Of a stretch of DNA of 64,000 bases, positions 1 to 64,000 are shown in pieces. The DNA is from a virus. A program made the position numbers and the translations under genes. Numbering within the stretch: position 1 is the first letter of the stretch; every line of letters starts with the position of its first letter. The DNA is taken from positions 51,493 to 115,492 of IMG/VR virus record IMGVR_UViG_3300035670_000055, one strand, 5' to 3'. Under the pieces are notes generated by a model. It saw only the letters and a list, made by a program, of their open reading frames with translations, searched no databases and was not told the origin of the DNA.

Positions 1-226
1 CAAGTATTTCATTAAAGTGAATATACTTATTTCCTGATTTTGTTACTATTAATTTATCATCTAATAAATCATCGTATATAGGAGAGAAGTTTTGATCATT
101 CCCTCCATCTGATACAATGTTTACACTATGTACAATATTCTGATAAGACTGATTCTTTACATTAAGAATACATTGTCTTAACATATATGGTCTATTGTAT
201 GAGCATGTAAAAATTAAAACTTTCAT
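1..226 (-). CDS. Glycosyltransferase family 2-like protein (N-terminal part, cut by window edge)
   Basis: The first 75 residues of a protein that continues beyond the window. It starts at the ATG at 226-224 with a hydrophobic strand (KVLIFTCSYNRP), then a Q-C-I-L-N-V-K-N-Q-S helix and IVSDGGND. This is the usual beginning of a GT-A fold family 2 glycosyltransferase, in which the first strand and the following acidic residue bind the nucleotide sugar. Its start overlaps the stop of the upstream endonuclease gene by one base (TAATG), suggesting coupled translation. Acceptor and sugar cannot be told; phage GT2 enzymes often modify DNA bases or virion and host surface glycans. Confidence 0.6.
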   Translation of the reverse strand, partial: MKVLIFTCSYNRPYMLRQCILNVKNQSYQNIVHSVNIVSDGGNDQNFSPIYDDLLDDKLIVTKSGNKYIHFNEIL

Positions 227-957
227 TACCAAATATGTGCTACATTACTAAAACATTCTTGATACCCATTAAATTTAATTAAAGGTTTATACTTTTTATC
301 TTTATTCATCTTTTTTAGTTTATTTTCTAGATTATATATTTTATTACAACTATCTTCTATAATTTTTATTATAGAATAATTATAAGGCATTTCTTTTTTA
401 GATTTAAATCTTTTTTCTATTGTTTGAAAAGTTCTTCCAATTTTATAAAATTCTTCAAAATCATTCCAACATTTTATAATATATATTTTATATGTATGAA
501 AATTTTTTGATTCTTTAGCAGACTTTTCCCAGTTTTTTTCAGACCACCCTGTTGGATTATTAGAATGTAAAATAGAACTTTTTATATTTTTACATTTGGG
601 ACATCCTTTTTTATTTAAATGATCATTTGCTTCTTGTAAAAAATTACCATGAATTTTACAAGTTATTGTTATTTTATTATGTGCTGTTGTATAGTTAATA
701 AAATCATAAGTATACTTAAAATTATGTATTAAATTAGCTTTATTAGAATAATATTCATTTTTATTTAGAGCAGTATTTATAGAAGGTATTACACCATTCA
801 TTAAATGTCCTTTTCTTATTTTACATAATCCTAAAGAAGTTTCAACTATAACATATAAATTATTAATTCCTACCTCTTCTAAAATAATAATAGAAGAGGT
901 AGGGAATTTATTTTTATATTTTGTTATAAAAGAATCTAACATTTTATCACCACACAT
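226..957 (-). CDS. GIY-YIG-like homing endonuclease with zinc-binding domain
   Basis: 243 residues. The middle (about 93-125) has ITCKIHGNF followed by a CPKC pair, the C-H-C-C zinc motif common in phage homing endonucleases. The C-terminal half has YKIYIIKC...FYKIGRT and a downstream basic helix, resembling a degenerate GIY-YIG nuclease core. The ATG used overlaps the end of the groES-like gene by 11 bases; a second ATG at 942 just after that stop is an equally good start. The last six residues (NVAHIW) copy the last six of the groES-like protein (DVAHVW), which suggests the gene inserted at the 3' end of that gene. Confidence 0.6.
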   Translation of the reverse strand: MCGDKMLDSFITKYKNKFPTSSIIILEEVGINNLYVIVETSLGLCKIRKGHLMNGVIPSINTALNKNEYYSNKANLIHNFKYTYDFINYTTAHNKITITCKIHGNFLQEANDHLNKKGCPKCKNIKSSILHSNNPTGWSEKNWEKSAKESKNFHTYKIYIIKCWNDFEEFYKIGRTFQTIEKRFKSKKEMPYNYSIIKIIEDSCNKIYNLENKLKKMNKDKKYKPLIKFNGYQECFSNVAHIW

Positions 958-1237
958 GCGCTACATCAAATACAGACACCATGATAACTTCTTTATCTTC
1001 CGATAAAGGAATTTTTACAACTCCTCTAGCAGCAGAACTAGGATCAATCATAACTTCATCTCCAGGAACAATATGTTCTACACCATTTCCTACAGCATAT
1101 ACTTTTAATCTTCCATAAGTTCTAAGCTTTTCTTTTTCTAATTCTATTTTAGATGCTTCATCTAATACTAAATTACTTTTTGGTTCTTCTGGTAATTCCA
1201 GATAAATTCTAGTTCCTAATAATTTTTTAAATTCCAT
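947..1237 (-). CDS. groES: GroES-like co-chaperonin
   Basis: 96 residues, the normal length of a GroES subunit. It begins with KKLLGTRIYLELPEE (first strand of the Cpn10 barrel), has a 22-residue mobile-loop-like segment, then YAVGNGVEHIVPGDEVMIDPSSAARGV, matching the GroES pattern V-x-A-V-G-x-G...V-x-x-G-D-x-V. No GroEL is seen here, so it presumably works with the host GroEL, as T4 gp31 does for capsid folding. This role is inferred from family knowledge. It sits four bases from the preceding gene, and its 3' end is overlapped by a homing endonuclease gene. Confidence 0.75.
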   Translation of the reverse strand: MEFKKLLGTRIYLELPEEPKSNLVLDEASKIELEKEKLRTYGRLKVYAVGNGVEHIVPGDEVMIDPSSAARGVVKIPLSEDKEVIMVSVFDVAHVW

Positions 1238-1241
1238 ATAA

Positions 1242-1751
1242 TTAATCTTTCCAAGTTAAATATTTTACTAAAGCCATTTGTGCAGAAACCAAAAGATTGA
1301 AAGCTTGAGTTCTTAAAACATTTCTTACCCAACTTGTATTTGCACTATCATTTGTAAGTTTAATATGAACTTTTTCAAGTAAATCTATTTGTTTAGCAGC
1401 TAACATTTTTGCTTCATAAACTTCATCACTTCCAGAAGGATTGAATGTAATTCCTACGGCTTTTTCACCAAATGTTTGTGGTCTTTCTGCATTTTCTATA
1501 ACATCATAAGTTTTTTCAAAGACATCTGGTTTGCATGGATAAAATTCTCCATTAATACCTTTAATAATATAATCTCCTTTTGAAGCTTTCATATCTCCTT
1601 CTAAAGTAGGAATTTTTAACTCTAAAGGTTCTTTAAGTTCTGTATATACAGTATCTAGTTTTTTTTCAACGAAAGCTTCAATTTCTTTTTTATTTGCTCC
1701 ATTGTATTCTACTGCTTGAACCACTACTGGTTTTTTTACATAATTTTTCAT
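1242..1751 (-). CDS. Phage protein with C-terminal Acb2/Tad1-like hairpin domain (candidate anti-CBASS sponge)
   Basis: 169 residues in two parts. Residues 1-88 (VVVQAVEYNG ... KGDYIIKGINGEFYPCKPDVFEKTY) form a small beta domain common in phages, of unknown function. Residues about 91-169 (TFGEKAVGITFNPSGSDEV..AK..AAKQIDLLE ... LRTQAFNLLVSAQMALVKYLTW) match the helical-hairpin domain of the Acb2/Tad1 families. Those proteins assemble and sequester cyclic nucleotide or gcADPR signals of CBASS and Thoeris defences. The NPSG turn and the A-Q-M-x-x-V-K-x-x-T-W ending are the clearest signs. Whether it binds a signal is inference. It lies directly upstream of the groES-like gene in the same orientation. 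Confidence 0.6.
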   Translation of the reverse strand: MKNYVKKPVVVQAVEYNGANKKEIEAFVEKKLDTVYTELKEPLELKIPTLEGDMKASKGDYIIKGINGEFYPCKPDVFEKTYDVIENAERPQTFGEKAVGITFNPSGSDEVYEAKMLAAKQIDLLEKVHIKLTNDSANTSWVRNVLRTQAFNLLVSAQMALVKYLTWKD

Positions 1752-1756
1752 AATGT

Positions 1757-2053
1757 TTATTTATATAGGTTACAAATTAATTTAATATATTTAGAATCTT
1801 TTATAAATCTAATATCATCTTGAAGTCCAAATTCTCCTTTTTTATAATAAAGTGAAATAAAATAATTAACAACTTCATCATGAGTTCTAAATTTCTTATA
1901 TCTATACAGAAAACCTGTTATATGATATAATAGTTCTTCTCCAAATTGAAGTATATTTTTTATTAATCTCGCTTCATCATTATTATATTTTTTTAAAAGG
2001 TCTAAATAATAATATTGTTTATAAAATATTTGATTTTTCTTAAGAGTGATCAT
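1757..2053 (-). CDS. Hypothetical protein, 98 aa
   Basis: Not recognised. Basic and rich in Tyr, Phe and Lys, predicted mainly helical, without Cys pairs or membrane segments. It ends five bases before the start of the Acb2/Tad1-like gene, so it probably shares a transcript with it. Confidence 0.5.
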   Translation of the reverse strand: MITLKKNQIFYKQYYYLDLLKKYNNDEARLIKNILQFGEELLYHITGFLYRYKKFRTHDEVVNYFISLYYKKGEFGLQDDIRFIKDSKYIKLICNLYK

Positions 2054-2058
2054 ATAAA

Positions 2059-2121
2059 TTATTTTAAATATTTTAATCTAGCTAATACTTTTTGTGACAT
2101 ATGTCCATCAAATACTTTCAT
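2059..2121 (-). CDS. Possible 20-aa peptide
   Basis: A 21-codon frame (MKVFDGHMSQ...) whose ATG overlaps the TGA of the upstream gene as ATGA, the arrangement used by many real gene pairs here. It ends just before the next gene. It fills an otherwise empty gap, but the length is too short to exclude chance. Confidence 0.25.
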   Translation of the reverse strand: MKVFDGHMSQKVLARLKYLK

Positions 2122-2399
2122 ATATTTACTAATCTTGTTTGTTCATAAAATCTTTCTATATCTTCTCCAGATAAGTAGATTTCGCTTTGAAATACTTCTA
2201 CTTGCTTTCTAACACCTGTAACTTTATTACTATGTGTGTTAATGTTTGGAACTTCTTTTACTCTTTCATGTAAATCATCTAATAATACTACTAATGTATT
2301 ATCATCTGTTTGTACAGATCTAATTACTTTGTTGATATTAAAACTGTCTCTAAATGTTTTATCACCTTCTGTTCTGGTGAAAAAGAATTGGTTTCTCAT
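2118..2399 (-). CDS. Hypothetical protein, 93 aa
   Basis: Unknown. It has a charged N-terminus (FFFTRTEGDKTFRDSFNINKVI) and a beta-rich core (TLVVLLDDLHERVKEVPN), resembling small phage proteins that give residue-by-residue parameters or bind partners. No catalytic motif is visible. It overlaps the HNH-like gene upstream by four bases. Confidence 0.55.
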   Translation of the reverse strand: MRNQFFFTRTEGDKTFRDSFNINKVIRSVQTDDNTLVVLLDDLHERVKEVPNINTHSNKVTGVRKQVEVFQSEIYLSGEDIERFYEQTRLVNI

Positions 2400-2782
2400 A
2401 AATTATATTTTAATTTTAAATATTTACGTCTATTATTAACTTCTTCATATCTATATATATCACTTTCTACTTGTTGGTGTTCTTCCCAGGTAAGCAGAAT
2501 TATATTTTCTTCATCAAATGCTATATCGGGATATTTACTTTTTGGTAAGAGGTGATGAAAGAATGTTGTACGTGGTTCATTTCCTAAAAACTTTCCAGAA
2601 ACTTCTGAGAAATGAGGTTTCTTTTTCCATATAGATAGAAAAAAATCTCTCATTTCATCAGTTTTAGTTTCCTTTTTATAACCTTTTAAAATTTTTTTTG
2701 TTTTAGGAATTGCTTTTTTTGGTTTATGAATGAAACAATATTCTGATTCACTCTTTTTTCCACAAACTTTACAATTCATCAT
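2396..2782 (-). CDS. HNH-like endonuclease
   Basis: 128 residues. It opens with MNCKVCGKKSESEYCFIH, a probable C-C-C-H zinc site, followed by a lysine-rich linker. The C-terminal half has TTFFHHLLPKSKYP..AFDEENIILLTWEEHQQVE, the H-H...N...H layout of a phage HNH nuclease. It overlaps dut by four bases (ATGA), so it is cotranscribed with the nucleotide-metabolism genes. It may be a free-standing homing endonuclease or a recombination nuclease; the sequence does not decide. Confidence 0.6.
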   Translation of the reverse strand: MMNCKVCGKKSESEYCFIHKPKKAIPKTKKILKGYKKETKTDEMRDFFLSIWKKKPHFSEVSGKFLGNEPRTTFFHHLLPKSKYPDIAFDEENIILLTWEEHQQVESDIYRYEEVNNRRKYLKLKYNL

Positions 2783-3222
2783 TCTCCTGTACTGCCAAAT
2801 CCTCCTGTATTTCTTTCTGATTCTAAAAGTTCTTCTGCTTCTTCAAACTCAATTTGTGGATAAGGTAAAATTATAATTTGACCTATTCTATCTCCTATTT
2901 CATAACTATAACCAAATCCGTAACTACCTTGCCATAAAGTAGATTTAAACTTAAACATAACTTCACCACGATAACCACTATCTAAAACCCCAACAGAATT
3001 GCTTAATAATAAATCTTTTTTTGCATTACTACTTCTTGGAAATAATAATCCTACATATCCTTTAGGAATTTCAAAAGCTAATCCAGTTCCATATACTATA
3101 TTTCCATTATTATCATAATATTTTGATGCGGCTACTAAATCCATTCCAGCATCCCCATCCTTGCTATAAGTTGGTAAAACACTGTTTTTTGATAATTTTT
3201 TAATTTTAATTTTTAAATTCAT
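2779..3222 (-). CDS. dut: dUTPase (dUTP diphosphatase)
   Basis: 147 residues, the size of a trimeric dUTPase. All five motifs are visible: DGDAGMDL (residues 22-29), PRSSNAKK, GVLDSGYRGEV with the catalytic Asp, GDRIGQIIILP, and the Phe-containing C-terminal arm RNTGGFGSTG. It hydrolyses dUTP to dUMP, keeping uracil out of phage DNA and feeding the ThyX encoded at 11.6-12.8 kb. It is one base from recA, in the same operon. Confidence 0.93.
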   Translation of the reverse strand: MNLKIKIKKLSKNSVLPTYSKDGDAGMDLVAASKYYDNNGNIVYGTGLAFEIPKGYVGLLFPRSSNAKKDLLLSNSVGVLDSGYRGEVMFKFKSTLWQGSYGFGYSYEIGDRIGQIIILPYPQIEFEEAEELLESERNTGGFGSTGE

Positions 3223-3223
3223 A

Positions 3224-4327
3224 TTATTCTTCTAATTTTTCTGGTTCACTAAATGCTTCATCTAATGTTTGTACAGGAAGAGATTTTTTTATTTCTGGTT
3301 GTTCTAGGATTTCTTCAACTATTTCATCATTATCTTCTTCTTTAATCTTTTCAACAATTTTTTCTTTTAATTGTTCAAAGAATTCATCATTCCCATCAAT
3401 AGATTGTTTAAATTCTTCAAGGTCATATTTTACTCCGTCAAATGTATATGTTTTGCCATACTTTTTACCTAATCCAAAATCATGAGCAAGATCCATAACT
3501 TCTCCAATTTTATCAATTCCTTTTCCATATACAATTTCAAAAGAAGATTGTCTATATGGAGGAGACATTTTATTTTTTACTGCTTTTAATTTAGTAATAT
3601 TACCATAAGTTACATCACCATCTTTTGCAAGACTCCTAGAAATTTCTACTCTAACATCAGAATAAAATTTAAGAGCATGACCACCTTGAGTTGTTGTAGG
3701 ATTACCAAACATTACTCCTATTTTCTCTCTATATTGGGAAATAACAATAACGCATACATTATGTGCAGAAAGTGCAGTTTTAAGTTTTGGATAAGCATTG
3801 CTATTTAATAATGCTTTTCTACCAATTGCAGAATCACCTACATCACCATCTAATACTTTTTTAGGAATTAATGATGAATCTGAATCAATAATAACAAGAT
3901 CAATTTCTCCTGTATTAATCATTTCCATAGCAATGTTAAAACCTTCTTCACCGCTAGACGGTTGAGCAATTAATAATTTAGTTGTATCAACTCCTAAAGA
4001 TTTAAAATAGCTTTTATCAACAGCATGTTCGCCATCAATATATAATACTGTTCCTCCGTTTTTTTGACAATTTGCAGTTGTATGCCCACATATTGTAGAT
4101 TTACCAGTACCTTCCCAACCCATTAATTCATAAAGTTTACCTTTTACAAATCCTCCTACACCTAGTGTTATATAATCTAATCCGATAGAACCTGATGAAA
4201 TTACGTCATAATCACTATTTGTTTTTGAATCTAATGATAATATTGTTCCTTCACCATAACTTTTATTAAGCTTATCTAAAGCTTCTTGAAATTTACTTTT
4301 TGTTTCTGTTTGTTTTTGTTTTGCCAT
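3224..4327 (-). CDS. recA: RecA-type recombinase
   Basis: 367 residues. A RecA core with Walker A GWEGTGKST (residues 70-78), Walker B LVIIDSDS (144-151), an intact QGGHALKFYSDVRVEI segment after the L2 region, and an acidic, glutamate-rich C-terminal tail. It forms filaments on ssDNA for strand exchange and repair or replication restart of phage DNA. It is closer to bacterial RecA than to T4 UvsX. It is preceded by a nested hairpin (4361-4448) and a TAAATTTG promoter candidate, and followed without a gap by dut. Confidence 0.92.
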   Translation of the reverse strand: MAKQKQTETKSKFQEALDKLNKSYGEGTILSLDSKTNSDYDVISSGSIGLDYITLGVGGFVKGKLYELMGWEGTGKSTICGHTTANCQKNGGTVLYIDGEHAVDKSYFKSLGVDTTKLLIAQPSSGEEGFNIAMEMINTGEIDLVIIDSDSSLIPKKVLDGDVGDSAIGRKALLNSNAYPKLKTALSAHNVCVIVISQYREKIGVMFGNPTTTQGGHALKFYSDVRVEISRSLAKDGDVTYGNITKLKAVKNKMSPPYRQSSFEIVYGKGIDKIGEVMDLAHDFGLGKKYGKTYTFDGVKYDLEEFKQSIDGNDEFFEQLKEKIVEKIKEEDNDEIVEEILEQPEIKKSLPVQTLDEAFSEPEKLEE

Positions 4328-4346
4328 TTTATTGTTGATTTGTTTA

Positions 4347-4361
4347 CAAATTTACAAAAAT
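4347..4361 (-). promoter_or_regulatory. Candidate Bacteroidetes-type promoter for recA
   Basis: On the minus strand the octamer TAAATTTG (4354-4347) fits the Bacteroidetes -7 box TAnnTTTG and lies 20 bases before the recA ATG. It is preceded by TTTTTG. The same 15-mer ATTTTTGTAAATTTG occurs upstream of the gene starting at 27693. No clear -33 TTTG is seen at the right distance, so this remains a candidate. Confidence 0.4.
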
Positions 4362-4448
4362 AATTCGTTTTTTCCTATTGTTAAAAAAGAAAAAGTCTTA
4401 AATTTTCATTAAGACTTTTTCACATTAACAATAAAACAAAACGAATTA
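4361..4448. terminator. Three-tier nested hairpin between nrdJ and recA
   Basis: Three nested perfect stems share one axis: TAATTCGTTTT with AAAACGAATTA (11 bp, 4361-4371/4438-4448), TATTGTTAA with TTAACAATA (9 bp, 4376-4384/4425-4433), and AAAAAGTCTTAA with TTAAGACTTTTT (12 bp, 4390-4401/4409-4420). The innermost stem ends in a T-run on both strands and would work as a bidirectional intrinsic terminator. The two outer stems are not needed for termination and suggest an added RNA-level role. Confidence 0.75.
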
Positions 4449-4483
4449 TATTACATTTTTACTTTTTATTTATTTATTCCAAA

Positions 4484-7400
4484 CTACCCACATTTACTAG
4501 ATCCACAATCTAAACATTTATTACACCCTTCTTCAAATATTACATTTTCAGAACCGCAATCATTACACTTCACCGTAGACTTTGCGCCATCAGGAATATA
4601 TTTCTTTAAAACTCTTACAAGTCCTTTTGTAAAAGAAAATAAATCTCCATTACATTTATTTATCTGTTCTACAATAAACTTAATATCTGCGCCATGTCTT
4701 AATGAAACAGAGACTAGTCTAGTAATAGCAGCTTGTTCGTCAGTCATTTCAGAAGTAACACTTTCTGAATAAGTCTCCCCATCTTTTATTAAATCATACC
4801 TACCTTTATTAATTTTCTTCAAAATTAATTCTTGTTCATGTGTAAAGTATTCTGTCACAAATACTTCGTAAGGTTTATTATTAAGTAATCCTACAATAAC
4901 GTTATATTTTTTACCATTTGCATTGGTAGTATGGATTTTACATTTAAGTTCTTTAGGTCTTTTGGGAGCATCTACGTAATTAAATTCATCTCTTCCTTTA
5001 TTTTCTGTAGTAGAGACTAGAACGCCACTTCTTGAACCATCCCTATAAACCGTAATACCTTTTAATCCTTTATTCCAAGATTCAAAATAAATTTTAGAAA
5101 CTTCCTCTTCTGATACATTATTTGGTAAATTAATAGTTGAAGAAATACTATGAGTAGTATATTTTTGTATAATACTCTGCATTTCGACTCTTTTAATCCA
5201 ATCTATATCATTAGCTGTAGAACCATCCCAAGGAGTAGTATGATTATCCAAAAATTCTTTCGTGATTTTAACTAATTCTTCCTGTTCTTCTTTAGTATTA
5301 ACATCTAGAGATATATTGATATTGAATAATTTCATATAATCAATTAATTTTGGATGAATTACAGCATATTCTTGCCAACTATCCCCAGACTCGTCCACAA
5401 AATCCACTCGTACATTTTTATCATTAGGATTGATTTTTTTTCTCCTAATATATGGATGTAATGAAAAGATTGGTTCAATTCCAGATGTAGTTTGAGTTAA
5501 TAAACTTACAGTACCAGTAGGGGCTACAGTATTCCAAGATACATTTCTTCTTCCATGTTCAATCATTCTTTTAGCTTGATTAGGATAATTATTACTTATA
5601 AAATTATAAAAAGAATTCTCTCCACCTAATAAATTAAAATCTCCTGGAAATAAAGATTTCCAATCAAATTCTAAAGAACTATTCCAACCTTCAAATGGAC
5701 CTCTAAGTATAGCTAAGTCAATAGTACAATCTAATTCAGCTTCCATTTTAATATGCATTATTTGTTCTACAAATAATAAAGCTTCATCTGAATCATATTT
5801 ATATCCTAAAGCAGCTAATGTATCTCCTAAAGCAGTAAAACCAAGTCCTGTTCTTCTGGAAGCTTGTGCTGTCTGTTTAATTTTATTCCATAGTTCAATT
5901 TCTGTCCATTTAACTTCATTTGATTCTGAGTCTGAATTAAGTTTGTTTAAAATTCTATTAATATGCTCAACTTCTAAATCAATAAGATCATCTGATAACC
6001 TCATTGCTTCATATGTAATTCTATAGAATTTTTCAGAATCAAATTCTACATCTTTTGTAAATGGATTCTTAACAAAGGAATAAAGATTTAATGCTATTAA
6101 TCTACAAGCATCATACGGTTGCATAAAAATTTCTCCGCAATTATGAGCTATAACTCCTTGAATAACACCCCAATGAGTATCATCATTTAAACTAAAATCA
6201 TAAACTGGTTTAACTTCTGTAATTTTTGCAGATAAAATTTTTGGAGCTTTTGTTAAAATAAGTTCTTTTAAAGAATCTTGTTTATAATTATGAACAAATC
6301 CAATATTCTCTGCAAATTTTAATACTGCCCTATATTTTGAAATATTTAAATCATAAGATTCTTTGCACAAATAAATTCCATTAGAAAATTCAACTTCTTT
6401 AGCTTTATTTGTAGTAAAATAATTATCAATTCCAAATTCTTGTAATACATTAGATAATTCTAAAATTAATTCTTTACAAGTAGATTTAAAAGATATTCTA
6501 TGTCCTTTTATAATACTTCCATTAGCTGACCATAATCCTTTTAAAAACATTAATTTATTATCAGGACTCCAATTATAAAAAGTTGTAGGTAAAGTCCTAT
6601 TTGGTAAAATAGAAGAATCAAATCCTAATTCTTTTAAAATCTCATTAAATCCTCCTAGATAAATTTTTCCAGTAGTCTTTACATTAAATAGCTTAGCAAT
6701 GTCTTCATCTTTTTCACCAATATTAACTTCTATACCTAAATGAGCAGTTGAATCTAGTCTTCCTGTACAACCATCTCCTTGTATAAATCCGTATTTAACA
6801 AACTCATTAATTTTGTCATTTATAATAAAGAAAGGCATTAGTCTATCCTCTTTAGTTATAAATTGAGCTTGTTTTTCTGAACCATCTGTTAACATAAATC
6901 TATGATCAATTGTGGTTACAATTGTTTCTTTATTACTTAAATTTAATGTGTAAGTAGCTTTCTCTCCTGATTTAAATACTGTTCCAGATACAATTTTTCC
7001 ATCTTTATTTACAAAATCAATATCTTGACCTTCTAAATCTCCAATTTTCTCATACCCATGAGCTGTTAGTATTTTAGTTTCATAGCTAAAACATGGATTA
7101 GTTGTTACCCCTTTGAATTGAGGATAAACTCCATCAGGTGAATAGTTATGATGATTATCTACAAATATAATTCCTGGTTCTGCGTATCCATGAGCTGATT
7201 TAATAACTTCTTCCCAATATTCTTTAGCTTTAATTTTTTTTGTATAAACAACATCTCTACTTTTTATATGAGAGCATCTATACAATGTATTATATTCTAT
7301 AGTTTCATCTGGGTATAATAATTCTTCTGTACTTGAATTACATGGAAATTTAAGAATGTAATCTTCATCATTTTCTACAGCTTTCATGAATTCATTATTA

Positions 7401-8044
7401 ATTTTAATAGAAATGTTGGCTCCTGTTACAGAAGTACCATCTCTTTTAATTTTAATGAAATCCATTACATCAGGATGGTTAATATCTATTGACAACATTA
7501 ATGCTCCTCTTCTTCCATTTTGAGCCACTTCTCTGGTAGTGTTGCTAAATCTATGCATGAATGATACAGCTCCTGTAGTAGTTTTTGCAGCGTTTGAAAC
7601 AGAAGTATTTTTAGGTCTAAGAGTAGATATATCTAATCCTACTCCACCTCTTCTTTTCATTAATTGAGCCATTTCTTCATCTTTTTGAAATATTCCACCA
7701 TAAGAATCTTCTGGTGTACCTATTACAAAACAATTAGATAATGAACCTATTGATTTTGCACCTAATTGAGACATAATAGAACCTTGAGGAATTATGTACT
7801 TAAAGTCTTTAAAAAGATTATAAATACTATTTTCTGTCATAAAACCTCTACTTTTACCATAAGTAGATAATAGTCTTAAGTCAGATTCTTTTTTCTGGTA
7901 TTCATAATCTATTCTAAAAAACTCCTTTGCCATTCTTTTATGCATATCATCAGGAATTTCTTCTTCTTCTTGTGCATATTTTCCTAACCATACTGATGAT
8001 GCTAAATCATCTCCATTAAAATAACTTAATAATTTGTCTTGCAT
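4484..8044 (-). CDS. nrdJ: Class II (B12-dependent) ribonucleotide reductase with intein
   Basis: 1186 residues, of which 318-635 are an intein, leaving an 868-residue enzyme. The extein has SMHRFSNTTREV, the split TNP/CGEIFMQPYDACRLI active-site loop, NVSWNTVAPTGTVSLL, and the C-terminal KGITVYRDGSR segment. It ends in a four-cysteine ribbon (CNDCG...CNKCLDCG) typical of adenosylcobalamin-dependent NrdJ. It reduces ribonucleotides to deoxyribonucleotides without a separate small subunit, so the host must supply cobalamin. It is separated from recA by a strong nested hairpin and probably heads or ends its own transcript. Activity depends on intein removal. Confidence 0.93.
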   Translation of the reverse strand: MQDKLLSYFNGDDLASSVWLGKYAQEEEEIPDDMHKRMAKEFFRIDYEYQKKESDLRLLSTYGKSRGFMTENSIYNLFKDFKYIIPQGSIMSQLGAKSIGSLSNCFVIGTPEDSYGGIFQKDEEMAQLMKRRGGVGLDISTLRPKNTSVSNAAKTTTGAVSFMHRFSNTTREVAQNGRRGALMLSIDINHPDVMDFIKIKRDGTSVTGANISIKINNEFMKAVENDEDYILKFPCNSSTEELLYPDETIEYNTLYRCSHIKSRDVVYTKKIKAKEYWEEVIKSAHGYAEPGIIFVDNHHNYSPDGVYPQFKGVTTNPCFSYETKILTAHGYEKIGDLEGQDIDFVNKDGKIVSGTVFKSGEKATYTLNLSNKETIVTTIDHRFMLTDGSEKQAQFITKEDRLMPFFIINDKINEFVKYGFIQGDGCTGRLDSTAHLGIEVNIGEKDEDIAKLFNVKTTGKIYLGGFNEILKELGFDSSILPNRTLPTTFYNWSPDNKLMFLKGLWSANGSIIKGHRISFKSTCKELILELSNVLQEFGIDNYFTTNKAKEVEFSNGIYLCKESYDLNISKYRAVLKFAENIGFVHNYKQDSLKELILTKAPKILSAKITEVKPVYDFSLNDDTHWGVIQGVIAHNCGEIFMQPYDACRLIALNLYSFVKNPFTKDVEFDSEKFYRITYEAMRLSDDLIDLEVEHINRILNKLNSDSESNEVKWTEIELWNKIKQTAQASRRTGLGFTALGDTLAALGYKYDSDEALLFVEQIMHIKMEAELDCTIDLAILRGPFEGWNSSLEFDWKSLFPGDFNLLGGENSFYNFISNNYPNQAKRMIEHGRRNVSWNTVAPTGTVSLLTQTTSGIEPIFSLHPYIRRKKINPNDKNVRVDFVDESGDSWQEYAVIHPKLIDYMKLFNINISLDVNTKEEQEELVKITKEFLDNHTTPWDGSTANDIDWIKRVEMQSIIQKYTTHSISSTINLPNNVSEEEVSKIYFESWNKGLKGITVYRDGSRSGVLVSTTENKGRDEFNYVDAPKRPKELKCKIHTTNANGKKYNVIVGLLNNKPYEVFVTEYFTHEQELILKKINKGRYDLIKDGETYSESVTSEMTDEQAAITRLVSVSLRHGADIKFIVEQINKCNGDLFSFTKGLVRVLKKYIPDGAKSTVKCNDCGSENVIFEEGCNKCLDCGSSKCG
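6140..7093 (-). mobile_element. Intein with LAGLIDADG (DOD) endonuclease inside nrdJ
   Basis: A 318-residue in-frame insertion. Block A at its N-terminus is CFSYETKILTAHGYEKIGDL. Block B includes TIDHRF. Two LAGLIDADG-like motifs follow (VKYGFIQGDGC and FLKGLWSANGS). The C-terminal blocks read KPVYDFSLNDDTHWGVIQGVIAHN, followed by Cys +1. Splicing would join TTNP to CGEIF, restoring the conserved TNPCGE loop. Cys1, the penultimate His, terminal Asn and Cys +1 are all present, so it looks splicing-competent. Confidence 0.92.
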
Positions 8045-8092
8045 TTTTATTTAATTTTTTGAGAGCGTGAATTTACAATTTTAATATCAATT

Positions 8093-8488
8093 TTACAAAA
8101 TCTCATCTGTTAAAGTTTTATCTTTTTCTAATTGTTCTAATTTATTATTTAGAATTTTTGTAGCTCCTATTATTCCAGATAATTCAGCTTCTTTTCTTGT
8201 TTTGTGTCTTGTGGGTTTTTCATCCTCCATATAAGAAAAGAATAAATTGTTATCTGGAATAATTTTTATAAATATTTTATTTTCATCAAATACATCAAAC
8301 ATCATTCTAGGATTAATATTAATTAATTCTACAAATGTTTTTTCTGCTAATGTATCTTCTATATATTGTTCTATTTGTTCTTTTGTTAATTCTGTTCCCT
8401 GGAAAGAATTTAACATCTGTTGTTTAAACCAATTTAATATAACTGGTTTTGCAAATTGTGATTCGTTTAATAATTCTACTGTATACAT
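8093..8488 (-). CDS. Hypothetical protein, 131 aa
   Basis: Unknown, acidic, mixed alpha/beta (YTVELLNESQFAKPVILNWFKQQML ... LEKDKTLTDEIL). I chose the ATG at 8488, one base after the stop of the upstream gene; an in-frame ATG at 8518 would add ten residues but overlap that gene by 29 bases. It directly precedes nrdJ. Confidence 0.5.
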   Translation of the reverse strand: MYTVELLNESQFAKPVILNWFKQQMLNSFQGTELTKEQIEQYIEDTLAEKTFVELININPRMMFDVFDENKIFIKIIPDNNLFFSYMEDEKPTRHKTRKEAELSGIIGATKILNNKLEQLEKDKTLTDEIL

Positions 8489-8489
8489 G

Positions 8490-8747
8490 CTATTTAATTT
8501 TTTTAATTCCATTGTCATCTAATGTTTCTAATAATTTACTACATTGTAATAATGTATCAATATGTTCTGAGTTGTTACTTTCTTCATCATTAAATTGGTC
8601 ATCTTCAGATAATCTTTCTATTACCCATTGTAATTTACAAAATAACACCTCAGGAACTTCCCAATATTTTCCTGTTTCTTCATCCTTCCAATTATCCCAA
8701 GATATTTCCTGAGATATTTCTTCTATTGCTTTTTTATAAAGATTCAT
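8490..8747 (-). CDS. Hypothetical acidic protein, 85 aa
   Basis: Not recognised. Rich in Glu, Asp, Trp and Leu, predicted helical; no metal-binding or membrane motif. Its start shares one base with the stop of the upstream gene (TAATG), indicating coupled translation. Confidence 0.5.
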   Translation of the reverse strand: MNLYKKAIEEISQEISWDNWKDEETGKYWEVPEVLFCKLQWVIERLSEDDQFNDEESNNSEHIDTLLQCSKLLETLDDNGIKKIK

Positions 8748-8950
8748 TATATTACTTCTTTTGTTAATTCTTTATATTTATTTTTCCACCAAGCATATTC
8801 ATATTCATATTCGTTAGCTTCATTTGGAAATTTTTTATTAAAATCGTTCATTAATAATTGATTTTTATGAGTTTCCATTCTCACATATTTAATTGCATCT
8901 TCTATTCCGAATTTTGCAATAATTTCATCTAAGATAAATTGATTAAACAT
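8747..8950 (-). CDS. Hypothetical protein, 67 aa
   Basis: A small helical charged protein (AIKYVRMETHKNQLLMNDFNKKF ... YEYAWWKNKYKELTKEV) without known motifs. It overlaps the genes on both sides by short stretches, as is usual in this tightly packed operon. Confidence 0.5.
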   Translation of the reverse strand: MFNQFILDEIIAKFGIEDAIKYVRMETHKNQLLMNDFNKKFPNEANEYEYEYAWWKNKYKELTKEVI

Positions 8951-9486
8951 ATTATTTTATTATTTAAGGTTTCTGATTCTTCTTTAAATTTATACAAAAG
9001 TTCATATTCTTCTTTAAACTGTACATCTAATATTTCTTCCCAATATTTTAATAAATCTTCTGTTTTATTGAATATTCTATATTGTAAAGAAACTTCTTCT
9101 TTGTTATAACCTTTTATAGATATAATAAGTTTTTCAGGAAATAATTTTTGAAATTCTTTAGATGTTTTTGAATATTTTCCTTGTTTAATTAATTCAAAAT
9201 CATTTTTAAAATTGTTATCTAATTGATATACTAAAACTATGTGTTTATTATCATAATTATAATCATCAATTAATTCTTGTGTTCTTTCATATTCTGAATC
9301 TACAAACTCTCTAAATATATCAATATTTTCAGGTTTAAATAAAAGATATACAGCATTTTCATACTGTACATCTCTATTTAAATCCTTTATATAACCATTT
9401 ATAAAATTATTTTTTTCTAATTGTTCTTTAGGAATCTTCAATGTAGGAACCATAAATATGGAAGTAATTGTCTTCTCTAATTTCAT
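8929..9486 (-). CDS. Hypothetical protein, 185 aa
   Basis: Unknown. An alpha/beta protein with segments such as NAVYLLFKPENIDIFREFVDSEYERTQEL and HIVLVYQLDNNFKNDFELIKQGKYSKTSKEF. The pattern suggests one globular domain, but no catalytic signature is seen. It overlaps the nuclease gene upstream by four bases (ATGA), so the two are probably made together. Confidence 0.5.
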   Translation of the reverse strand: MKLEKTITSIFMVPTLKIPKEQLEKNNFINGYIKDLNRDVQYENAVYLLFKPENIDIFREFVDSEYERTQELIDDYNYDNKHIVLVYQLDNNFKNDFELIKQGKYSKTSKEFQKLFPEKLIISIKGYNKEEVSLQYRIFNKTEDLLKYWEEILDVQFKEEYELLYKFKEESETLNNKIICLINLS

Positions 9487-10550
9487 ACAGATTTAATATT
9501 TACTATTCCTTTTTTTAAATAATTACTTTTTGATATATTCCAGATATTCATGTCCATAGCCCATTTTAATTCATCAATTAAATATTTTACACCTGGATAA
9601 GTTTTTCCTTTATGAACAAACCCTTCATAAGCATCTTTCATATCTTCATCAGAAAGTGTATATACCAATGGATTATAATAATTTGTGCTATCACAAACAA
9701 TAAATTGTAAAGGCTTCACTGTATATCCATATAATTCACTATTTTCATCTAACGTTAAATGTTTTGTAGCATAATAATATAGATAAGCTTGGATATATGC
9801 TCTTCTATATAAATAGTATTCTTCATAGAAATTTTCTACAGACCATGTACATTTTAAATCATAAGGTTGAATTATTTTTTCTTGATGGTCTACAATTACT
9901 TTATCCATCATTGACTTAAATAAATGACCATCAACTTCATATGCTTCCACTTGAAGCTGATCATATACACTATATCTGGAACTATTTACAAGATTAACAA
10001 TATCTTTTGTGGCAAAATTATTTCTTAATTCTGATACAATATTTTCAGCATGTGTTACATCTTGAGAAGTTACAACAGTGAGATTATTTGCTCTCACCTT
10101 TCTAATTTCATTATAATAAATTTCTGCATCAGAACCTATGAACTTTTTTATTATATTTTCATAACTTCCATTTCCTTTTCCACTATATCCACAATCTGCA
10201 AAAGCAGCTTTAGAAATTTCTTCAAATGTTTTTGTAACATTCCCAAATTCATCTGTAGCATCTATAGTTTCTCTATATAAATTTTCTACAAAAGTTACCA
10301 TATTTCCTGTAGGAGAAGTAGCACAAGCAGACATGTAAAATCTTTTATCAAATTCATCTTCTTCCATTAATATAGTTTCTACAAGTCTTCCCATAATAGC
10401 AGCTTGAGAATCTTTATCTTCTACATTCTTTCCTAAATAATATTTATTATAATATTTCTTCCTGTCCATTGAAAATTCTTTCAATGAACTAGAACTGTCT
10501 AATAATATTGCTCTATAAACAGCTTCTGTTTTTGCTTGTCCTTTAATCAT
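9483..10550 (-). CDS. PD-(D/E)XK nuclease (RecE/Cas4-like)
   Basis: 355 residues. The N-terminal part has AAIMGRLVETILMEEDEFD, the helix with the conserved G-x-x-V/H-E. The core has LFKSMMDKVIVDHQEKIIQPYDLKCT with the D...(D)xK catalytic residues, followed by the R-x-x-Y-I-Q-A-Y-L-Y-Y helix typical of RecB/Cas4/RecE-type nucleases. Likely a DNA exonuclease that prepares ends for the phage RecA. It belongs to the operon running through ThyX to nrdJ. Its ATG lies just inside the end of a -1 frame extension of the previous gene. Confidence 0.75.
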   Translation of the reverse strand: MIKGQAKTEAVYRAILLDSSSSLKEFSMDRKKYYNKYYLGKNVEDKDSQAAIMGRLVETILMEEDEFDKRFYMSACATSPTGNMVTFVENLYRETIDATDEFGNVTKTFEEISKAAFADCGYSGKGNGSYENIIKKFIGSDAEIYYNEIRKVRANNLTVVTSQDVTHAENIVSELRNNFATKDIVNLVNSSRYSVYDQLQVEAYEVDGHLFKSMMDKVIVDHQEKIIQPYDLKCTWSVENFYEEYYLYRRAYIQAYLYYYATKHLTLDENSELYGYTVKPLQFIVCDSTNYYNPLVYTLSDEDMKDAYEGFVHKGKTYPGVKYLIDELKWAMDMNIWNISKSNYLKKGIVNIKSV

Positions 10551-10677
10551 TTTTATTATATTTAATTAACACATTTTCTGAAATTGCTAAATTAACTAAA
10601 TTTTTAATAATTTTAAATACTCCTTCTACATAAAGATTTTTATCAACCAACTCTTGTTTACAATCTTGTTCTATTAT
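10543..10677 (-). CDS. -1 frame extension of the 64-aa gene (candidate programmed frameshift)
   Basis: A 45-codon open frame without a start codon encodes a normal-looking 44-residue stretch (IIEQDCKQELVDKNLYVEGV ... NVLIKYNKND). It is entered exactly by a -1 slip on the heptamer A-AAA-AAA at the end of the preceding 64-aa gene, whose own stop follows at once. Its stop overlaps the start of the nuclease gene, giving normal operon spacing only if this stretch is translated. A base-count error in the A7 run or true gene decay are alternatives. Confidence 0.5.
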   Translation of the reverse strand: MIEQDCKQELVDKNLYVEGVFKIIKNLVNLAISENVLIKYNKND

Positions 10678-10868
10678 TTTTTTATTATTAAAAATAAAAA
10701 ATCAAGATTGTCCCAAAAACAAAATTCTTTATTTGATACATTAACACTTGTTATCTCAATATATCCAATATTATCATTAGAGTTTGAAAAATCATCTAAA
10801 TCTACTGATAACTTTATGTTTATATTTTCAATATCTACATCATAAACTTTACTTCTATATATTTTCAT
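10674..10868 (-). CDS. Hypothetical protein, 64 aa (zero-frame product)
   Basis: Unknown beta-rich protein (KIYRSKVYDVDIENINIKLSVDLDDF...IGYIEITSVNVSNKEF). It ends at a TAA immediately after a run of seven A. With a -1 frameshift there the product would be 108 residues. An open frame on the plus strand in the same place is a shadow: the neighbouring genes are all on the minus strand. Confidence 0.5.
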   Translation of the reverse strand: MKIYRSKVYDVDIENINIKLSVDLDDFSNSNDNIGYIEITSVNVSNKEFCFWDNLDFLFLIIKK

Positions 10869-10886
10869 AATCTTTAATATTATAAT

Positions 10887-11159
10887 TTAATTAAAAGTTG
10901 AAAAATCGTTTGTGAATAATAATTGATCTTCTTTACCACAAATTTCTTCTCTTATAGAAACATAAAATGGTTCTGTTGAAGTATCATTATCTTCATAGAT
11001 TTTTATATCTTTTTTGTCCCACTCACTTTCAGGAATTTCTTCAATTTTATAATCATTGAAAACTCCTATTTCTTCAGATAAAAATGTAATAGCATCTTCT
11101 ATGTTTTCAGCATAAATTGCATAAAAATAATTTTCAATTGTAATTTTAAATACTTTCAT
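10887..11159 (-). CDS. Hypothetical protein, 90 aa
   Basis: Starts with KVFKITIENYFYAIYAENIEDAITFLSEEIG, a strand-strand-helix pattern seen in small phage proteins of unknown function. Acidic, no Cys pairs. It overlaps the previous gene by 14 bases. Confidence 0.5.
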   Translation of the reverse strand: MKVFKITIENYFYAIYAENIEDAITFLSEEIGVFNDYKIEEIPESEWDKKDIKIYEDNDTSTEPFYVSIREEICGKEDQLLFTNDFSTFN

Positions 11160-11451
11160 AATTTCTAATATTTATTAATTTACCATCCCAAGGAATATTA
11201 TTTAAATATAATTGTCCTTTCTTAGTTCCTAACCTAACTTCAGTTAAACCATTTAATCTGTTTCTAGTAGTTACACTATTCCAGCCTGCTGTAGTGATAA
11301 ATAACTCATTAACTTCATCTAACGTTGCGATTACATTATTAAATAATTTTAGATAAGTTTTTCCTTCTTTATTTTCTACAATCATATTAGATTTTTTAAA
11401 AGGCTTCCTATTATAGAAAGCCTTTATTGATTCTTTTGTTATTTTTCTCAT
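11146..11451 (-). CDS. DUF8033-like phage protein, 101 aa
   Basis: Contains TAGWNSVTTRNRLNGL followed by a short beta hairpin and YLNNIPWDG, which I associate with the DUF8033 type of phage protein. Function unknown. It shares one base (TAATG) with the upstream gene. Confidence 0.55.
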   Translation of the reverse strand: MRKITKESIKAFYNRKPFKKSNMIVENKEGKTYLKLFNNVIATLDEVNELFITTAGWNSVTTRNRLNGLTEVRLGTKKGQLYLNNIPWDGKLINIRNYESI

Positions 11452-11633
11452 TATTCTATTTTAAGATTTAATTTATCTACAATCATATAATGACAATCTG
11501 AATGGAGAATTAAATTTCCATCTCCATCTGTCATATCTTCTGCACAATCCCAAATATTTTCATCATAATCTTTTATTAACACTTCTCCTGTAGAATAATA
11601 TAAAATAATTATTTTTTTAATATTTTCGTTCAT
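11451..11633 (-). CDS. Hypothetical protein, 60 aa
   Basis: I take the ATG at 11633 (MNENIKKIIILYYSTGEVLI), five bases after the thyX stop. A longer frame reaching 11729 would run inside thyX. It has a beta-rich N-terminus and a Cys/Asp/His-containing C-terminal half (DCAEDMTDGDGNLILHSDCHYMI). No known family. Confidence 0.5.
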   Translation of the reverse strand: MNENIKKIIILYYSTGEVLIKDYDENIWDCAEDMTDGDGNLILHSDCHYMIVDKLNLKIE

Positions 11634-11637
11634 AATT

Positions 11638-12756
11638 TTATAATTCAATTTTGTTATCAATAAAATACCTGTAAGGAATGAATCCTTTAAAATTGTTACA
11701 CCATCCTTTTTCCCCACTGTCATCTTCAATAAACCAATATTGATTCTCTGTATTGTCCATCAATGTAACTTCATGTTTACCTTTTCTAAAAGATTCATAT
11801 TCTTCATCACTCATAGCTCTTGCACAATGTTCCATAGGTGAAGAGTGAGGTGGATCATAAGCAATTAATTTATCATGCAATTCAATCCATTTTTCATAAG
11901 ATTTTACTGCTTCTCCACCAACAATAGTATAAGAAGTATGTGCTGACATTGCTGTAGAAATTTTTATAAATTCATCAACAGGTATTTCTGTCTCAGGAAC
12001 ATACCCCTTATTTTTAATATATAAATTTATTATTTCAATTGCAAAAGGAATATGCCATTCTCCAGGTTTTAACTGTATAGGTGTACTTTCATTCATAGCA
12101 TCATAAATCTCTTCAGCAAGAGCCATCATGTGAATTTCTGCTTGACCTTTGTTTATTTGTAACCATTTTAAATCTAATTCTTTCTTTGGAAGACCTGTTA
12201 ATTTTCTTTCGTTAAAAGAATCTATAAATTCTTTCCTGCTTTTATATGATATATTTTCTTGTGTTATATCTATATATTGAGGACATCTCAAATGAAAAAA
12301 ATTATTCCATCCTTCTTTACTACCTGTAATTAACATAGTAGTCCACATGAAAGGTTCAAGAAGTCTATTTGCTAATTGTTTAGTTATTAAAGAATCTTCA
12401 TATAAATGTTTAGCTTGTTCCACAGCAAAATCTCTCGCTCTTAACCAATTTCTTTCTGCTCTGGCTTTATAATTTATATCTCCAACATTACCTTCTCCTG
12501 TATGGTATTCGTTTCCTTGCATTCCTGAATGATGTTTTTGCCAAGCAATAGGAATAAAAGGATTGTTTTGTACAGCTTCTACCATTTTTTTAAATGGAAT
12601 TGCTCTTGATGATGAAGTATTTTTAGAAAGCATTCTATGAGTATTAATTTCTGCAAGGATAATTCTTGGGAAAGTAATAAGTAAAGAAGTAAGTCTATTA
12701 CCTCTTGAATCTAAGGAATCTGCTACTACTTCTGCAGATATTTTGGTTTTATTCAT
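11638..12756 (-). CDS. thyX: FAD-dependent thymidylate synthase ThyX
   Basis: 372 residues, longer than the usual 220-260. The ThyX signature appears as THRMLSKNTSSSR (residues 39-51), and the second half of the active site as RLLEPFMWTTMLITGSKEGWNNFFHLRCP. The enzyme methylates dUMP to dTMP using methylene-tetrahydrofolate and FAD. Together with dUTPase, NrdJ and the dNMP kinase it supplies dTTP for an AT-rich genome. The extra length is C-terminal (residues about 230-372), ending in a Trp-rich segment. The upstream neighbour is a decayed homing endonuclease. Confidence 0.88.
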   Translation of the reverse strand: MNKTKISAEVVADSLDSRGNRLTSLLITFPRIILAEINTHRMLSKNTSSSRAIPFKKMVEAVQNNPFIPIAWQKHHSGMQGNEYHTGEGNVGDINYKARAERNWLRARDFAVEQAKHLYEDSLITKQLANRLLEPFMWTTMLITGSKEGWNNFFHLRCPQYIDITQENISYKSRKEFIDSFNERKLTGLPKKELDLKWLQINKGQAEIHMMALAEEIYDAMNESTPIQLKPGEWHIPFAIEIINLYIKNKGYVPETEIPVDEFIKISTAMSAHTSYTIVGGEAVKSYEKWIELHDKLIAYDPPHSSPMEHCARAMSDEEYESFRKGKHEVTLMDNTENQYWFIEDDSGEKGWCNNFKGFIPYRYFIDNKIEL

Positions 12757-12761
12757 TATTT

Positions 12762-13445
12762 TTAAATTTCTAATATGTTACCATTACTTGTTAATGTTTT
12801 TATTTTATTAATTTTATCAATTTTTCTCTGTAACCCTACATTTAAAGAATTACCTAAAAAATTAATAAAAATATTACAATCTTTTTTTGACGACATTCTT
12901 AATACAGAATAGGAATTAACAGAATTTACTTTTTTTATTTTATAATTTATATTTAAGCTATTAAATAAATTATCAATTCCAAAATAATTCTGATTAACTG
13001 ATGAAGATAAACTTATTTGTCTTATCGACCTTTTTTCATTTATATAATAACAACCATCTCCATCAAATAATCCTTTAATGAAAAAATTAATAGTTTTTTC
13101 ATTAAAGTTAGATAGTATTTTATTAAATCCTTTTTCTTTCCTATTTAAAAAGTCATTTTCTATTAAAAATGAAATAAAATTTTTATCAGAATAACCAAAA
13201 GTAGCTTGTGGTTGTCTATTATTTCTTTGTCTTTTAGTTGAAAAAAGATGTATTCCTATATTATTGAATAAATAATATATTTCATTAAAATCTTTTTCAG
13301 TTATTTCAGTATTTACTCTTTCATGCTTCCCATCTCTACAATTTAAATATCCATCAGCCCATATAAAACCTAATACGTACGCTGTATTTGTACAATTTTT
13401 ATTAAAAGTAAATCAGATTTTCTTATAGTTATTTTTTTAATTATG
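12762..13445 (-). pseudogene. Decayed LAGLIDADG homing endonuclease
   Basis: An open frame of 217 codons (13412-12762) has no start codon and encodes TAYVLGFIWADGYL and, about 100 residues later, NFFIKGLFDGDGCYYI, the two LAGLIDADG motifs of a monomeric homing endonuclease. The expected N-terminus (ITIRKSD) lies in another frame at about 13415-13440 and is cut off by a TGA at 13415-13413. The only late ATG gives a fragment. This explains the 726-bp stretch between thyX and the phosphoesterase gene. Confidence 0.8.
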
Positions 13446-13482
13446 TAAAGGTACGAATAAAAATGAGAAACCCTAATTTAAA

Positions 13483-14181
13483 TCAATATATTTTAACATT
13501 TTGATTGTCATCAATTTCAAAAATATTTCCATTTGAATATAATTTTCCAAATTCTCCGTCTTTAACTACAGTTCCATTTGAAAAATAAATATTATTTTGA
13601 TACAAAACTCCATTATTTTGAATATCTTTGTTTGAATGAATATGACCGAAGCATACTAATTTTGGTTTTAATTCTTTCACCATATTTAATAAACTTTTAT
13701 CGCCACATTGGTCTATTTCTCTATTTCTATTATATGATTTGTCAAGAATACCTTTAGGTGGACCATGTGTAACAAGAATATCTGCATAAATTGGTTTTAC
13801 TTCTCTCCAATATCTATTAAGCTTTTCTGGAGTTTTCATAAAAGCCCAATTACCATATTTAGGAACATAAGGATTTCCATAAATATATAATCCTTCTATT
13901 TCTACAATATCATCTTCCAGATATATAATTCCTGCTTCTTCAAAATCTTTTTTTGTGACAAGTCTTTTTTCTATTGATGTATCATGATTTCCTGCTACAT
14001 AAATCTTATATTTAACAGGAATATTCTTATACCATTCTATAAATTGTCTTACTTCATTTTCATTCAAATAAGGATTTATATTATTGCTACAATCTCCAGA
14101 ATGAATAATCATATCTATGCCTGGAGGAATTTCTAATTGTTCGTGATAACCATGTGTATCACTTATATGTAAAAATATCAT
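13483..14181 (-). CDS. Calcineurin-like metallophosphoesterase
   Basis: 232 residues with the full motif set: D-T-H (SDTHGYH, residues 7-13), HSGD, AGNHDTS, THGPP and FGHIHS. These ligate two metal ions in phosphodiesterases of the calcineurin fold. It resembles the small MPPED-like enzymes that cleave cyclic nucleotides or other phosphodiesters. A role in destroying a nucleotide signal or in nucleic acid processing is possible but not shown. The start ATG lies one base after the stop of the upstream gene. Confidence 0.8.
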   Translation of the reverse strand: MIFLHISDTHGYHEQLEIPPGIDMIIHSGDCSNNINPYLNENEVRQFIEWYKNIPVKYKIYVAGNHDTSIEKRLVTKKDFEEAGIIYLEDDIVEIEGLYIYGNPYVPKYGNWAFMKTPEKLNRYWREVKPIYADILVTHGPPKGILDKSYNRNREIDQCGDKSLLNMVKELKPKLVCFGHIHSNKDIQNNGVLYQNNIYFSNGTVVKDGEFGKLYSNGNIFEIDDNQNVKIY

Positions 14182-14182
14182 A

Positions 14183-14518
14183 TTAATTAAAAAATTTTTT
14201 TATAAATTCAAATTTAAAATCTACCACTTCATCTAAATCTTTAGACTGAAATATATGAATATTTCTATTTTTTATTATTAAAGTAAACATAAATGCTTTA
14301 TCTCTTCTATTTATACTTATTCCTTTTGGTAAAAACTGTGTATTTTTAGAAAAGAAATTAAAGTTTAATTCATTTATATAATTATCTGCTTCATTTTTTT
14401 CTTTGAAGTATTTTACATTTTCTTTTTCTTGAGTAAAAGGATTCCAAAAATAACAATAATATATATTTTGCTGTTTATTAAATGTTACTCCTCCATATTT
14501 TGTATTTTTTGTTTTCAT
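14183..14518 (-). CDS. AP2-like DNA-binding protein, 111 aa
   Basis: Two similar halves: KYGGVTFNKQQNIYYCYFW ... KYFKEKNEADNYINEL and KGISINRRDKAFMFTLIIK ... DLDEVVDFKFEF. The pattern of three strands followed by a helix, each starting G-G/K-V/I, fits tandem AP2-like DNA-binding domains common beside phage homing endonucleases. It overlaps the dNMP kinase gene by four bases. Confidence 0.45.
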   Translation of the reverse strand: MKTKNTKYGGVTFNKQQNIYYCYFWNPFTQEKENVKYFKEKNEADNYINELNFNFFSKNTQFLPKGISINRRDKAFMFTLIIKNRNIHIFQSKDLDEVVDFKFEFIKKFFN

Positions 14519-15321
14519 ATTAATTTTTCTTTAATTAAAATTTCTCTAACTTTTTTAATAAGTGATTCAATATCAGAATCATTGTCCACGACATAATCAA
14601 ATTCTGATTTATCAAGGGCAGTTTCTGAATAGTGCTCTCCTGATTTACTAACTGGACAACTCATTTTATGATAACCACTTCCTCCACATATATCACATGG
14701 TCTATTAACTCTAATAGTAATACCACTTTTTTTCTTTACAGCTTCTAATTCATTAGGAAATCTCATATCTGTAATAATCCAATTAGGATATTTAGATTCT
14801 ACTTCACACATAGTTTTAAATCCTTCACTTTGTTTATGTGAGGTATTACATAAACAATTACCAATACCATTTACCCATGCTTGTGTATAATGTTCACATA
14901 AATTAGGTGAAGGTTTATACTCACTCATTAAACTATTAACCCAAATTTCAGGATGTAATTGATTTCTGAATAAATTTGTCCCAATAAATTGTAATAAAAA
15001 CCTTGGTGTAGGTTTTATTAATTCTAATCCTTCATATGATTTTAATTCTTTTTTTGTAGTAGTTAAATAATCAAGAATAATTGGTGAATATCCTCCATCT
15101 CGTTCCATATACCAATACCACCATTCTTCTCCTAATTCTTTAGATTTAAAACTTTCGTTTTCTAATTGCTCTCTAGTACAACCTATAAGTATACAAATTA
15201 TATCTTTTAATTTATCTGCAAAACATTTTTCTTCATATTTATTATTTGTTAATTGATTAATTATTTTTGCAATAGCATTTTTACCACTTTGTTTTTTCCC
15301 ACTAATCGCCAGTATACTCAT
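14515..15321 (-). CDS. Deoxynucleoside monophosphate kinase
   Basis: 268 residues. P-loop LAISGKKQSGKN at the N-terminus, then CFADKLKDII, a WGT/IGT-type segment (LLQFIGTNLFR...HPEIWVNSL), and WIITDMRFPNELEAVK, as in the T4 gp1 type of dNMP kinase. It phosphorylates dNMPs to dNDPs. A cysteine-rich insert (CDICGGSGYHKMSC) follows IRVNRP and probably binds zinc. It ends with the usual DYVVDND...LIKKVREIL. Confidence 0.8.
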   Translation of the reverse strand: MSILAISGKKQSGKNAIAKIINQLTNNKYEEKCFADKLKDIICILIGCTREQLENESFKSKELGEEWWYWYMERDGGYSPIILDYLTTTKKELKSYEGLELIKPTPRFLLQFIGTNLFRNQLHPEIWVNSLMSEYKPSPNLCEHYTQAWVNGIGNCLCNTSHKQSEGFKTMCEVESKYPNWIITDMRFPNELEAVKKKSGITIRVNRPCDICGGSGYHKMSCPVSKSGEHYSETALDKSEFDYVVDNDSDIESLIKKVREILIKEKLI

Positions 15322-15323
15322 AT

Positions 15324-15635
15324 TTATTCTGCATTATCTATTAACCATTGTAAAGCTTTTTTCCAATCTTTTTGATGAAATACTTCTATTTTCCATCCTA
15401 AATCCAAGTAACGTTCTACGACACTTTTAATTGATTTAAAACTATTATAACTATTACTTTGTGTAAATAAATCATTTATTGAAGTAAATTTAAAATTTCG
15501 TGTATCAAATTTTTCATTTGTTAATATAATAGGTTTTTTTCTATAGTTATGTCCTACTATTAAATGTTTATTAGTTATTTTATTAGTTAAAATAACATTT
15601 CTATCATTGTCTGTTTTTTCAAAAACTGGTTTCAT
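15324..15635 (-). CDS. Hypothetical protein, 103 aa
   Basis: Unknown. Basic, beta-rich first half, then a helical end with FKSIKSVVERYLDLGWKIEVFHQKDWKKALQWLID. It lies two bases downstream of a small gene and two bases upstream of the dNMP kinase gene. Confidence 0.5.
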   Translation of the reverse strand: MKPVFEKTDNDRNVILTNKITNKHLIVGHNYRKKPIILTNEKFDTRNFKFTSINDLFTQSNSYNSFKSIKSVVERYLDLGWKIEVFHQKDWKKALQWLIDNAE

Positions 15636-15637
15636 AT

Positions 15638-15793
15638 TTAATTTATTTTTATTCTTTTACTAAATTTATTTGTTGCAACATATTCATTAAAATAACAATC
15701 TGTCCAATAATATAATAATTCTTTTTTTATTGGATCATATATTACTATTCCAGATTTAACCATTGTTAATCTACTTATTATATTTTTTATCAT
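15638..15793 (-). CDS. Small hypothetical protein, 51 aa
   Basis: An open frame (MIKNIISRLTMVKSGIVIYD ... DCYFNEYVATNKFSKRIKIN) exactly fills the space between two genes. Its ATG overlaps the TGA of the upstream small gene (TGATG), and its stop is two bases before the next start. Such packing supports a real gene. Function unknown. Confidence 0.5.
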   Translation of the reverse strand: MIKNIISRLTMVKSGIVIYDPIKKELLYYWTDCYFNEYVATNKFSKRIKIN

Positions 15794-15936
15794 CAATTAT
15801 AAATTTTATGTACAACTCTTAATAATTTTCTTGTTTTCTTTCTACCAAACTTTTTTACTAAACATTTTATTGATATTGTTGTATTATCAATATAATCTTT
15901 TAATAATTCTGTTTCTTCTTTATTTAATATCACCAT
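15793..15936 (-). CDS. Small basic protein, 47 aa
   Basis: MVILNKEETELLKDYIDN ... SIKCLVKKFGRKKTRKLLR is a short helical basic protein of the size of a small helix-turn-helix regulator, though no clear HTH is proven. It is coupled to the next small gene by TGATG. Confidence 0.5.
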   Translation of the reverse strand: MVILNKEETELLKDYIDNTTISIKCLVKKFGRKKTRKLLRVVHKIYN

Positions 15937-15992
15937 TTCTTTTTATTTTTAATTGTTCTTTTTCTTGTTTAGTTTATAAATTTAAAATTTAA

Positions 15993-16586
15993 TTATTCTT
16001 TAGAACGTATTTTTTGAGCAAGAGTACATCTTCTTAATCCAAAATGACTAGCTGCTTTTGTAATAGATTTAAAAATCTCGTTAGAAGGAATATGTAAAAC
16101 TTTTAGTGGTTTATTATCATGATTTTTTCCTAAGTTCTTTCCTGTTTTAGAAGCACTAATTTTTAATCCAACTTCTTTAGGTACAACTTTACCTAATTGA
16201 GCTAAACTTATTTTCTTTTTAGTTTCTTCTGAATGTTTTTTACCTTTCATAAATTCTGACTGTTTTAACTTTGCCTCTTCTGTTTGTTTATAACCAAATG
16301 TTCCTTCTCCACCGTCTGTAATATTAGCAAGACATCCTGTCTTATTTTTAATCTTACCATAATGTGCTATTAATTCTATTTCTTTTTCTTTTATAAAGTT
16401 AATATCTTGAGACTCATAAAGAATTTCATATTTGAAAGGTGTTTTTGAGACAATATTTTTCCATATAGAATTTCTTTTGTCTTTTTGAGCAGCTCTTTTG
16501 TATTTATGTTTTTTATTATGTCTAGATATTCCTATATAAAATACAGAATTTGTATCTAATCTGATATGTTGATAAATGTAGTACAT
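15993..16586 (-). CDS. GIY-YIG homing endonuclease with NUMOD repeats
   Basis: 197 residues. The nuclease core begins MYYIYQHI...NSVFYIGISRHNKK (GIY...YIG) with a downstream conserved E in KEKEIELIAHYG and the NITDGGEGT motif. After it come NUMOD3-type repeats (KGKKHSEETKKKISLAQLGK, GLKISASKTGKN) and a NUMOD1-like KPLKVLHIPSNEIFKSITKAASHFGL. It is a free-standing selfish gene or intron-type endonuclease. It has its own leader: TACTTTTAC about 25 bases before the start resembles the -7 box. Confidence 0.85.
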   Translation of the reverse strand: MYYIYQHIRLDTNSVFYIGISRHNKKHKYKRAAQKDKRNSIWKNIVSKTPFKYEILYESQDINFIKEKEIELIAHYGKIKNKTGCLANITDGGEGTFGYKQTEEAKLKQSEFMKGKKHSEETKKKISLAQLGKVVPKEVGLKISASKTGKNLGKNHDNKPLKVLHIPSNEIFKSITKAASHFGLRRCTLAQKIRSKE

Positions 16587-16639
16587 AGATAATAATTTTA
16601 TTTGTTGTAAAAGTAGATCATATTTATCTAAATACCAAA

Positions 16640-17041
16640 TTATTTTAATATTTTTCTGTTAGAATTTTCTATTTTTGTTTTACTATTATGACAACCAGTG
16701 CAAAGACATTGTAAATTATCAACTTCACAAAATAAGTTTTCTACAAATGTTGATAAATCTGCTGCACAAGTAAGAGTCCCAACGGGCTTCACATGATCAA
16801 CATTGATTTGCTTATCTGGAAACCATTTTTTACATTTATTACATTGATATTCAAATTTTTGTCTTTTATTAGCTCCTTTATAAGGTCTTTTAGCGTTTTG
16901 TTTACATTGTGTAATAGGTTTCCACCATCTACTTTTTTGTCTTAATGTACTTCGTATAAATGCCCAAAATGCAGATTCTGACATAGTTCCTGCATTTCTA
17001 GTTTTAATAACTTTAGACTTTCTAACGGATCTTTCTTTCAT
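16640..17041 (-). CDS. HNH endonuclease, 133 aa
   Basis: A basic N-terminus with a conserved AFWAFIRSTLRQKSRWW segment, a C-x-x-C pair (CNKC), then the HNH core INVDHVKPVGTL ... NLFCEVDNLQCLCTGCHNSKTKIE. Two cysteine pairs probably hold zinc. This layout is common in phage HNH proteins that nick DNA near packaging or homing sites; here it lies in a cluster of homing genes. It overlaps the upstream gene by 20 bases. Confidence 0.8.
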   Translation of the reverse strand: MKERSVRKSKVIKTRNAGTMSESAFWAFIRSTLRQKSRWWKPITQCKQNAKRPYKGANKRQKFEYQCNKCKKWFPDKQINVDHVKPVGTLTCAADLSTFVENLFCEVDNLQCLCTGCHNSKTKIENSNRKILK

Positions 17042-17474
17042 TATATTCTAATTTATATTTACCATAAACTTTTTTCCATATTTTAGCTTTTCCTTTTTCA
17101 AATTTTTTTCTTTTTTCAGGAATATTAAAAAATATTTCTTGTAAAACCTCTTTAAATTTTTCTGCAGAAAAATCAGTTTCTATAGGCTGTTTTCTAATAC
17201 TATAACTAAAAATTCCTTCTCCAGGTAATATGTTAATGTGTTTTTCTTCTTTAGGATAAATTTCTTCATTTAATTTACCAATAAGAGCCTGATATTCATC
17301 ATGAACTTGTTGAGGAATAGAATTATATTTGTTTTCCCAAGGAAAATATGTAGGATATTTTTTAATAGTGTTATTTATTCTATTATATTGTTCTAGTCCA
17401 CAATAAAATGTTCCATAACCTGATGTAGCAATCATTGCTTCAATGACTTCAGGAGGTAAGTTCTTTAAATCCAT
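17022..17474 (-). CDS. Hypothetical protein, 150 aa
   Basis: Unknown. The N-terminal half (LPPEVIEAMIATSGYGTFYCGLEQYNRI) suggests a helical domain; the C-terminal third is highly basic (KFEKGKAKIWKKVYGKYKLEYNERKIR). A terminator hairpin lies just upstream of its start, so it may begin a transcript. Confidence 0.5.
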   Translation of the reverse strand: MDLKNLPPEVIEAMIATSGYGTFYCGLEQYNRINNTIKKYPTYFPWENKYNSIPQQVHDEYQALIGKLNEEIYPKEEKHINILPGEGIFSYSIRKQPIETDFSAEKFKEVLQEIFFNIPEKRKKFEKGKAKIWKKVYGKYKLEYNERKIR

Positions 17475-17496
17475 AATTATTCAAAATTACTTAAAG

Positions 17497-17522
17497 TTCT
17501 CCCTATATTTCTATAGGGAGAA
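17497..17522. terminator. Terminator hairpin downstream of rIIB-like gene
   Basis: An 11-bp perfect stem, TTCTCCCTATA with TATAGGGAGAA, around a TTTC loop. It lies between the rIIB-like gene stop and the next gene start, GC-rich for this genome. Confidence 0.75.
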
Positions 17523-17531
17523 ATATTAATA

Positions 17532-18911
17532 TTAATTTAAATCTACTACTCTGTTATTAATAACATTTGACATTTCTTCTAATGAATTTATAATTCTAGA
17601 AAGTTCTTTAGAAGATAATGTAGGTAATGTAAATGTATGACGTTTTACTTCCTCTGTAAAACCATTTTTTACATGTTCTTCAATGTCTTCAAAACATTTC
17701 TCATTATATACATCTCCTAATTCTAATACATTAAAGTCTTCTTCATCAAGAATATATTTTTCATTCTCTGGTAATGTCATTGCAAAAAACCAACGAGAAG
17801 TTCTTAGTTTACTAACTTCATTAATTGGGGCGGCTAGCACATCCATAGGATTCACAATAGCTAATACAGGAACATCTCCAAATCCACTATAATCATATTC
17901 ACTACTACAAATATGTAATCCTTTTCCACAATTTACAGTATTATCATCATCTCCTTCATCTCTAGGAATACTAGCAATTTGCCCTACACGATAATCCATT
18001 TTTCCTGTATGTGCATCTGTATATCTATTTTCTTGTATATTAGGAAGATTTAAATATAAATATTCTAAATCACCAAGACAAATGTATTCTGTATCTTCTA
18101 CATTAAAATCAGATTGCTTAAGCTCATATTTATTACTATCTGGAATAGTTATTACTCTAAATTTCTTAGGAGATTTTTTCCAAACAGCTTTGATTTTATT
18201 ATAAGCATTAGAAATAAAATCTACTAATTCTTTAGAATCATTTCCTACTGTTTTCACTCTTCTATAAGCATAAAAATTACCATGTCTATCAATCTTCATG
18301 TTATGTTTTTCTAAAAATCCATATAAATCTTCTGCGCTTTGAGCACTAGGATTTAAACAACACCACATAAAGAACTTTTTATGAGAAAGATATTCTTCAT
18401 CCTTATTTAACTTTTCTTGTAAAGATTCTTCTGAAAATACTTTATCTACTCTTGTTATAATTTCAATAAATTTTTTAACTAATAAATCAGGAAGACTTCT
18501 ATTTGTTCCAGATAAATACACTGTGTTTCCTTCTGTATAAAAATCATCCAAATATTTAAATAGTTCAAATCCTTCAGAATACATTTCTATATCTTCTCTG
18601 GTTAATTGTTCTGTTACTTTTTCTTCTTGAATATTTACATCTTTTACTATTCTTAAAATTTCACTTTCACTCGTAGCAAGTTTTATTTCTTGTACATCAT
18701 TTTCTGTTGCATTAGATTTACTAATGATAGAGCCATCTTGTAATACAACAGTTAAATTATTATTTACTAAAGAAAGCATTTTATATAATTTTTTACTTTC
18801 TTTAAGTTGTAAATTTAATAATTCTAACTCTTTTTCTTTTTTTTCTAATTCTAATTTTTCTAATTTTTCTTGGTTATTACTTCTAAACCATTTTAAGCTA
18901 AATAAGTTCAT
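17532..18911 (-). CDS. rIIB: rIIB-like protein
   Basis: 459 residues. It starts with a coiled-coil region (residues 12-45, leucine/glutamate/lysine heptads). The second half has HNMKIDRHGNFYAYRRV, GLHICSSEYDYSGFGDVPVLAIVNPMDVLAAP and KLRTSRWFFA, the conserved pattern of phage rIIB-like proteins. rIIA and rIIB of T4 act at the membrane against phage exclusion; the same role is inferred here because the rIIA homologue is directly upstream. A hairpin terminator follows each of the two genes. Confidence 0.75.
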   Translation of the reverse strand: MNLFSLKWFRSNNQEKLEKLELEKKEKELELLNLQLKESKKLYKMLSLVNNNLTVVLQDGSIISKSNATENDVQEIKLATSESEILRIVKDVNIQEEKVTEQLTREDIEMYSEGFELFKYLDDFYTEGNTVYLSGTNRSLPDLLVKKFIEIITRVDKVFSEESLQEKLNKDEEYLSHKKFFMWCCLNPSAQSAEDLYGFLEKHNMKIDRHGNFYAYRRVKTVGNDSKELVDFISNAYNKIKAVWKKSPKKFRVITIPDSNKYELKQSDFNVEDTEYICLGDLEYLYLNLPNIQENRYTDAHTGKMDYRVGQIASIPRDEGDDDNTVNCGKGLHICSSEYDYSGFGDVPVLAIVNPMDVLAAPINEVSKLRTSRWFFAMTLPENEKYILDEEDFNVLELGDVYNEKCFEDIEEHVKNGFTEEVKRHTFTLPTLSSKELSRIINSLEEMSNVINNRVVDLN

Positions 18912-18946
18912 TGTTTTAATTTTTTATTGTTAATTTAATAGTAGAA

Positions 18947-18972
18947 AAGAAAGGGAAATTAATCCCTTTCTT
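18947..18972. terminator. Terminator hairpin at the end of rIIA-like gene
   Basis: AAGAAAGGGA pairs perfectly with TCCCTTTCTT around AATTAA. It overlaps the stop codon of the rIIA-like gene and precedes the rIIB-like gene. Confidence 0.7.
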
Positions 18973-21241
18973 AAATTAATTGTTCTAATGTTTCTTCTGT
19001 TATTTTTTCAGAATTGTATTGATTTAAATTTAATTTAATTTTATTATATTTAAATAAATCTCTAAATACAGAAATTAATTGCGAATTATCTCCATAAGTA
19101 AACTGTTTTGATAAATAATTAATGAATGTATGTTTTTCTAATAATTCATTCATTTTTACATATTTATTGTAAATAGAATAATCAAATAAATTATGTTCTT
19201 TTGCTACAGAATACATAGCATCTAATACTTCTGAACTTAAATATTGATAAATATTTTTTCTTCTATAATTTTGTAATTCATTTAATGTTTGTTGAAATTC
19301 AGTAGATAATTCACTAAATTTATAACTATTATTAAACAAATTATTGTTTTTGCTAATTAATTGAGAAATTAAATTAGCTGTAATTATTCTTTTAAATGGT
19401 GCGTTATTTCCTTCCATAAATTTATCATAAGACATTAAATTGTGAATATTTAAAGTTTCTATTATTTGAAATTCTTTTTTTGAAAATGTAATTAATTTAA
19501 TATTATTTTTTGAAGTTATTGGAAATAATTTATCTAATTTATGTCTATTTTCATATTCTTCATAAATAAATAGTCCTGGATTTTTGTAAACCTCATTTAA
19601 TTTTAAAATGAAAGGTTCAAATTTACAATTTTTTCCATATACATCTCTTAATAGATTAGTTGCAATTTTACAAGAAACTTCTCCTTCTAATTTATTTGCT
19701 CTAACAGAAACAACATTAGTTTTTACTCTTTGTTTTTTTCTTGCATCTAGCCATTCTTTAGGAATTTCTGGATTATAATAATCTTTTGAAATATATTCTT
19801 CTAATTTTTGTTTTAACAATTGAAATTCTTTAATATGAGTTCTCCAATCTTCTCTAGGAACACTTTTTAAATTTAAAATATTATAATAAGTATTTAATGT
19901 TCCAGAAAATGTATTACTATATTCTCTATTAGGAAACAATTTAAAACTTTTTGTTTTCTTTATAAAATATATTTGTTTATAATTAGAAGAACTTTCTCTA
20001 ATGTAATCTTTTAAATTTTTAGGAAAACTATCAATTACATACAATTGTTTACCAAACAATCTACTTAAATAAATAGTTTCATTATATTTAGATTGTGAAA
20101 TTCTATTATTATATAATGTATACTTAACTTCCCAATCTCTAAATAAAGAATCGTTTATAATTTTAAATAAATGTCTTAAATTAATGTTTTCAATTCCTTC
20201 TACAGATGGTTCTTTTACTTTTTCTTTAGAATAAATTATTAAGCCTTCTATTGAATATTTTGAACCATTTAATTCTATAGATTTATTATATCCTTGATAA
20301 TAATCATAAATAAGCTTTAAATTATTCATTTCAGATATTTGAGAATTGTATAGCTTAATTATTTCTGTTGCTACTAATTCTATTTTATCTAAAATTATTT
20401 TTTTAGTCTCTTCAGTATATCTAATTGCTTCTCTATTTGGAGTTGGAAATAATCCATCAGATAATCCAAATCTTAATCCTATAGGAAAAGAAATTGATTT
20501 AATTCCTAATTTAGCAAAATCAATAGGATAATACACATCATCTAAACAAATGTGTAAATAATTATCTGTAGAAATATTAGATAATTGATAATGCTCATTT
20601 CTAAGAATTTTAAAAGAGTTATCTATATCAGGAACATTAAAGTACACATTTTGAAAATATGCTAATTGCTCTTTAATTTTATTTTTAAAACTATAATGAT
20701 CAGAATATTTAACAGGAACAATAACTTTAACACCATTTTCTTCTGTAGTTTCAGATTCATATAATAAATCTATAGTGTTTACATCTTCTCCTTCATACAT
20801 CATATATTTTCTTTCAATTCCATTTTTTCTAGCTATAAAATAAAATGTAGAAGAATATGCTAATGGTGCTTTGAATCCTAAACCAAACATTCCCAATTCA
20901 TTATTACTCATTCTTTTAGTAGATTTACCATATTTGGAAATAATATTCTCTACATCATCTGCATCTAAACCAAGACCAAAATCTTCAACAGAAAACTCAT
21001 AATTTCCATTTACATTTTCTAGAGACACAATAATTGGTTTATCTACTCCTGCTCTTCTATGAGAATCTAATGCGTTACTAGCAGTTTCTCTAATTGTAGA
21101 ACCTATAGAATCTGAATAAAGATTTTTACTTAACATCTGCATTAAAATTTGTGCAGAATCTAAGTCTAGAGTCATTCCGATTGATTGTTGTGTTTCTCCT
21201 TCAAATAATACATTTGCTTCTTTTTGTTTTTGTAATATCAT
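18971..21241 (-). CDS. rIIA: rIIA-like protein (GHKL/Hsp90-type ATPase)
   Basis: 756 residues. Residues 40-135 hold the GHKL ATP-binding fold: SIGSTIRETASNALDSHRR (N box), FSVEDFGLGLDADDVENII (D-x-G-x-G), and NELGMFGLGFKAPLAYSSTF (G2 box). The remaining 600 residues are lysine/asparagine-rich and helical. This is the organisation of T4-type rIIA proteins, and its partner rIIB-like gene follows downstream. Known rIIA proteins protect against exclusion systems such as RexAB; which host system is countered here is unknown. Confidence 0.8.
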   Translation of the reverse strand: MILQKQKEANVLFEGETQQSIGMTLDLDSAQILMQMLSKNLYSDSIGSTIRETASNALDSHRRAGVDKPIIVSLENVNGNYEFSVEDFGLGLDADDVENIISKYGKSTKRMSNNELGMFGLGFKAPLAYSSTFYFIARKNGIERKYMMYEGEDVNTIDLLYESETTEENGVKVIVPVKYSDHYSFKNKIKEQLAYFQNVYFNVPDIDNSFKILRNEHYQLSNISTDNYLHICLDDVYYPIDFAKLGIKSISFPIGLRFGLSDGLFPTPNREAIRYTEETKKIILDKIELVATEIIKLYNSQISEMNNLKLIYDYYQGYNKSIELNGSKYSIEGLIIYSKEKVKEPSVEGIENINLRHLFKIINDSLFRDWEVKYTLYNNRISQSKYNETIYLSRLFGKQLYVIDSFPKNLKDYIRESSSNYKQIYFIKKTKSFKLFPNREYSNTFSGTLNTYYNILNLKSVPREDWRTHIKEFQLLKQKLEEYISKDYYNPEIPKEWLDARKKQRVKTNVVSVRANKLEGEVSCKIATNLLRDVYGKNCKFEPFILKLNEVYKNPGLFIYEEYENRHKLDKLFPITSKNNIKLITFSKKEFQIIETLNIHNLMSYDKFMEGNNAPFKRIITANLISQLISKNNNLFNNSYKFSELSTEFQQTLNELQNYRRKNIYQYLSSEVLDAMYSVAKEHNLFDYSIYNKYVKMNELLEKHTFINYLSKQFTYGDNSQLISVFRDLFKYNKIKLNLNQYNSEKITEETLEQLI

Positions 21242-21252
21242 GTCTTCTAAGT

Positions 21253-21474
21253 TTAATAAAGTGATTCAATTAATTCTTCTTTTGTTGTAAATATTTGTTC
21301 TTCATAAAATTTTGGACTGTTTCCATTATATCCATTTATAGTATACGCATCCTTGTATCTAAAACTTTTCCCTACTGAACCAGGAATAACTACATCAATA
21401 ATACATTTTATAGGTTTATTATCAATCATTATCCATACAGTTTGTCCTGGATTAAATTTTGTTTCTATTTTCAT
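21253..21474 (-). CDS. Hypothetical SH3-like protein, 73 aa
   Basis: A small beta-rich protein (FNPGQTVWIMIDNKPIKCIIDVVIP...YEEQIFTTKEELIESLY). The pattern G-Q-x-V-W ... I-x-x-x-x-I followed by an acidic helix resembles small phage SH3-like barrels. Function unknown. Confidence 0.55.
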   Translation of the reverse strand: MKIETKFNPGQTVWIMIDNKPIKCIIDVVIPGSVGKSFRYKDAYTINGYNGNSPKFYEEQIFTTKEELIESLY

Positions 21475-21484
21475 AATATAAAAT

Positions 21485-21784
21485 TTAATTATTTTCTCTT
21501 TTTACTAATAATATATCTCTGTTATTTAAATCCTGATAAACAATTGAATCATGTTTAGTTACATCTGTTTCAAAAATATTTATATTCATTTTTTTGCCCC
21601 ATTTAGACACATGATGTTCTTGTTTTATAGAACATTTTACATTTGTATAATAATTTCCCCAATTATTTGTTTTTACTTTAGGAAGTTTTATTACTTTTAA
21701 ATATTTCAAATTAGAATAAGAGGAGATGATTATTTCATCTCCTATTTCTAATTCACTAACTTTAATTAATTTTAGTTCATTCAT
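21485..21784 (-). CDS. Hypothetical beta-barrel protein, 99 aa
   Basis: LIKVSELEIGDEIIISSYSNLKYLKVIKLP is a barrel-type start seen in phage proteins that pair with the 73-aa gene. No enzyme motif. The product is probably soluble. Confidence 0.5.
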   Translation of the reverse strand: MNELKLIKVSELEIGDEIIISSYSNLKYLKVIKLPKVKTNNWGNYYTNVKCSIKQEHHVSKWGKKMNINIFETDVTKHDSIVYQDLNNRDILLVKRENN

Positions 21785-21799
21785 AATTATTATTAATTA

Positions 21800-22522
21800 T
21801 TAAAATGGCATATCGTCATGCAGCCATTCAATTGTTACATTGTGATTTTCTTGTAATATTTTATCAATCTTTCCAAACACACCTTCTGTTTCCCATTCTG
21901 TATGTGTATAACTGGCAGAAGCTGGATGAGGTAATTCAAAAGACCAATTAAATATAGGTAGATATTTTTTTAGCTTTGCTGCTTCTTTTCCTAAAAATAT
22001 AATAGGTACTCTTTCTACATCAAATATATTTTCAAATATATATTTCATAAATGGCTCCCATATATCCAAATGAGAGCCTGCTTTATTTATTTCTGTAGTA
22101 AGAGCAGCGTTAAGCATCAAAACTCCCTGTTTTGCCAAGTATGATACATCTGGATCAAGAATATGATATAAATCTTTACTTTCATAAAGTTCTTTATCTA
22201 TACCATTATAAAATTGTTCTAATGTAGGTTGTAATTTACCTGTTTTAGAACAACCCATAAGTAATCCATCTGCTATACATTCTTTATTAAAAGAAGCTGT
22301 GTGGTAAGGACACATTCCAATTAACACTACTTTCAAATCTGATAATTTTGTTTCTTTAAAACATCTAAATACATCAGAAGAATTAGGTGCAATTTTCTTT
22401 CCCCTAGCAGATTCTTTTTTTAAAAATGCATATATTTTATCACATTCTTCACTTTCTATAAATGGTTTTATTATATTATGCCAACTTTCATCAAATTGAT
22501 GAGAAAATTTATTCCAATCCAT
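21800..22522 (-). CDS. ung: Uracil-DNA glycosylase homologue with altered catalytic motif
   Basis: 240 residues with a family 1 UDG architecture: KVVLIGMCPYHT (residues 64-75) where active enzymes have GQDPYH, then GLLMGCS, VLMLNAALTT (the LLLN-x-x-LT strand), IIFLGKEA and the minor-groove loop LPHPASAS with His199. The catalytic Asp of GQDPYH is replaced by Cys and the Gln by Met, so normal glycosylase chemistry is doubtful. It may have changed activity or serve as a structural replication factor. It is one base from the upstream gene. Confidence 0.78.
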   Translation of the reverse strand: MDWNKFSHQFDESWHNIIKPFIESEECDKIYAFLKKESARGKKIAPNSSDVFRCFKETKLSDLKVVLIGMCPYHTASFNKECIADGLLMGCSKTGKLQPTLEQFYNGIDKELYESKDLYHILDPDVSYLAKQGVLMLNAALTTEINKAGSHLDIWEPFMKYIFENIFDVERVPIIFLGKEAAKLKKYLPIFNWSFELPHPASASYTHTEWETEGVFGKIDKILQENHNVTIEWLHDDMPF

Positions 22523-23290
22523 TTAATCTACAAATAATTCTAATTGTTTATATTTTGCTCCCACTTCAATTTGTTTAGAAGGAAGAATAATTCCTGCTTG
22601 TTCTGTAAAGAATTTATGAACATTCATATGGTTTTCCATCCATAGTCTAGGATGAATTTCTTTCATAGAAAATGTTGTAAATTGATATAGTTCCCAAAGA
22701 CTTCCTTCTGCTCCATAATTATGAGTAGGCTTTTTAAGTTCTCTTTGAATAATATTTAATTGGGTACTTTGAATTAATTCTTCTTCCATGTATAATCTAC
22801 CAATAAGCTCAGAAATAACTCTTTTATCTACTTCAATTTGTTTCATAGCCTCTCTTTCTACCTGGATTCTTTTAAAAGCTTCTTCTGCAGATTTAATATA
22901 ATCTGTAATTGCTTGTGGTGTAAAAGTTTGAATTTCTCCTACATGTTTCTTTTTAAAAGCTCCAAAATCTCCTGATACCATTCCGTTCTGGCAGATTATT
23001 ATTTGAGTTCCCAATGCAAATTTTAATGTAAGTTGTTTATTATAACTGTTTTGCCAACCAATTTGCAGTTTCATTTCACTATCTGCTACATTACTAATTG
23101 TATATCTACCATTAGCAATATTACCTTCTTGTGCTGAACTATATAATTCAGTTTCTAATTTAAAACCAGATTTTTCAATTCCTGCCAATGTTAAATCAAT
23201 TAGTTGTTCGTGAGAAATTGGTTTATAACTTCTTGTTTCTTGTGGTAAAGGAGTTGATAATAACAATTCCTTTGTATAATTTGTGTTCAT
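22523..23290 (-). CDS. DUF932-like phage protein
   Basis: 255 residues. The central part (TISNVADSEMKLQIGWQNSYNKQ..LKFALGTQIIICQNGMVSGDFG..KKKHVG) resembles the DUF932 family of phage and plasmid proteins, which share a beta core with a conserved CxNG motif. It then has a long helix (AEEAFKRIQVEREAMKQIEVDKRVISELIGRLYMEEEL). Function unknown; such proteins often lie near replication genes, as here. Confidence 0.6.
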   Translation of the reverse strand: MNTNYTKELLLSTPLPQETRSYKPISHEQLIDLTLAGIEKSGFKLETELYSSAQEGNIANGRYTISNVADSEMKLQIGWQNSYNKQLTLKFALGTQIIICQNGMVSGDFGAFKKKHVGEIQTFTPQAITDYIKSAEEAFKRIQVEREAMKQIEVDKRVISELIGRLYMEEELIQSTQLNIIQRELKKPTHNYGAEGSLWELYQFTTFSMKEIHPRLWMENHMNVHKFFTEQAGIILPSKQIEVGAKYKQLELFVD

Positions 23291-23294
23291 ATTA

Positions 23295-23513
23295 TTAATT
23301 TATATTATACTTTTTACTAAAATAATTAACTACTTCTGGTATATATTTTTTATAATAAGGTTGATTGTCTATACACCATTCTTTTAATTGTTTTTTATTT
23401 TCAAATTTTTTTATGTACGAATTGTTTTCCATAATCATTTTAATAGATGGTTCTAGTTCATTTACAAAATCTTGAACTGTCCATCCTTCCCATACATGTC
23501 TGTCTAGATTCAT
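23295..23513 (-). CDS. Hypothetical protein, 72 aa
   Basis: A small helical protein (DRHVWEGWTVQDFVNELEPSIKMIM ... KQLKEWCIDNQPYYKKYIPEVVNYFSKKY). The sequence reads like a natural globular protein, but I do not know the family. Confidence 0.55.
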   Translation of the reverse strand: MNLDRHVWEGWTVQDFVNELEPSIKMIMENNSYIKKFENKKQLKEWCIDNQPYYKKYIPEVVNYFSKKYNIN

Positions 23514-23529
23514 AATAATTCTTTTTGTT

Positions 23530-24261
23530 TTAAATAATTTTATTTCCTTTATTAATATTTCCGATATACTCTACTCCATCAATAACAGTTGTTACAGCAA
23601 ATAAAGGTTGTAAGTTAGTATAATGAAAACATATTTTCTGTTGTTCTTCGTTTGTTAAATCAAATGAAGAACATGGTAATATATGGTCTACATGCCATAA
23701 CTTACCATAATTTTCCCAGGTCATTGTTGGAAGAAATTTAGATTCTAAGTAAGCCTTTAGTTCTTTAAAGGAACATCCTAATAATTTTGTAGTTTTTGTT
23801 GATTTTTTACTGTTAGAATTTTTAATTGCGTATATTATTCGATGTCTCATATTATATGCTAATCTAAAATTAATATCATTTTTTAACCTACTTTTAATAT
23901 AATATTGATTGTATTTAGGATTATTTTTTCTAAATTCTTTAGAAGCTTGCTTATGTTTTTCTGGATTTTTCCAGTAGTAATTTTTATTATATTCAGGATT
24001 ATTCTTATAAAAATTATCTCTGTATTGTTTATGATACTCTGGATTTTTATTAATCCACTTTTCTTTTATTTTTTTCCTCTTCTCTGGATTTTGTAAATTC
24101 CATTGTTTTATTCTTTCATATGTTTTTTCTTTATTTTTTTGAACATATTTTTTAGAAAGAAGCTTGTGACAAGATTTACAACAATAAATAGGATTCCCTT
24201 TTTTAAAATAATACTCAGAAATAGGCTTTGATTCCTTACATACATTGCATAATTTTTCCAT
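23530..24261 (-). CDS. HNH homing endonuclease with zinc head and KNPE repeats
   Basis: 243 residues. The N-terminus has two cysteine pairs (CNVCKESKP...CCKSC), then a stretch of about five repeats with the core K-N-P-E-Y/K (residues 50-115), which probably contacts DNA. The C-terminal HNH core is WHVDHILPCSSFDLTNEEQQKICFHYTNLQPLFA, ending in NKGNKI. An insert of about 14 residues (VTTVIDGVEYIGN) separates NLQPLFA from NKGNKI, where relatives usually run on directly. A selfish gene between replication genes. Confidence 0.8.
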   Translation of the reverse strand: MEKLCNVCKESKPISEYYFKKGNPIYCCKSCHKLLSKKYVQKNKEKTYERIKQWNLQNPEKRKKIKEKWINKNPEYHKQYRDNFYKNNPEYNKNYYWKNPEKHKQASKEFRKNNPKYNQYYIKSRLKNDINFRLAYNMRHRIIYAIKNSNSKKSTKTTKLLGCSFKELKAYLESKFLPTMTWENYGKLWHVDHILPCSSFDLTNEEQQKICFHYTNLQPLFAVTTVIDGVEYIGNINKGNKII

Positions 24262-24291
24262 ATACTTATATTTTATATAAATATATGTAAA

Positions 24292-25305
24292 TTATTTGAA
24301 ACTACCAAATAATCTTTTTTTTATGAAATGACTTTCCAATTCTCGTAAACCCTTTTCTTTACCCCAGTCAGCAAAATCTTTTATATCTGGAAGCAAATCA
24401 TCAGGAGGATTAATATGTCTAAATCCAAAAGATTGTGTTATATCAAAACTTGCTTTTTTTCCAGGTTCATCAGAATCGCCTCCATAAAATACTTCTTTAG
24501 AGTTGTTTCTAATAAATTCTACAGTTTCATCACTTAATGCAGCAGTACTTTCATTTTGAATATGGCATACATACGGATAAACTTTTTTACATACCATATA
24601 ATCTTTTAAAGATTTACAAATTAATGTATTTTTATTTGGTCTTAAATTCTCTAAACCTTTAACTGTAGTTAATGGTACATTTGATAGCCACTTGCCTCTT
24701 TTATTTGTACTGTAAGGACGATAAATTTTCCAATGTCCATCATATAAATAACCAAAAGTTAATTCATAAGGATTAGTATAAAATAATTGTTTATTTAAAT
24801 ACACTTTATCTACAGAATAAACATTTTCTTTCCTGAGATCTTCTATATCTATGTGATAACTATTCCAATATTCTAATTCTTGTTTTGTAAATTTTTTAGT
24901 TTTTACTTGAATTAATGAATATCTTTTTATAGACTCTTCTGGTTGTTTATATTGCTTTACAATTTCTTTGTATTTATTCACATTTTCTTTAGAAGATATA
25001 CCAAGACCAAAATCATTATCAATTTTAACTAACACATCATTCATTGTAGAAAGATTAAATAAACATTTAACAAAATAAAAACAATCCCCTCTTAAAGAAG
25101 TTTCTGCAAAATCAATAAATGATATTTCTCCATATTTATTTCCAATAACAAAAGAAGGGTGATTTTCATTTCTAAAAGGAGAATATGTAACTGTATTTAA
25201 TCTCCAATCTTTTTCTGGCATATAAAATTTAAAAATATCAAATGCTGAAATTTTAGATAATATAGTTTCTGGAGTGAGTGCTGTTTTTTTAGATCCTTTT
25301 ATCAT
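24292..25305 (-). CDS. DNA primase with TOPRIM domain (DnaG-like)
   Basis: 337 residues. The N-terminal part (TYSPFRNENHPSFVIGNKYGEISFIDFAETSLRGDCFYFVKCLF) looks like a divergent primase zinc/N-terminal domain without the cysteine set. The C-terminal part has LICKSLKDYMVC, EVFYGGDSDEPGKKASFDIT and PPDDLLPDIKDFADW, a TOPRIM fold with D-x-D. It would make RNA primers for the phage DnaB-type helicase and polymerase encoded downstream in the same direction. Confidence 0.75.
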   Translation of the reverse strand: MIKGSKKTALTPETILSKISAFDIFKFYMPEKDWRLNTVTYSPFRNENHPSFVIGNKYGEISFIDFAETSLRGDCFYFVKCLFNLSTMNDVLVKIDNDFGLGISSKENVNKYKEIVKQYKQPEESIKRYSLIQVKTKKFTKQELEYWNSYHIDIEDLRKENVYSVDKVYLNKQLFYTNPYELTFGYLYDGHWKIYRPYSTNKRGKWLSNVPLTTVKGLENLRPNKNTLICKSLKDYMVCKKVYPYVCHIQNESTAALSDETVEFIRNNSKEVFYGGDSDEPGKKASFDITQSFGFRHINPPDDLLPDIKDFADWGKEKGLRELESHFIKKRLFGSFK

Positions 25306-25322
25306 ACTTATAATAATAAAAA

Positions 25323-25342
25323 ATCCCTCATTCCTGAGGGAT
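25323..25342. terminator. Intrinsic terminator between SSB candidate and primase
   Basis: ATCCCTCA with TGAGGGAT around TTCC, followed on the minus strand by TTTTTTATTA. It would end the transcript of the 289-aa gene. Confidence 0.8.
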
Positions 25343-25350
25343 ATTATTAA

Positions 25351-26220
25351 TTAATAATCATCACCATCACTTGATAATGGTTCATTTGAAGCAACAAGAT
25401 TCATATCTGGATTATAATCTTGCAAATCTTTTAATAAGAAAAAGTCTTTACAACCATACTCTCCAGTGAGTTGTAAAACAAATTTTTCATGAGGTTTTAA
25501 ATCTTTTGGTTTTTTAGCTTTTAGCTGTTCTAGCACTTCTTTATTATCATAATCTACTAGTCTAAAATTTTTAAGACTATATGCTGGTAAAAATGCTTTG
25601 TTATAAATTCCTTGATATTCTTTAACTTCTCCATCTTTTTCTCTAGAAATAATTGTAGCAAGAGCAACAACATTTGTAGACCATTCTCCATTAATTTGTT
25701 CTGTTAAATCTCTAAGATTACCTCTCATTAATTTTTTCCATTCTAATTGAAGAACAGTGTCTGCGTCTCTATAATCAAGATTACCTAACCACGTTCTTAA
25801 GAAATTATAAAAATCTTCTTCTCCAACATAAGCCTCTCTATATTCTCTGGATTTAAACCAATCAGGAAGATTGTTTTCATCGTCTGCCCAAGAACAAACT
25901 CCTACATTATTAATATATTGTTTTTTAGTTCCATCTTTATTTTCTCTAACTTTATCTTCTAGAAAAAATGTAGTTTTAAATCTATTTTCATCTTTTACAT
26001 CTTCTAACCAAATATCAACTCTCAAATAATCATTTCCATCATTATTTGTTCCTAAATATTCTGTAGCTTTACTATCTTCTTTTAATTCAATGTTTAATAA
26101 GTTTTTGTATTGTTCTGCTGTTGGATTAATAGCAATCACCTTTGCTTCAAATAATCCTACTTTTTTTGAATAATCACTGTTTTCTGTGTTTTCACGTTTT
26201 TTACCTCCGATTGACGACAT
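25351..26220 (-). CDS. Candidate single-stranded DNA-binding protein
   Basis: 289 residues. A short disordered head, a beta-rich middle (VGLFEAKVIAINPTAEQY ... YLRVDIWLEDVKDENRFKTTFFLEDK), and a very acidic, flexible end (LSSDGDDY). The acidic tail, the setting between primase and Sak4-like ATPase, and its own terminator fit an abundant phage SSB. No OB-fold signature is strong enough to be sure; an uncharacterised replication accessory is the alternative. Confidence 0.5.
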   Translation of the reverse strand: MSSIGGKKRENTENSDYSKKVGLFEAKVIAINPTAEQYKNLLNIELKEDSKATEYLGTNNDGNDYLRVDIWLEDVKDENRFKTTFFLEDKVRENKDGTKKQYINNVGVCSWADDENNLPDWFKSREYREAYVGEEDFYNFLRTWLGNLDYRDADTVLQLEWKKLMRGNLRDLTEQINGEWSTNVVALATIISREKDGEVKEYQGIYNKAFLPAYSLKNFRLVDYDNKEVLEQLKAKKPKDLKPHEKFVLQLTGEYGCKDFFLLKDLQDYNPDMNLVASNEPLSSDGDDY

Positions 26221-26254
26221 AATAATTTTGGTTTTTAATTGTTAATTTTAATTT

Positions 26255-26557
26255 TTATTCTGTTAAAGTTACCCATTCATATGAAATTACTTCTTTTTTC
26301 TCTACTCTAATAAGTTCTGAAAATTCTTCTTCAAATCCATATTCACTATCCCACAAAACTTGATTTGTTTTCCATGTACCTAAATACTGCTCAAAGTCTT
26401 CTATATCAGGAAAATATTTTTTATGTTCTTCTTTGAATTCAATAATATCTTCTCTCCAGAAACCACTTCCTCTTCTGTGATCTTGTATACTATCTATTGC
26501 AAATTCAGTTATTTCATCAAATAGTAACGGTTCTTCTTTATAAGTTACTTTGTTCAT
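26255..26557 (-). CDS. Hypothetical protein, 100 aa
   Basis: Acidic protein (EITEFAIDSIQDHRRGSGFWREDIIEFKEEHKKYFPDIEDFEQYLG) of unknown family, set between the SSB candidate and the Sak4-like gene. No motif beyond a Trp-rich middle. Confidence 0.5.
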   Translation of the reverse strand: MNKVTYKEEPLLFDEITEFAIDSIQDHRRGSGFWREDIIEFKEEHKKYFPDIEDFEQYLGTWKTNQVLWDSEYGFEEEFSELIRVEKKEVISYEWVTLTE

Positions 26558-26590
26558 AATTTTAATTATAATATTCTTTAATTTTATTTA

Positions 26591-27415
26591 CTAATTGTAT
26601 ATTGATTCCCAATAAGTTTTTAATGTTTCATCTTTATTTGCTTTAGAAATAAGAATTCTTCCTTTTAATTTAGGACTTCTGCTTCCTGCAATAATACTAT
26701 CATTTAAAACATCGAAGTTTAAATATCTTTCATCTCCATCTGCTACAAGTTTACATAATGCAGTAACTTTTGATGCAAAAATAGTTTTTAATTTTCCAGT
26801 TAGTGATATTTCACTTCCTACGACTTCCTCTTTTCCATTATCTTTAATATATTTATCAGCTACGTGAGCAGCATAAATTCTATAAGGACTAATTTGTCTA
26901 AAGAATTCTATTTGTTGTAAAAACCATTGTCTTGTATGCATATATCCTGCACCATCTGGAAGAGTTAACACAGATTTCCATAAAGGATCTGTAGGCAGAT
27001 AAGGTTCTTTACTTGGATCTGAATTAGGTCTATTAAATTTTTTCCCTAATATACTTTTTTGATAAGCAATTGTTCCTCCAATTTCAGAAAGATCATCTAA
27101 ATCAGAAAGTCCATCAATAATTAAATAATCATATTTCCCAGAATTTTCTAATAATAATTTTCTAATTTTTAAATAATTTTGATAACTTTCCCATCTTGTT
27201 GTATTTTGGAATTCATAAGTAGAAATTTTTCTTGCAGGAATATATTCATATCCTCCTTTTTCTAAATCTAAAATTAAAGCATTATATTTTTTAGTAAATT
27301 CTCCTAATATAGTACCTTTTCCAATTTTTGGTTGTCCAATAATTACTAAATCTCTAGGAGGAGCTTGTTTTTCTACCTGAACTATATCTTCAGGCAATTT
27401 AAATTCTTCTGTCAT
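26591..27415 (-). CDS. Sak4-like RecA-fold ATPase
   Basis: 274 residues with a P-loop IIGQPKIGKGTI (about 27-38), ALILDLEKGGYEY, and a Walker B strand YDYLIIDGLSDL; later YRIYAAHVADKYI and a basic C-terminal end. This is the pattern of the short RecA-like ATPases (Sak4 or phage AAA type) used in single-strand annealing recombination and replication. The Walker A reads G-x-x-x-I-G-K-G-T. It follows the SSB candidate, its usual partner. Confidence 0.7.
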   Translation of the reverse strand: MTEEFKLPEDIVQVEKQAPPRDLVIIGQPKIGKGTILGEFTKKYNALILDLEKGGYEYIPARKISTYEFQNTTRWESYQNYLKIRKLLLENSGKYDYLIIDGLSDLDDLSEIGGTIAYQKSILGKKFNRPNSDPSKEPYLPTDPLWKSVLTLPDGAGYMHTRQWFLQQIEFFRQISPYRIYAAHVADKYIKDNGKEEVVGSEISLTGKLKTIFASKVTALCKLVADGDERYLNFDVLNDSIIAGSRSPKLKGRILISKANKDETLKTYWESIYN

Positions 27416-27417
27416 GT

Positions 27418-27693
27418 TTATAAATATTCTTTTTTAAATTCTTTTAATGTTGTTATTTTTATTTCTTGTCCTTCGTTTAATGCTTCCCAGGCTTCTAATG
27501 ACATTGTTAAATGTGCTACATGATTTTTTCCTATTCCTATGTTAATACTAATTGATTCTGTTCCATATACAATAGAATAGTTTTCTTTATTTACACTAAC
27601 ATAAGTTTTAGGACTAATTTTAATTTCTTTTCCTAATTTTTTAAATTTTAGAATTTCTTGAGAAATCACTTTTTTTGGAGATAAATTTTCCAT
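27418..27693 (-). CDS. Hypothetical protein, 91 aa
   Basis: Beta-rich protein (KEIKISPKTYVSVNKENYSIVYGTESISINIGIGKNHVAHLTMSLEAWEALN). It has a well-formed promoter candidate 29 bases upstream, so it may begin a transcript that also carries the Sak4-like ATPase gene. Possibly a small nucleic-acid-binding protein, but this is a guess. Confidence 0.5.
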   Translation of the reverse strand: MENLSPKKVISQEILKFKKLGKEIKISPKTYVSVNKENYSIVYGTESISINIGIGKNHVAHLTMSLEAWEALNEGQEIKITTLKEFKKEYL

Positions 27694-27721
27694 AAATTTT
27701 TACTTTTTATAATTAATTCTC

Positions 27722-27753
27722 CAAATTTACAAAAATCTTTTCATTTTTACAAA
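27722..27753 (-). promoter_or_regulatory. Bacteroidetes-type promoter (TTTG-N20-TAAATTTG)
   Basis: On the minus strand TTTG (27753-27750), a 20-base AT spacer, then TAAATTTG (27729-27722). This fits the Bacteroidetes housekeeping promoter (TTTG at -33, TAnnTTTG at -7). The start ATG at 27693 would have a leader of about 20 bases. It sits exactly in the gap between two genes. Confidence 0.6.
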
Positions 27754-28074
27754 TTAATTTTTATTATTATAAATTTCGTTTGCTTTTAATATCGCTGCTT
27801 CAGTAGCTTCTTTTCTATCAAAAAACACATCGTTATCCTTACAAACGTAATTCACTGTACTTTCTCTTTCTTGATAAATACTTGCATCAAAACCTCTATT
27901 GTAATTTCCCATAGTGTCAAATTCAACTGAAATCATAATATAAATTCCGACTGAATCAAACCACTCAATTATTTGAGCAATTTGACATACTTCGCTATAA
28001 TTTCTTTTAAAATATATTTCGTGACATCCGCTAAATTCAAGGAAGTCATCTTTTGTTTTTTCTGTTAGTATCAT
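27754..28074 (-). CDS. Hypothetical protein, 106 aa
   Basis: SGCHEIYFKRNYSEVCQIAQIIEWFDSVGIYIMISVEFDTMGNYNRGFDASIYQER suggests an alpha/beta sandwich; no known family. It overlaps the helicase gene upstream by four bases (ATGA). Confidence 0.5.
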   Translation of the reverse strand: MILTEKTKDDFLEFSGCHEIYFKRNYSEVCQIAQIIEWFDSVGIYIMISVEFDTMGNYNRGFDASIYQERESTVNYVCKDNDVFFDRKEATEAAILKANEIYNNKN

Positions 28075-29162
28075 GTGTATTTAATTTTATTTTTAGGTAT
28101 TAATTCTAATGATTTATTGAGCCATTTGTTTTGAAAATCTTCTGTAGAAACAAATATATGTATATGTGAATGATCTGTGTCGTCAAGTAATGAACGTCCT
28201 ATCATTTGCTCAAGATTTTCTCCATTACTATTAATTGCTGTAATAAGAATATTTTGTAAATTAGGAAATGTTACGCCAGCAGAGGCTTTTTTCAATAAAC
28301 ATAATTGATTTATCTTACCAGATTGAAAATCTTTTAATACAGAATCATCTTTACTTTTACTATTAAACATTGGTAGATTATATTTAAGTCCTGTTTTTTC
28401 ATCAGAAGAAAATAAAATAAATCTTTCATTTTTATTTTGAGAAATCCATTTATTAACTTTTTCTATTAATGAATTACAAGAGTTAATAAATCTCATTCTT
28501 TCCAGAGAAGCAAACATTTTCTGTTGTCCTAAGAGCTTTAATATTCTGTTTCCTAATCTATTACATTCTTTCTTTTCTGTAGAATTCCATTTTTTTACTT
28601 TTCCAAATTGTATTATTTTAGAATTATCTAAATTATATCTATGAACATAAACAGTAAAATCACTAACTATACCATCTTTAATAGCTTCAGAAGTTGGATA
28701 ATTTACAATTAAATTTAATTTTGTATAAAATTTTATATCTGATAAAGTATCTTTATTATATGTTCCAGATGCAAATATGATATGTTTTGTATCTTGTGCT
28801 AGTTTCCCTGCTAAGGGTAGTTGATTTTCTTCTCCCAATAAATGAGCTTCATCTACAATTATATAACCCCATTCATTTTTTTCATCTGGAAAATAATTTA
28901 AAATCTTTACCATTGATGCAAATGTACAATATGTAATATTAGGATGATAATCTATTATGTCACATTCTTTTTCCCAGGATGATTTAATATCTATATTTGG
29001 ATAAAGAACTAACACTTTAGGATTTTTATTTTTAAAATATCTCTCAATTGTTTTTAATAATATTCTTGTCTTTCCACTTCTAACACTAGATAATACAATT
29101 CCTCTACAATTATTTTCTATAATTGTATTAATTATTTTTTCTTGTATTTCTGTTTTTGTCAT
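28071..29162 (-). CDS. Superfamily 2 DNA helicase
   Basis: 363 residues, a minimal SF2 helicase. Motif I is degenerate: VLSSVRSGKTRIL. Motif II is YIIVDEAHLL, motif III FASGTY, motif V-like KKASAGVTFPNLQNILI, and motif VI NLEQMIGRSLLD. It probably unwinds branched DNA during replication or recombination, like T4 UvsW-type proteins. It lies in an unbroken run of overlapping minus-strand genes. Confidence 0.78.
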   Translation of the reverse strand: MTKTEIQEKIINTIIENNCRGIVLSSVRSGKTRILLKTIERYFKNKNPKVLVLYPNIDIKSSWEKECDIIDYHPNITYCTFASMVKILNYFPDEKNEWGYIIVDEAHLLGEENQLPLAGKLAQDTKHIIFASGTYNKDTLSDIKFYTKLNLIVNYPTSEAIKDGIVSDFTVYVHRYNLDNSKIIQFGKVKKWNSTEKKECNRLGNRILKLLGQQKMFASLERMRFINSCNSLIEKVNKWISQNKNERFILFSSDEKTGLKYNLPMFNSKSKDDSVLKDFQSGKINQLCLLKKASAGVTFPNLQNILITAINSNGENLEQMIGRSLLDDTDHSHIHIFVSTEDFQNKWLNKSLELIPKNKIKYT

Positions 29163-29395
29163 ATTATATTTTCTAAAGGATAGGCATTTAAAATAGACTC
29201 CATGTCTACTTGAGGGTTAATATCTGAGCTAAATTTAGGTTTGTTATAGGCTTGAGCTTTTTCACTAGCTTGTTTTAAAGCTTCTTGTACATGTATTTTT
29301 GCAAATTCTATCATCATTTCAAATATTTCTGGAGATTCTTCAATTTCCATATAATATTCTTCATTATTTTTTAAAAATTCTTCTGCTGTTATCAT
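29159..29395 (-). CDS. Hypothetical protein, 78 aa
   Basis: Small acidic helical protein; its middle segment (FEMMIEFAKIHVQEALKQASEKAQAYNK) is of a type often seen in small phage proteins. ATGA overlap with the helicase gene downstream. Function unknown. Confidence 0.55.
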   Translation of the reverse strand: MITAEEFLKNNEEYYMEIEESPEIFEMMIEFAKIHVQEALKQASEKAQAYNKPKFSSDINPQVDMESILNAYPLENII

Positions 29396-29517
29396 AATAA
29401 ATGTATATATTTTTTAATAAAATTAGAATAAGCTATTTTAAATGTACATTCTGGAAGAATGAAAATTGCTCCCATTAATAATATTGTCGCTATATATTTT
29501 CTAAATTCTTTTATCAT
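29392..29517 (-). CDS. Small membrane protein, 41 aa
   Basis: MIKEFRKYIATILLMGAIFILPE ... encodes one hydrophobic helix (residues 9-22) after a basic start, so the N-terminus should stay inside. Its TGA overlaps the next ATG, and its own start lies three bases from the next upstream gene. The fit between neighbours supports translation. Confidence 0.5.
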   Translation of the reverse strand: MIKEFRKYIATILLMGAIFILPECTFKIAYSNFIKKYIHLL

Positions 29518-29519
29518 AA

Positions 29520-29759
29520 TTATAAAATTTTAAATTGATGATCTAATAGTTTAATTTCTTCTTCAATTTCTTTAATTCTTTTAGATTTTATAAATTCTAT
29601 TTCATCTATTGATAAAGTAATAGAAGTTAACCAAGCATTCTCTGTTCCTGCTTTAAAGGAGTCAAATTTGGAAGAATCTTTTAATAAATTAAGTTTTTGC
29701 TTAAGAATATTAATTTTATCCCTTAAAATTATACCTTTTTCTAATTTTATTAAATCCAT
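29520..29759 (-). CDS. Hypothetical coiled-coil protein, 79 aa
   Basis: Helical heptad-rich protein (KLEKGIILRDKINILKQKLNLLKDSS ... IKEIEEEIKLLDHQFKIL) with two helices joined by a loop containing NAWLTSITLSIDE. Likely a helical hairpin that dimerises. Function unknown. Confidence 0.5.
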   Translation of the reverse strand: MDLIKLEKGIILRDKINILKQKLNLLKDSSKFDSFKAGTENAWLTSITLSIDEIEFIKSKRIKEIEEEIKLLDHQFKIL

Positions 29760-29771
29760 ATTTATAAAAAA

Positions 29772-29942
29772 TTATAAATTATTAAATAATCCAGCTTTAT
29801 AAAGTAAAAGCAATTCTACTATAGCAGAAAATAAAGAAATAAAAAAATTATAATTTTCTGTTCTTTTTTGTCCATGTCTTGCTAAAACAATACCTAATGA
29901 AAGTATTGTTAATCCTAGGTAAATTAATATGTAAGTATTCAT
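29772..29942 (-). CDS. Small membrane protein with two helices, 56 aa
   Basis: MNTYILIYLGLTILSLGIVL, a short charged turn (ARHGQKRTENYN), then FFISLFSAIVELLLLYKAGLF: two transmembrane helices in hairpin form. It starts one base before the next upstream gene's stop region and fills the gap. Size and form would fit a holin or membrane modifier, but nothing proves this. Confidence 0.5.
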   Translation of the reverse strand: MNTYILIYLGLTILSLGIVLARHGQKRTENYNFFISLFSAIVELLLLYKAGLFNNL

Positions 29943-29943
29943 T

Positions 29944-30306
29944 TTATTTTTGTTTTTCGTAATTTTTGTATATTTTATAAACTTGTTCTATAATCCAGGT
30001 AAGTAGATAATTTTGAGGTTCGTCATTATCTGCATCTGGATATGCTCCTATTCTTTTAAATAACATATTAGTTACATGAAATGATTCATGACTAATTGTA
30101 CCAATTAAATCAATATCATCTTTTAAATATTTTCTATTTAAAATTATCAAATATTCATTTCCTAATCTAGAAGTATTTCCACGAAAATCTTCTCTCTCTG
30201 GTCTCCAATCATAATCATATTTTTCTTTATCTTTTGAATAATCTTCTGTAATAGATACATATAAAGTTTGTTCATAAATTGGAATTTTAATTTTCTTTAT
30301 TATCAT
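29944..30306 (-). CDS. Putative zinc metallopeptidase-like protein, 120 aa
   Basis: Contains GTISHESFHVTNMLF, an H-E-x-x-H zinc site in a helix, preceded by a beta-rich N-terminal half with WRPERED and a downstream acidic segment (DADNDEP) before LLTWIIEQVYKIY. This is the shape of minimal phage and plasmid metallopeptidases of unknown substrate. It lies just downstream of the DnaB-type helicase gene. Confidence 0.6.
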   Translation of the reverse strand: MIIKKIKIPIYEQTLYVSITEDYSKDKEKYDYDWRPEREDFRGNTSRLGNEYLIILNRKYLKDDIDLIGTISHESFHVTNMLFKRIGAYPDADNDEPQNYLLTWIIEQVYKIYKNYEKQK

Positions 30307-30317
30307 GTTTTTACTTT

Positions 30318-31379
30318 TTATTTATTTAAAAAGAATGTTTTATTTACAACAGATTGATAATCTGAATCTGTAATATCTTTTCTTTTAGGAAGCTCTTTAA
30401 ACATTCCGACTTGCCCTAAGAAACCTAATCCAATTCTAATATCATCTTCACCGTAAGAATTTTTAATTAATCTTACACTTCTAAAATACTTTGCACCAAA
30501 TTCATCTTTTAATTTATTAAGATCATAACCTGATGGATCTGCTACTTTATATCTCATAGGATCAAATAAAGCAAGAATTACGTCTGCATCATCTTGTGTC
30601 TGAGAACTTTCTTTAAAGTCCTCTAATTGAGGTTCTACATCACCATTTTTAATTCTTATAGGATTAGATATATCTCTATTAAATTGACTTACAACAACAG
30701 GTGAATACCCAAAAAAATCTCTAGCATATCTAAGTTCATCAGACATTTTATCAATCACTTGTTTTTTAGTAGATAAATCTTTCGTGGTTTTTAATAAACC
30801 GATATGGTCTATTATAACTAATGTAATTACATTTTCATCATTTGGAATATATATCTTATTATGTGTATCAAGTTGTTCTATTCTACCGTTTTGTAAAGCA
30901 TATTCTTTTAACTCTTTTGCAATACCTACAGGATTTTCAGGTCCGTCAATGATTGTAATAACTTCTTCCATTTTTTCCATATAATCTTTATATGTTAAAA
31001 ATATATCGTGTTCATCTTTAGTCATTTTATCTGTCCAACCTAACATTTTGCCTACAGGAATAATTATTCCATAATCATAAAATATTTTTCTAGAAATCCA
31101 TTTAGCAAATTTATACGTTCTGCTTCTTTCCATAGAACGATATATTATTTTTAGTTTTACTTTTGGATTGTCTTGAGAAATAAACCAATCAAATGGATTA
31201 AGAACATAAGCATCATCTACAAAAGAAGTTTTTCCTGAACCTGTTAAACCGCCTACAAGCGTATATATTCTTTTTCTAATTCCAATATATCTATTTAATC
31301 TATTAAATCCCATAGGAATACCAGCATTTCTACCATCTAATCCTGCTTGTATTTCTTCTTTTAGTAATTCAAAATTCAT
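30318..31379 (-). CDS. dnaB: Replicative DNA helicase (DnaB-like)
   Basis: 353 residues, covering only the RecA-like C-terminal half of DnaB. FNRLNRYIGIRKRIYTLVGGLTGSGKTS (Walker A at 43-51), IIYRSMERSRTYKFAKWIS, VITLVIIDHIGLLK (Walker B), VVVSQFNRDI and the LEDFKESSQTQDDADVIL motif are all DnaB-family features. The missing N-terminal domain is common in phage versions. It would drive the phage fork with the primase at 24.3-25.3 kb. It shares four bases with the zinc protein gene upstream. Confidence 0.88.
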   Translation of the reverse strand: MNFELLKEEIQAGLDGRNAGIPMGFNRLNRYIGIRKRIYTLVGGLTGSGKTSFVDDAYVLNPFDWFISQDNPKVKLKIIYRSMERSRTYKFAKWISRKIFYDYGIIIPVGKMLGWTDKMTKDEHDIFLTYKDYMEKMEEVITIIDGPENPVGIAKELKEYALQNGRIEQLDTHNKIYIPNDENVITLVIIDHIGLLKTTKDLSTKKQVIDKMSDELRYARDFFGYSPVVVSQFNRDISNPIRIKNGDVEPQLEDFKESSQTQDDADVILALFDPMRYKVADPSGYDLNKLKDEFGAKYFRSVRLIKNSYGEDDIRIGLGFLGQVGMFKELPKRKDITDSDYQSVVNKTFFLNK

Positions 31380-31714
31380 AATTTTTCATTTAATATATTA
31401 AATAATTGCTTGAATATTTTTTTAGAAGAATAAAATTTATTTAAAGAAATTCCACAAGATAATTTAAAATATTTTACATCATATTCTTTTTTAAATCTTT
31501 TTCTTCTATAATTTATTATATGTCCAGGTATAAAAAGTTGATATGTTACTTCTCCTGTTCCATTACAATTTTCACATTCTTTATATGTGTAACATCCTCC
31601 ACAACATTCAGAAACAGGCTTTGTACAGATTAATTTTTCTATTTTACCTGTTCCCAAACATTCTAAACATTGTTCAACTTTATCATATGTCTGTGCTACC
31701 TGCATAATAATCAT
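31376..31714 (-). CDS. DnaJ-type zinc-finger protein, 112 aa
   Basis: Two cysteine pairs of the CxxCxGxG kind (CLECLGTGKIE...CENCNGTGEV) with another Cys cluster between them (CTKPVSECCGGC). The C-terminal half is basic. In DnaJ this module binds unfolded protein; in phages it appears alone next to replication genes. A second ATG at 31705 is an alternative start. Confidence 0.6.
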   Translation of the reverse strand: MIIMQVAQTYDKVEQCLECLGTGKIEKLICTKPVSECCGGCYTYKECENCNGTGEVTYQLFIPGHIINYRRKRFKKEYDVKYFKLSCGISLNKFYSSKKIFKQLFNILNEKL

Positions 31715-32309
31715 TATTTTTTATTTCTTTTCCTTCTTTTATAATTTCTATAAAAGGTTCAAAAGTTTTTTTGTTTAAATATGTTAATGAATTTTGCATA
31801 AAAGTTAAGTTATTAGTTCCTGTGGATATAGAATTGTTCTTTTTGGATTGTACATCATATTTCAATGCTTCTACTAGTTGTTCTGATGTATAAACTCCTT
31901 CTAATAATATTTTATTAAATTTTGTTCTACATTCATCTTTATTAACACTCAATGCTCTTGTAGCAGGAAAAGATTTTCCTTTATACTCAAATTTATCTGT
32001 ACCTGGATAAGCTTCCCACCAAGAATCAAAACCATCATTACCAAATTTCTTTTTTTTAAATTTAATAGATGATTTTGATTCTATAAATTCTAATAATTCA
32101 GTTCCTAATATTGTAAGTTTATCTTCTGTCTCTGTAATCAATCCTTTTCTAATTAATGTATTATATAAAACATTAATTTTTACATTTTCTTTACATAATT
32201 CAGAAATATCATAATTCTGTTCAATTAATTTTAATAAATAAATAATATCTAAAGAATAAGATTTTTTAATAATCTCTAGAAATTTCTCTGGATGTATTGT
32301 TAGTTTCAT
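31683..32309 (-). CDS. Putative helicase loader / replisome organiser-like protein
   Basis: 208 residues. The N-terminal half (residues 10-80) reads like a winged helix (LLKLIEQNYDISELCKENVKINVLYNTLIRKGLITETEDKLTILG). The C-terminal half has FDSWWEAYPGTD...ATRALSVNKDECRTKFNKIL and TFMQNSLTYLNKKTFEPF, similar to the W-x-A-Y-P ... Y-L segments of phage replisome organisers. Its place directly before the DnaB-type helicase supports a loader role. This is inference. Confidence 0.5.
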   Translation of the reverse strand: MKLTIHPEKFLEIIKKSYSLDIIYLLKLIEQNYDISELCKENVKINVLYNTLIRKGLITETEDKLTILGTELLEFIESKSSIKFKKKKFGNDGFDSWWEAYPGTDKFEYKGKSFPATRALSVNKDECRTKFNKILLEGVYTSEQLVEALKYDVQSKKNNSISTGTNNLTFMQNSLTYLNKKTFEPFIEIIKEGKEIKNNDYYAGSTDI

Positions 32310-32514
32310 TTTCTATATTTATTTGTAAAATTATTTTAGCTGGAGATTTTAATTTTTCTTGTTCTTCTTCCCATTGTCTCCATTCATTTTCTAATTGATT
32401 TTGTTTCTCATACATTATATGATATTTTTCTTTCTCATATAATTCTTCTAATTGATTATATATTTCTGGATGTTCCATAATTTTTATTTTATTTTTGTTC
32501 ATTATTTCAAACAT
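32266..32514 (-). CDS. Hypothetical coiled-coil protein, 82 aa
   Basis: A strongly charged helix (YNQLEELYEKEKYHIMYEKQNQLENEWRQWEEEQEKLKS) followed by a short strand. In-frame ATGs at 32502 and 32478 are possible starts. It overlaps the loader-like gene by 44 bases. Function unknown. Confidence 0.45.
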   Translation of the reverse strand: MFEIMNKNKIKIMEHPEIYNQLEELYEKEKYHIMYEKQNQLENEWRQWEEEQEKLKSPAKIILQINIENETNNTSREISRDY

Positions 32515-32588
32515 AATTAATTATTCTGAATGAAATAGCAAACATTTTTAAATTAATATCAATGCTTCTTGTAATTCTTTTTCCATAA

Positions 32589-32864
32589 TTAATCTTCAAA
32601 ATTTGGATAGTTTTCTCCACACGATTTACATTGGTCTCTAAAAGTTGGGTCGTTTGTATAATACCCTTTTAAATGTAAACAACCTCTCATATTTCCTTTT
32701 CCATAAATACGATAAGGACAAGGCTTTATGTAGTAAGTAAACCAACTATCTCTGTTTTTATTTCTTTCTTCATCTGGAGTATAACAATACAATGTATCTT
32801 TTGGAATTAAATCTACATTTGTAATTGTTTCTCTTTGCAATTTTAAGAATTTCTTTTTATTCAT
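32589..32864 (-). CDS. Cysteine-rich phage protein, 91 aa
   Basis: Has IPKDTLYCYTPD, then YIKPCPYRIYGKGNMRGCLHLKGYYTNDPTFRDQCKSCGENYP with five Cys and one His, a probable zinc site. The pattern is known from small proteins in large phages; no function is assigned. Confidence 0.6.
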   Translation of the reverse strand: MNKKKFLKLQRETITNVDLIPKDTLYCYTPDEERNKNRDSWFTYYIKPCPYRIYGKGNMRGCLHLKGYYTNDPTFRDQCKSCGENYPNFED

Positions 32865-32876
32865 AGTAAGGGAAAG

Positions 32877-33125
32877 TTATTTTTTAAATTGTTTATCAAT
32901 CCATGCTTGCCATTCTTCAATATCTCTATGTGCAATAACTTCATTATATTTACTAAACATTTTTCTAACCTCTTCCTCACTATACATGTTTTTAATTTGT
33001 TCTTGTTGCCATTTAGCACCAGCTATAAAAGAATCTCTAACTAATTTAGGAGAGCATATTAAATCTGTAGTTTTAGGTGGATAAAATTTTTCAGCAGCTT
33101 TTTCAATGATTTCTTTATTTTTCAT
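32877..33125 (-). CDS. Hypothetical phage protein, 82 aa
   Basis: The pattern A-A-E-K-F-Y-P ... DSFIAGAKWQQEQIKNMYSEEEV ... ND/DIEEWQAWIDKQFKK is a common small-protein type in tailed phages of Bacteroidetes. Helical, function unknown. Confidence 0.65.
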   Translation of the reverse strand: MKNKEIIEKAAEKFYPPKTTDLICSPKLVRDSFIAGAKWQQEQIKNMYSEEEVRKMFSKYNEVIAHRDIEEWQAWIDKQFKK

Positions 33126-33184
33126 AATTTTTAATTTATATGTATTATTATTTATAATAAATCGGAAAATTTTCGATTATTTAT

Positions 33185-33607
33185 TTAATTTTTAACATTT
33201 AATCCATATTGTAATAAGAACCAATCAAATGTATTTTCTGCTTTGCTTTTATTAAATTTAAATACTTTTTTTAATAAAGGAATAGCATAACTTCTAAATA
33301 ATTTGTGTTGTTTTTCTGTTATTGTTAATTTATTATAATCTTTTATATCAGATAATTTCTCTATACCAATTAAATTTAATTGATATTCTATTAAATGATC
33401 TGATATATTCATTCTGTTTACAGATATTCCTGATATAGAAATAAATTTATTTAATTTAATCTGTTCCTCGAAATCTTGCTTACTCCAAACTTCTATATAT
33501 GGATCAGAAAGAATATATGAGAGCTTAATAATATCAGCTCTCATATAAACTATAAAACACATCTGCCCAATATAATTTTTAAATTTTTGTCCTTTAGATA
33601 AAATCAT
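33185..33607 (-). CDS. Hypothetical protein, 140 aa
   Basis: I start at ATG 33607, which overlaps the upstream stop as ATGA; an upstream in-frame start at 33640 would cut into the other gene. Alpha/beta protein (YIGQMCFIVYMRADIIKLSYILSDPYIEVW ... FNKSKAENTFDWFLLQYGL). Unknown family. Confidence 0.55.
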   Translation of the reverse strand: MILSKGQKFKNYIGQMCFIVYMRADIIKLSYILSDPYIEVWSKQDFEEQIKLNKFISISGISVNRMNISDHLIEYQLNLIGIEKLSDIKDYNKLTITEKQHKLFRSYAIPLLKKVFKFNKSKAENTFDWFLLQYGLNVKN

Positions 33608-34074
33608 CTCTCTAAAGTTTGAAATGCTTCTAATGCCCAATCTGGATAATTTCCTTCAAATGGTTCGTAGTTATCAAAAACAGAACCATATCTATTTCCA
33701 TCACATTGATATGTACATCCATGTTTTGCATCATAAAACTTTAAAATTCTAGAATGTGTATCATTGTTATCCCAACACCAAACTAATTGGCCGTCAAAAA
33801 ATCCTGTTTTTTTACAAACGTCTAATCGTTGCCAAGAATTAGTATCTGTATGTGCTATCCAAACATTTTTATTTATTTCTGTATTATAATATTTATTATT
33901 AACAACAACTTCTCCTTCATTTAATAAATTAAATTTTATTACTAAAGAAGAAGATTTATCTTTATAATAAATAGGATATTTAACCTCTTCTTTCTTTAAA
34001 TCTTGTTTTTTAAGAATCTCAATTTCTTTTCCTAATTCTAAATATTTCTGTTCTAATTCTTTTAAGTTTTTCAT
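33604..34074 (-). CDS. Hypothetical protein, 156 aa
   Basis: An N-terminal coiled coil (LKELEQKYLELGKEIEILKKQ) and a compact aromatic/Cys-rich domain (WQRLDVCKKTGFFDGQLVWCWDNNDTHSRILKFYDAKHGCTY..GNRYG..FDNYEPF..NYPDW). The second part is a phage-specific module of unknown role. It follows the polymerase gene by 40 bases. Confidence 0.6.
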   Translation of the reverse strand: MKNLKELEQKYLELGKEIEILKKQDLKKEEVKYPIYYKDKSSSLVIKFNLLNEGEVVVNNKYYNTEINKNVWIAHTDTNSWQRLDVCKKTGFFDGQLVWCWDNNDTHSRILKFYDAKHGCTYQCDGNRYGSVFDNYEPFEGNYPDWALEAFQTLER

Positions 34075-34113
34075 AATTTTATTTTTTAAAAATCAAATGA
34101 TAATTGATTTGAA

Positions 34114-36417
34114 TTAATGTACCCAGAATTTTCCTATCTCTGGATTAGAGGTCATAATTTTTGGAGTTAAAAATTCGTTTGCTCCTTTTACCATTAATTC
34201 TGCTAGTAAATTTGCATCCTCTTGAGCATTTTTTGGTTGATTAGTAGATTCAATTAATATTTCATCGTGTACAGAGTTTATTAATTTTAAATGTTTATTT
34301 TTTTCAATAAAATTTTTTCTAATCATAATTAATGCATTTTTTGTTTGATCTGCAGCAGTTCCTTGTATAAGATAATTTGTACTTTTTCTTTGAATTCTTC
34401 CTTTTATTCCAAAAAATCCTCTCCAATATTCTTTTATCTCAGGATATAAAGAATTTAACTCTTCTTTTAATAAAGCTTTTTTTTCTTTAGACATTTTATT
34501 TGTAAAATATTCTTCTGGGAAAAAAGATGAAGCTTTTTTTCTAAATTCTTCCATTTCTTCAAAAAGATTAGAAAACCATCTTCTATCTGTAATTGAATTA
34601 ATTAAAATGTAATTATTTTTAAATGTTTTTTTAGCTTGTTCTTCCATTAATAATTGTAACTTAGGATATGCTTTAAAATAATTTTTAATAAATTCTTCTG
34701 CATCAATTAATTCCATTCCAAAATCTTGTGCAAATCCTTTAGCCTCTTTTCCATATAAAATACCAAAATTTACAATTTTAGCTCTATCTCTTTGCTTTTT
34801 TATATTATTAGTAAACTCTTTATCTCCTTTTTTAGGTAAATAATCAGCACCTGGATGTAATGCTTTATTCATAGCATCTGCTGTAGCCATGTGTAAATCA
34901 TCTTCATAAATTTTATGTCCTTTTGTAAATACTTCTAACATAACATTTTCTCCTGATATACAAGCTGCTGTTCTCATTTCTTGATTGCCAAAATCTGAAG
35001 ATATAACAGATCCTTTATCTAAAGCAAAAGCATCTCTATAAACTCCTTGAGGTAAATTTTGAATATTAGGATTATTACTAGCCATTCTACCAGAGTTTAA
35101 AATTTGTCTAAAATTACTATGAATTCTTCCTGTAACTGGATGTACATATTTTAACCATTCTAACCCAAAAGTTGTAACTGCTTGTTCACTTCTTTTCATA
35201 AGTAAATAAGCTAATATTAATTTACTATGATCTTCAATATATAATCCATTTTTATCTAATTCAAACCCTATCCATTGTTGATTATTATAAGCATCTTTAA
35301 GTTCATTTGGAATAGATTTTAATAGTGCTACTGCTCCAACAGTCCAATCTAATTTTTTAGTTTGTTTAGAAAATTCTTTAGGACAAATATCTAAATATCT
35401 AAATAGCTCTATTACTTGTTTAGAAGATCCCCATTCTATAATACATCTTCTATGAAAATTAAATAAATTAGGTTCTTCTACAAATTTTGGGTATAATTGT
35501 TCTATATAACTATTTAATATATTTAGCCTTTCTAAATATTCTTTATGTTTTTTATTTTCAATATCTTTCCAAATTTCTTCTTTAAAAGGCATTCCATTTA
35601 ACTCCATATCAGCATTAACTAAAACCATTTTATTTTCTAATTCAAACAGTTTTGTAGGTTTGTATATTTCTTTGTTTGATAGAATTCTACCTAATTCTTG
35701 CCTTTCTGAAATTAGTAAAGGATATAAAATATCATCAGAACCATATAATATTTGCTTTTCTGTAAAAGGTTTATCATACAAAGTAACAAATTCCATTCTA
35801 GTTCCTTTATCTATTATTTCTTCATCTGCTACCTCAAAAGGTGTTAATAAGTAATCGTTATTTAATAACATTTCATCATCTAAAGTAGATTTAGCTTCTA
35901 AATCAAAAAGAGAGAAATCATTTACACCCTTAACTCCTAAATACTCCTTAGCCATTCCAGCTAAAGAGTATGAACGAGTTAATCCATTATATAAACACAT
36001 TTCTTGAATCATTATATCTTTTACTTTATAGAAATCTATTCCATAATTAAACTTTAAATGTTTTTGCTCAAATTTTAAATTTTGCCCAATTAAAGTTAAA
36101 TCTTTATTATAATTTAATAAATTAATTAAAGGATTTAATTCTTTTTTAGAAAAACATCTTACGTCAATTACAAATATTTTTTTAAAGTCTCCTAATTGTA
36201 ACATTACAATTTTAGTTAAATAAGGATCTAATCCAGGTCTAAATTGTTTATTTCTTCTAAACTCTTTAAATATCTCTGGACTTTTTGCAGAGGTTTCTAT
36301 ATCTATTCCAATAATAGTTTTAGTTTTTAAATAATTATAACAATCTTCAACTGTTGCATAATTATTTATTCCTTCCACTTTGTAATTTGAAACAAAATAT
36401 ATTGTTGGTTTTTCCAT
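34114..36417 (-). CDS. polA: Family A DNA polymerase with 3'-5' exonuclease
   Basis: 767 residues. The exonuclease domain begins IIGIDIETSAKSP (DxE), with LIGQNLKFEQKHL and DDEMLLNN segments. The polymerase domain has SNNPNIQNLPQG, motif A VISSDFGNQEMRTAA (about 470-485), motif B RDRAKIVNFGILYGKEAKG (about 540-560) and motif C LINSVHDEILIE (HDE near 716). No 5'-3' exonuclease domain. It is the replicative polymerase; crAss-like phages carry either a family A or a family B enzyme. A TAAATTTG box lies 18 bases before the start. Confidence 0.93.
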   Translation of the reverse strand: MEKPTIYFVSNYKVEGINNYATVEDCYNYLKTKTIIGIDIETSAKSPEIFKEFRRNKQFRPGLDPYLTKIVMLQLGDFKKIFVIDVRCFSKKELNPLINLLNYNKDLTLIGQNLKFEQKHLKFNYGIDFYKVKDIMIQEMCLYNGLTRSYSLAGMAKEYLGVKGVNDFSLFDLEAKSTLDDEMLLNNDYLLTPFEVADEEIIDKGTRMEFVTLYDKPFTEKQILYGSDDILYPLLISERQELGRILSNKEIYKPTKLFELENKMVLVNADMELNGMPFKEEIWKDIENKKHKEYLERLNILNSYIEQLYPKFVEEPNLFNFHRRCIIEWGSSKQVIELFRYLDICPKEFSKQTKKLDWTVGAVALLKSIPNELKDAYNNQQWIGFELDKNGLYIEDHSKLILAYLLMKRSEQAVTTFGLEWLKYVHPVTGRIHSNFRQILNSGRMASNNPNIQNLPQGVYRDAFALDKGSVISSDFGNQEMRTAACISGENVMLEVFTKGHKIYEDDLHMATADAMNKALHPGADYLPKKGDKEFTNNIKKQRDRAKIVNFGILYGKEAKGFAQDFGMELIDAEEFIKNYFKAYPKLQLLMEEQAKKTFKNNYILINSITDRRWFSNLFEEMEEFRKKASSFFPEEYFTNKMSKEKKALLKEELNSLYPEIKEYWRGFFGIKGRIQRKSTNYLIQGTAADQTKNALIMIRKNFIEKNKHLKLINSVHDEILIESTNQPKNAQEDANLLAELMVKGANEFLTPKIMTSNPEIGKFWVH

Positions 36418-36434
36418 AAATATTATATTTTCTT

Positions 36435-36442
36435 CAAATTTA
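36435..36442 (-). promoter_or_regulatory. Candidate -7 box (TAAATTTG) of polA
   Basis: TAAATTTG on the minus strand, identical to the boxes before recA and before 27693, 18 bases upstream of the polymerase ATG. The -33 element is not clear. Confidence 0.4.
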
Positions 36443-36487
36443 AGAAAATTTTTGTAATTTTGAAATAATAAATTAATTTATTATTTA

Positions 36488-36805
36488 TTAATATTCATTT
36501 AATAATTGAACAATTGTATCTTTTATATTATATATTTCTTCTAATTCTTCTTTCATTTTATTTGTAATATAATTACAATATAACATAATAGATTTTATTT
36601 GTTGTTCGTTAAATTTTTTATTTTCCTGATATGTAAATGTTGCTGCATCTGGATTAAATGTAACAATTAGTCTTTCTTTAGATTTTCTATCCATAAAAAC
36701 TAATTCATAAGTATCATACACTTCTTCTATTTCTTCAATAGGATTTAACTCTTCATCAACAATGTTGTTAATGTCTAATTTTCTTAAAATTGTTTCTGTT
36801 TTCAT
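36488..36805 (-). CDS. Hypothetical protein, 105 aa
   Basis: Acidic alpha/beta protein (VYDTYELVFMDRKSKERLIVTFNPDAATFTYQE ... EELEEIYNIKDTIVQLLNEY). No recognised family; directly upstream of polA. Confidence 0.5.
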   Translation of the reverse strand: MKTETILRKLDINNIVDEELNPIEEIEEVYDTYELVFMDRKSKERLIVTFNPDAATFTYQENKKFNEQQIKSIMLYCNYITNKMKEELEEIYNIKDTIVQLLNEY

Positions 36806-36852
36806 TTTTAATATATTTTTTAATTATTTGTTTATATTTTTATTGAAAATTA

Positions 36853-37179
36853 TTATCTATTTATAATAATCATTCCGTATTTTGGATGATATTGAATAGC
36901 ACATTTATATTCATTAGCCAACTGATAAAATTTCTCAAGAAATTCTTTATGATTTTGATTAGTTATGTTATTATTTAATTCAATTTTTTGTCCTTCTAAA
37001 CTTGCTTTTCGTAAGTCTATTTCAATTCCATGCTTTATCCCTCTATCCCAAGTTTCTCTCATCTCTTGTTTAGAATACTTATTGTTTCCAAATAATAAAT
37101 TTAATGTACTATCTTTTTCTTGAAAAGATGTATCATCTTTCATTTCTTCTTTAAAAATATGTTCAACTCTTAAATTCAT
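36853..37179 (-). CDS. Hypothetical protein, 108 aa
   Basis: Contains SKQEMRETWDRGIKHGIEIDLRKASLEGQKIEL and ends CAIQYHPKYGMIIIN. The R-E-x-W-D-x-G pattern occurs in small phage proteins of unknown function. It overlaps the upstream gene by 17 bases. Confidence 0.5.
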   Translation of the reverse strand: MNLRVEHIFKEEMKDDTSFQEKDSTLNLLFGNNKYSKQEMRETWDRGIKHGIEIDLRKASLEGQKIELNNNITNQNHKEFLEKFYQLANEYKCAIQYHPKYGMIIINR

Positions 37180-37381
37180 TTTTGATTTTATTTAATATAA
37201 TTTGTTTTGCTTTTTTGTATTCTTCTGTATTTTCTTTAACTTCCATTACAACATCTTTTGGTGTGGTGAAATCCATTTCTATATCAGGATATTCTAACAG
37301 TCCTAATATATAATCATTCTCTAATTCTTCTAATACCAAATATACATTTGGATCTTCATCTTTAAAATATACAAGTTTCAT
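37163..37381 (-). CDS. Hypothetical acidic protein, 72 aa
   Basis: A beta-rich start (MKLVYFKDEDPNVYLVLEELENDYILGLLEYP) and a helical, lysine-rich end. Unknown. Confidence 0.5.
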   Translation of the reverse strand: MKLVYFKDEDPNVYLVLEELENDYILGLLEYPDIEMDFTTPKDVVMEVKENTEEYKKAKQIILNKIKNEFKS

Positions 37382-37442
37382 AATTTTTATTGCTTATTGC
37401 GATATGCTATATTTTGCATTTAAAAAACGTAATGCTTTTTAT

Positions 37443-37592
37443 TTAATCTTGTAAATCAATAATAACCATCTTATAAACACTGATTTTAGCAATCAAAGGT
37501 AATGCTTGTTGTGCTGTCATTGTTTTAATTTTATTTTCCATATTACTGATGTAACGCTTATATTTTTCAATTAATTCATTATTGTTTTTCAT
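37443..37592 (-). CDS. Small helical protein, 49 aa
   Basis: A 50-codon frame, MKNNNELIEKYKRYISNMEN ... MTAQQALPLIAKISVYKMVIIDLQD, fills the gap between two genes and starts three bases after the upstream stop. The codon use and helical periodicity look natural. Confidence 0.5.
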   Translation of the reverse strand: MKNNNELIEKYKRYISNMENKIKTMTAQQALPLIAKISVYKMVIIDLQD

Positions 37593-37595
37593 AAT

Positions 37596-38069
37596 TTATT
37601 TCTTTACAAAAATTAAAGGATTACGGAATGTTTTTTCTTCGGCTTCTTGCCATACTTTTTTTATCCCATTTGACTTAAAAGTATCACCCACACTTTCATA
37701 ACTTATTACTCTTTCAAGAGATATAGGGTTTTCCAACCAATAAAACCCTTTTGATTCAATAGCTGATTTGAATGATTTTAAGGCTTCATATAAAACTTCA
37801 TCATCGTATTTAGCCCTATAATCTCTATACATTATACTCTCTTCTAAATTTGAATAGGATTCTTCTACCAACTCACTTGCAATTTCTTCTGTGAGTTCTG
37901 AGCCTTTGCAGATAACCTCAAATTTGTCTAAAGTTGAAGCGTTAAGTTTAATTTCTTCATTTCCTATTTTTAGATACTTGCATTCTTTATTGATAAATTC
38001 ATAATCTGCTAATCTTGGAATTTTAACAATAAGCACGTCTTTTTTTAATTTTAGTTCTAATATTTTCAT
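37596..38069 (-). CDS. Hypothetical protein, 157 aa
   Basis: Starts at the ATG at 38069 (MKILELKLKKDVLIVKIP); a GTG four codons upstream would overlap nothing but is less likely. Mixed alpha/beta protein with SYSNLEESIMYRDYRAKYDDEVLYEALKSFKSAIESKGFYWLENP. Its base composition is richer in G+C than the flanks, as are the next genes upstream. Unknown family. Confidence 0.5.
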   Translation of the reverse strand: MKILELKLKKDVLIVKIPRLADYEFINKECKYLKIGNEEIKLNASTLDKFEVICKGSELTEEIASELVEESYSNLEESIMYRDYRAKYDDEVLYEALKSFKSAIESKGFYWLENPISLERVISYESVGDTFKSNGIKKVWQEAEEKTFRNPLIFVKK

Positions 38070-38084
38070 ATTTTTATCCACTTT

Positions 38085-38327
38085 CTACAAGTGGGAAGTT
38101 TTAAGGTTAAAAAGGACAATATTTTTTTTAGGTATTTTCTCTAATTTAGATTTTAGGCTTTTTAATGAGTGAAATTTACCTTTTATGTTATATCCAATGC
38201 TTCCATTATTATAAACTTGTTTTATTTCACGATTTGTTTTAGAGTTAAAACATTTATCATCAGAAAACACATAATTTTTAGCAAAATTTAATCTATATTT
38301 ACATAGATACTTTACTGTTATAATCAT
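38085..38327 (-). CDS. NUMOD4-like small protein, 80 aa
   Basis: KYRLNFAKNYVFSDDKCFNSKTNREIKQVYNNGSIGYNIKGKFHSLKSLKSKLEKI. The pattern ...Y.FSDD.CFN.KT.REIK...N...GY.I.G.F..L resembles the NUMOD4 type of DNA-binding module without a nuclease. Similar short proteins are common in Flavobacteriia phages and prophages. Start of the gene-cassette-like island. Confidence 0.5.
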   Translation of the reverse strand: MIITVKYLCKYRLNFAKNYVFSDDKCFNSKTNREIKQVYNNGSIGYNIKGKFHSLKSLKSKLEKIPKKNIVLFNLKTSHL

Positions 38328-38375
38328 TGTTTTAGCCTTTGTGTTGTTTCGTCTATATTTGTGTTGGCAGCAAGT

Positions 38376-38639
38376 TTATTGAACCCACCACTCAACGACT
38401 TTACCAGTAACTCGGTCAACAATACAAGCCTTTGCAACTGTATCATCAACCAATGCTTTATATTCTTGTGCTTCTTTCAATGTTTTGACAGGTTCGGCAA
38501 TGTTTTCAACTTTCTTAAATCCGACTTCTGCAAAGCCTTTAAAAGAAATATTTACGACATAACGAAAACCTGCTGCCAACACCTGCTTTACAATAGCAGG
38601 GCTGACATCTACATTTTGAGCATTTGTAATTCTATTCAT
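38376..38639 (-). CDS. Hypothetical protein, 87 aa (foreign composition)
   Basis: MNRITNAQNVDVSPAIVKQVLAAGFRYVVNISFKGFAEVGFKKVENIAEPVKTLKEAQEYKALVDDTVAKACIVDRVTGKVVEWW. It is alanine- and valine-rich with clearly higher G+C than the rest of the window, so it was probably acquired recently. Alpha/beta, unknown family. Confidence 0.5.
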   Translation of the reverse strand: MNRITNAQNVDVSPAIVKQVLAAGFRYVVNISFKGFAEVGFKKVENIAEPVKTLKEAQEYKALVDDTVAKACIVDRVTGKVVEWWVQ

Positions 38640-38711
38640 CTTCTGTACTTATTTGAAAGTTAGTAATTCTAATCCCTGCCATCGTAAAGCATTATACCGT
38701 TGTAGGAAATG

Positions 38712-39038
38712 CTACAACTCTACAGCATAGCGTTCTTTTTCTTTTTTATAAAGATTTTTAAAGCTACCATTGGAAATAACTTTATTAAAACTATCCTTTT
38801 TTAATAAAATTTCAGCATTTAATAAAGCGTTTCCTGCCATTCTTTTAATCTCAAAAACACCACCACTTAAACTTAATTTTATTGATTTTTTTTGATTATT
38901 ATTTTCTCCATTTCCAATAAATGCAGTCCACATTGTAATTCCATTTTCTCGATGTTCAACAGTTATAAAATCTGCACTTTCAATATTAGCAGACATTGGA
39001 GCATCTATTATTTTTAAAACTTTATAATTTATTTTCAT
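38712..39038 (-). CDS. Hypothetical protein, 108 aa
   Basis: A beta-rich, OB- or PH-like protein: LKIIDAPMSANIESADFITVEHRENGITMWTAFIGNG...KKSIKLSLSGGVFEIKRMAGNALLNAEILL. It lies in the cassette-like island, between two inverted-repeat regions. It uses a TAG stop, showing TAG is not reassigned. Confidence 0.5.
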   Translation of the reverse strand: MKINYKVLKIIDAPMSANIESADFITVEHRENGITMWTAFIGNGENNNQKKSIKLSLSGGVFEIKRMAGNALLNAEILLKKDSFNKVISNGSFKNLYKKEKERYAVEL

Positions 39039-39085
39039 TTTTATAATTTTTAGTTGTTAATATTTTTGTTTCCTTTCCCGCACTT

Positions 39086-39167
39086 CCTACAACACTATAT
39101 TTGCAAAAACGGCTCTGAAAAAACTTTGTGGATATCGCCGTATTCGCAAATACAAAACCGTTATCTG
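39086..39167 (-). repeat. attC-like imperfect inverted repeat B
   Basis: Long inverted arms TATTTGC (39098-39104) with GCAAATA (39146-39152) and ACGGC (39109-39113) with GCCGT (39137-39141), offset by unequal spacers. It is bounded by an AAC (minus strand GATAACGG) and a GTT (GTGTTGTAGG). Two-part arms with unpaired bases between them and AAC/GTT ends are the layout of integron attC sites. Confidence 0.45.
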
Positions 39168-39203
39168 TAATAGAGCCAAAGCTTTATTTTTTACTACTAT
39201 TCG

Positions 39204-39527
39204 TTAATAAAGATTATGTTTTTTAAGTATCTTTTTTAACTTTTCGTTTTCTTCATATAGCACATTAAATCTTGTCATTGCACTATCCAAAATTTTTAGT
39301 AAAGCATAATTATCTATTAAGATTGGTTTATTTGCTAAACCTCTATATTTTACCATATTCAAAATATTTATTGAATTTTTAAATTCTTTTGTTTCGCTTT
39401 CATTTCCTACGATAACATAACAATCATTTTTTTCTGAAATCTCTTTTATTAATGTTGAAGTTCCAGAACTTCTGTGTCTAATCATAAAATCATAAACACT
39501 CTTAATTATTTCTTCGTTTTTTGACAT
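39204..39527 (-). CDS. P-loop-like protein with degenerate Walker A, 107 aa
   Basis: Residues 18-27 HRSSGTSTLI stand where relatives have R-x-x-G-R-T/K-T; the Walker lysine is absent. It is followed by CYVIVGNESE and KPILIDNYALLKILD, a Walker B-like strand, then a C-terminal coiled coil. It may be a nucleotide-binding fold that has lost ATPase function, or a short unrelated protein. It lies in the cassette-like island. Confidence 0.45.
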   Translation of the reverse strand: MSKNEEIIKSVYDFMIRHRSSGTSTLIKEISEKNDCYVIVGNESETKEFKNSINILNMVKYRGLANKPILIDNYALLKILDSAMTRFNVLYEENEKLKKILKKHNLY

Positions 39528-39600
39528 TATTATATTTTTTATTAATTATTTAAAGTTCGCTTTCAGCTCTCATTTGCCATTGCTAAAAAACTTCTTCGCA

Positions 39601-39675
39601 TAACATCGGTTTGGTTCTATGGCGTGGAAAACACCTTGCGCATACACGCCACAGAAACCAAGCCTTTTAACGTTA
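39601..39675 (-). repeat. attC-like imperfect inverted repeat A
   Basis: Arms TTGGTT-CTAT-GGCGTG (39611-39626) and CACGCC-ACAGA-AACCAA (39645-39661) pair over 15 of 17 positions with one-base asymmetries. The unit is bounded by TAAC (39601) and, at the other end, AACGTTA. It is much richer in G+C than its surroundings. Loop of 18 bases. It could also act as a terminator for the 80-aa gene, but has no T-run. Confidence 0.5.
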
Positions 39676-39915
39676 AAAACGTTCATCGTCATCTTTTAAT
39701 TTATTTGTTGAAAAGACTACTCTCAAAATAGCCGTAATTAATAAAAAAGGTAAAATAAAAGAAATTGATGCTGTTGGTGAATTGTTACAGCAACCGTCAC
39801 CATCCCAATGCCCGTTTCCTCCGTGTGCAATTGAAATTAAATGCCCTGGAGGACAATTATTTGGATGTTGTTTTGGAGGTCTTGGTATTTCTGAATTTAT
39901 AAATATATCACTCAT
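39673..39915 (-). CDS. Small membrane-anchored protein, 80 aa
   Basis: The N-terminal half is rich in Pro, Gly, His and Cys (IPRPPKQHPNNCPPGHLISIAHGGNGHWDGDGCC), followed by one transmembrane helix (ISFILPFLLITAILRVVF) and a charged end. No signal peptide. The Cys/His content suggests metal binding. First gene of the cassette-like island in the direction of transcription. Confidence 0.45.
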   Translation of the reverse strand: MSDIFINSEIPRPPKQHPNNCPPGHLISIAHGGNGHWDGDGCCNNSPTASISFILPFLLITAILRVVFSTNKLKDDDERF

Positions 39916-39943
39916 TGTTTTTAATTTTTTTATTTGTTATTAG

Positions 39944-40081
39944 TTCCTGTGACAGGATTCGAACCTGTATGTTATCTTCAACTTTTTTGTTGTCTAATAG
40001 TTTGACAATCTGATTTGTATAAGACTTGCAAATCTAATACTCATTTGATAACCATGTGTCTACCAATTCCACCACACAGGA
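39944..40081 (-). tRNA. tRNA-Leu-like gene (CAA?) with about 50 extra bases
   Basis: Acceptor TCCTGTG/CACAGGA with A73, D arm GTG-GAATTGGTAGA-CAC in the class II (Leu/Ser) style, and T arm ACAGG-TTCGAAT-CCTGT are intact. At the anticodon position the loop ATCAAAT carries CAA (Leu) with U33 and A37, but the stem TGGTT/GAGTA has a mismatch. About 68 bases lie between it and the T arm, where class II tRNAs have 11-20. The insert can form TTGTC/GACAA and CAAC/GTTG hairpins, or GTTATC/GATAAC can close everything. Total 138 nt. CCA is not encoded. Confidence 0.6.
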
Positions 40082-40086
40082 AAATA

Positions 40087-40118
40087 AAAAAGGCTGTTTA
40101 AATTAATAAACAGCTTTT
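40087..40118. terminator. Terminator hairpin
   Basis: AAAAGGCTGTTTA pairs with TAAACAGCTTTT (one bulged G) around AATTAA, between the 145-aa gene and the tRNA-like gene. It has T-runs in both directions. Confidence 0.75.
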
Positions 40119-40131
40119 ATAAATTTTAAAA

Positions 40132-40569
40132 TTATAATAATTGCTGTTTTTTATAAGCAATCATTTCTAATTTTTCTTCATACAATTCAATTTGTTTTTT
40201 TGTATGATACTTTTGAGCTTGAATTTCTTCTTCTTTTTGTTTTCTAGCTCTAATTCCTTTATTAAATTGTTCATCTAATTGAAAAACATAAGATTCTCTT
40301 AGTTCTACTGTAGCAATTTTATCTACATTAATTTCAATAAAAGCTTGTTCTTCTTGTTCTTTAATTTCTTCAAGTTTTTCTTTTGAAATTTCCAGATAAT
40401 CTTCTAGATCTCTTTTTAATTTTTCAATTTGTGCATTACATTTTCTTTCTTCATCTTTATAATATCTTTCCATACGTTTTTTCATTGAAGAAACTTTTGC
40501 TTCTTCTGTAACGTTTAAAAATGATAATACTCTTTCTACCCATGACTCTTTTTTAGCTTGTGTGCTCAT
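40132..40569 (-). CDS. Coiled-coil protein, 145 aa
   Basis: Nearly the whole protein is a charged helix with heptad spacing (residues 25-145, for example MKKRMERYYKDEERKCNAQIEKLKRDLEDYLEIS). Such proteins form rods or scaffolds. No sequence family recognised. It is the last gene before a terminator. Confidence 0.6.
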   Translation of the reverse strand: MSTQAKKESWVERVLSFLNVTEEAKVSSMKKRMERYYKDEERKCNAQIEKLKRDLEDYLEISKEKLEEIKEQEEQAFIEINVDKIATVELRESYVFQLDEQFNKGIRARKQKEEEIQAQKYHTKKQIELYEEKLEMIAYKKQQLL

Positions 40570-40618
40570 AATAAATAAATGTTTAATAATTAATAATTTT
40601 TTAAATTTTTTTTGTTTG

Positions 40619-42571
40619 TTATTCTATATCTGGAGTTGGTCCATATATATCAAATTCTTTTTCTACAAATATAGAAACATTTTTCCAATAATCAGAAAAT
40701 GTTGATGGATATTGTCCTACTTCATCATGAATATATATATTTCCAAGCCTTTCTTCATAAGGATCATATCCCATTATATATCTTGAAGATACCTTTTCAG
40801 GAATTCCTAACCAAGTTTTCTGTTGTTCATAAGCTTCTTTTGTGGAAGGTTTCCATCTATACTTTATTAAATTTACATAAAGATTATCATATTCGTTAAA
40901 ATTAACTAAATCATTACAATTTAATACTGCAAAAGTTAAATCATTAGAATTTTTAACTTTATATATTTTTCCTTGAATAAAATAATCAGAAAAAGAATCA
41001 ATTGCTTCTATATATTCAGGAACTTCTGTAATACTTTCTTCTGGTAAAGAAATTAATTCTGCCCATTTTCCATTTTGAAATAAGAATCCTCCTCTTATGT
41101 GTGCCCAAATACTGTTTCCAAAAATTCTATAAGTATCAGAACCATCTTTTAAGACATATGTCATTCCATTAATAGAAATATATGTACAACCAATAGGAAA
41201 TCTTTTCTTACATTCTTCTTGAATTTCTTCCATAGATAATTCTTTTTTCTGTAATTCTGTTACGTCATAAGGTTTACCTCTTCTTTCATACTCGTCTATT
41301 TCTTCTTGTGTAGCATATTTCCAGTTTGGATATTCTGGTTTATATTTTACCCAACCATTAGTTATGGAATCTAAAGAATCATATTCAGGTTGTAAATAAG
41401 TTGAATCTTTTCTTTGTTTATAAATATGATTAGATACGAAGTCTTTACTATAACTATCAAATTTATCTGTAATAACAATATATTCTCCTTTTTTAAATTC
41501 ATTAGATTGTATTTTATCTGGATTATTGCTAAACCCTGTTCCATTACAATCTGGACAAGTATCTATTACTTCTGTATGTCCAGAAGGATATAATTTAGCT
41601 ATCATAGTTTCTCCTTCACCATTACAAGTTTCACAAAATTTATCTGGATGATCCAGAGGAAGAAATTCTTGTACTTCTTCTGCAGATATTTCTTGTATTT
41701 GTTCAACTTTTGATTTATCAAAAGTTCCTGAATAATTATAATCAGTACAGCCAAGTATCCAAGGAGACATAACAAGAGTATCTGTATATATATCTATACC
41801 ATTAACTTTACCATAATGATAACTTCCATGATTTTTTTGATACCATTTATACCATTTTCCAAATTCAAATTTCTGATTAATAATTTTATCAGAATGTCCA
41901 TCAGGTAAGTATTCTTGAATTTCTGATAAATCTTCTACTAACTTAATTCTTGTTAAATCTCCACTTGAACCAGTTTCACATCTATAACCACTATTTCCAA
42001 TTAATTCTGAATAAGATAATTTATTTTCTACAGGAATTTTGGAACATTTTCTATAGGCATTTTCACAATTAATTAGTTTATACCATTTACCAGGAATAAA
42101 TTCTATATTAGGCTCTTTAACCTCTTGTTCTGGAGAATAATCTTCTGGTAATAATTCGTATCTTATTCCTAAAGTTCCTTCTGATAAAGCGTTGCTACAA
42201 GAGTAGTTTTTAGAATTTGGAAAATCTACTTTACTTGAAGAAAATATTTTACCAACATCTCCTTTTTTTACTCCACTTCCTAAATGAGGATTGTCTACTA
42301 AAGCTCTAATATATCTACCAATATGTTGTGATAAATCATCAAAATATTCTTGTTGTTTTTTTATTACATAATCTGTATTTAGAAACAGCCAACCATCATA
42401 TTTAAATTCTTCATTTTTATCACAATATACAGTGTATTCATCAGGAACATCTATCCCTAAATAGTTATTCATTTCTCCATCAGAATTCCACTTATCTGGA
42501 CAATTATATTCTTCATCCCATAATCCATCTCGAATAAATTCTTTTTTTGTTTTAAATCTGTATTTACTCAT
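40619..42571 (-). CDS. Large multi-module protein with DnaJ-type zinc finger
   Basis: 650 residues. A repeated short module occurs several times: an E-F/W-x-x-G-K-W-Y-K-type strand (FIPGKWYKLINC, FEFGKWYKWYQK, FKKGEYIVITDKF, FIQGKIYKVKNS) followed by I-x-E-Y/F-L-P-x-x-H-P/S-D. Between modules lies CETCNGEGETM...CPDCNGTGF, a DnaJ-like zinc finger (about 309-345). It resembles phage proteins built of repeated small SH3-like barrels. Function unknown; no signal peptide or membrane segment. Confidence 0.6.
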   Translation of the reverse strand: MSKYRFKTKKEFIRDGLWDEEYNCPDKWNSDGEMNNYLGIDVPDEYTVYCDKNEEFKYDGWLFLNTDYVIKKQQEYFDDLSQHIGRYIRALVDNPHLGSGVKKGDVGKIFSSSKVDFPNSKNYSCSNALSEGTLGIRYELLPEDYSPEQEVKEPNIEFIPGKWYKLINCENAYRKCSKIPVENKLSYSELIGNSGYRCETGSSGDLTRIKLVEDLSEIQEYLPDGHSDKIINQKFEFGKWYKWYQKNHGSYHYGKVNGIDIYTDTLVMSPWILGCTDYNYSGTFDKSKVEQIQEISAEEVQEFLPLDHPDKFCETCNGEGETMIAKLYPSGHTEVIDTCPDCNGTGFSNNPDKIQSNEFKKGEYIVITDKFDSYSKDFVSNHIYKQRKDSTYLQPEYDSLDSITNGWVKYKPEYPNWKYATQEEIDEYERRGKPYDVTELQKKELSMEEIQEECKKRFPIGCTYISINGMTYVLKDGSDTYRIFGNSIWAHIRGGFLFQNGKWAELISLPEESITEVPEYIEAIDSFSDYFIQGKIYKVKNSNDLTFAVLNCNDLVNFNEYDNLYVNLIKYRWKPSTKEAYEQQKTWLGIPEKVSSRYIMGYDPYEERLGNIYIHDEVGQYPSTFSDYWKNVSIFVEKEFDIYGPTPDIE

Positions 42572-42576
42572 TTTTG

Positions 42577-42933
42577 TTATTCTTTTTTAATTATTTCTAT
42601 TTTTACACTTATAGAACCTCCATATTTTTTAGGTGCTATTTCAAAAAAAGCTGATTTTGATAAATCTAAATCTCTTCCTTTTATAAATGGACCTCTATCA
42701 TTAATTCTAACAATTACAGATTTATCTGTTTCTAAACTTGTCACTTTTAACATTGTTCCAAATTTTAAATATTTATGTGCTGCTGTATATTTGTACATGT
42801 TAAATATTTCTCCAGAGGCAGTTTTTCTTCCATGATGACCTTCACCATAATAAGAAGCTTTTCCTGTTATTATATCATTTTCAAATGAATACATTGTAAA
42901 TAGACATAATAACATAGTCATTACTTTTCTCAT
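42577..42933 (-). CDS. rlpA: RlpA-like cell-wall lytic protein
   Basis: 118 residues from the ATG at 42933: [20 protein letters not shown] is a signal peptide, followed by [42 protein letters not shown] and [22 protein letters not shown], the double-psi barrel of RlpA. RlpA enzymes are lytic transglycosylases acting on naked glycan. A start further upstream (43011) would destroy the signal peptide and cross the promoter box TATATTTG. As an exported wall enzyme it could serve in lysis. Confidence 0.82.
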
Positions 42934-42955
42934 AATTTTAAATTTTAATAATCTG

Positions 42956-42970
42956 CAAATATACAAAAAA
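42956..42970 (-). promoter_or_regulatory. Candidate promoter of rlpA-like gene
   Basis: Minus strand TTTTTTG then TATATTTG (42963-42956), matching TAnnTTTG, 23 bases before the ATG at 42933 and directly after a terminator. It has the same TTTTTG-TAnATTTG form as the boxes before recA and 27693. Confidence 0.5.
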
Positions 42971-42973
42971 TAA

Positions 42974-42999
42974 AAATGGCAGAATTTCTTCTGCCATTT
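42974..42999. terminator. Terminator hairpin upstream of rlpA-like gene
   Basis: AAATGGCAGAA with TTCTGCCATTT, 11 bp, TTTC loop, followed on the minus strand by TTATTTTTT. It isolates the rlpA-like gene as its own unit. Confidence 0.85.
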
Positions 43000-43037
43000 C
43001 ATAAAAAACAAATATATGTATATTAAAAATGAGTGTA

Positions 43038-43298
43038 TTATTTTTCTTCTAATTGTTTTAAAAGTTCATCAGCATGAAATACAGCTTGTTCTACTATTGT
43101 CATCGCATCATTAGGTACATTATCAGGACATGCCCATCTTCCTGCTATTAATCCTTGCATTGCTAATCCTGCGAAATATTATCGTTTTGTAAGTCCTAAT
43201 AATGATTTAGTTTGAAATAAATAATTTTCATCTGCTTCATCTGCTAATGAGTTATCTTTAGCATAAATAGGATTAATTGGTTTATCTGCGTTTTTCAT
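43038..43298 (-). pseudogene. 86-aa phage protein interrupted by an in-frame TAA
   Basis: The frame from ATG 43298 (overlapping the upstream TGA as ATGA) to TAA 43038 encodes MKNADKPINPIYAKDNSLAD ... LLGLTKR, a TAA at codon 40 (43181-43179), then YFAGLAMQGLIAGRWACP ... ELLKQLEEK. Related phage proteins have Glu at this place (LTKREYFAGLAMQG), so one GAA to TAA change explains it. The reading frame is intact on both sides. An ATG seven codons later could restart translation. Confidence 0.7.
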
Positions 43299-43516
43299 AG
43301 TTCTGTTGCTTCTTTGATTAATTGTTTTACTTCATTTGATAGACCTAACAATTCATAGGTGTTAACTAATTTATCTAACATCTCAAGCATTTCTGTATAT
43401 TTTGATTTTTCTAATGCTTCTAATGCACCTACTGCATAAGCGTTCAAGTCAATAGTATTGTTTTCTTTTGCTTTTTTATCAACTAAAGAATTTACTATTT
43501 GTTGTATATTTTCCAT
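43295..43516 (-). CDS. Hypothetical protein, 73 aa
   Basis: Helical protein (MENIQQIVNSLVDKKAKENN ... NAYAVGALEALEKSKYTEMLEMLDKLVN). The A-x-G-A-L-E-A-L segment is seen in small phage proteins. ATGA-coupled to the interrupted gene that follows. Confidence 0.5.
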   Translation of the reverse strand: MENIQQIVNSLVDKKAKENNTIDLNAYAVGALEALEKSKYTEMLEMLDKLVNTYELLGLSNEVKQLIKEATEL

Positions 43517-43518
43517 AA

Positions 43519-43779
43519 CTAAAACATTGTTAAATTATTAGTAAATTTAGACTTGTATTTATTTTTTAGTCTATTTCTTTGACTTTGAAGTTTTCTTACT
43601 TCAAGACATGTAAACGGTTCATTTATATAATGAACTAATAGATTAATGATTGCATCATTAGAACTATTTACTTTTAAATTTAATTCTTTGTTTTGTTTTC
43701 TATCATAAATAATCCATTGATTATTTTCTACTTTCCAGAAAAATCTGTTTTTTAGTTTTTTAAGAAGTTTTGTTTTCAT
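43519..43779 (-). CDS. Hypothetical basic protein, 86 aa
   Basis: Lysine/asparagine-rich, beta then helical (KKLKNRFFWKVENNQWIIYDRKQNKELNLKVN ... CLEVRKLQSQRNRLKNKYKSKF). Possibly binds nucleic acid. Unknown family. Confidence 0.5.
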   Translation of the reverse strand: MKTKLLKKLKNRFFWKVENNQWIIYDRKQNKELNLKVNSSNDAIINLLVHYINEPFTCLEVRKLQSQRNRLKNKYKSKFTNNLTMF

Positions 43780-43781
43780 AA

Positions 43782-44183
43782 TTATTCTTTTTTAACATAA
43801 ACAAACAACTCACCAATCATATTTTTCTTATCTGGAGATTCATTCCAGATAACATATTTAGAAATATAATTTTGCATAAATTCATTTAGTCTTTCTTGTT
43901 TATGATTTTCATAATAGAATTTAGAAATTTCTAATTTTAAATTTATTCCTTCAAATTCATTTATAATAAATTCATTAGAATTAATTATTCTATTTGCTTC
44001 TTGTAATTCTGTATTAACTGATTTTAATTCAGAAACTAATTCTTTAATATTCTTTTCTAAATCTTCAATAATTTCATCTTTTTCATAATTAGTTTTAATT
44101 AATTTACTTAATATTATACTAAATACTAAATAAGTAATTAATAAAGAAAAAGAAAGAAAAATTATTATTAATATATCTTCCAT
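43782..44183 (-). CDS. Membrane-anchored coiled-coil protein (spanin-like topology)
   Basis: 133 residues. Residues 4-30 are a transmembrane helix (LIIIFLSFSLLITYLVFSIILSKL), followed by a long charged coiled coil (NYEKDEIIEDLEKNIKELVSELKSVNTELQEANRI). Length and order match inner-membrane spanins of Gram-negative phages, but a two-component partner (lipoprotein) is not seen. An alternative is a simple membrane-tethered scaffold. Confidence 0.5.
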   Translation of the reverse strand: MEDILIIIFLSFSLLITYLVFSIILSKLIKTNYEKDEIIEDLEKNIKELVSELKSVNTELQEANRIINSNEFIINEFEGINLKLEISKFYYENHKQERLNEFMQNYISKYVIWNESPDKKNMIGELFVYVKKE

Positions 44184-44590
44184 AGTTTAATTATTATTTT
44201 TGTTAAACTCTTTGAATATATTATTCCAAAAAATGATATTAATAATATAATTAATCCAGGTATGAAGAAATAATCTATTTCTGTTTCTGAATTTAAATAA
44301 ATTCCTAATAATAATATAAAGAAATATAAAAACCCAAAGAAATTAATTACATATCTTTCTAAATGAAAGAATATTCTTTTTTCAATAAATTCTTTATAAT
44401 CATTATATTTATAAATATTACTTATATTTAAAGATCCTAAATTTCTTAATTCAATAGAAATTGAGTCTAGTTCTTCAGAAGATATTAAATTTTTTTCTTT
44501 TAAACTAACAATTCCATCTATTATATATGGATGAAATTCTTTATCTATATATTTATGGATAATTATCCATAGTTCTAATTTTGTTCTCAT
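44168..44590 (-). CDS. Two-helix membrane protein, 140 aa
   Basis: A soluble helical N-terminal half (residues 1-75) and two transmembrane helices (FGFLYFFILLLGIYL and FFIPGLIILLISFFGIIYS) joined by a short acidic loop. It overlaps the spanin-like gene by 16 bases. It could be a holin-like or membrane-remodelling protein. Confidence 0.5.
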   Translation of the reverse strand: MRTKLELWIIIHKYIDKEFHPYIIDGIVSLKEKNLISSEELDSISIELRNLGSLNISNIYKYNDYKEFIEKRIFFHLERYVINFFGFLYFFILLLGIYLNSETEIDYFFIPGLIILLISFFGIIYSKSLTKIIIKLWKIY

Positions 44591-44609
44591 TTTTAATAAT
44601 TGTTATTTG

Positions 44610-45101
44610 TTATTTTTTAATTTTAAATTTAATTAATATACCTGTTTGCCAATACCAATCATGTTCTAAATCAAATTTTTCCATTTTAGAGATAATTTGA
44701 AATGAATTAGATGGTTTAATTACTATTCCTATATTATAAGGAATATAATATCTTTCACTATTATGTTTTATTAATCCATTTGGTATGTTTGTTCTAACAC
44801 CAAATCCTGCACCTGCTGTAACATCAATGTGTTTTGTAATCCAGAAATATACATTTGAATTTATGTCAAAATAGTTTGTTCTGTAATTATCTAATCCATA
44901 TCTAAAAGAAATATTATGAGCTCCTTTTCTCCAACCAGCTTCAAATTGATTTAATTCTAAATCATTAGAAATAGAAAGAGGAATAAATAAAAATTGAATT
45001 TCATCATTGTTATCTCTGGAATAGCCTTTAAAATAATGTGTATATTGTGCATTTATAAAAGAAATACATAATATTAATAATATTGTGATAAATTTTTTCA
45101 T
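44610..45101 (-). CDS. Secreted outer-membrane-type beta-barrel protein
   Basis: 163 residues. MKKFITILLILCISFINAQ is a signal peptide with an A-Q cleavage site, typical of Bacteroidetes exported proteins. The rest has alternating-hydrophobic strands (EIQFLFIPLSIS, NISFRYGLDNY, SNVYFWITKHIDVTAGAGFGV, YIPYNIGIVIKPSN, WYWQTGILIKFKIK) like an eight-strand barrel. A phage-made outer membrane protein could block superinfection or mask a receptor; this is inference. Confidence 0.6.
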   Translation of the reverse strand: MKKFITILLILCISFINAQYTHYFKGYSRDNNDEIQFLFIPLSISNDLELNQFEAGWRKGAHNISFRYGLDNYRTNYFDINSNVYFWITKHIDVTAGAGFGVRTNIPNGLIKHNSERYYIPYNIGIVIKPSNSFQIISKMEKFDLEHDWYWQTGILIKFKIKK

Positions 45102-45117
45102 GATGTTTCGTTATTTG

Positions 45118-45342
45118 TTAATTTATTTTTCCATAACCTTTTAAAAGAATAAATAAATCCATTGGAATGTTAATTGTAATAAAATGGTTTCCCATCATTC
45201 TTTTTTGATACAATATAAATTTACTTGCATTTAATAATTTTTCATGCTCCTTTCTTGATAAATTAATAATATCTGTTTTAAGCAATGCATAAAATTGAAT
45301 TAAATCACCTTCTTTAATATCTACTAATGCTGTTGTGTTCAT
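45118..45342 (-). CDS. Hypothetical protein, 74 aa
   Basis: VDIKEGDLIQFYALLKTDIINLSRKEHEKLLNASKFILYQKRMMGNHFITINIP. Mixed alpha/beta, unknown. It directly follows a small 28-aa frame. Confidence 0.45.
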   Translation of the reverse strand: MNTTALVDIKEGDLIQFYALLKTDIINLSRKEHEKLLNASKFILYQKRMMGNHFITINIPMDLFILLKGYGKIN

Positions 45343-45362
45343 AATATTTGTTTTTTTTTTTG

Positions 45363-45449
45363 TTAATCGTAAATGTCGTGATTTGGTTTGCTTAAATCTA
45401 GCGTTCTTAATTCTTTTAAAAACGCTAGAAACTTTTTGAAAAAATGCAT
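45363..45449 (-). CDS. Possible 28-aa protein
   Basis: MHFFKKFLAFLKELRTLDLS ... DIYD, an amphipathic basic helix with a short polar end. It spans a CTAGCGTT/AACGCTAG hairpin (45399-45429), so the stretch could instead be purely an RNA structure. Confidence 0.35.
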   Translation of the reverse strand: MHFFKKFLAFLKELRTLDLSKPNHDIYD

Positions 45450-45460
45450 TGCGTTAATTG

Positions 45461-45775
45461 TTAAAGTTTAACAATAAATTCTTCTTCTTCTTTTTCAGAA
45501 AAAGTTATTATAACACTTTTTATTGTATTAATTTCTCTATTGAATCCACTTTTATGTATATCACTTTCAAATGCAACTCTTGTTGTTGGTTCAGGATTAA
45601 AAATATCAGTAAATCTCCAATGAACTTCATCACAATTGTTCAACATATATTTTTTAAAAGGATACCAACTGTCTTCTGTATAAACTATTAGAACATTAAA
45701 TCCAAATTCATTTTCTGATATTAATTCGTGTTCTAAATTGGTGTCTAATTTCTTGTTTAAATATATTAATTCCAT
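45461..45775 (-). CDS. Hypothetical protein, 104 aa
   Basis: MELIYLNKKLDTNLEHELIS ... FGFNVLIVYTEDSWYPFKKYMLNNCDEVHWRFTDIFNPEPTTRVAFESDIH. Beta-rich, with an extremely acidic end (FSEKEEEEFIV). Unknown family. A T-rich plus-strand frame in the same place is a shadow. Confidence 0.5.
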   Translation of the reverse strand: MELIYLNKKLDTNLEHELISENEFGFNVLIVYTEDSWYPFKKYMLNNCDEVHWRFTDIFNPEPTTRVAFESDIHKSGFNREINTIKSVIITFSEKEEEEFIVKL

Positions 45776-45795
45776 AATATTGATTATTTAAAAAA

Positions 45796-45928
45796 ATATA
45801 CATACAAAATATACAGTTTATAGACTTCAATAAACTATATATAATGTATGTATATATTATTTGATCATGTAGTGCAAGAAGTTGATAAAACAATGTTCAG
45901 TTAAACATTAATTTTTCTTACACTACAT
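45796..45928. ncRNA. Two structured RNA stem-loops in a gene-free gap
   Basis: Stem 1: ATATACATACA (45796-45806) with TGTATGTATAT (45845-45855), extended by AGTTTAT/ATAAACT inside. Stem 2: ATGTAGTGCAAGAA (45867-45880) with TTCTTACACTACAT (45915-45928), 13 of 14 paired, capped by AATGTT/AACATT. They occupy the whole space between two genes. Strand not decided. Confidence 0.5.
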
Positions 45929-45934
45929 TTATTT

Positions 45935-46216
45935 TTATTGTAATTCTCTAATAATAGAGTTAACAAAATCTAATCTTTGTTGAAACTCTTTCTCTGCCCA
46001 ATAACAGTATGAATGTTTTATATTTCTAACATTCTTATTACATGGAACAATCTTTTCAAGGCTTCTATATACTAATAATCTATCTGTAAGATCATCATAT
46101 AATTCCTCATCTTGCATAATATTCCAGGTAATATTACATAGATATAAACTTTGATTATTCTCATTTCTTTCAATAAGAATATCTCTCACTTTTTTGTATT
46201 TTTCTAATAAGCTCAT
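45935..46216 (-). CDS. Hypothetical protein, 93 aa
   Basis: Helical protein (KKVRDILIERNENNQSLYLCNITWNIM ... YRSLEKIVP...YCYWAEKEFQQRLDFVNSIIREL). Several Cys and Trp but no clear metal motif. Unknown. Confidence 0.5.
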   Translation of the reverse strand: MSLLEKYKKVRDILIERNENNQSLYLCNITWNIMQDEELYDDLTDRLLVYRSLEKIVPCNKNVRNIKHSYCYWAEKEFQQRLDFVNSIIRELQ

Positions 46217-46240
46217 TTTAATATATTTTTGTTTTTTTTT

Positions 46241-46861
46241 CTATAAATTTTGTCTAATGAATTCTTCAATACTAATTTTATCTGACATTATACATTGATC
46301 AGGAGCATCATAATTTTGTCCTTCTCTATACGCTTTTTTACATAATTTTTCTACTTCTTCCCTATTATAACTATCTTTTACTTTTTTAATTGTAATAGTA
46401 TTGTCTTTTGGATTTACTTTTAATCTTTCAAAAACTAAAGGAGATGAATCTCTTAATGATTCATGTAAAGGTTTATTTAAACCTTTTTCATATTCAACTA
46501 ATACATCAGTAATAATATTACCTTTATTATATTCTTCAACATATTTTTGAATAAACTGTTTAGATGGTTGAGGTAAATCTAAAGAACTATCAGTTATTGC
46601 AATAATTTTTCTTTGACCTATACTAATAGGAAAATGATTTTTATGTTGAAAAATATTTCTATTACTATCAATACACCAATCATCTTCTTTTATTACATCA
46701 TCTGAAATAATATAAAGATGTTGATTAGTATGATGAGATAATATATCTAAATTAGTAGATAAATGAAGAGGTTTTCCTGATGCAGTTTTATATAAAGTTA
46801 ATGAAGTATCAATATTGCTATGTGATAACATAACTACTTTTGCTTTTTTAAACGTACTCAT
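46241..46861 (-). CDS. Conserved phage protein, 206 aa
   Basis: KKAKVVMLSHSNIDTSLTLYK..KPLHLS and QHLYIISDDVIKEDDWCIDSNRNIFQH ... KIIAITDSSLDLPQPSKQFIQKYVEEYNKGN form a pattern found in hypothetical proteins of Bacteroidetes phages (a beta domain followed by S-x-x-F-I-x-K-Y-V-E-E-Y-N-x-G and a C-terminal KAYREGQNY helix). No enzymatic residues identified. Confidence 0.6.
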   Translation of the reverse strand: MSTFKKAKVVMLSHSNIDTSLTLYKTASGKPLHLSTNLDILSHHTNQHLYIISDDVIKEDDWCIDSNRNIFQHKNHFPISIGQRKIIAITDSSLDLPQPSKQFIQKYVEEYNKGNIITDVLVEYEKGLNKPLHESLRDSSPLVFERLKVNPKDNTITIKKVKDSYNREEVEKLCKKAYREGQNYDAPDQCIMSDKISIEEFIRQNL

Positions 46862-46903
46862 TGTATTTGTTTTTAAAATTAATATTTGTTTTTTGCTATA
46901 TAT

Positions 46904-47176
46904 TTAAAGAAATTCTAAATTAATATCATCTATTTTTGTATTTTTTAGATAATTAATTAGTTCTTCATTATAATCCATAGAATTAGGATCTTTATATGTT
47001 TCCTGAGATAACATATTTCTTATTACTGAAAATACATTATCTTCATTGTCTAATGTTTCTTGATATACTAATGTTGGTTTATTATTTTTAATAATATATC
47101 CGTATATATCTTTTACTCCTGTTATCATTTCATCTTCTATATGAAGAATTCCTGTTAAATAAATTGTTTTACTCAT
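46904..47176 (-). CDS. Hypothetical protein, 90 aa
   Basis: Beta-rich start (KTIYLTGILHIEDEMITGVKDIYGYIIKNNKPTLVYQ) and acidic end. Unknown. The long gap downstream holds the 236-nt RNA element. Confidence 0.5.
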   Translation of the reverse strand: MSKTIYLTGILHIEDEMITGVKDIYGYIIKNNKPTLVYQETLDNEDNVFSVIRNMLSQETYKDPNSMDYNEELINYLKNTKIDDINLEFL

Positions 47177-47247
47177 AATTATTTTGTTTTTAGTTAATTA
47201 AATCCAGAAATACTCTATAATATCTCTGGAATATATAATATAAAAAA

Positions 47248-47483
47248 AGAATCACTTACATCATCCAAAGTCTAGTGGAATATTAAAGTTAGACAACCTC
47301 ATTCCTTGTATTAATATATTTGCAATTCTACTAATACATCTAATCTTTCTGGTGGGATGGGCTTAATATCTTTACAATAAAACACAACTATCTAGTAATA
47401 GTTTATAACAATATCCTAATTCTCAGCTAGGACTGACCATCTTGTAAATGTTATTGTTTATCTTCAAGTGTGTAAGTGATTCT
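47248..47483. ncRNA. 236-nt structured RNA candidate closed by a 13-bp stem
   Basis: AGAATCACTTACA (47248-47260) and TGTAAGTGATTCT (47471-47483) pair perfectly and enclose several local helices: GGAAT/ATTCC with an inner AAGTT/AACCT hairpin (47277-47305), AACTAT/ATAGTT (47386-47403), and AACAAT/ATTGTT enclosing TCCTA/TAGGA (47407-47458). No open frame of useful size crosses it. The closing stem ends six bases from a gene stop. It does not match tmRNA, RNase P or group I cores that I can recognise. Strand undecided, minus favoured by the neighbours. Confidence 0.6.
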
Positions 47484-47489
47484 AATATA

Positions 47490-47714
47490 TTATTTATTAT
47501 TAAATATATAATCTTCACATTCTTCATATTCCCAAGAAGGATTTAAAAAATGTGTAAGTTCTATTAAATATAAATCTGAATTATATTTAAAACCATAAGC
47601 AGAAACAAAACTATTCTCAGATTTATATTCAAAATTATGGGTACAATCTTCCCAATTACATATATGGAAAAGAGATAATACATACATCAATATAACAAAT
47701 AATAATTCTTTCAT
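47490..47714 (-). CDS. Small secreted or membrane protein, 74 aa
   Basis: MKELLFVILMYVLSLFHICN is a signal peptide or anchor, followed by an acidic aromatic domain with two Cys (WEDCTHNFEYKSEN ... YEECEDYIF). Probably exported to the periplasm. Unknown role. Confidence 0.5.
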   Translation of the reverse strand: MKELLFVILMYVLSLFHICNWEDCTHNFEYKSENSFVSAYGFKYNSDLYLIELTHFLNPSWEYEECEDYIFNNK

Positions 47715-47716
47715 AG

Positions 47717-48187
47717 TTATACATTTAAAAGGTTATAATCATTATAATCTCCTTTACCTTTAAGTATTCTTTTAAATAATCTTTTCTTTGGTTTAGGAAT
47801 ATTTAATAGCATTTTAGTTTTTCCTGATGTAGCATTATAGTCAGCAACACTAATATATGATAATTGAAATATATAGTAATTGATAACTCTTTCTATAACA
47901 CTATCTTTTTCGCTTCTATAATAATCAAACATTGCTTTATGTAATTCTTTTTGAAATTCAATTATGCTAAAATTAGAAATAGTACAAATAATCTCAAATA
48001 AATCATTTGCTATATATTCTAAACAAGAATTATCTTGTTCATTATAATCATAGGCGCATCTGGCAGCCCATAATCTTTTCAATCCCTCTATTCGAGAAAC
48101 ACCATCAGCATCATAATGGAATTTACAATATAATATAATATGTCCTTGTATAGGAGTTATTTCTGCGTTTTCTTTTAATTTCAGCAT
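47717..48187 (-). CDS. Hypothetical protein, 156 aa
   Basis: IQGHIILYCKFHYDADGVSRIEGLKRLWAARCAYDYNEQDNSCLEYIANDLFEII is a helical domain with conserved-looking Cys/His. The C-terminal end is very basic (IPKPKKRLFKRILKGKG). Unknown family. Confidence 0.5.
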   Translation of the reverse strand: MLKLKENAEITPIQGHIILYCKFHYDADGVSRIEGLKRLWAARCAYDYNEQDNSCLEYIANDLFEIICTISNFSIIEFQKELHKAMFDYYRSEKDSVIERVINYYIFQLSYISVADYNATSGKTKMLLNIPKPKKRLFKRILKGKGDYNDYNLLNV

Positions 48188-48192
48188 AATAA

Positions 48193-48420
48193 TTATTTTT
48201 TAAGATTAAACAAAAAAGTAATATAATCTAATAATTCCACTTCAGTATAATTATCACAATCCCACCAACTTTCATCTCTGCCATCTTTTGTTATCCATTT
48301 TACATAATTTTTATATTGAATTTTTATTATACTCCCATTAATACTATAATCTGTAATTTCTGTTCCTTCAGACTTTACAGAATTAAAGTATAATTCTATT
48401 AATTCAAATGTTGTTTTCAT
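48193..48420 (-). CDS. Hypothetical protein, 75 aa
   Basis: FELIELYFNSVKSEGTEITDYSINGSIIKIQYKNYVKWITKDGRDESWWDCDNYTEVELLDYITFLF. A small alpha/beta protein; unknown. It overlaps the next upstream gene by 17 bases. Confidence 0.5.
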   Translation of the reverse strand: MKTTFELIELYFNSVKSEGTEITDYSINGSIIKIQYKNYVKWITKDGRDESWWDCDNYTEVELLDYITFLFNLKK

Positions 48421-48694
48421 ATTTTATTGTTTTAAATAGTTCTAATATAACCCTAAAAGTAATACTACATAATGAATCTCCAATAAAAGACCATTTCATA
48501 TCATCTGTAAGAAAATAATAACCACCTTGTAGTTTAGCAATCCTACCACTAGATATATTATTACAAGAACAGAACCCATGTAAATTCTTCATAGAATTAA
48601 TAGTATAGTCTATATTAACACTAGTAAACATATTATTAGCATATATAGAATAATAATTATGTTCTATGCCTTTTGTTTTATCAAATCTTCTCAT
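48404..48694 (-). CDS. Hypothetical protein, 96 aa
   Basis: MRRFDKTKGIEHNYYSIYAN ... NLHGFCSCNNISSGRIAKLQGGYYFLTDDMKWSFIGDSLCSITFRVILELFKTI. It has three Cys and a beta-rich core. No family recognised. ATGA overlap with the upstream gene. Confidence 0.5.
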   Translation of the reverse strand: MRRFDKTKGIEHNYYSIYANNMFTSVNIDYTINSMKNLHGFCSCNNISSGRIAKLQGGYYFLTDDMKWSFIGDSLCSITFRVILELFKTIKYENNI

Positions 48695-49134
48695 ATTGCT
48701 TTTTCTATTTTTAATATTTTACATTCCCATCCATTCACTTTATCTATATGAGGAAGACCATAAGAAATAAACTCTAAAACTATTTCAGCTCCTTCATATC
48801 CTATAGAAGGATATCTATTACTTCCTCCTCCTTTATGAGAAAGATTAGAACTAATTTCTTTAACATTCTTTCCTAATATATAATCAGAAAATTTATTAGG
48901 TCTGGAAACAAGTACCTGATTATTACAAACAAGTTTATCTCCATTATATCCTAAATATCTAAACCTAGCAGTAACAGTATAAGTAGATAATACTAAATCA
49001 TCCAATAATTTAAATAACTCAATATCTAAATTACTATTAATTAAATATCCTATAGAAAATTCTCTATTATATATATCTTCATCAGATATAGATTTGCACC
49101 AATTTTTATTTGTCCTATCAATTTTTAGTTTCAT
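48691..49134 (-). CDS. Hypothetical protein, 147 aa
   Basis: Beta-rich protein (FSIGYLINSNLDIELFKLLDDLVLSTYTVTARFRYLGYNGDKLVCNNQVLVSRPN ... GAEIVLEFISYGLPHIDKVNGWECKILKIE). Unknown. First gene of a small operon whose upstream region is the 866-bp gene-free block. Confidence 0.5.
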   Translation of the reverse strand: MKLKIDRTNKNWCKSISDEDIYNREFSIGYLINSNLDIELFKLLDDLVLSTYTVTARFRYLGYNGDKLVCNNQVLVSRPNKFSDYILGKNVKEISSNLSHKGGGSNRYPSIGYEGAEIVLEFISYGLPHIDKVNGWECKILKIEKAI

Positions 49135-49309
49135 ATTGCTATATATTTTTATATGTATTTAGATTTTTATAGTTATTTATAAAGGTTAATTATTGGTTGA
49201 GGTATTACACCTCTCATCTTTCTCCCTCATTCTCTCTCACATATATATTAAAAATTTTAATTATATTATTAATATAGGTTAATAATATTAACTAAAACAT
49301 CAATAAAAC

Positions 49310-49422
49310 TTTATTTGCTCCAAGCAAAAAGTTTTTATTCTCATTAAAGAGAAAAACATCCCTAAGACAAATAGAAATAAATTCTATAACGCCTACTCTA
49401 GTCTTAGGAATGCTTAAATAAA
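49310..49422. ncRNA. Three-way-junction RNA candidate A
   Basis: Outer helix TTTATTT/AAATAAA (49310-49316/49416-49422) and AAGCA/TGCTT (49322-49326/49411-49415) enclose two hairpins: GTTTTT-ATT-CTC...GAG-AAAAAC (49331-49357) and CCTAAGAC/GTCTTAGG (49361-49408). All stems are perfect. Confidence 0.5.
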
Positions 49423-49541
49423 AATATATAATAATGAATGTCTATTAAGAATAACAAGAATAACAAGAATATTTGTTTAGTTTATATATATATGGAAATA
49501 TTAGAAGACAAAAATTACATTATTATATATGTATGTGTTTT

Positions 49542-49645
49542 ACAGCAGAAACTATAATATATGAGTTAGCCCTTATTTTGAACTCATAAATTGGAAGCTT
49601 GTATTTTCACAATGCCTTGTGTACTATATTATAGAACTATGCTGT
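49542..49645. ncRNA. Three-way-junction RNA candidate B
   Basis: Outer helix ACAGCA/TGCTGT (49542-49547/49640-49645), then CTATAATATA/TATATTATAG (49552-49561/49625-49634), enclosing ATGAGTT/AACTCAT (49561-49587) and CACAA/TTGTG (49608-49621). Same plan as candidate A: a two-part outer helix and two inner hairpins. Confidence 0.5.
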
Positions 49646-49683
49646 GCTCAACATCTTGCAATGTTATTTTAGTTTTTATTATA

Positions 49684-49803
49684 TTATTTCCAGATATAAA
49701 GAATATTGTTCTGTTCTCTGGAATATTGAATTGTGATAAATAAAGGTGATTATATATTAATTCTTGTAACAGAACAAACACAAAGTTTATATATCTGGAA
49801 TAA
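49684..49803. ncRNA. Long two-part stem RNA candidate C
   Basis: TTATT(T)CCAGATATA (49684-49698) pairs with TATATCTGGAATAA (49790-49803) over 14 bp with one bulge. Inside it TTGTTCTGTT (49706-49715) pairs perfectly with AACAGAACAA (49768-49777). An AT-rich apical region of about 50 bases remains. Confidence 0.55.
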
Positions 49804-49924
49804 CTTTTTCTCTGTACTATAATAATGTTATTATATTATCCTTGAGAAATAATAATGGTACATTAAAAGTACACTCCTTATATATATATATGTAGAATTT
49901 CTTTTCTTTCTTTTTTTTTATATT

Positions 49925-49953
49925 CCCAACCCAGGAACAAGTTCTCCCACCCC
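49925..49953 (-). other. Possible G-quadruplex on the minus strand
   Basis: Read on the minus strand: GGGG-T-GGG, 13 bases (AGAACTTGTTCCT), GGG-TT-GGG. Four G-runs of at least three in a genome where such runs are rare. It lies just beyond the terminator of the 171-aa gene. Confidence 0.4.
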
Positions 49954-49966
49954 GTAGCTATATAGA

Positions 49967-50002
49967 ATAATAAAGCACCCTAATTAAAGAGTGCTTATTA
50001 TT
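49967..50002. terminator. Terminator of the 171-aa gene
   Basis: AATAATAAAGCAC with GTGCTTATTATT (one bulged A) around about 11 bases. It overlaps the stop codon of the 171-aa gene. Confidence 0.7.
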
Positions 50003-50516
50003 ACAATGCGATTAGTTGAGACCAATCAACTTCACGTGCTAATTGTACAGGAGTTTTAATCATTTCCTCTGTAACAGTCACTTCGCTGAATGACATGTCA
50101 ACACCTCCAGCATTAGAGATTGAATAGACAATTATTTGTACTTCTTCTCCAGTTTCTTCATCGATTTTCATAATTGGATTTCCGTCTTTATCATATTGAG
50201 GAAGTTCAAGAATTGGTAAAGAACCAACAGTATTCCATAACTTTTGGAATTCTTCTACAGATTGTTTTTTAGCTTCACGCAACTGACTACTAAATTTATC
50301 AGAACAGTTAACGTTTACAACTTGTCCTTTAGCATTATGCAAGGCAACAGTGATACGTGTTCTACGTTCTACACCCTCTCTGTTCTTAACAAGTTTACCT
50401 GTAAAGTTCTCAGGAGTAGTAAGTTTAAATGTTCCGCCAATTCCTACAAATTCACTAACAGTACCGATTGATTTTAATGAGCTCTGTCTTGGAGCTACGT
50501 CTTTAAATTGTAACAT
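50001..50516 (-). CDS. Conserved protein of the divergent control region, 171 aa
   Basis: Higher G+C than its neighbours and well-formed codon use suggest strong expression. Beta-rich: GTVSEFVGIGGTFKLTTPENFTGKLVKNREGVERRTRITVALHNAKGQVVNVNCSDKFSSQLREAKK could be an OB-like barrel, followed by an acidic region with IDEETGEE. It has its own upstream region and terminator. A nucleic-acid-binding role would fit, but no family is recognised. Confidence 0.6.
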   Translation of the reverse strand: MLQFKDVAPRQSSLKSIGTVSEFVGIGGTFKLTTPENFTGKLVKNREGVERRTRITVALHNAKGQVVNVNCSDKFSSQLREAKKQSVEEFQKLWNTVGSLPILELPQYDKDGNPIMKIDEETGEEVQIIVYSISNAGGVDMSFSEVTVTEEMIKTPVQLAREVDWSQLIAL

Positions 50517-50816
50517 AATTTTATAATTTTTAAAAGGTTAATTTGTAAAAAGGGTTTTGGGATGGAGAATGTCCCTGATAATGATATGAGAGTGTAGTTT
50601 TACCTTGTTGAATTGGCTAACACACTCTCAATATCCATATCGTTTGAAGGGGGAGTAACCCCAATCTCTCAAATTGTACAGGGGGTCTTGGGTAGGAGTG
50701 GTATAACTCCCCTTTCACATAAACAATTTTCAAAAAAAAAATAATTCTCATACGAAAATATTTTTAAATAAAAAAATTTAAAAAATTTTTCCATGTGAAA
50801 AAAATGTATTAATTTT

Positions 50817-50831
50817 GGCAGGGTGGGTGGG
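50817..50831 (+). other. G-rich run, possible two-layer G-quadruplex
   Basis: GG-CA-GGG-T-GGG-T-GGG, in a region otherwise almost without G. Single-base loops favour a fast-folding parallel quadruplex. It lies 115 bases before the plus-arm promoter. Confidence 0.4.
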
Positions 50832-50945
50832 TTAGAATAGAAGAGTTAGTTATTACTAACTAATAGATATTCCAGATAAGCAAACTAAATAAGGGAAGTA
50901 TATAAATAAAACATTGATATATAATTAAATAAAAAATAAAAATAG

Positions 50946-50974
50946 TTGTAATTAAAATATTTTTATTAACTTTG
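50946..50974 (+). promoter_or_regulatory. Promoter for the plus-strand arm
   Basis: TTG (50946-50948), 18 bases, TAACTTTG (50967-50974). This fits the Bacteroidetes TTG-N17-23-TAnnTTTG consensus. The predicted start point, five to seven bases after the -7 box, falls on the ATG at 50979, so the transcript may have no leader. Confidence 0.55.
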
Positions 50975-50978
50975 TCAT

Positions 50979-51353
50979 ATGGAAACCAACAAATATATTT
51001 TACAGAAATTAAAAAAGTCAGTGAATTCTGAGTTTGAAAGAGCAGAAATGTATTATGGTGTATTATCTTTAGTTAATAATTTAGGATTAACAGAAAGAGA
51101 AATTCAATTGATAGCATTCACTGCAGTGAGAGGAAATATAACAAATGCTAATGTTAGAAATGAATTTTGTAAAAAGCATAATTCATCTTATAATACAATT
51201 AAAAACATTGTTTGGAAATTAAAAAAATATGGTATATTTACAAAACAGAATAATAAGATTAAAATCAATCCTGTTATTTGTTTAGATTTTAAAAAACCAT
51301 TAACGTTACAAATTAATATAATAGATGGAGAAGCCAGCAACGATGTCGATTAA
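50979..51353 (+). CDS. Helix-turn-helix regulatory protein, 124 aa
   Basis: First gene of the plus arm. Residues 35-85 (LGLTEREIQLIAFTAVRGNITNANVRNEFCKKHNSSYNTIKNIVWKLKKYGIF) form an HTH/winged helix. The end is beta-rich (KINPVICLDFKKPLTLQINIIDG). It may regulate the structural genes or act in packaging next to the IHF-like protein, as the place before IHF and TerL suggests. It overlaps the next gene by 29 bases. Confidence 0.6.
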   Translation: METNKYILQKLKKSVNSEFERAEMYYGVLSLVNNLGLTEREIQLIAFTAVRGNITNANVRNEFCKKHNSSYNTIKNIVWKLKKYGIFTKQNNKIKINPVICLDFKKPLTLQINIIDGEASNDVD

Positions 51354-51666
51354 GGAATTTATTATTAGGAGTATGTCTACAACATTAATGATTCCAGAGA
51401 AAACTATAAATGCTGTAATAGATCATCAATTTGTAGGAGTATCTTCAGCAATGAAAAGACATAATAGCATTGAAATATCTGGATTTGGAAAGTTTTTATT
51501 TAATACAAAGAAAGCTGAAAAGAGAATGGAGAAGTTTGTTAGTCAAAAGAATTTATTTGAAGAGAGAATGAATGACGAAACACTTTCTGAAGTTAGGAGA
51601 AACACAGCTAAATATAAATATGAAACTGCTGTACAAAATATTAATGATTTACAAGAGAAGTTATGA
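51325..51666 (+). CDS. IHF/HU-like DNA-bending protein
   Basis: 113 residues. IKEFIIRSMSTTLMIPEKTINAVIDHQFVGVSSAMKRHNSIEISGFGKFLFNTKKAEKRM matches the HU/IHF fold: two helices, then the I-x-G-F-G-K-F strand. The long DNA-embracing arm is replaced by a C-terminal coiled coil (residues 75-113). IHF-like subunits encoded before TerL are a known feature of crAss-like phages. It probably bends DNA in packaging or replication. Confidence 0.75.
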   Translation: MEKPATMSIKEFIIRSMSTTLMIPEKTINAVIDHQFVGVSSAMKRHNSIEISGFGKFLFNTKKAEKRMEKFVSQKNLFEERMNDETLSEVRRNTAKYKYETAVQNINDLQEKL

Positions 51667-51923
51667 AAATATCAAAATTACAATTAAAACAAATATGGGA
51701 GGGATGGACCAATTTGTTATTTAGATTTAAAAACATTAAGATAAATATAGCTAAGAAAAAAAGATTAAAAATCTGTAGGGGCTGTAAAATGAATTCTATA
51801 TATGGAAAATCTAAAAGAATAGATGAGCATTGTACAATGTGTGGATGTAACATAGCTGCTAAGATTAGTTGTCTTTCTTGTGAATGTCCTATGAAAAAAT
51901 GGAAAGCTGAAAATGGAAAATAA
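51663..51923 (+). CDS. Zinc-ribbon protein, 86 aa
   Basis: KISKLQLKQIWEGWTNLLF, then CRGCKMNSIYGKSKRIDEHCTMCGCNIAAKISCLSCECPMKKW: nine cysteines in pairs binding one or two zinc ions. Such proteins occur between IHF and TerL in related phages. Possibly a small terminase-like or regulatory protein. It overlaps its neighbours by 4 and 11 bases. Confidence 0.65.
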   Translation: MKISKLQLKQIWEGWTNLLFRFKNIKINIAKKKRLKICRGCKMNSIYGKSKRIDEHCTMCGCNIAAKISCLSCECPMKKWKAENGK

Positions 51924-52140
51924 ATTAAACATAGAAAAAGTTTGTATAGAAGAGCTTATGGAATTATTGTCCTTTGTAAAGGAACAGGGATTTGATTTCG
52001 TGGATTTAATAGGCATACCTGGAGAAGAAGAACAATCATTAGGTGTAATTACACAGCCTCATTATAAGCACGAAGAAGAAACAAATATTCCAGAATCGAA
52101 TATAAAATTGTCTGAAATAAATCTAAATGATTTAATATGA
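51913..52140 (+). CDS. Hypothetical acidic protein, 75 aa
   Basis: A helix (EKVCIEELMELLSFVKEQGFDFVDLI) and a disordered acidic end (SNIKLSEINLNDLI). Overlaps the next gene by four bases. Unknown; could be a short packaging adaptor. Confidence 0.55.
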   Translation: MENKLNIEKVCIEELMELLSFVKEQGFDFVDLIGIPGEEEQSLGVITQPHYKHEEETNIPESNIKLSEINLNDLI

Positions 52141-52397
52141 AAATATCACAGTATAACAAATGTTTGCAAATTTTGCAACAACTAAAAATAAATTTTCCTA
52201 AATATACATTAGGACAACATCTTTCAACTGTTTTAGATGAATATAAAAATCTGTGGGGAGTAAGTGATAAAGATTTACTTGCTTCATTAATTGAATATCA
52301 AAATCAATTACAAACAGATGTTCTTCATGACGATGAATTAGATGAAATTATAAAAGGAGGAATGGATTTGGAAAATTTATTTAAATCTGAAGAATAA
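52137..52397 (+). CDS. Hypothetical protein, 86 aa
   Basis: Helical protein, KISQYNKCLQILQQLKINFPKYTLGQHLSTVLDEYKNLWGVSDKDLLASLIEYQ. The order helix, Y-x-L-G-x-H, acidic helix, and acidic end is seen in small proteins before TerL in Bacteroidetes phages. Function unknown. Confidence 0.6.
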   Translation: MKISQYNKCLQILQQLKINFPKYTLGQHLSTVLDEYKNLWGVSDKDLLASLIEYQNQLQTDVLHDDELDEIIKGGMDLENLFKSEE

Positions 52398-52398
52398 T

Positions 52399-52707
52399 AT
52401 GGCTATAAAGAAAACTACATTTATAAACACAGAACTTTCATGGGCTGAAGAGCAATTGCATTCTTGGAAAGCTTATGTTGATGCCAACCCTTTACATGAG
52501 CTAAAGGATAGGATAGAATGGAAGCCGACAGCAAAAGGAGGAATGTTACCTATGGTAATTGCATCTATAGAAGCACAAGGTAAGTTTATCCAGGAAACAA
52601 TGAAAAATTATTTATCTTTGTTAGAAGTAGTGGATAAATTGAGAACACAAGAAGAAGCTAAAAAAGAAGCAAGAGGTTCTGGTTCAGTTCCTGAAAGAAT
52701 GATGTAA
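52399..52707 (+). CDS. Candidate small terminase or TerL-associated protein, 102 aa
   Basis: Helical protein (ELSWAEEQLHSWKAYVDANPLHELKDRIEWKPTAKGGMLPMVIASIEAQGKFIQETMKNYLSLLEVVDKLRTQEE). It is immediately before terL (one base), has a central conserved-looking loop and a C-terminal helix. Small terminases often have this place and size, but no HTH is visible. Confidence 0.45.
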   Translation: MAIKKTTFINTELSWAEEQLHSWKAYVDANPLHELKDRIEWKPTAKGGMLPMVIASIEAQGKFIQETMKNYLSLLEVVDKLRTQEEAKKEARGSGSVPERMM

Positions 52708-52708
52708 T

Positions 52709-54736
52709 ATGGAAATTAAGTCAACAGAATTTTTTAGAAATATGAAAACTCTTCCTCCTCCTGGGACAGAAGAGTTTCGTCAATTAATAAAATGGGAAGA
52801 AGAAAAGATATTAGGTGGAGTAAATATTAACGGTGTACATATTTCTGGATGGTTGTATTGGCATTTAAATCATTGGTGGATTAGAATAGACGATGTAGAT
52901 GAATACGGAAACGATGTTAGAAAAGAATGTAACCCAGAACTACGTGATAATGAGTGGATTAGAGCAGAAGCATTAGAAAAAGCTAAAAATGAGAGAAAAG
53001 GATATATTGAAATAGGAGGTCGTCAGGGTGGGAAATCGGAAATGGAGGCTTCGTATTTTGGTATGAATGCTATAATGTTTCAAAATACACAGAATGTTAT
53101 TGTTTGTGGAAATGATAATGACTTGTCTTTATTAAAAGATAAAGTGGATTTTGGTCTAAGAAAACTGTGGAAAGGACTTGCTATTCCTAGATTAGATAAA
53201 ACATGGAGAAGTAATCAGGTAAGACTTGGTTATAAAACTCCTGATGGTGATGATAAAATATGGAGTTATATTATTATTCGTAATGCTAAAGATGGACATA
53301 ATACAGAGGTGGCTGCTGGTACAACAGCAAAGTCATTCATTATGGATGAGGTTGGTAAATATTCTTTCTCATCTGCATTTAAAGCTGCAGAACCAGCATT
53401 TAAAGGTAAGAATGGTTGGAGAGCTGTGCCGATTCTTGTAGGAACAGGAGGATCTTTTGATAACGGAAAAGATGCAGAGAATTTCTTTTATAATCCTGAA
53501 GCAAATAACTTCTTAACTATTGAAAATGAGGATAATTCTAAAACAGGATTATTCTTATCTGGATTATATAGACAAGATTGTAAATATAAAACTACACTTG
53601 CAGATTATTTAATTAATGTAAGAGGAATGAATCTTCCTGATGTATCTGAACTTTCTCAAATTGAAATGTGGGTTTCTGATAAAGAAAAAGCATTGAAATT
53701 AATTGAAAAAGAGAGAGTTGCAGCAAAACTACATCCAGATAGAACAATGTATTTAAAACAAGTGATGTATTTTCCTATTACAGTGAATGAATGTTTCTTG
53801 TCTGCTAGTCAAAATATATTTGATGTAGAATCAGCAAAACATCAAAAAGCTAGATTACTAGCACAAGAAAAAACAGGAACCCCTGTTGTTCTATATAATG
53901 ATGGAGAAAAAATAACACATAGATTCACAGATAAACTTCCTATAACTAATTTTCCGCTCAAAACAGACGATAGTAAAGATGCTCCAGTGGTAATATATGA
54001 ATTTCCTATAGAAAGTCCTCCATATGGACTATATGTAGCTGGAGTAGACCCTTACAGACAGGGACAATCTAAATATAGTGATTCATTAGGCTCTGTTTAT
54101 ATTTATAAAAGAATGCATGATTTAACAGGAGAAAAATATCAAGACATGTTTGTTGCTTCTTATTGTGCAAGACCAGAGAAAAAAGAAATATGGGATGAAC
54201 AAGCAAGATTACTGATTAAGTATTATAATGCCAGAGCACTTGTAGAAAACGATGAAGTTTCTTTCATTGATTATATGATTGCCAAAGGAGATGCACATTA
54301 TTTAGAAAAACAACCAGATTGGCTAAAAGAAGTTGTTCCAAATACCACAGTGAGGAGAGATTATGGTATTCACAGGTCTGCAGAAAAAATTAGAGATTTT
54401 TTACACACATGCTTGAAGAAATATCTGGAAGAACCTATTTTTGTAGAAGAGGATGAAAATGGTAATACTATAAGAGAAATATTAGGAGTTACAAAAATAT
54501 TTGATCCTGTATTACTAGAAGAAATTATACAATATAATGATGATGATAACTTTGACCGAGTTATTGCTGCAGAACTAGCAATAGCACAAGCAATGAAAAT
54601 GGACCCTATATTTGGAAAAATCTCTTCAACAAAAGATTCTAGAATTGAATCTTTATTAAAACCAAAAAAACGAAATGTCCTTTTTGATAATTCTAAAGGA
54701 TTATTTACAAATAATAAAAATAAATTATTTAGATGA
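52709..54736 (+). CDS. terL: Terminase large subunit
   Basis: 675 residues. Walker A in YIEIGGRQGGKSEMEAS (residues about 102-110), Walker B SFIMDEVGKYSFS (about 209), the C motif GTGGSF, and an RNase H-type nuclease with GVDPYRQG (about 444), ALVENDEV (about 509) and FDRVIAAELA (about 615). It pumps DNA into the prohead and cuts it. Overlaps the HNH gene downstream by four bases. Length and motifs match crAss-like TerL proteins. Confidence 0.92.
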   Translation: MEIKSTEFFRNMKTLPPPGTEEFRQLIKWEEEKILGGVNINGVHISGWLYWHLNHWWIRIDDVDEYGNDVRKECNPELRDNEWIRAEALEKAKNERKGYIEIGGRQGGKSEMEASYFGMNAIMFQNTQNVIVCGNDNDLSLLKDKVDFGLRKLWKGLAIPRLDKTWRSNQVRLGYKTPDGDDKIWSYIIIRNAKDGHNTEVAAGTTAKSFIMDEVGKYSFSSAFKAAEPAFKGKNGWRAVPILVGTGGSFDNGKDAENFFYNPEANNFLTIENEDNSKTGLFLSGLYRQDCKYKTTLADYLINVRGMNLPDVSELSQIEMWVSDKEKALKLIEKERVAAKLHPDRTMYLKQVMYFPITVNECFLSASQNIFDVESAKHQKARLLAQEKTGTPVVLYNDGEKITHRFTDKLPITNFPLKTDDSKDAPVVIYEFPIESPPYGLYVAGVDPYRQGQSKYSDSLGSVYIYKRMHDLTGEKYQDMFVASYCARPEKKEIWDEQARLLIKYYNARALVENDEVSFIDYMIAKGDAHYLEKQPDWLKEVVPNTTVRRDYGIHRSAEKIRDFLHTCLKKYLEEPIFVEEDENGNTIREILGVTKIFDPVLLEEIIQYNDDDNFDRVIAAELAIAQAMKMDPIFGKISSTKDSRIESLLKPKKRNVLFDNSKGLFTNNKNKLFR

Positions 54737-55293
54737 TAAAAGAACATAAATATAAAAATGAAAAATATAAGTCTAGAATAAATGGAATTCATACAATTCA
54801 ATATAATACTTGGTGTAGTATGAAACAGAGATGTAATGATAAAAAATTACATGAAAGACATCCTTCTTATATGGAATGTAACATTTGCGAAGAATGGTTA
54901 GACTTTCAAAAATTTAGCGAGTGGTTTGATAAAAACTATATAGAAGGATATCAATTAGACAAAGATCTTTTGTTTCCTAAAAATAAATTATATTCTCCTG
55001 ATACTTGTTGTTTTATTCCACAAGAGATAAATGTTTCGATAATAAAACCTTATAAGAAAAGAGAATTGCCAATAGGAGTGTACAAACATAGAAATAAATA
55101 TGTAGTACATATAAAAGAGAATAAGCAATCTAAATATATAGGTATCTTTAATACGATTGAAGAAGCACACAATTGTTATAAAGTTAATAAGTCAAAACAA
55201 TTAGTTGAGTTAGCAAATAAATATAAAGATACATTAACTTTTAAAGTTTATGAAACATTAGTCAATTATAATAAAAACATTGATAAATATTAA
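54733..55293 (+). CDS. HNH homing endonuclease with AP2 domain
   Basis: 186 residues. First part: W-CSMKQRCNDKKLHERHPSYMECNICEEWLDFQKFSEWFDKNYIEGYQLDKDLLFPKNKLYSPDTCCFIPQEIN, the Cys-His HNH form of phage endonucleases. Second part: LPIGVYKHRNKYVVHIKENKQSKYIGIFNTIEEAHNCYKV, an AP2 DNA-binding domain. It sits between terL and portal, genes normally adjacent, so it is an insertion. Confidence 0.82.
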   Translation: MIKEHKYKNEKYKSRINGIHTIQYNTWCSMKQRCNDKKLHERHPSYMECNICEEWLDFQKFSEWFDKNYIEGYQLDKDLLFPKNKLYSPDTCCFIPQEINVSIIKPYKKRELPIGVYKHRNKYVVHIKENKQSKYIGIFNTIEEAHNCYKVNKSKQLVELANKYKDTLTFKVYETLVNYNKNIDKY

Positions 55294-55295
55294 TT

Positions 55296-57878
55296 ATGAT
55301 AATTAGATATACCAAAGATGCCACCATTAGGTATGCCTATCTAAACATTTTTCCTGACCAGTTTAAAACTGATAAAGAAAAGGAAAATGAAGGATGGATA
55401 AAAAACACCATGGATTATTTTGCTAACAAAGCGTATGCAGAATATATTAAAAATAGAGACACATTTGTAAAAAATTATGATCTCGTAAAAGGAATACTCA
55501 GACCAGAGGATTTCTTCCAAGAACCAGAAGTAAAAAGTTTTACAGATATATTAACAACTAATATACAATTACCAGCTTATGTAAAACATTATTCTATTTT
55601 AACAAATCCAATCAATGAATTAGTTGGTGAAGTTACAAAAAGACCAGATACATTTAAAGCTAAAGCATTTGATGATGATAGTAAGTCTGAAGAATTAGAA
55701 TTCAAAACACAAGCTCTACAAGAATTTATTCTTTCTCAGGCAAAACAGAAAATCATTGAAAAAGCTGCTATGGAAGGAGTTGAATTAGAGGATGAACAAC
55801 TTGAACAAATGACTCTCGATAACGTGAAGGACTCTCTGGATAGCTACACTTCAATTGCAGAAAAATGGGCTAATCATGTTCTTACAGCACAAAAAGCAGA
55901 TTTTAATTTAAAAGAAAAAAGTGAAGATGCATTTAGAGATTTATTAATTTCATCAAGACAGTTTTACCACATTTATGAAGATAATTCTAAATTAGGATTT
56001 AATGTAGAAGTAGCTAATCCTAAGAATACATGGTTTCTCACTACTCCTGATAGAAAATATATTTCTGATCCAACTGGTAGAGCACAAGGAGCTTATGCTG
56101 CTGGTACTGTACAAGTTATGGAACTTTCTGAGATTATAGAAACTTTTCCAGATATTACAAAAGAAGAGATTGACCATTTAAGAAGTTCATTACAAGATTA
56201 TGGATTAATAAATGTAAGAGAATCTAACTTGGGAAATCCCAATGCAGGAGATGGGATTGATTCTGTTACATACGATACATACGACCCGCTTGTATTACAA
56301 ACAAGAATGATTATTGAATCTGAAATGAAAGAAAATGATGATGGTTTAAAAGATTTTCTAGGACTTACATCTAATGTTTCTTCATTTGGATATAAATATG
56401 TAGTTGTAAGAGCCTATTGGATTTCTAAAAAGAAAATAGGAAAGTTAATATACCTGGATGAACTAGGAAATGAACAATCTACATTAGTTGATGAAACATA
56501 TAAATCAGGAGCGATTCCTACACAACAATCATTAGAATGGGGTTGGATTAATCAATGGTATCAAGGAATAAAAATAGGACCAGATATTTATCATGTAAAA
56601 CCATATAAACTTTTAAACTATTGTCCTATTATAGGTACAACACATGAAATAAAAAATACAGAAGCTAAATCTCTTGTAGATTTAATGAAACCTTTCCAAG
56701 TAATTTATAATATTTGTATGAATCAATTATATAAATTATTAGAAAAAGAAATAGGTAACGTTGCTGCTGTAAACCTAAGAAGAATACCAAGAGTGAAAGA
56801 TGGAGATGGACAAGACGATATTGACATCTGGGAAATGGAAGCTAGAGAAAGAGGGGTGATGTTTGATGATGATAGTCCTGAGAATACAAAAGCTCCTGTT
56901 ACTAATCAATCTGTTGCTAGGAATGTAGATTTAACAAGAACACAAGAAATTCAATCTAGATATACACTTGCTCAACAAATGAAAAATGAATGTTGGGAAC
57001 TTGTAGGTATGTCTAAACAAAGAATGGGTTCTATATCAGCATCAGAGTCTGCTACAGGAACACAGACAGCAATGCAACAATCTTATGCTCAAACAGAACC
57101 GTTGTTTGTAGCACATGAGTACATTTTAGGACAATTATATCAAGCTATTATTGATGCCTCTTTATATATTGAGTCAAATAAACCACAGTCTACAATTTCT
57201 TATATTACATCTGAAGGAGAATCTGCATTTGTTCAAGTGAACGGTACAGATTTAAAATTTAGAGATATTAAGGTATTCTTAACTAATAGACCAGAAGATA
57301 CACAAATGTTTAATGAAATTAGACAGCTATCTCAAGCTATTATTCAGAACGGTGGTTCATTATATGATGTTATTGAGTTGTATAGTACAAAATCTCTTAG
57401 AGAAATGAAGAAAACATTTAAGGATTTAAGAGATAGACAAGTACAAATGCAAGAACAAGCACAACAATTGGAGCAACAAAAACTTGAACAACAACAACAA
57501 GCATTACAGGCTCAATTAGAACAAGCTCAACAACAGCACGAAGAACAAATTGCTAATGAGAACTATAATAAAGGACTTGATAGACTTAATAAAAAAGAAG
57601 TGGCAATTATTAATCAATTAGGTAGAAATGAAAATGCTACAGTAGATACAGATAATGACGGATTAGCTGATGCATTAGAGATTACAAAAATGTCTACAGA
57701 ACAAGATAAGATTAATAAAGCACATCAAGCTCAATTAGCTAAAATAAATCATGATACTGAAAAACTAGCAATCGAAAGAGAAAAAATAAAAGTGGAACGT
57801 GAAAATATGAAAAACGATTTAGCTATAGCAAAGGAGAATGCAAAGAATAGAAATAAAAAAGATAACAAAAATAAGTAA
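55296..57878 (+). CDS. Portal protein
   Basis: 860 residues. The N-terminal 560 residues form the portal core (for example VEVANPKNTWFLTTPDRKYISD, VRAYWISKKKIGKLIY, QMKNECWELVGMSKQRMGSISASESATGTQTAMQQS, a crown/stem region seen in crAss-like portals). Residues 700-770 are a glutamine-rich coiled coil, followed by a calcium-binding-like D-T-D-N-D-G-L-A-D-A-L-E segment (about 783-795) and a charged helical tail. It forms the ring through which DNA enters. A strong terminator follows. Confidence 0.82.
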   Translation: MIIRYTKDATIRYAYLNIFPDQFKTDKEKENEGWIKNTMDYFANKAYAEYIKNRDTFVKNYDLVKGILRPEDFFQEPEVKSFTDILTTNIQLPAYVKHYSILTNPINELVGEVTKRPDTFKAKAFDDDSKSEELEFKTQALQEFILSQAKQKIIEKAAMEGVELEDEQLEQMTLDNVKDSLDSYTSIAEKWANHVLTAQKADFNLKEKSEDAFRDLLISSRQFYHIYEDNSKLGFNVEVANPKNTWFLTTPDRKYISDPTGRAQGAYAAGTVQVMELSEIIETFPDITKEEIDHLRSSLQDYGLINVRESNLGNPNAGDGIDSVTYDTYDPLVLQTRMIIESEMKENDDGLKDFLGLTSNVSSFGYKYVVVRAYWISKKKIGKLIYLDELGNEQSTLVDETYKSGAIPTQQSLEWGWINQWYQGIKIGPDIYHVKPYKLLNYCPIIGTTHEIKNTEAKSLVDLMKPFQVIYNICMNQLYKLLEKEIGNVAAVNLRRIPRVKDGDGQDDIDIWEMEARERGVMFDDDSPENTKAPVTNQSVARNVDLTRTQEIQSRYTLAQQMKNECWELVGMSKQRMGSISASESATGTQTAMQQSYAQTEPLFVAHEYILGQLYQAIIDASLYIESNKPQSTISYITSEGESAFVQVNGTDLKFRDIKVFLTNRPEDTQMFNEIRQLSQAIIQNGGSLYDVIELYSTKSLREMKKTFKDLRDRQVQMQEQAQQLEQQKLEQQQQALQAQLEQAQQQHEEQIANENYNKGLDRLNKKEVAIINQLGRNENATVDTDNDGLADALEITKMSTEQDKINKAHQAQLAKINHDTEKLAIEREKIKVERENMKNDLAIAKENAKNRNKKDNKNK

Positions 57879-57879
57879 A

Positions 57880-57908
57880 AAATTTCCCTCTTTCGTTGAG
57901 GGAAATTT
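57880..57908. terminator. Terminator after portal gene
   Basis: AAATTTCCCTC with GAGGGAAATTT, 11 bp, 7-base loop. Begins two bases after the portal stop. Confidence 0.85.
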
Positions 57909-58020
57909 ATACTAATGCTATATTACTTAAACTATTTAAGGTGAAGTGCATTTTTTTCTTTTCTATTTAATAAATTTATTTTACTTTTACTGTATAAACC
58001 AAAATAAAACATAACTACAT

Positions 58021-59235
58021 ATGGCTGATAATAACGAAAATATTTCTTTTAATATTGTAGATACTATGGAAATGACTGGAAATACTGAGTTAATTAATGA
58101 CTTAATGAGTCCAGAAACCACATCTACAAGTCCTGATGAAGTGCAACCTATTGTTAAAGAGGTAGAAGAAGACCCTGTACCTGCTGCTCCTAGTAAAAAA
58201 ACAAAAGAAACTGATCCTGATGCAGATAAGTCTGATGATGGTGAATCGTTGATTTCTAGTTTTCTAGAAGATAATGAAGAAGAAGAAGAGTTACCCACTC
58301 CACCAAAAGCAAAAGCACCAGAAGAAGTTTCTCAGGAAGAACCAGATTCTCCAGATGGAAATCAGTTCTCTGCTTTAGCAAATGACTTATTTAAATTAGG
58401 TGTTTTTACAAAGGATGAAGAAGAGGATGATGTTGCAATCTCCACTCCAGAGGAATTTCTAGAAAGATTCCAAACAGAAAAGAAAAAAGGGGCTAGTGAA
58501 ATTGTTGAAAATTTTATAGGACAATTTGGAGAAGATTACCAAAAAGCATTTGAAGCAATATTTGTAAAAGGAGCAGATCCTAAAGAATATTTCAGCACAT
58601 ATAATAACGTAGTTAATTTCGCAGAGATGGATTTATCTTCTACAGATAATCAAATTAAAGTGGTGAGACAAACATTGACTGACCAAGGATTTGATGAAGA
58701 AGACATTGATACAGAAGTTGAAAGACTTCAAAACTATGGAGATTTAGAAAACGTTGCTACTAAATATCATAAAGTTCTTGTAAAAAAAGAAGCTCAGAAA
58801 CTACAAAAAATAGAAGAGCAAGCAGCAGTTCAATTGCAACAAAAACAGGCAGTTAGAAATCAGTATATTAATAATGTACAAAACATTTTACAAGAAAAAT
58901 TAAAAACAAAGGAATTTGATGGTATTCCATTAAGTCCAAAAACAGCAAGTGAACTACAAGACTTCTTATTAGTAGATAAGTATAAGACAGTATCAGGAGA
59001 AACTCTTACAGATTTCGACAAGGCTATTTTGGAATTAAAGAGACCAGAAAATCATGAACAAAAAGTAAAAGTTGCATTATTACTAAAAATTCTTGAAAAA
59101 GATCCTACACTATCTACTATTCAAAAAACTGGTGTTACAAAAAAATCTAATCAGTTATTTACAGAAGTAGCTAGACAAGTTCAAAAAGATAAAAAATCTG
59201 CTGGAGGAACATCAAGTATTTTCAGTAACTTATAA
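58021..59235 (+). CDS. Acidic scaffold-like protein
   Basis: 404 residues, highly acidic in the first 110 (DNEEEEELPTPPKAKAPEEVSQEEPDSPDG), then helical with coiled coils (DLENVATKYHKVLVKKEAQKLQKIEEQAAVQLQQKQAVRNQ). The position between portal and major capsid protein and the composition fit an internal scaffolding protein. No protease is seen to remove it, so it may leave whole or stay in the head. The start has no upstream gene overlap: 142 bases with the terminator precede it. Confidence 0.65.
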   Translation: MADNNENISFNIVDTMEMTGNTELINDLMSPETTSTSPDEVQPIVKEVEEDPVPAAPSKKTKETDPDADKSDDGESLISSFLEDNEEEEELPTPPKAKAPEEVSQEEPDSPDGNQFSALANDLFKLGVFTKDEEEDDVAISTPEEFLERFQTEKKKGASEIVENFIGQFGEDYQKAFEAIFVKGADPKEYFSTYNNVVNFAEMDLSSTDNQIKVVRQTLTDQGFDEEDIDTEVERLQNYGDLENVATKYHKVLVKKEAQKLQKIEEQAAVQLQQKQAVRNQYINNVQNILQEKLKTKEFDGIPLSPKTASELQDFLLVDKYKTVSGETLTDFDKAILELKRPENHEQKVKVALLLKILEKDPTLSTIQKTGVTKKSNQLFTEVARQVQKDKKSAGGTSSIFSNL

Positions 59236-59262
59236 ACTTTTAATTAATAAATTATAATTAAT

Positions 59263-60816
59263 ATGGCAATCCAATCACTACCAGGCGCAACTGGTTTTAC
59301 GTATGCAAGAGTAGCTTCTATGGATAAGCGTGCTGTAGGGAAACTTACAGATGCTAATCACTTAGAATCTTTCCACTCAACAGAACCTGCTGATTATGAT
59401 AAAAAAATCATTTCATTATATACGCAGAGTTCACTATATAGTAATGACTTCCTTGATATGATCAACAAGTCAACTCCTTACTACATTGATAATAATAGTG
59501 ATTCTTGGAAATGGGACATTCAAGTTCCTTACAAGTTTCCTAAAGTGATCTATATTCCAGCTACTACACAAGAAAAAGTAAAGCCTGGTATTGACGGTCA
59601 AGAATTTCAACTAGTTTTAGATACTAATGAGTTCTCTAAGAATGCAATTGTATCTATTGGTTCTAGACAATATGGTCCTAGGTTCTATGTAATTAAAGAT
59701 CCAGTTCCTTGGAATACAGGTTACTTGTATACATTTACATTAGTAACAGATAATCCAATGATTGACTTTGTGTCTTCTCAATTCTTACAAGTAGGTCTTG
59801 AATTAGAATTAGTAGATGCTGCAATTGGTGAATTTGATCAAGATTTATTAGGTCTTCCTAGACTTGGTGAAAAAATTACAATGTTTGAATCACTTGGTTC
59901 TGGTTATGGTTTTGAACACAAAATTACTGAATGGGCTGATGACAAAATGATGAGAGATGCATCTGGAAAACCTTTGGATATTCTAGTTTATGCTCCTCAA
60001 CGTAGAAATCAACTTCCTCTAACAAGAAATGATGTTAAGTGGGAACCATTCATTGAATTCTGGATGAGAAAATCTATGCTAGAATTGAAAGTGAAAAGAA
60101 TGATTTGGTCTAAACCAGGTACAGTTAAAACTAATGGTTCTAAACAAGAACTTAAGAGAACTTCTGCTGGTATTTACCATAGAATGAGAAATAACGGCAA
60201 CTTAGTACAATATAACAGAGGAGAATTCTCTGCAAACTTACTAAGATCTGTATTTGGAGATTTATTCTATAGAAGAGTAGATGTTAAAGACAGACGAGTT
60301 AAAATGTATACTAACGAAGCTGGTTTTGATGTATTCCAACAAGCTCTTAAAAATGATGCATTAAATTCTGGTCTTACATTCATGGCAGATTCTGGAAACA
60401 GATATATGCAAGGAGAAGGTCAGCATATTACTTACAACTTTGCATTCGATTCAATGGTTACTCGTGAAACAGGTAAAATTGAATTAGTTCACTTAAAAGA
60501 ATTAGATTTACCACAATCTAACTTAGAGTTTGGTCAAAACAAAAAATCTACTCCTGTATTTATGGTGTTCGATGTGAGCCCTATGAGTGATGGTTCTATG
60601 GTAAACAATATTCGTGAGGTGAGAATGAAAGGTGCTCCTTCAATGACTTGGGGTTATATTGATGGTACAAGACACCACTTAGGTTTTGCTAAATCTCAAG
60701 GAATGTCTTCTGCTAATAAGTTCCCAGGATACGAAATCTGGATGAAAGACAGATGTGACGTGTTTATTGAAGATTTATCAAGAACAGTATTGATTGAAGA
60801 AATTCCTCAATTTTAA
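59263..60816 (+). CDS. Major capsid protein
   Basis: 517 residues with the more regular, higher-G+C codon use of a very abundant protein. FAYARVA-type start, SWKWDIQVPYKFPKVIYIP, RRNQLPLTRNDVKWEPFIEFWMRKSMLELKVKRMIWSKPG and ITYNFAFDSMVTRETGKIELVHLKELDLPQSN are patterns of crAss-like HK97-fold capsid proteins as I know them. A double hairpin and a tRNA-like element follow. It probably needs GroEL with the phage GroES-like protein for folding. Confidence 0.82.
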   Translation: MAIQSLPGATGFTYARVASMDKRAVGKLTDANHLESFHSTEPADYDKKIISLYTQSSLYSNDFLDMINKSTPYYIDNNSDSWKWDIQVPYKFPKVIYIPATTQEKVKPGIDGQEFQLVLDTNEFSKNAIVSIGSRQYGPRFYVIKDPVPWNTGYLYTFTLVTDNPMIDFVSSQFLQVGLELELVDAAIGEFDQDLLGLPRLGEKITMFESLGSGYGFEHKITEWADDKMMRDASGKPLDILVYAPQRRNQLPLTRNDVKWEPFIEFWMRKSMLELKVKRMIWSKPGTVKTNGSKQELKRTSAGIYHRMRNNGNLVQYNRGEFSANLLRSVFGDLFYRRVDVKDRRVKMYTNEAGFDVFQQALKNDALNSGLTFMADSGNRYMQGEGQHITYNFAFDSMVTRETGKIELVHLKELDLPQSNLEFGQNKKSTPVFMVFDVSPMSDGSMVNNIREVRMKGAPSMTWGYIDGTRHHLGFAKSQGMSSANKFPGYEIWMKDRCDVFIEDLSRTVLIEEIPQF

Positions 60817-60821
60817 TAAAC

Positions 60822-60856
60822 AGTGCCTCACTAGGCTTTTGCCCTAGTGGTGCACT
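60822..60856. terminator. Hairpin after major capsid gene
   Basis: AGTGC and CACTAGG pair with CCTAGTG and GCACT, a G+C-rich stem of 12 bp with small bulges. It has no long T-run, so it may be an mRNA-stabilising 3' end rather than a strict terminator. Confidence 0.6.
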
Positions 60857-60872
60857 ATAAAAATAAAAAGAA

Positions 60873-60923
60873 TGAGACTACTCCCCTCCACCCACACACA
60901 CATTAATGGGGAGTTAGTTCTCA
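60873..60923. other. Second hairpin after capsid gene
   Basis: TGAGA (60873-60877) and ACTCCCC (60880-60886) pair with GGGGAGT (60908-60914) and TCTCA (60919-60923). The ACTCCCC/GGGGAGT arms also occur in the divergent control region (50650-50712). C-rich loop. Confidence 0.5.
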
Positions 60924-60985
60924 TCAAACAAAATACATTCTATTTGCCTCTTTAAAAATGCACACTTATAGAATCTTTTTAAGTA

Positions 60986-61055
60986 AGTTTGTTCGTCTAG
61001 TGGCTAGGACCCAGACAAGTTTCTGGAAACAGGAGTTCGAATCTCCTACAAACTT
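60986..61055 (+). tRNA. tRNA-Glu-like element without a usable anticodon loop
   Basis: Acceptor AGTTTGT/ACAAACT, D arm TCGTCTAGTGGCTAGGAC in the form of Bacteroidetes tRNA-Glu, and T arm AGGAG-TTCGAAT-CTCCT are intact. The anticodon stem CCAGA/TCTGG is perfect, but base 26 is missing and the loop is six bases (CAAGTT) without U33 or a Glu anticodon. At 70 nt it is about three bases shorter than expected. CCA is not encoded. It is probably not a decoding tRNA. Confidence 0.65.
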
Positions 61056-61091
61056 CAAATTATAAACCAATTAATAATTAAACTACATATT

Positions 61092-62060
61092 ATGGGTAAG
61101 TTAGGAAAAATCTCAACTTTAAAAAAAGATTATAATAATTCTCAGTTACAAACTATGCAAGGAGGACTTGCAGCAAAAGGATTAACTAGAATCCCTGGAG
61201 CAGGAGTTTTTAAATATCCTTATAAAGAATTAGATGGAAAGTATAGAACAGGATTAGATCCTGATGCCTCTTACATTAAAAGAATTCAAGATCCTACAGA
61301 AAGAGAATTAGAAAAAGAAAGAGTTACCAAGTTGAAACAAAAACTTGAAAATGAATTAGGTGATGTTGATTTAGGACCTAGAAGTTCTTTCTGGAATTAT
61401 GGACTATCTATATCTAACGATGATAATTTACACGTACAACCTGTAAAACTTATGGATGGCGATAACATTTTTGATTTATCAAATCCTCTTCAAGAATTAC
61501 AATTTTCATGGTTAAGAGTACATCCTACAATTGCTAGTTCTTATCAAGCATGGGAAAGAGGAGATTATCCTGCAGATACACAATTTTATGTTGCTGATGA
61601 TGAAATTGAGAATGCTGTATTGTTCAAGAAAAAACAGCTAATCAATAAAGCAATCGTTAAATTTGATGGAATGTCTCCAGAGAAGAAGAAAAAAGTTGCT
61701 AGACTTTTAGGTCTTCCAGTTACAGATAATACAACTGAAGAATCTGTTTATAATCAAGTTGATAACTTACTAAAACAAACTGAGTTTAAAAACGGTAAAT
61801 TTAGTGGATTAGATCCAGTGAAAGTATTTAACCAGTTTGCTGATATGAAGGAAAATTTATTAAATATTAAAGACCTTGTTAAACAAGCACTACATCACTC
61901 TATTTATAGAATGAAACCTAATGGAAAAATTTATGAAGGAGAATTTGAAGTAGCAATGGATGAGGATGAATTAGTGAAAATGCTTGCTGATGATGATAAT
62001 CAAGACACATTATTAACATTGGAAGGTAAACTAAAAAGCAAAAAAATTGCAGCAATATAA
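61092..62060 (+). CDS. Virion structural protein (unassigned), 322 aa
   Basis: Lies in the head gene block. GAGVFKYPYKELDGKYRTGLDPDASYIKRIQDPTERELEKERVTKLKQKLENELGDVDLGPRSSFWNYG is a pattern I associate with crAss-like structural proteins; the second half includes MSPEKKKKVARLLGLPVTDNTTEESVYNQVDNLL and LKNIKDLVKQALHHSIYRMKPNGKIYEGE. Possibly a head-tail joining or capsid-associated protein. Helical, charged; no enzyme motif. Confidence 0.6.
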   Translation: MGKLGKISTLKKDYNNSQLQTMQGGLAAKGLTRIPGAGVFKYPYKELDGKYRTGLDPDASYIKRIQDPTERELEKERVTKLKQKLENELGDVDLGPRSSFWNYGLSISNDDNLHVQPVKLMDGDNIFDLSNPLQELQFSWLRVHPTIASSYQAWERGDYPADTQFYVADDEIENAVLFKKKQLINKAIVKFDGMSPEKKKKVARLLGLPVTDNTTEESVYNQVDNLLKQTEFKNGKFSGLDPVKVFNQFADMKENLLNIKDLVKQALHHSIYRMKPNGKIYEGEFEVAMDEDELVKMLADDDNQDTLLTLEGKLKSKKIAAI

Positions 62061-62067
62061 ATTAATA

Positions 62068-62095
62068 TCCAATAGCTACTTAATTGTAGCTGTTG
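62068..62095 (+). terminator. Hairpin between structural genes
   Basis: CCAA-T-AGCTAC with GTAGCT-G-TTGG around TTAATT; ten base pairs and one T-G mismatch. Weak T-run, so attenuation or mRNA processing is possible. Confidence 0.5.
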
Positions 62096-62111
62096 GTTAA
62101 AAATAAATACT

Positions 62112-62843
62112 ATGATACAAGTAGATAGTTTATTATATAAAATAGACCAAAAACTAAATAAGCTATCTTCTAATACACATCAACAAATACAATTAGAAGA
62201 TAAGATATTAGCTTTAAATGAAGCTCAAATAAAACTAATTAAACAAAAAGTTGATGGGTTCTCAGTAGTAAGTGGAATGGGTTTAGATGCCTTTAAAAAA
62301 AGATATGAAGATCTTCAAAGATTAGTAATAGATTATACAAAAGGTAAACTTCCATTGAAATTAAAAAATAAAGATTTAAATCAATGGAATGCTGATATAA
62401 CTAAACTTACTCCAAAATATATGTTTTATTTAGATTCATATATTCTTGCTGACAAAGATATATGTAAAGATAGAAAAATTTGGATAAATAAAGACCTTGC
62501 AAAACATGGGGATTTACAGTTTCTTTTAAACAACGAACACTATAAACCATCTTTTGAATATCAGGAAACTTTTAATTTTTTATCATCTGATGAAATAAGT
62601 ATATTTACAGATGGTACATTTACCCCAAAAAATATCTATGTTATGTATATGCGTTATCCAGAGTATATAGATAAAGAAGGATATATAAAATTAAATGGTG
62701 TACCATCAGAAAATAGAGATTGTGAATTAGAAGAGTATTTAGAGGATGAATTAGTAGATTTAACTGTTCAGAATCTAGCAATGTATACAGAAAATGTTAC
62801 TGCTGCTCAAAATGCTCAATTTAGAATTCAAACAAATGAATAA
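62112..62843 (+). CDS. Putative head-tail connector / ring protein, 243 aa
   Basis: N-terminal helical half (KLSSNTHQQIQLEDKILALNEAQIKLIKQKVDG ... DAFKKRYEDLQRLVIDY), then a beta domain (NIYVMYMRYPEYIDKEGYIKLNG..SENRDCELEEYLEDELVDLTVQNLAMYTENVTAAQNAQFRIQTNE). The last segment is typical of Crassvirales connector-type proteins that follow the capsid gene. It probably forms one ring between portal and tail. Confidence 0.6.
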   Translation: MIQVDSLLYKIDQKLNKLSSNTHQQIQLEDKILALNEAQIKLIKQKVDGFSVVSGMGLDAFKKRYEDLQRLVIDYTKGKLPLKLKNKDLNQWNADITKLTPKYMFYLDSYILADKDICKDRKIWINKDLAKHGDLQFLLNNEHYKPSFEYQETFNFLSSDEISIFTDGTFTPKNIYVMYMRYPEYIDKEGYIKLNGVPSENRDCELEEYLEDELVDLTVQNLAMYTENVTAAQNAQFRIQTNE

Positions 62844-62872
62844 TTTTTTAACAACAAATAAATTTAAGCAAA

Positions 62873-63979
62873 ATGGCTGATTTTTCATTAACCACATTAT
62901 TTGTAGTACCAGTAGGACGAACTGCGCTTCCTAGCTCTGGATCTACACAAGACTTAACTGCTGGACAAGTAGGAATTTTCAAAAATGATTATTCTGTTGC
63001 TACAGCAGCAAACATTGCCGCAGCACCATATTTTTACATTGCCCAAGGTAGAGAGAACACTTATCTACAAGGCTCTAAACGCTCAGATAAAATCGCTAAA
63101 AGTGATGTAACTGAATGGTATAAAGTAACTGGTTCAGGAACTCCTGTAAACCAAATTACTGAAATTTCTAACTTTAATGTAAAAGGAGGAGACGTAATCA
63201 CTGTAACACTTAGAGCACATTCTAGTTATTTGGATACACTATACTTTAATGGGTTTACAAGATCTGTAACTGTACAAGCACCATGTCTAGCATGTGATGG
63301 AGACCCTTGTGCTAATGTAGATATACCTGCATTAATTGATGCTTTAATTGAAAAGTTTGAACAACAAGCTCCTGGTATCAATTCTGATAATATTTCTTTC
63401 TCTAAAATTTATACATTTGAAAGAGTTGGAAACGATCAAACTGCTAAATTAGTAATTACAGGTAAACCACTAACTAAATATGGACAACCTTGTGATGTTG
63501 CTGCTTTCCCATTTGAATATGATAGAATGTGGTTTAGAGCATTTGTATATGCTGGTCCAGCTACTACTGCTGATTTCATTGTAGCAGATAATTGTAATAT
63601 TGTTGCAGAAGCTGAAACAGTACAAAACTCTTCTTATGCTACTGGAACTAGTGCTGAGATTGCACAACTTGAGAAAAACTATTATAGTTATCAAGCAGGT
63701 TATTTGAAACATTTATATAGAATGAATGGTTTCAATGGTAACTTCGAAAGTCAAGTTGCTGATGGAACTGTATACGATACTTATTATATTAAATTTAATA
63801 ATGTAGATAAATCAAGTGATACTTGGGGTGACTATGTAAAACAAGATTCTATGGTAATTATTGCTGTACCAACAGGTAGTGCTGCTTCTACAGCAATTCA
63901 AACTGTTCTTGTTGCTGGATTAGGAGCTGTTACATCTTCTAATGTTGTTCCAACTACCACTACTACAACAACAGTGTAA
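62873..63979 (+). CDS. Virion structural protein with threonine-rich end, 368 aa
   Basis: LTTLFVVPVGRTALPSSGSTQDLTAGQVGIFKNDYSVATAANIAAAPYFYIAQGRENTYLQGSKRSDKI and AFPFEYDRMWFRAFVYAGPATTADFIVADNCN suggest a structural protein of beta domains. It has a Cys cluster CLACDGDPC and a C-terminal PTTTTTTTV. Codon use is like the capsid gene, so it is probably abundant in the virion (capsid decoration or sheath-like role not decided). The next gene would start beyond the window. Confidence 0.65.
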   Translation: MADFSLTTLFVVPVGRTALPSSGSTQDLTAGQVGIFKNDYSVATAANIAAAPYFYIAQGRENTYLQGSKRSDKIAKSDVTEWYKVTGSGTPVNQITEISNFNVKGGDVITVTLRAHSSYLDTLYFNGFTRSVTVQAPCLACDGDPCANVDIPALIDALIEKFEQQAPGINSDNISFSKIYTFERVGNDQTAKLVITGKPLTKYGQPCDVAAFPFEYDRMWFRAFVYAGPATTADFIVADNCNIVAEAETVQNSSYATGTSAEIAQLEKNYYSYQAGYLKHLYRMNGFNGNFESQVADGTVYDTYYIKFNNVDKSSDTWGDYVKQDSMVIIAVPTGSAASTAIQTVLVAGLGAVTSSNVVPTTTTTTTV

Positions 63980-64000
63980 TATTTGAAATATAAACAATAA

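Follow-up and report, generated by a model that had tools for sequence, protein, structure and literature searches.

A family of structured phage RNAs with a covarying core and two hypervariable arms in crAss-like and other large tRNA-rich phages

The DNA analysed here, referred to as the window, comprises 64,000 nucleotides (positions 51,493 to 115,492) of the 115,492-bp IMG/VR virus record IMGVR_UViG_3300035670_000055. The phage is crAss-like, as seen from a major capsid protein of that type (PF23898, E 1.5e-30) and a terminase encoded in the window. A noncoding stretch of 236 nt is surrounded by a block of small minus-strand genes (Table 1). It had been proposed from its letters alone, in what we call the original prediction, to be an undescribed multi-branched RNA in which a perfect 13-bp closing stem encloses at least three further helical domains, with no open frame. 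The perfect 13-bp inverted repeat is indeed present at the two ends of the stretch, and the open reading frames on either side, 46904-47176(-) and 47490-47714(-), lie outside it, with none running across. A terminator-like hairpin follows the 3' end (1 found vs 0.1 in shuffles). No tRNA gene adjoins the RNA in the window itself.

Taken alone, the 13-bp closing stem is weak evidence, modestly above chance. When perfect 13-bp inverted repeats with arms 30 to 300 nt apart were counted in the window, 11 start-pairs were observed vs 3.1 expected on average under an order-1 Markov null with 26% G+C (maximum 8 over 30 runs). The region folded modestly better than shuffles on both strands, with z = -2.44 on the plus strand (3/200 shuffles equally good) and z = -2.94 on the minus strand (2/200 shuffles). 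The closing stem being unremarkable by itself, the case for an RNA rests on its homologues. The RNA strand is minus, as for the neighbouring genes and for the homologues.

Phage contig L006, reached through a relative of the 206-aa protein encoded nearby, carries patches similar to the RNA beside that gene. A shared 3' motif, AATATTCCACTAGANTTTGGA, was matched in eight contigs, a motif around the P4 loop gave 28 matches, and two more patterns, one free of loop constraint and one with a variant P6 loop, gave 30 and 18. None of these DNA patterns constrained both loops, and covariance models were used as well. After removal of duplicates and chance matches, the family has 43 distinct members, window included, nearly all on uncultured phage contigs. 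Pattern matches in L069, L125 and L136 were dropped as members for having no fold around the motif, and the match in L142 for having no P4 partner.

The original prediction had pointed to a covariance search in related phages. Model R1, built from 19 homologues with the window excluded, recovered the RNA at 47480-47251(-) with E = 8.1e-12; its second-best match within the window had E 0.61. Model R2, built from class B members only, recovered class A and class C members with E values of 2e-7 to 3e-9, so the classes form one family. We regard the RNA class and its fold as almost certainly genuine and conserved.

The crAss capsid was found in 17 of the 29 records of the first set (window included) and in 5 of the 24 of the second. 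It was absent from several long member records, for example those of 122, 149, 274, 306 and 368 kb, and the family is therefore not confined to crAss-like phages. Near relatives of the window's phage carry the RNA (G000, G008, G024 and G047), and no match was found in the long crAss relatives G018 and G023; this patchy distribution indicates that the RNA is accessory. No convincing copy was detected in Fpv1 and Lbo-JY46, cultured phages with a related capsid, and the record from which the window comes showed no class B copy. A blastn comparison of the RNA locus with named phages returned short chance matches only, and a 23-nt exact piece of the window returned nothing from viral contigs. In GTDB genomes there was no match to the class A pattern, and the class B pattern gave one true match and two chance matches. 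The true match lies on a 3-kb contig with a tRNA array, which was assigned to a Roizmanbacteria MAG and is probably of phage origin.

The conserved fold has six helices, P1 to P6, which corrects the original prediction in this point. From 5' to 3' the order is P1, the P2 5' strand, the P3 arm, the P4 hairpin, the P2 3' strand, the P5 arm, P6 and the P1 3' strand. Comparison of the members shows that P1 closes a four-way junction (P1/P2/P5/P6) and that P2 carries a three-way junction (P2/P3/P4). P1, P2, P5 and P6 are contiguous without unpaired bases in most members, and member size is about 150 to 280 nt.

Table 1. Positions of the RNA, its helices and the hairpin that follows it, in window coordinates.
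Feature	Position	Strand	Remark
Whole structured RNA, class A (loops CUAG/CUAG)	47248..47483	-	5' end at 47483; R1 model match
P1 5' strand AGAATCACTTACA	47471..47483	-	Perfect pairing with 47248-47260
P2 5' strand CTT-GAA-GATAAACA	47455..47468	-	GAA opposite GUA, conserved internal loop
P3, hypervariable arm 1	47405..47454	-	Closed by ATAACA/TGTTAT; double changes in 6/6 basal pairs counted
P4 hairpin AACTAT-TACTAG-ATAGTT	47386..47403	-	Double changes in 5/5 stem pairs
P4 loop TACTAG, predicted kissing half 1	47392..47397	-	Loop-loop covariation
P2 3' strand TGTTTTAT-T-GTA-AAG	47370..47384	-	One T more than in most members
P5, hypervariable arm 2	47280..47369	-	Closed by ATATTAAG/CTTTAATAT; double changes in 6/7 basal pairs
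P6 hairpin TCCA-CTAGACTT-TGGA	47264..47279	-	4-bp stem; double changes in 4/4 pairs
P6 loop CTAG, predicted kissing half 2	47272..47275	-	Four complementary loop types in family
P1 3' strand TGTAAGTGATTCT	47248..47260	-	Perfect pairing with 47471-47483
Terminator-like hairpin	47203..47230	-	17 nt past RNA 3' end; consensus scan only

The core pairing is kept by matched mutations while the two arms vary freely. With 35 members aligned to the model, 94.6% of cells were paired and compensatory double changes occurred at 35 of the 39 pairs (0/500 shuffles). This alignment leans to the covariance model, and controls with slid partners, used as a check, lowered pairing to 33 to 48%. For class A cores aligned by MAFFT only, a table in which the window's own P1 is misaligned, 88.0% of cells were paired, with double changes at 24 of the 45 pairs (0/500 shuffles) and 37 to 50% pairing in the slid controls. 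Class B alone, in its own MAFFT alignment, gave 91.1% pairing, with double changes at 29 of the 46 pairs and at 10/10 pairs of P1. Across the family, too, P1 had double changes at 10 of its 10 pairs. In P2, where CUU-GAA-GAUAAACA pairs with UGUUUAU-U-GUA-AAG, 98.8% of cells were paired, with double changes at 4 of the 7 pairs; the base of P2 in class B is CU/AG in place of CUU/AAG, one base fewer per side. Almost no unpaired residues are conserved across the family.

The loops of P4 and P6 also changed together. The pair UACUAG with CUAG (pairing CUAG/CUAG) was found in 21 members, GCUAAG with CUUAG (pairing CUAAG/CUUAG) in 14, UAUCAG with CUGA (pairing UCAG/CUGA) in 7, and UUACAG with CUGUAA in 1; for L072, L132 and L138, where the script had chosen other hairpins, the loops were identified by eye, and those of L156 were read separately. 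Each loop forms 4 to 6 bp with its own partner vs only 2 to 3 bp with the other versions. In alignment A7, the P4-P6 loop pairing had 24 double-change cells vs 7.4 in shuffles. The match was not made by the search, because the class A and class B scans constrained one loop each and the class C scan neither. The four matched versions support a kissing-loop contact between P4 and P6. Since P4 (5 bp), the kiss (4 to 6 bp) and P6 (4 bp) add up to 13 to 15 bp, about as long as P2 alongside (13 to 14 levels), the contact is likely to form within one molecule; against this, such complementarity could also work between molecules, and CUAG is self-complementary.

Each of the two arms is paired at its base, and its interior cannot be aligned between members; across members P3 is about 25 to 107 nt and P5 about 25 to 136 nt long. 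The phages of L127 and L130 share 83 to 88% identity in the region of the RNA; the two RNAs have the same core and P5 and a wholly different P3, with 30 nt in one and 57 nt in the other. Several phages have a pair of copies whose arms differ (L081, L080 and L151), and in L080 and L151 the copies are a class A and a class B RNA in tandem. Hairpins resembling a T-arm, noticed by eye in a few of the arms, were not clearly enriched (2 vs 0.9 in shuffles). Relaxed constraint, rather than selection, could account for the variability of the arms.

The family is absent from Rfam. At gathering thresholds, no Rfam match was found in the window or at 13 homologous loci, and permissive scans of four members returned weak matches only (E > 0.6), inconsistent between members. 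No earlier description was found in the open-access literature, supplements and subscription papers being outside the scope of that search, so an unindexed one may exist; in the libraries searched, no comparable RNA turned up for crAss-like phages. The proposal of an undescribed multi-branched class is supported. Homologues with pairs broken without compensation and a match to a known family had been named beforehand as evidence against it; both were looked for, and compensation was seen at 35 of the 39 pairs and no match in Rfam. The minus strand, the tRNA association described below, the kissing loops and the hypervariable arms go beyond what had been predicted.

Two complementary loops are also a feature of the phi29-type pRNA, a small phage RNA with a three-way junction, in which loop pairing between copies builds a ring on the prohead. 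The family has a three-way junction too, and covariation preserves its two complementary loops. It differs in the layout of its junctions and in its position in tRNA arrays or among early genes, sometimes twice per phage; moreover, it was not found in some long relatives, and the phi29 pRNA model of Rfam was unmatched.

A second comparison is with GOLLD and ROOL. GOLLD is phage-encoded, often lies near tRNA islands, and has a structured core, a less conserved part, kissing loops and no assigned function (PMC12286853). ROOL is a phage and prophage RNA near tRNA islands with kissing loops, a poorly conserved linker and no known protein partner, and the cages of both RNAs use kissing loops (PMC12286853). 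The present RNA is likewise phage-encoded, has predicted kissing loops and occurs in tRNA islands (10 loci at 8 nt or less, the window not among them). However, many GOLLD RNAs exceed 800 nt and ROOL has about 660 nt and another fold, in contrast to the sizes given above, and neither Rfam model was matched. The best reading is a class of phage tRNA-island RNA comparable to GOLLD and ROOL in setting but unrelated to them.

These parallels raise the possibility of an RNA-only oligomer like GOLLD or ROOL, in which the P4-P6 kiss would connect one molecule to the next in a ring or chain, in the manner of the phi29 packaging RNA, with the arms displayed or enclosed. The covarying loops, the island setting and the self-complementarity of the class A loops agree with it. 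We nevertheless consider it unlikely, as both loops sit on hairpins of one molecule whose summed length is roughly that of P2, which favours the intramolecular contact, and as the loops of the tandem A and B copies do not fully cross-pair; the missing Rfam matches also count against it.

It had been stated that the stretch has no tmRNA, RNase P, 6S or group I consensus, and the corresponding Rfam models were unmatched at the RNA, apart from one 9-bit chance match to GIR1 on the other strand. Like tmRNA, the RNA has a long-range closing stem and can occur in the same phage tRNA arrays, but ARAGORN and Rfam detected no tRNA-like domain or tag frame at it, and genuine, separate tmRNA genes lie nearby in L060 and L090. 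A ribozyme serving the tRNA array, whether self-cleaving or a divergent relative of RNase P or tmRNA, might be read from the compact junctions, the GAA/GUA internal loop of P2 and the tRNA-array position. It is improbable, since all these models failed to match, real tmRNAs coexist with the RNA, and almost no conserved unpaired residues are available for an active site.

Within the tRNA islands, tRNA genes lie 8 nt or less from the RNA at 10 loci. Six of them have a tRNA gene at this distance on both sides of the RNA (L126, L128, L131, L134, L139 and L146, with L126, L131 and L134 being separate records of one RNA); at L060, L075, L077 and L156 a tRNA ends about 4 to 6 nt upstream. The features downstream of the RNA are mostly unrelated: tRNAs of several specificities, phrog_15656 genes and small ORFs. 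Because the downstream genes differ, the RNA is probably stand-alone and trans-acting, and together with the tRNA-flanked position this points to a free RNA excised with the tRNAs. Control of the next gene by a cis-acting riboswitch, attenuator or processing signal would suit the window, where a terminator-like hairpin follows the RNA and the adjacent genes are co-directional. It is highly improbable given the varied downstream features, the lack of a conserved expression platform, and P1 helices that close directly at tRNA boundaries.

ORFs similar to GIY-YIG endonucleases overlap or touch the RNA at L076:7951-8132 (same strand) and L084:4540-4747 (opposite strand). Despite these ORFs, the patchy distribution and the wholesale swapping of modules, a DNA-level mobile element whose inverted repeats merely resemble a closing stem is extremely improbable, as the repeats differ between classes and co-change with their partners inside single copies, and as internal helices and a loop-loop contact that covary are unneeded for DNA recognition.

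Other noncoding elements were noticed as well. L006:5210-5830 has five stem-closed elements in tandem; the homologue of the window RNA is the fourth, and the other four have different sequences and their own closing stems. In the same islands as the RNA, a second conserved element was seen at L062:12550-12670, L064:5269-5386, L068:5539-5696(-) and L080:8064-8229. It has a hairpin AAAGGCUAAACAUUGAACCUUU, then a variable arm closed by GUAAAUU/AAUUUAC, then a hairpin AUCCUGAAUUGACAGGAU (CUAUCAGUAAUGGUAG in L068), and may represent another RNA family that combines a constant core with a variable arm. The third, GUGUUGUUCCCUUGAGAAAGGAA ... CAACACAAAUGAGUUCUCAGCAAGUAGU, is likewise conserved and occurs at L062:12716-12825 and L064:5480-5583 and also in L068, L074, L075 and L080, and a fourth, CCUUACUCUUAUAUAAGCUUACGCAGAAAUGUUGUAGUAAUAUAAGACAAGAGGGU, is shared within the islands by L068 and L080 (8518-8578).

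Elsewhere in the window, 49134-50001(-) is an 870-nt stretch without convincing genes that contains more stem-closed candidates, one of them around 49800-49680 (TTATTCCAGATATA...TATCTGGAAATAA). At 39944-40081(-), a tRNA match is spread over 138 nt (Rfam, 36.4 bits; no ARAGORN report), which suggests a tRNA gene with an insert or intron. A ribonucleotide reductase-like ORF at 4484-8044(-) has an apparent intein-like insert, judged from its translation only.

We lean toward a new class of stand-alone structured phage RNA, carried mostly by crAss-like phages and also by other large tRNA-rich phages. Judging from its position, we consider it reasonably likely that the RNA is part of tRNA-array or early-gene transcripts, from which it would be released with P1 at its two ends. 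The P4-P6 kiss would then fold the single molecule beside P2, and the RNA very probably acts in trans. That the rigid core is a scaffold presenting the two variable arms to a partner is a proposal on which we are evenly divided. The likeliest single target, named tentatively, would be a host defence nuclease or a host factor that works in or close to translation or tRNA metabolism, and the arms would change under host-specific selection. Just as speculatively, the RNA might be a phage weapon or shield, in which a fixed kissing-loop chassis carries host-specific arms that bait or inhibit a defence nuclease or the translation machinery; phages would exchange the arms as cassettes and keep the chassis, and further RNA families of the same plan would lie in the same tRNA islands.

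The crAss-like phages rank with the most abundant phages known. Why large phages carry long tRNA arrays is still a matter of debate. GOLLD and ROOL are unexplained RNAs in such arrays, and the present family adds a widespread, smaller and well-defined class. Since the support for the fold and the tertiary contact comes from covariation alone, compensatory mutation could test both directly. Few noncoding RNAs combine a constant chassis with hypervariable arms, and this arrangement suggests host-phage conflict.

Follow-up and report, generated by a model that had tools for sequence, protein, structure and literature searches.

Organization of the capsid operon

The stretch of DNA analysed here, hereafter the window (64,000 nucleotides), comes from a virus record of 115,492 bases and carries the gene of a Crassvirales major capsid protein, which is followed by two strong hairpins, a tRNA-like RNA, an A/T-rich leader and the next structural gene of the cluster (Table 1). 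The placement of the tRNA-like RNA after a capsid gene, which had been proposed from the DNA letters, was borne out by the PF23898 match of the upstream gene. The 322-aa gene follows the capsid gene as gene 75 does in crAss phages (PMC7886860). A sequence similar to that of the first hairpin occurs in the relative L002, and a search for its pattern retrieved the L002 contig only, while the second hairpin is the counterpart of a hairpin of the form GAGAAGAG..CCCCC/GGGGG..CTCTTCTC in the relatives. The A/T-rich leader (AAACCA..AACTACAT), which is also found in the relatives, starts where the tRNA-like RNA ends. Intrinsic terminators, taken as a G+C hairpin with a U tract, were not found on the + strand between positions 58900 and 63000, and promoter-like sites in the gap between the capsid gene and the next gene were no commoner than in shuffled sequences. 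Within the coding sequence of the capsid protein, at 60213-60236, a short hairpin (ACAGAGGAGAATTCTCTGC) resembles the P1 tip of the three-way-junction RNA described below and lies at the same place in several relatives, which is possibly a mere codon coincidence; a match of the three-way RNA model to it was rejected as a short coding hairpin.

Table 1. Features of the capsid operon and tRNA-like elements in the window
Feature	Position	Strand	Evidence
Crassvirales major capsid protein gene, 517 aa	59263..60816	+	Pfam PF23898 Crass_capsid, E 1.5e-30; PHROG major head protein
Strong hairpin behind the capsid stop codon, lacking a U tract	60819..60858	+	fold -19.6 kcal/mol, z -4.2
Second hairpin, GAGACTACTCCCC...GGGGAGTTAGTTCTC, no U tract	60873..60926	+	fold -18.5, z -4.2
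tRNA-Glu-derived cloverleaf	60986..61055	+	ARAGORN; RF00005, 40.7 bits; 0 matches in 200 shuffles
Cloverleaf: acceptor stem	60986-60992/61048-61054	+	
Cloverleaf: D arm	60995-61010	+	
Cloverleaf: anticodon stem	61011-61015/61022-61026	+	
Cloverleaf: anticodon loop, 6 nt (CAAGTT)	61016-61021	+	
Cloverleaf: variable loop	61027-61030	+	
Cloverleaf: T arm	61031-61047	+	
Cloverleaf: discriminator	61055	+	
A/T-rich leader of the next gene	61056..61091	+	sequence; same leader in relatives
Structural gene next in the cluster (322 aa; position of gene 75 in crAss phages)	61092..62060	+	phrog_16383, E 3e-10
Second-family tRNA-like copy	39944-40081	-	

The window cloverleaf

ARAGORN called a cloverleaf with an undefined anticodon at 60986-61056 on the + strand. 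Among 200 dinucleotide-shuffled versions of the 64-kb window, it called no tRNA. The Rfam tRNA model RF00005 covered the element with all 71 of its positions (40.7 bits against a gathering threshold of 29; E 6e-8), a score obtained from a short stretch with lax filters, the speed filters of the default whole-window Rfam scan having missed the element. Its fold energy alone is unexceptional (z -1.4). Direct reading found 21 of 21 stem pairs intact, distributed over the acceptor stem AGTTTGT/ACAAACT (7/7), the D stem GTCT/GGAC (4/4, one of them G-U), the anticodon stem CCAGA/TCTGG (5/5) and the T arm AGGAG-TTCGAAT-CTCCT, so that the four stems and the canonical T loop (TTCGAAT) of the RF00005 fold are all present. 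The anticodon loop CAAGTT has six bases and lacks the features of a functional tRNA-Glu, namely a seven-base loop, U33 and the anticodon YUC. The presence of all tRNA parts, the perfect stem and the six-base loop without U33 and a Glu anticodon had been read in the original prediction, and direct reading agrees with it. A 3′ RCCA is not encoded, the 3′ sequence in the window being TCAA.

The proposed likeness to tRNA-Glu holds for the D arm (TCGTCTAGTGGCTAGGAC) and for AAACAGG, which spans the variable loop and the start of the T arm; both are of the tRNA-Glu type, and the tRNA-Glu of the relative G017 (TCGTCTAATTGGCTAGGAC, AAACAGG) has the stretches TGGCTAGGAC and AAACAGG in common with them. 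Annotated phage tRNA-Glu genes match the element at approximately 74% over 54 nt, with weak E-values. In G017, 22 or more tRNA genes form an array close to the record end (L409, G017:117800-120724), and most relatives have none or one. A source in such an array was considered and rejected, as the best identities were 58-65% and pointed to no specific donor. The Glu form is a single sequence, on which selection is not directly measurable.

A three-way-junction RNA in the relatives

A scan with the capsid protein yielded 80 loci at 92-94% identity, and ARAGORN called no tRNA in any of them. The gap between the capsid gene and the next gene is occupied in nearly all relatives by a conserved three-armed RNA. 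Its model matched in 84 of 84 relative loci and, in a second set, in 80 of 85, two of the five misses being loci that are incomplete within this slot; these counts include some loci from the same contigs. Among 21 long records, the three-way RNA is present exactly once per genome in 19 and nowhere else in those records. The other two are the records of the window and of G017, both of which have a tRNA-like cloverleaf in the slot. The model matched neither the gap of the window nor any other part of its record, and the window element does not form the P1/P2/P3 junction with a UUCRNU loop that defines the class. The stretch 60940-60980 (ATTCTAT/ATAGAAT) was rejected as a remnant of the three-way RNA, having no model match and a fold z of -0.6. 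No Rfam family matched in the six three-way RNA loci tested, the RNA was not found in the more distant phages Lbo-JY46, Fpv1 and crAss001, and a search of the literature for tRNA-like structures in crAss phages gave no report of the slot between the capsid gene and the next gene. Open reading frames resembling HNH homing endonucleases, assigned by sequence motif only, are inserted beside the capsid gap in L054, L192 (2264-2764), L058, L079 and L149; the three-way RNA is retained downstream of the insert in L054.

The fold is supported by covariation. In a model built from 30 copies, 18 of 22 pairs are changed on both sides; none of 500 shuffles was as good, and slid controls collapse. With 84 distinct rows, in an alignment that had been fitted to the model, none of 500 shuffles reached the observed percentage of paired positions, doubly changed cells or covariation score, and the count of doubly changed pairs was reached by 23 of 500. 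The stems contain 132 G-U against 30 A-C cells (about four to one), an excess that places the RNA on the capsid-coding strand. The divergent relatives L296 and L481 show the same junction fold with altered sequence, and L210 folds to the junction only in a longer stretch and has a different P3 loop.

P1 comprises 7-8 bp, and in the main group its tip, ACAGA/TCTGC, hardly varies. The long P2 has a variable loop and a bulged G that is almost always kept. P3 (4-6 bp) carries in nearly all copies a T-loop-like loop, UUCRNU, which reads UUCGAU in 63, UUCGGU in 22 and UUCAAU in 19 of 129 distinct copies. This loop has 6 nt, its fifth base is often not A, and in about a quarter of the copies it is a non-canonical T loop. 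P3 adjoins P1 as the T arm adjoins the acceptor stem in tRNA. The distance from the P3 loop to the end of P1, a kind of ruler, is 12 or 13 nt in 129 of 129 distinct copies, while the middle of the RNA varies from 16 to 31 nt; the same distance in tRNA is 12. The RNA has the acceptor-T minihelix of about 12 bp expected of RNase P and RNase Z substrates. The copies begin with a C-G or A-U pair, have no D arm and do not encode a 3′ RCCA, their 3′ sequences being CAAA, CTAA or CGAA. The strong hairpin of the relatives ends a median of 6 nt upstream of the three-way RNA, and the next ATG follows its 3′ end after a median of 29 nt. The window cloverleaf lies in the same slot before the same leader, with a ruler of 5+7 = 12 nt and 36 nt to the ATG; its upstream hairpin lies at about 60 nt instead of 6.

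True tRNAs and cloverleafs in the slot

In about 30 loci (L165-L191, except L167, L171, L180 and L186, and L153, L155-L157 and L159-L161), the next element 3′ of the three-way RNA, immediately adjoining it, is an intact tRNA-Met (CAU). These tRNA-Met genes have several unlike sequences, and the genome often has no other normal tRNA. The slot of G017 (L192) contains a tRNA-Met-like cloverleaf with two mismatched acceptor pairs. Two pattern scans of IMG/VR returned at the slot only tRNA-Met forms together with L167 and L192, the remaining matches being unrelated. According to the original prediction, a normal tRNA-Glu at this place in relatives, beside a copy in the window with drift in all arms, would have spoken against its reading; the two scans found no normal tRNA-Glu in the slot of relatives, and every arm of the window copy is intact. 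In the capsid tree, the window is placed on a separate, fairly long branch, so that replacement of the three-way RNA and an ancestral state are indistinguishable. The three-way RNA may have arisen from a tRNA by loss of the D arm.

A second tRNA-like family

The same genomes contain a second tRNA-like RNA, in which an unrelated, hypervariable insert replaces the anticodon side and the total length is 68-185 nt. The family comprises 19 distinct elements (L378-L387, L388-L408); 17 of 60 records have it, some genomes with two copies. Their 7-bp acceptors, of several different sequences, are perfect or contain G-U pairs; most copies have a Leu-like D arm, and the T arm is ACAGG-TTCGAAT-CCTGT, the constancy of which is due in part to its use as the search pattern (one mismatch allowed). 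Inserts that are 94% identical are found under different acceptor stems in L394 and L406, suggesting that modules may be exchanged. A hairpin resembling a terminator (AAAGCTGTTTATTAATTTAAACAGCCTTTTTT) ends immediately before the Leu-like RNA of the window (39880-40140), and the insert of this RNA has no complementarity to other parts of the window beyond 11-nt chance matches. The second family shows that tRNA elbows without anticodons are kept at another place too.

A possible role in capsid mRNA punctuation

The occurrence of different tRNA-shaped RNAs at the same place suggests that tRNA shape itself may be used there. The common denominator of all slot occupants is the acceptor/T-arm half of tRNA, whereas the decoding half varies freely, and it is the acceptor/T-arm half that bacterial RNase P measures. 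We consider the slot RNA to be an anticodon-independent tRNA mimic, for which the most likely mechanism would be tRNA punctuation by host RNase P and RNase Z; we give this reading about an even chance of being correct. The gap between the capsid gene and the next gene would then be, in an aquatic clade of Crassvirales, a slot reserved for RNAs that resemble a tRNA in outer shape, that is, a 7-8 bp acceptor-like stem beside a T-arm-like hairpin, with sequence and anticodon side mattering little. In most members the slot would be filled by the compact three-way-junction RNA, and in the window lineage, where that RNA is absent, by a tRNA-Glu-derived cloverleaf freed from decoding. Cleavage of the 5′ border by host RNase P would leave a capsid mRNA that ends a few bases past a protective hairpin in the relatives and approximately 60 nt past it in the window, and cleavage of the 3′ border by RNase Z (or exonucleases) would give the next cistron a short, unstructured, A/T-rich leader. 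What is observed is the structure with its covariation, its location, spacing and single copy, and a cloverleaf in its place in two lineages; mimicry of tRNA in three dimensions, cleavage, the enzymes and an effect on capsid expression are inferences.

Several observations bear on this reading. The gap has no U-tract terminator on the + strand and no excess of promoter-like sites, which counts for punctuation, and crAss001, in which the corresponding gap holds a hairpin followed by a U tract, suggests that a capsid mRNA 3′ end may be needed by either route. Bacterial RNase P favours a 3′ RCCA, and the relaxed P3 loop together with the missing CCA argues against a simple RNase P substrate. The lack of a D arm in the three-way form, its C-G or A-U start pairs, the acceptor mismatches of L192 and the distance of the window hairpin also speak against punctuation. 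Bacterial RNase P is reported to cut non-tRNA RNAs, phage RNAs and polycistronic mRNA, and some tRNA precursors of phage T4 also lack an encoded 3′ RCCA (PMC11143913). The suggestion in the original prediction that the element is a cleavage signal between the capsid mRNA and the next cistron is favoured by the comparison, since the slot of the relatives always contains a tRNA-shaped RNA, usually lacking an anticodon arm like that of tRNA, with the fixed ruler and fixed spacing; the cut itself is putative.

An uncut structural element, the in-place fold of which blocks exonucleases or sets translation of the next gene independently of RNase P and RNase Z, would account for the constant coupling of the RNA to a strong hairpin (median 6 nt upstream) and to a start codon (about 29 nt downstream), as well as for the relaxed T loop and the missing CCA. 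This explanation is rather unlikely in view of the cloverleafs of tRNA origin that occupy the slot in two lineages and of the fixed 12-13 nt ruler, which points to recognition of tRNA shape. The window copy might also be merely a decaying tRNA-Glu from another phage or a host, its position matching by coincidence. Genes for tRNA do land in this gap (tRNA-Met, about 30 loci), and the Glu form is known from one copy, the anticodon loop of which is one base short; yet all 21 stem pairs are intact beside a completely changed loop, and the three-way RNA of 19 of 21 genomes is missing exactly in the window and G017, both of which have a cloverleaf. Decay alone fits these facts worse and is unlikely, in agreement with the earlier view that a perfect stem does not result from random decay.

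The existence of a second anticodon-less family elsewhere in the same genomes, inexplicable by processing of the capsid mRNA, would fit stable trans-acting small RNAs that bind tRNA-handling proteins (EF-Tu, a synthetase, the ribosome, modifying enzymes or tRNA-cutting defence enzymes) rather than cis signals. The fixed capsid-operon position and spacing in the relatives argue for a cis role, and we regard a trans-acting RNA as improbable. The original prediction had also offered a decoy for tRNA-cutting defences; such a decoy for anticodon nucleases, or an anti-defence bait with its cut site removed, would explain the scrambled anticodon loop of the window. Most relatives have no anticodon-type loop that could be cut, their P2 loops are variable, and no evidence ties a defence system to the slot, so that this idea is hardly tenable.

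A broader form of the punctuation reading is that interchangeable tRNA-shaped modules, from cloverleafs to a three-way RNA without a D arm, serve as enzyme-recognized punctuation of the capsid operon, and that the second set of scaffolds with hypervariable inserts marks anticodon-free mimics as a general tool of this phage group; we propose it tentatively, as a possibility with less in its favour than against it. The three-way RNA is a covariation-supported, so far undescribed structured RNA that occupies a constant position in the capsid operon across a widespread clade of aquatic crAss-like phages. If punctuation is true, a DNA phage would have made the host tRNA-maturation enzymes a device for setting capsid mRNA ends, and the natural exchanges between cloverleaf and minimal three-way RNA would show which part of tRNA those enzymes need.

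Comparison with known systems

We assign the slot RNA to none of the systems compared here. The window element is like Rfam RF00005 tRNA, and tRNA-Glu in particular, in its score and in all four arms, but without an anticodon and U33 and with a 6-nt loop it cannot decode. The packaging RNA of phi29 is also a three-way junction; identity with it was rejected because of the wrong location and the absence of evidence. The tRNA-like 3′ ends of plant RNA viruses likewise imitate tRNA shape in a viral RNA without decoding, but they are located at the termini of RNA-virus genomes and are often pseudoknotted, whereas the phage RNA is at an internal operon junction of a DNA phage. In crAss001, the same gap contains an intrinsic-terminator-like hairpin with a U tract and no tRNA-like RNA, and the 3′ end of the capsid mRNA probably has to be set there as well. 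In the precursor of C4 antisense RNA of phages P1 and P7 and in polycistronic mRNAs, recognition by RNase P is similarly driven by an acceptor/T-arm look (PMC11143913); C4 differs in being an antisense regulator, in having no conserved capsid-operon slot and in not alternating with true cloverleafs. The closest system in working is that of mascRNA and menRNA, non-decoding tRNA-like RNAs that end another transcript (the 3′ ends of the human noncoding RNAs MALAT1 and MEN-beta), in which the acceptor and T arm are kept, the D arm is reduced, the anticodon arm is altered, and the upstream RNA is ended by an RNase P cut (PMC11693755). These are eukaryotic nuclear RNAs with a four-arm fold, a D loop and proven cleavage, whereas the slot RNA belongs to a phage operon, is mostly a three-way junction and is a putative cleavage substrate.
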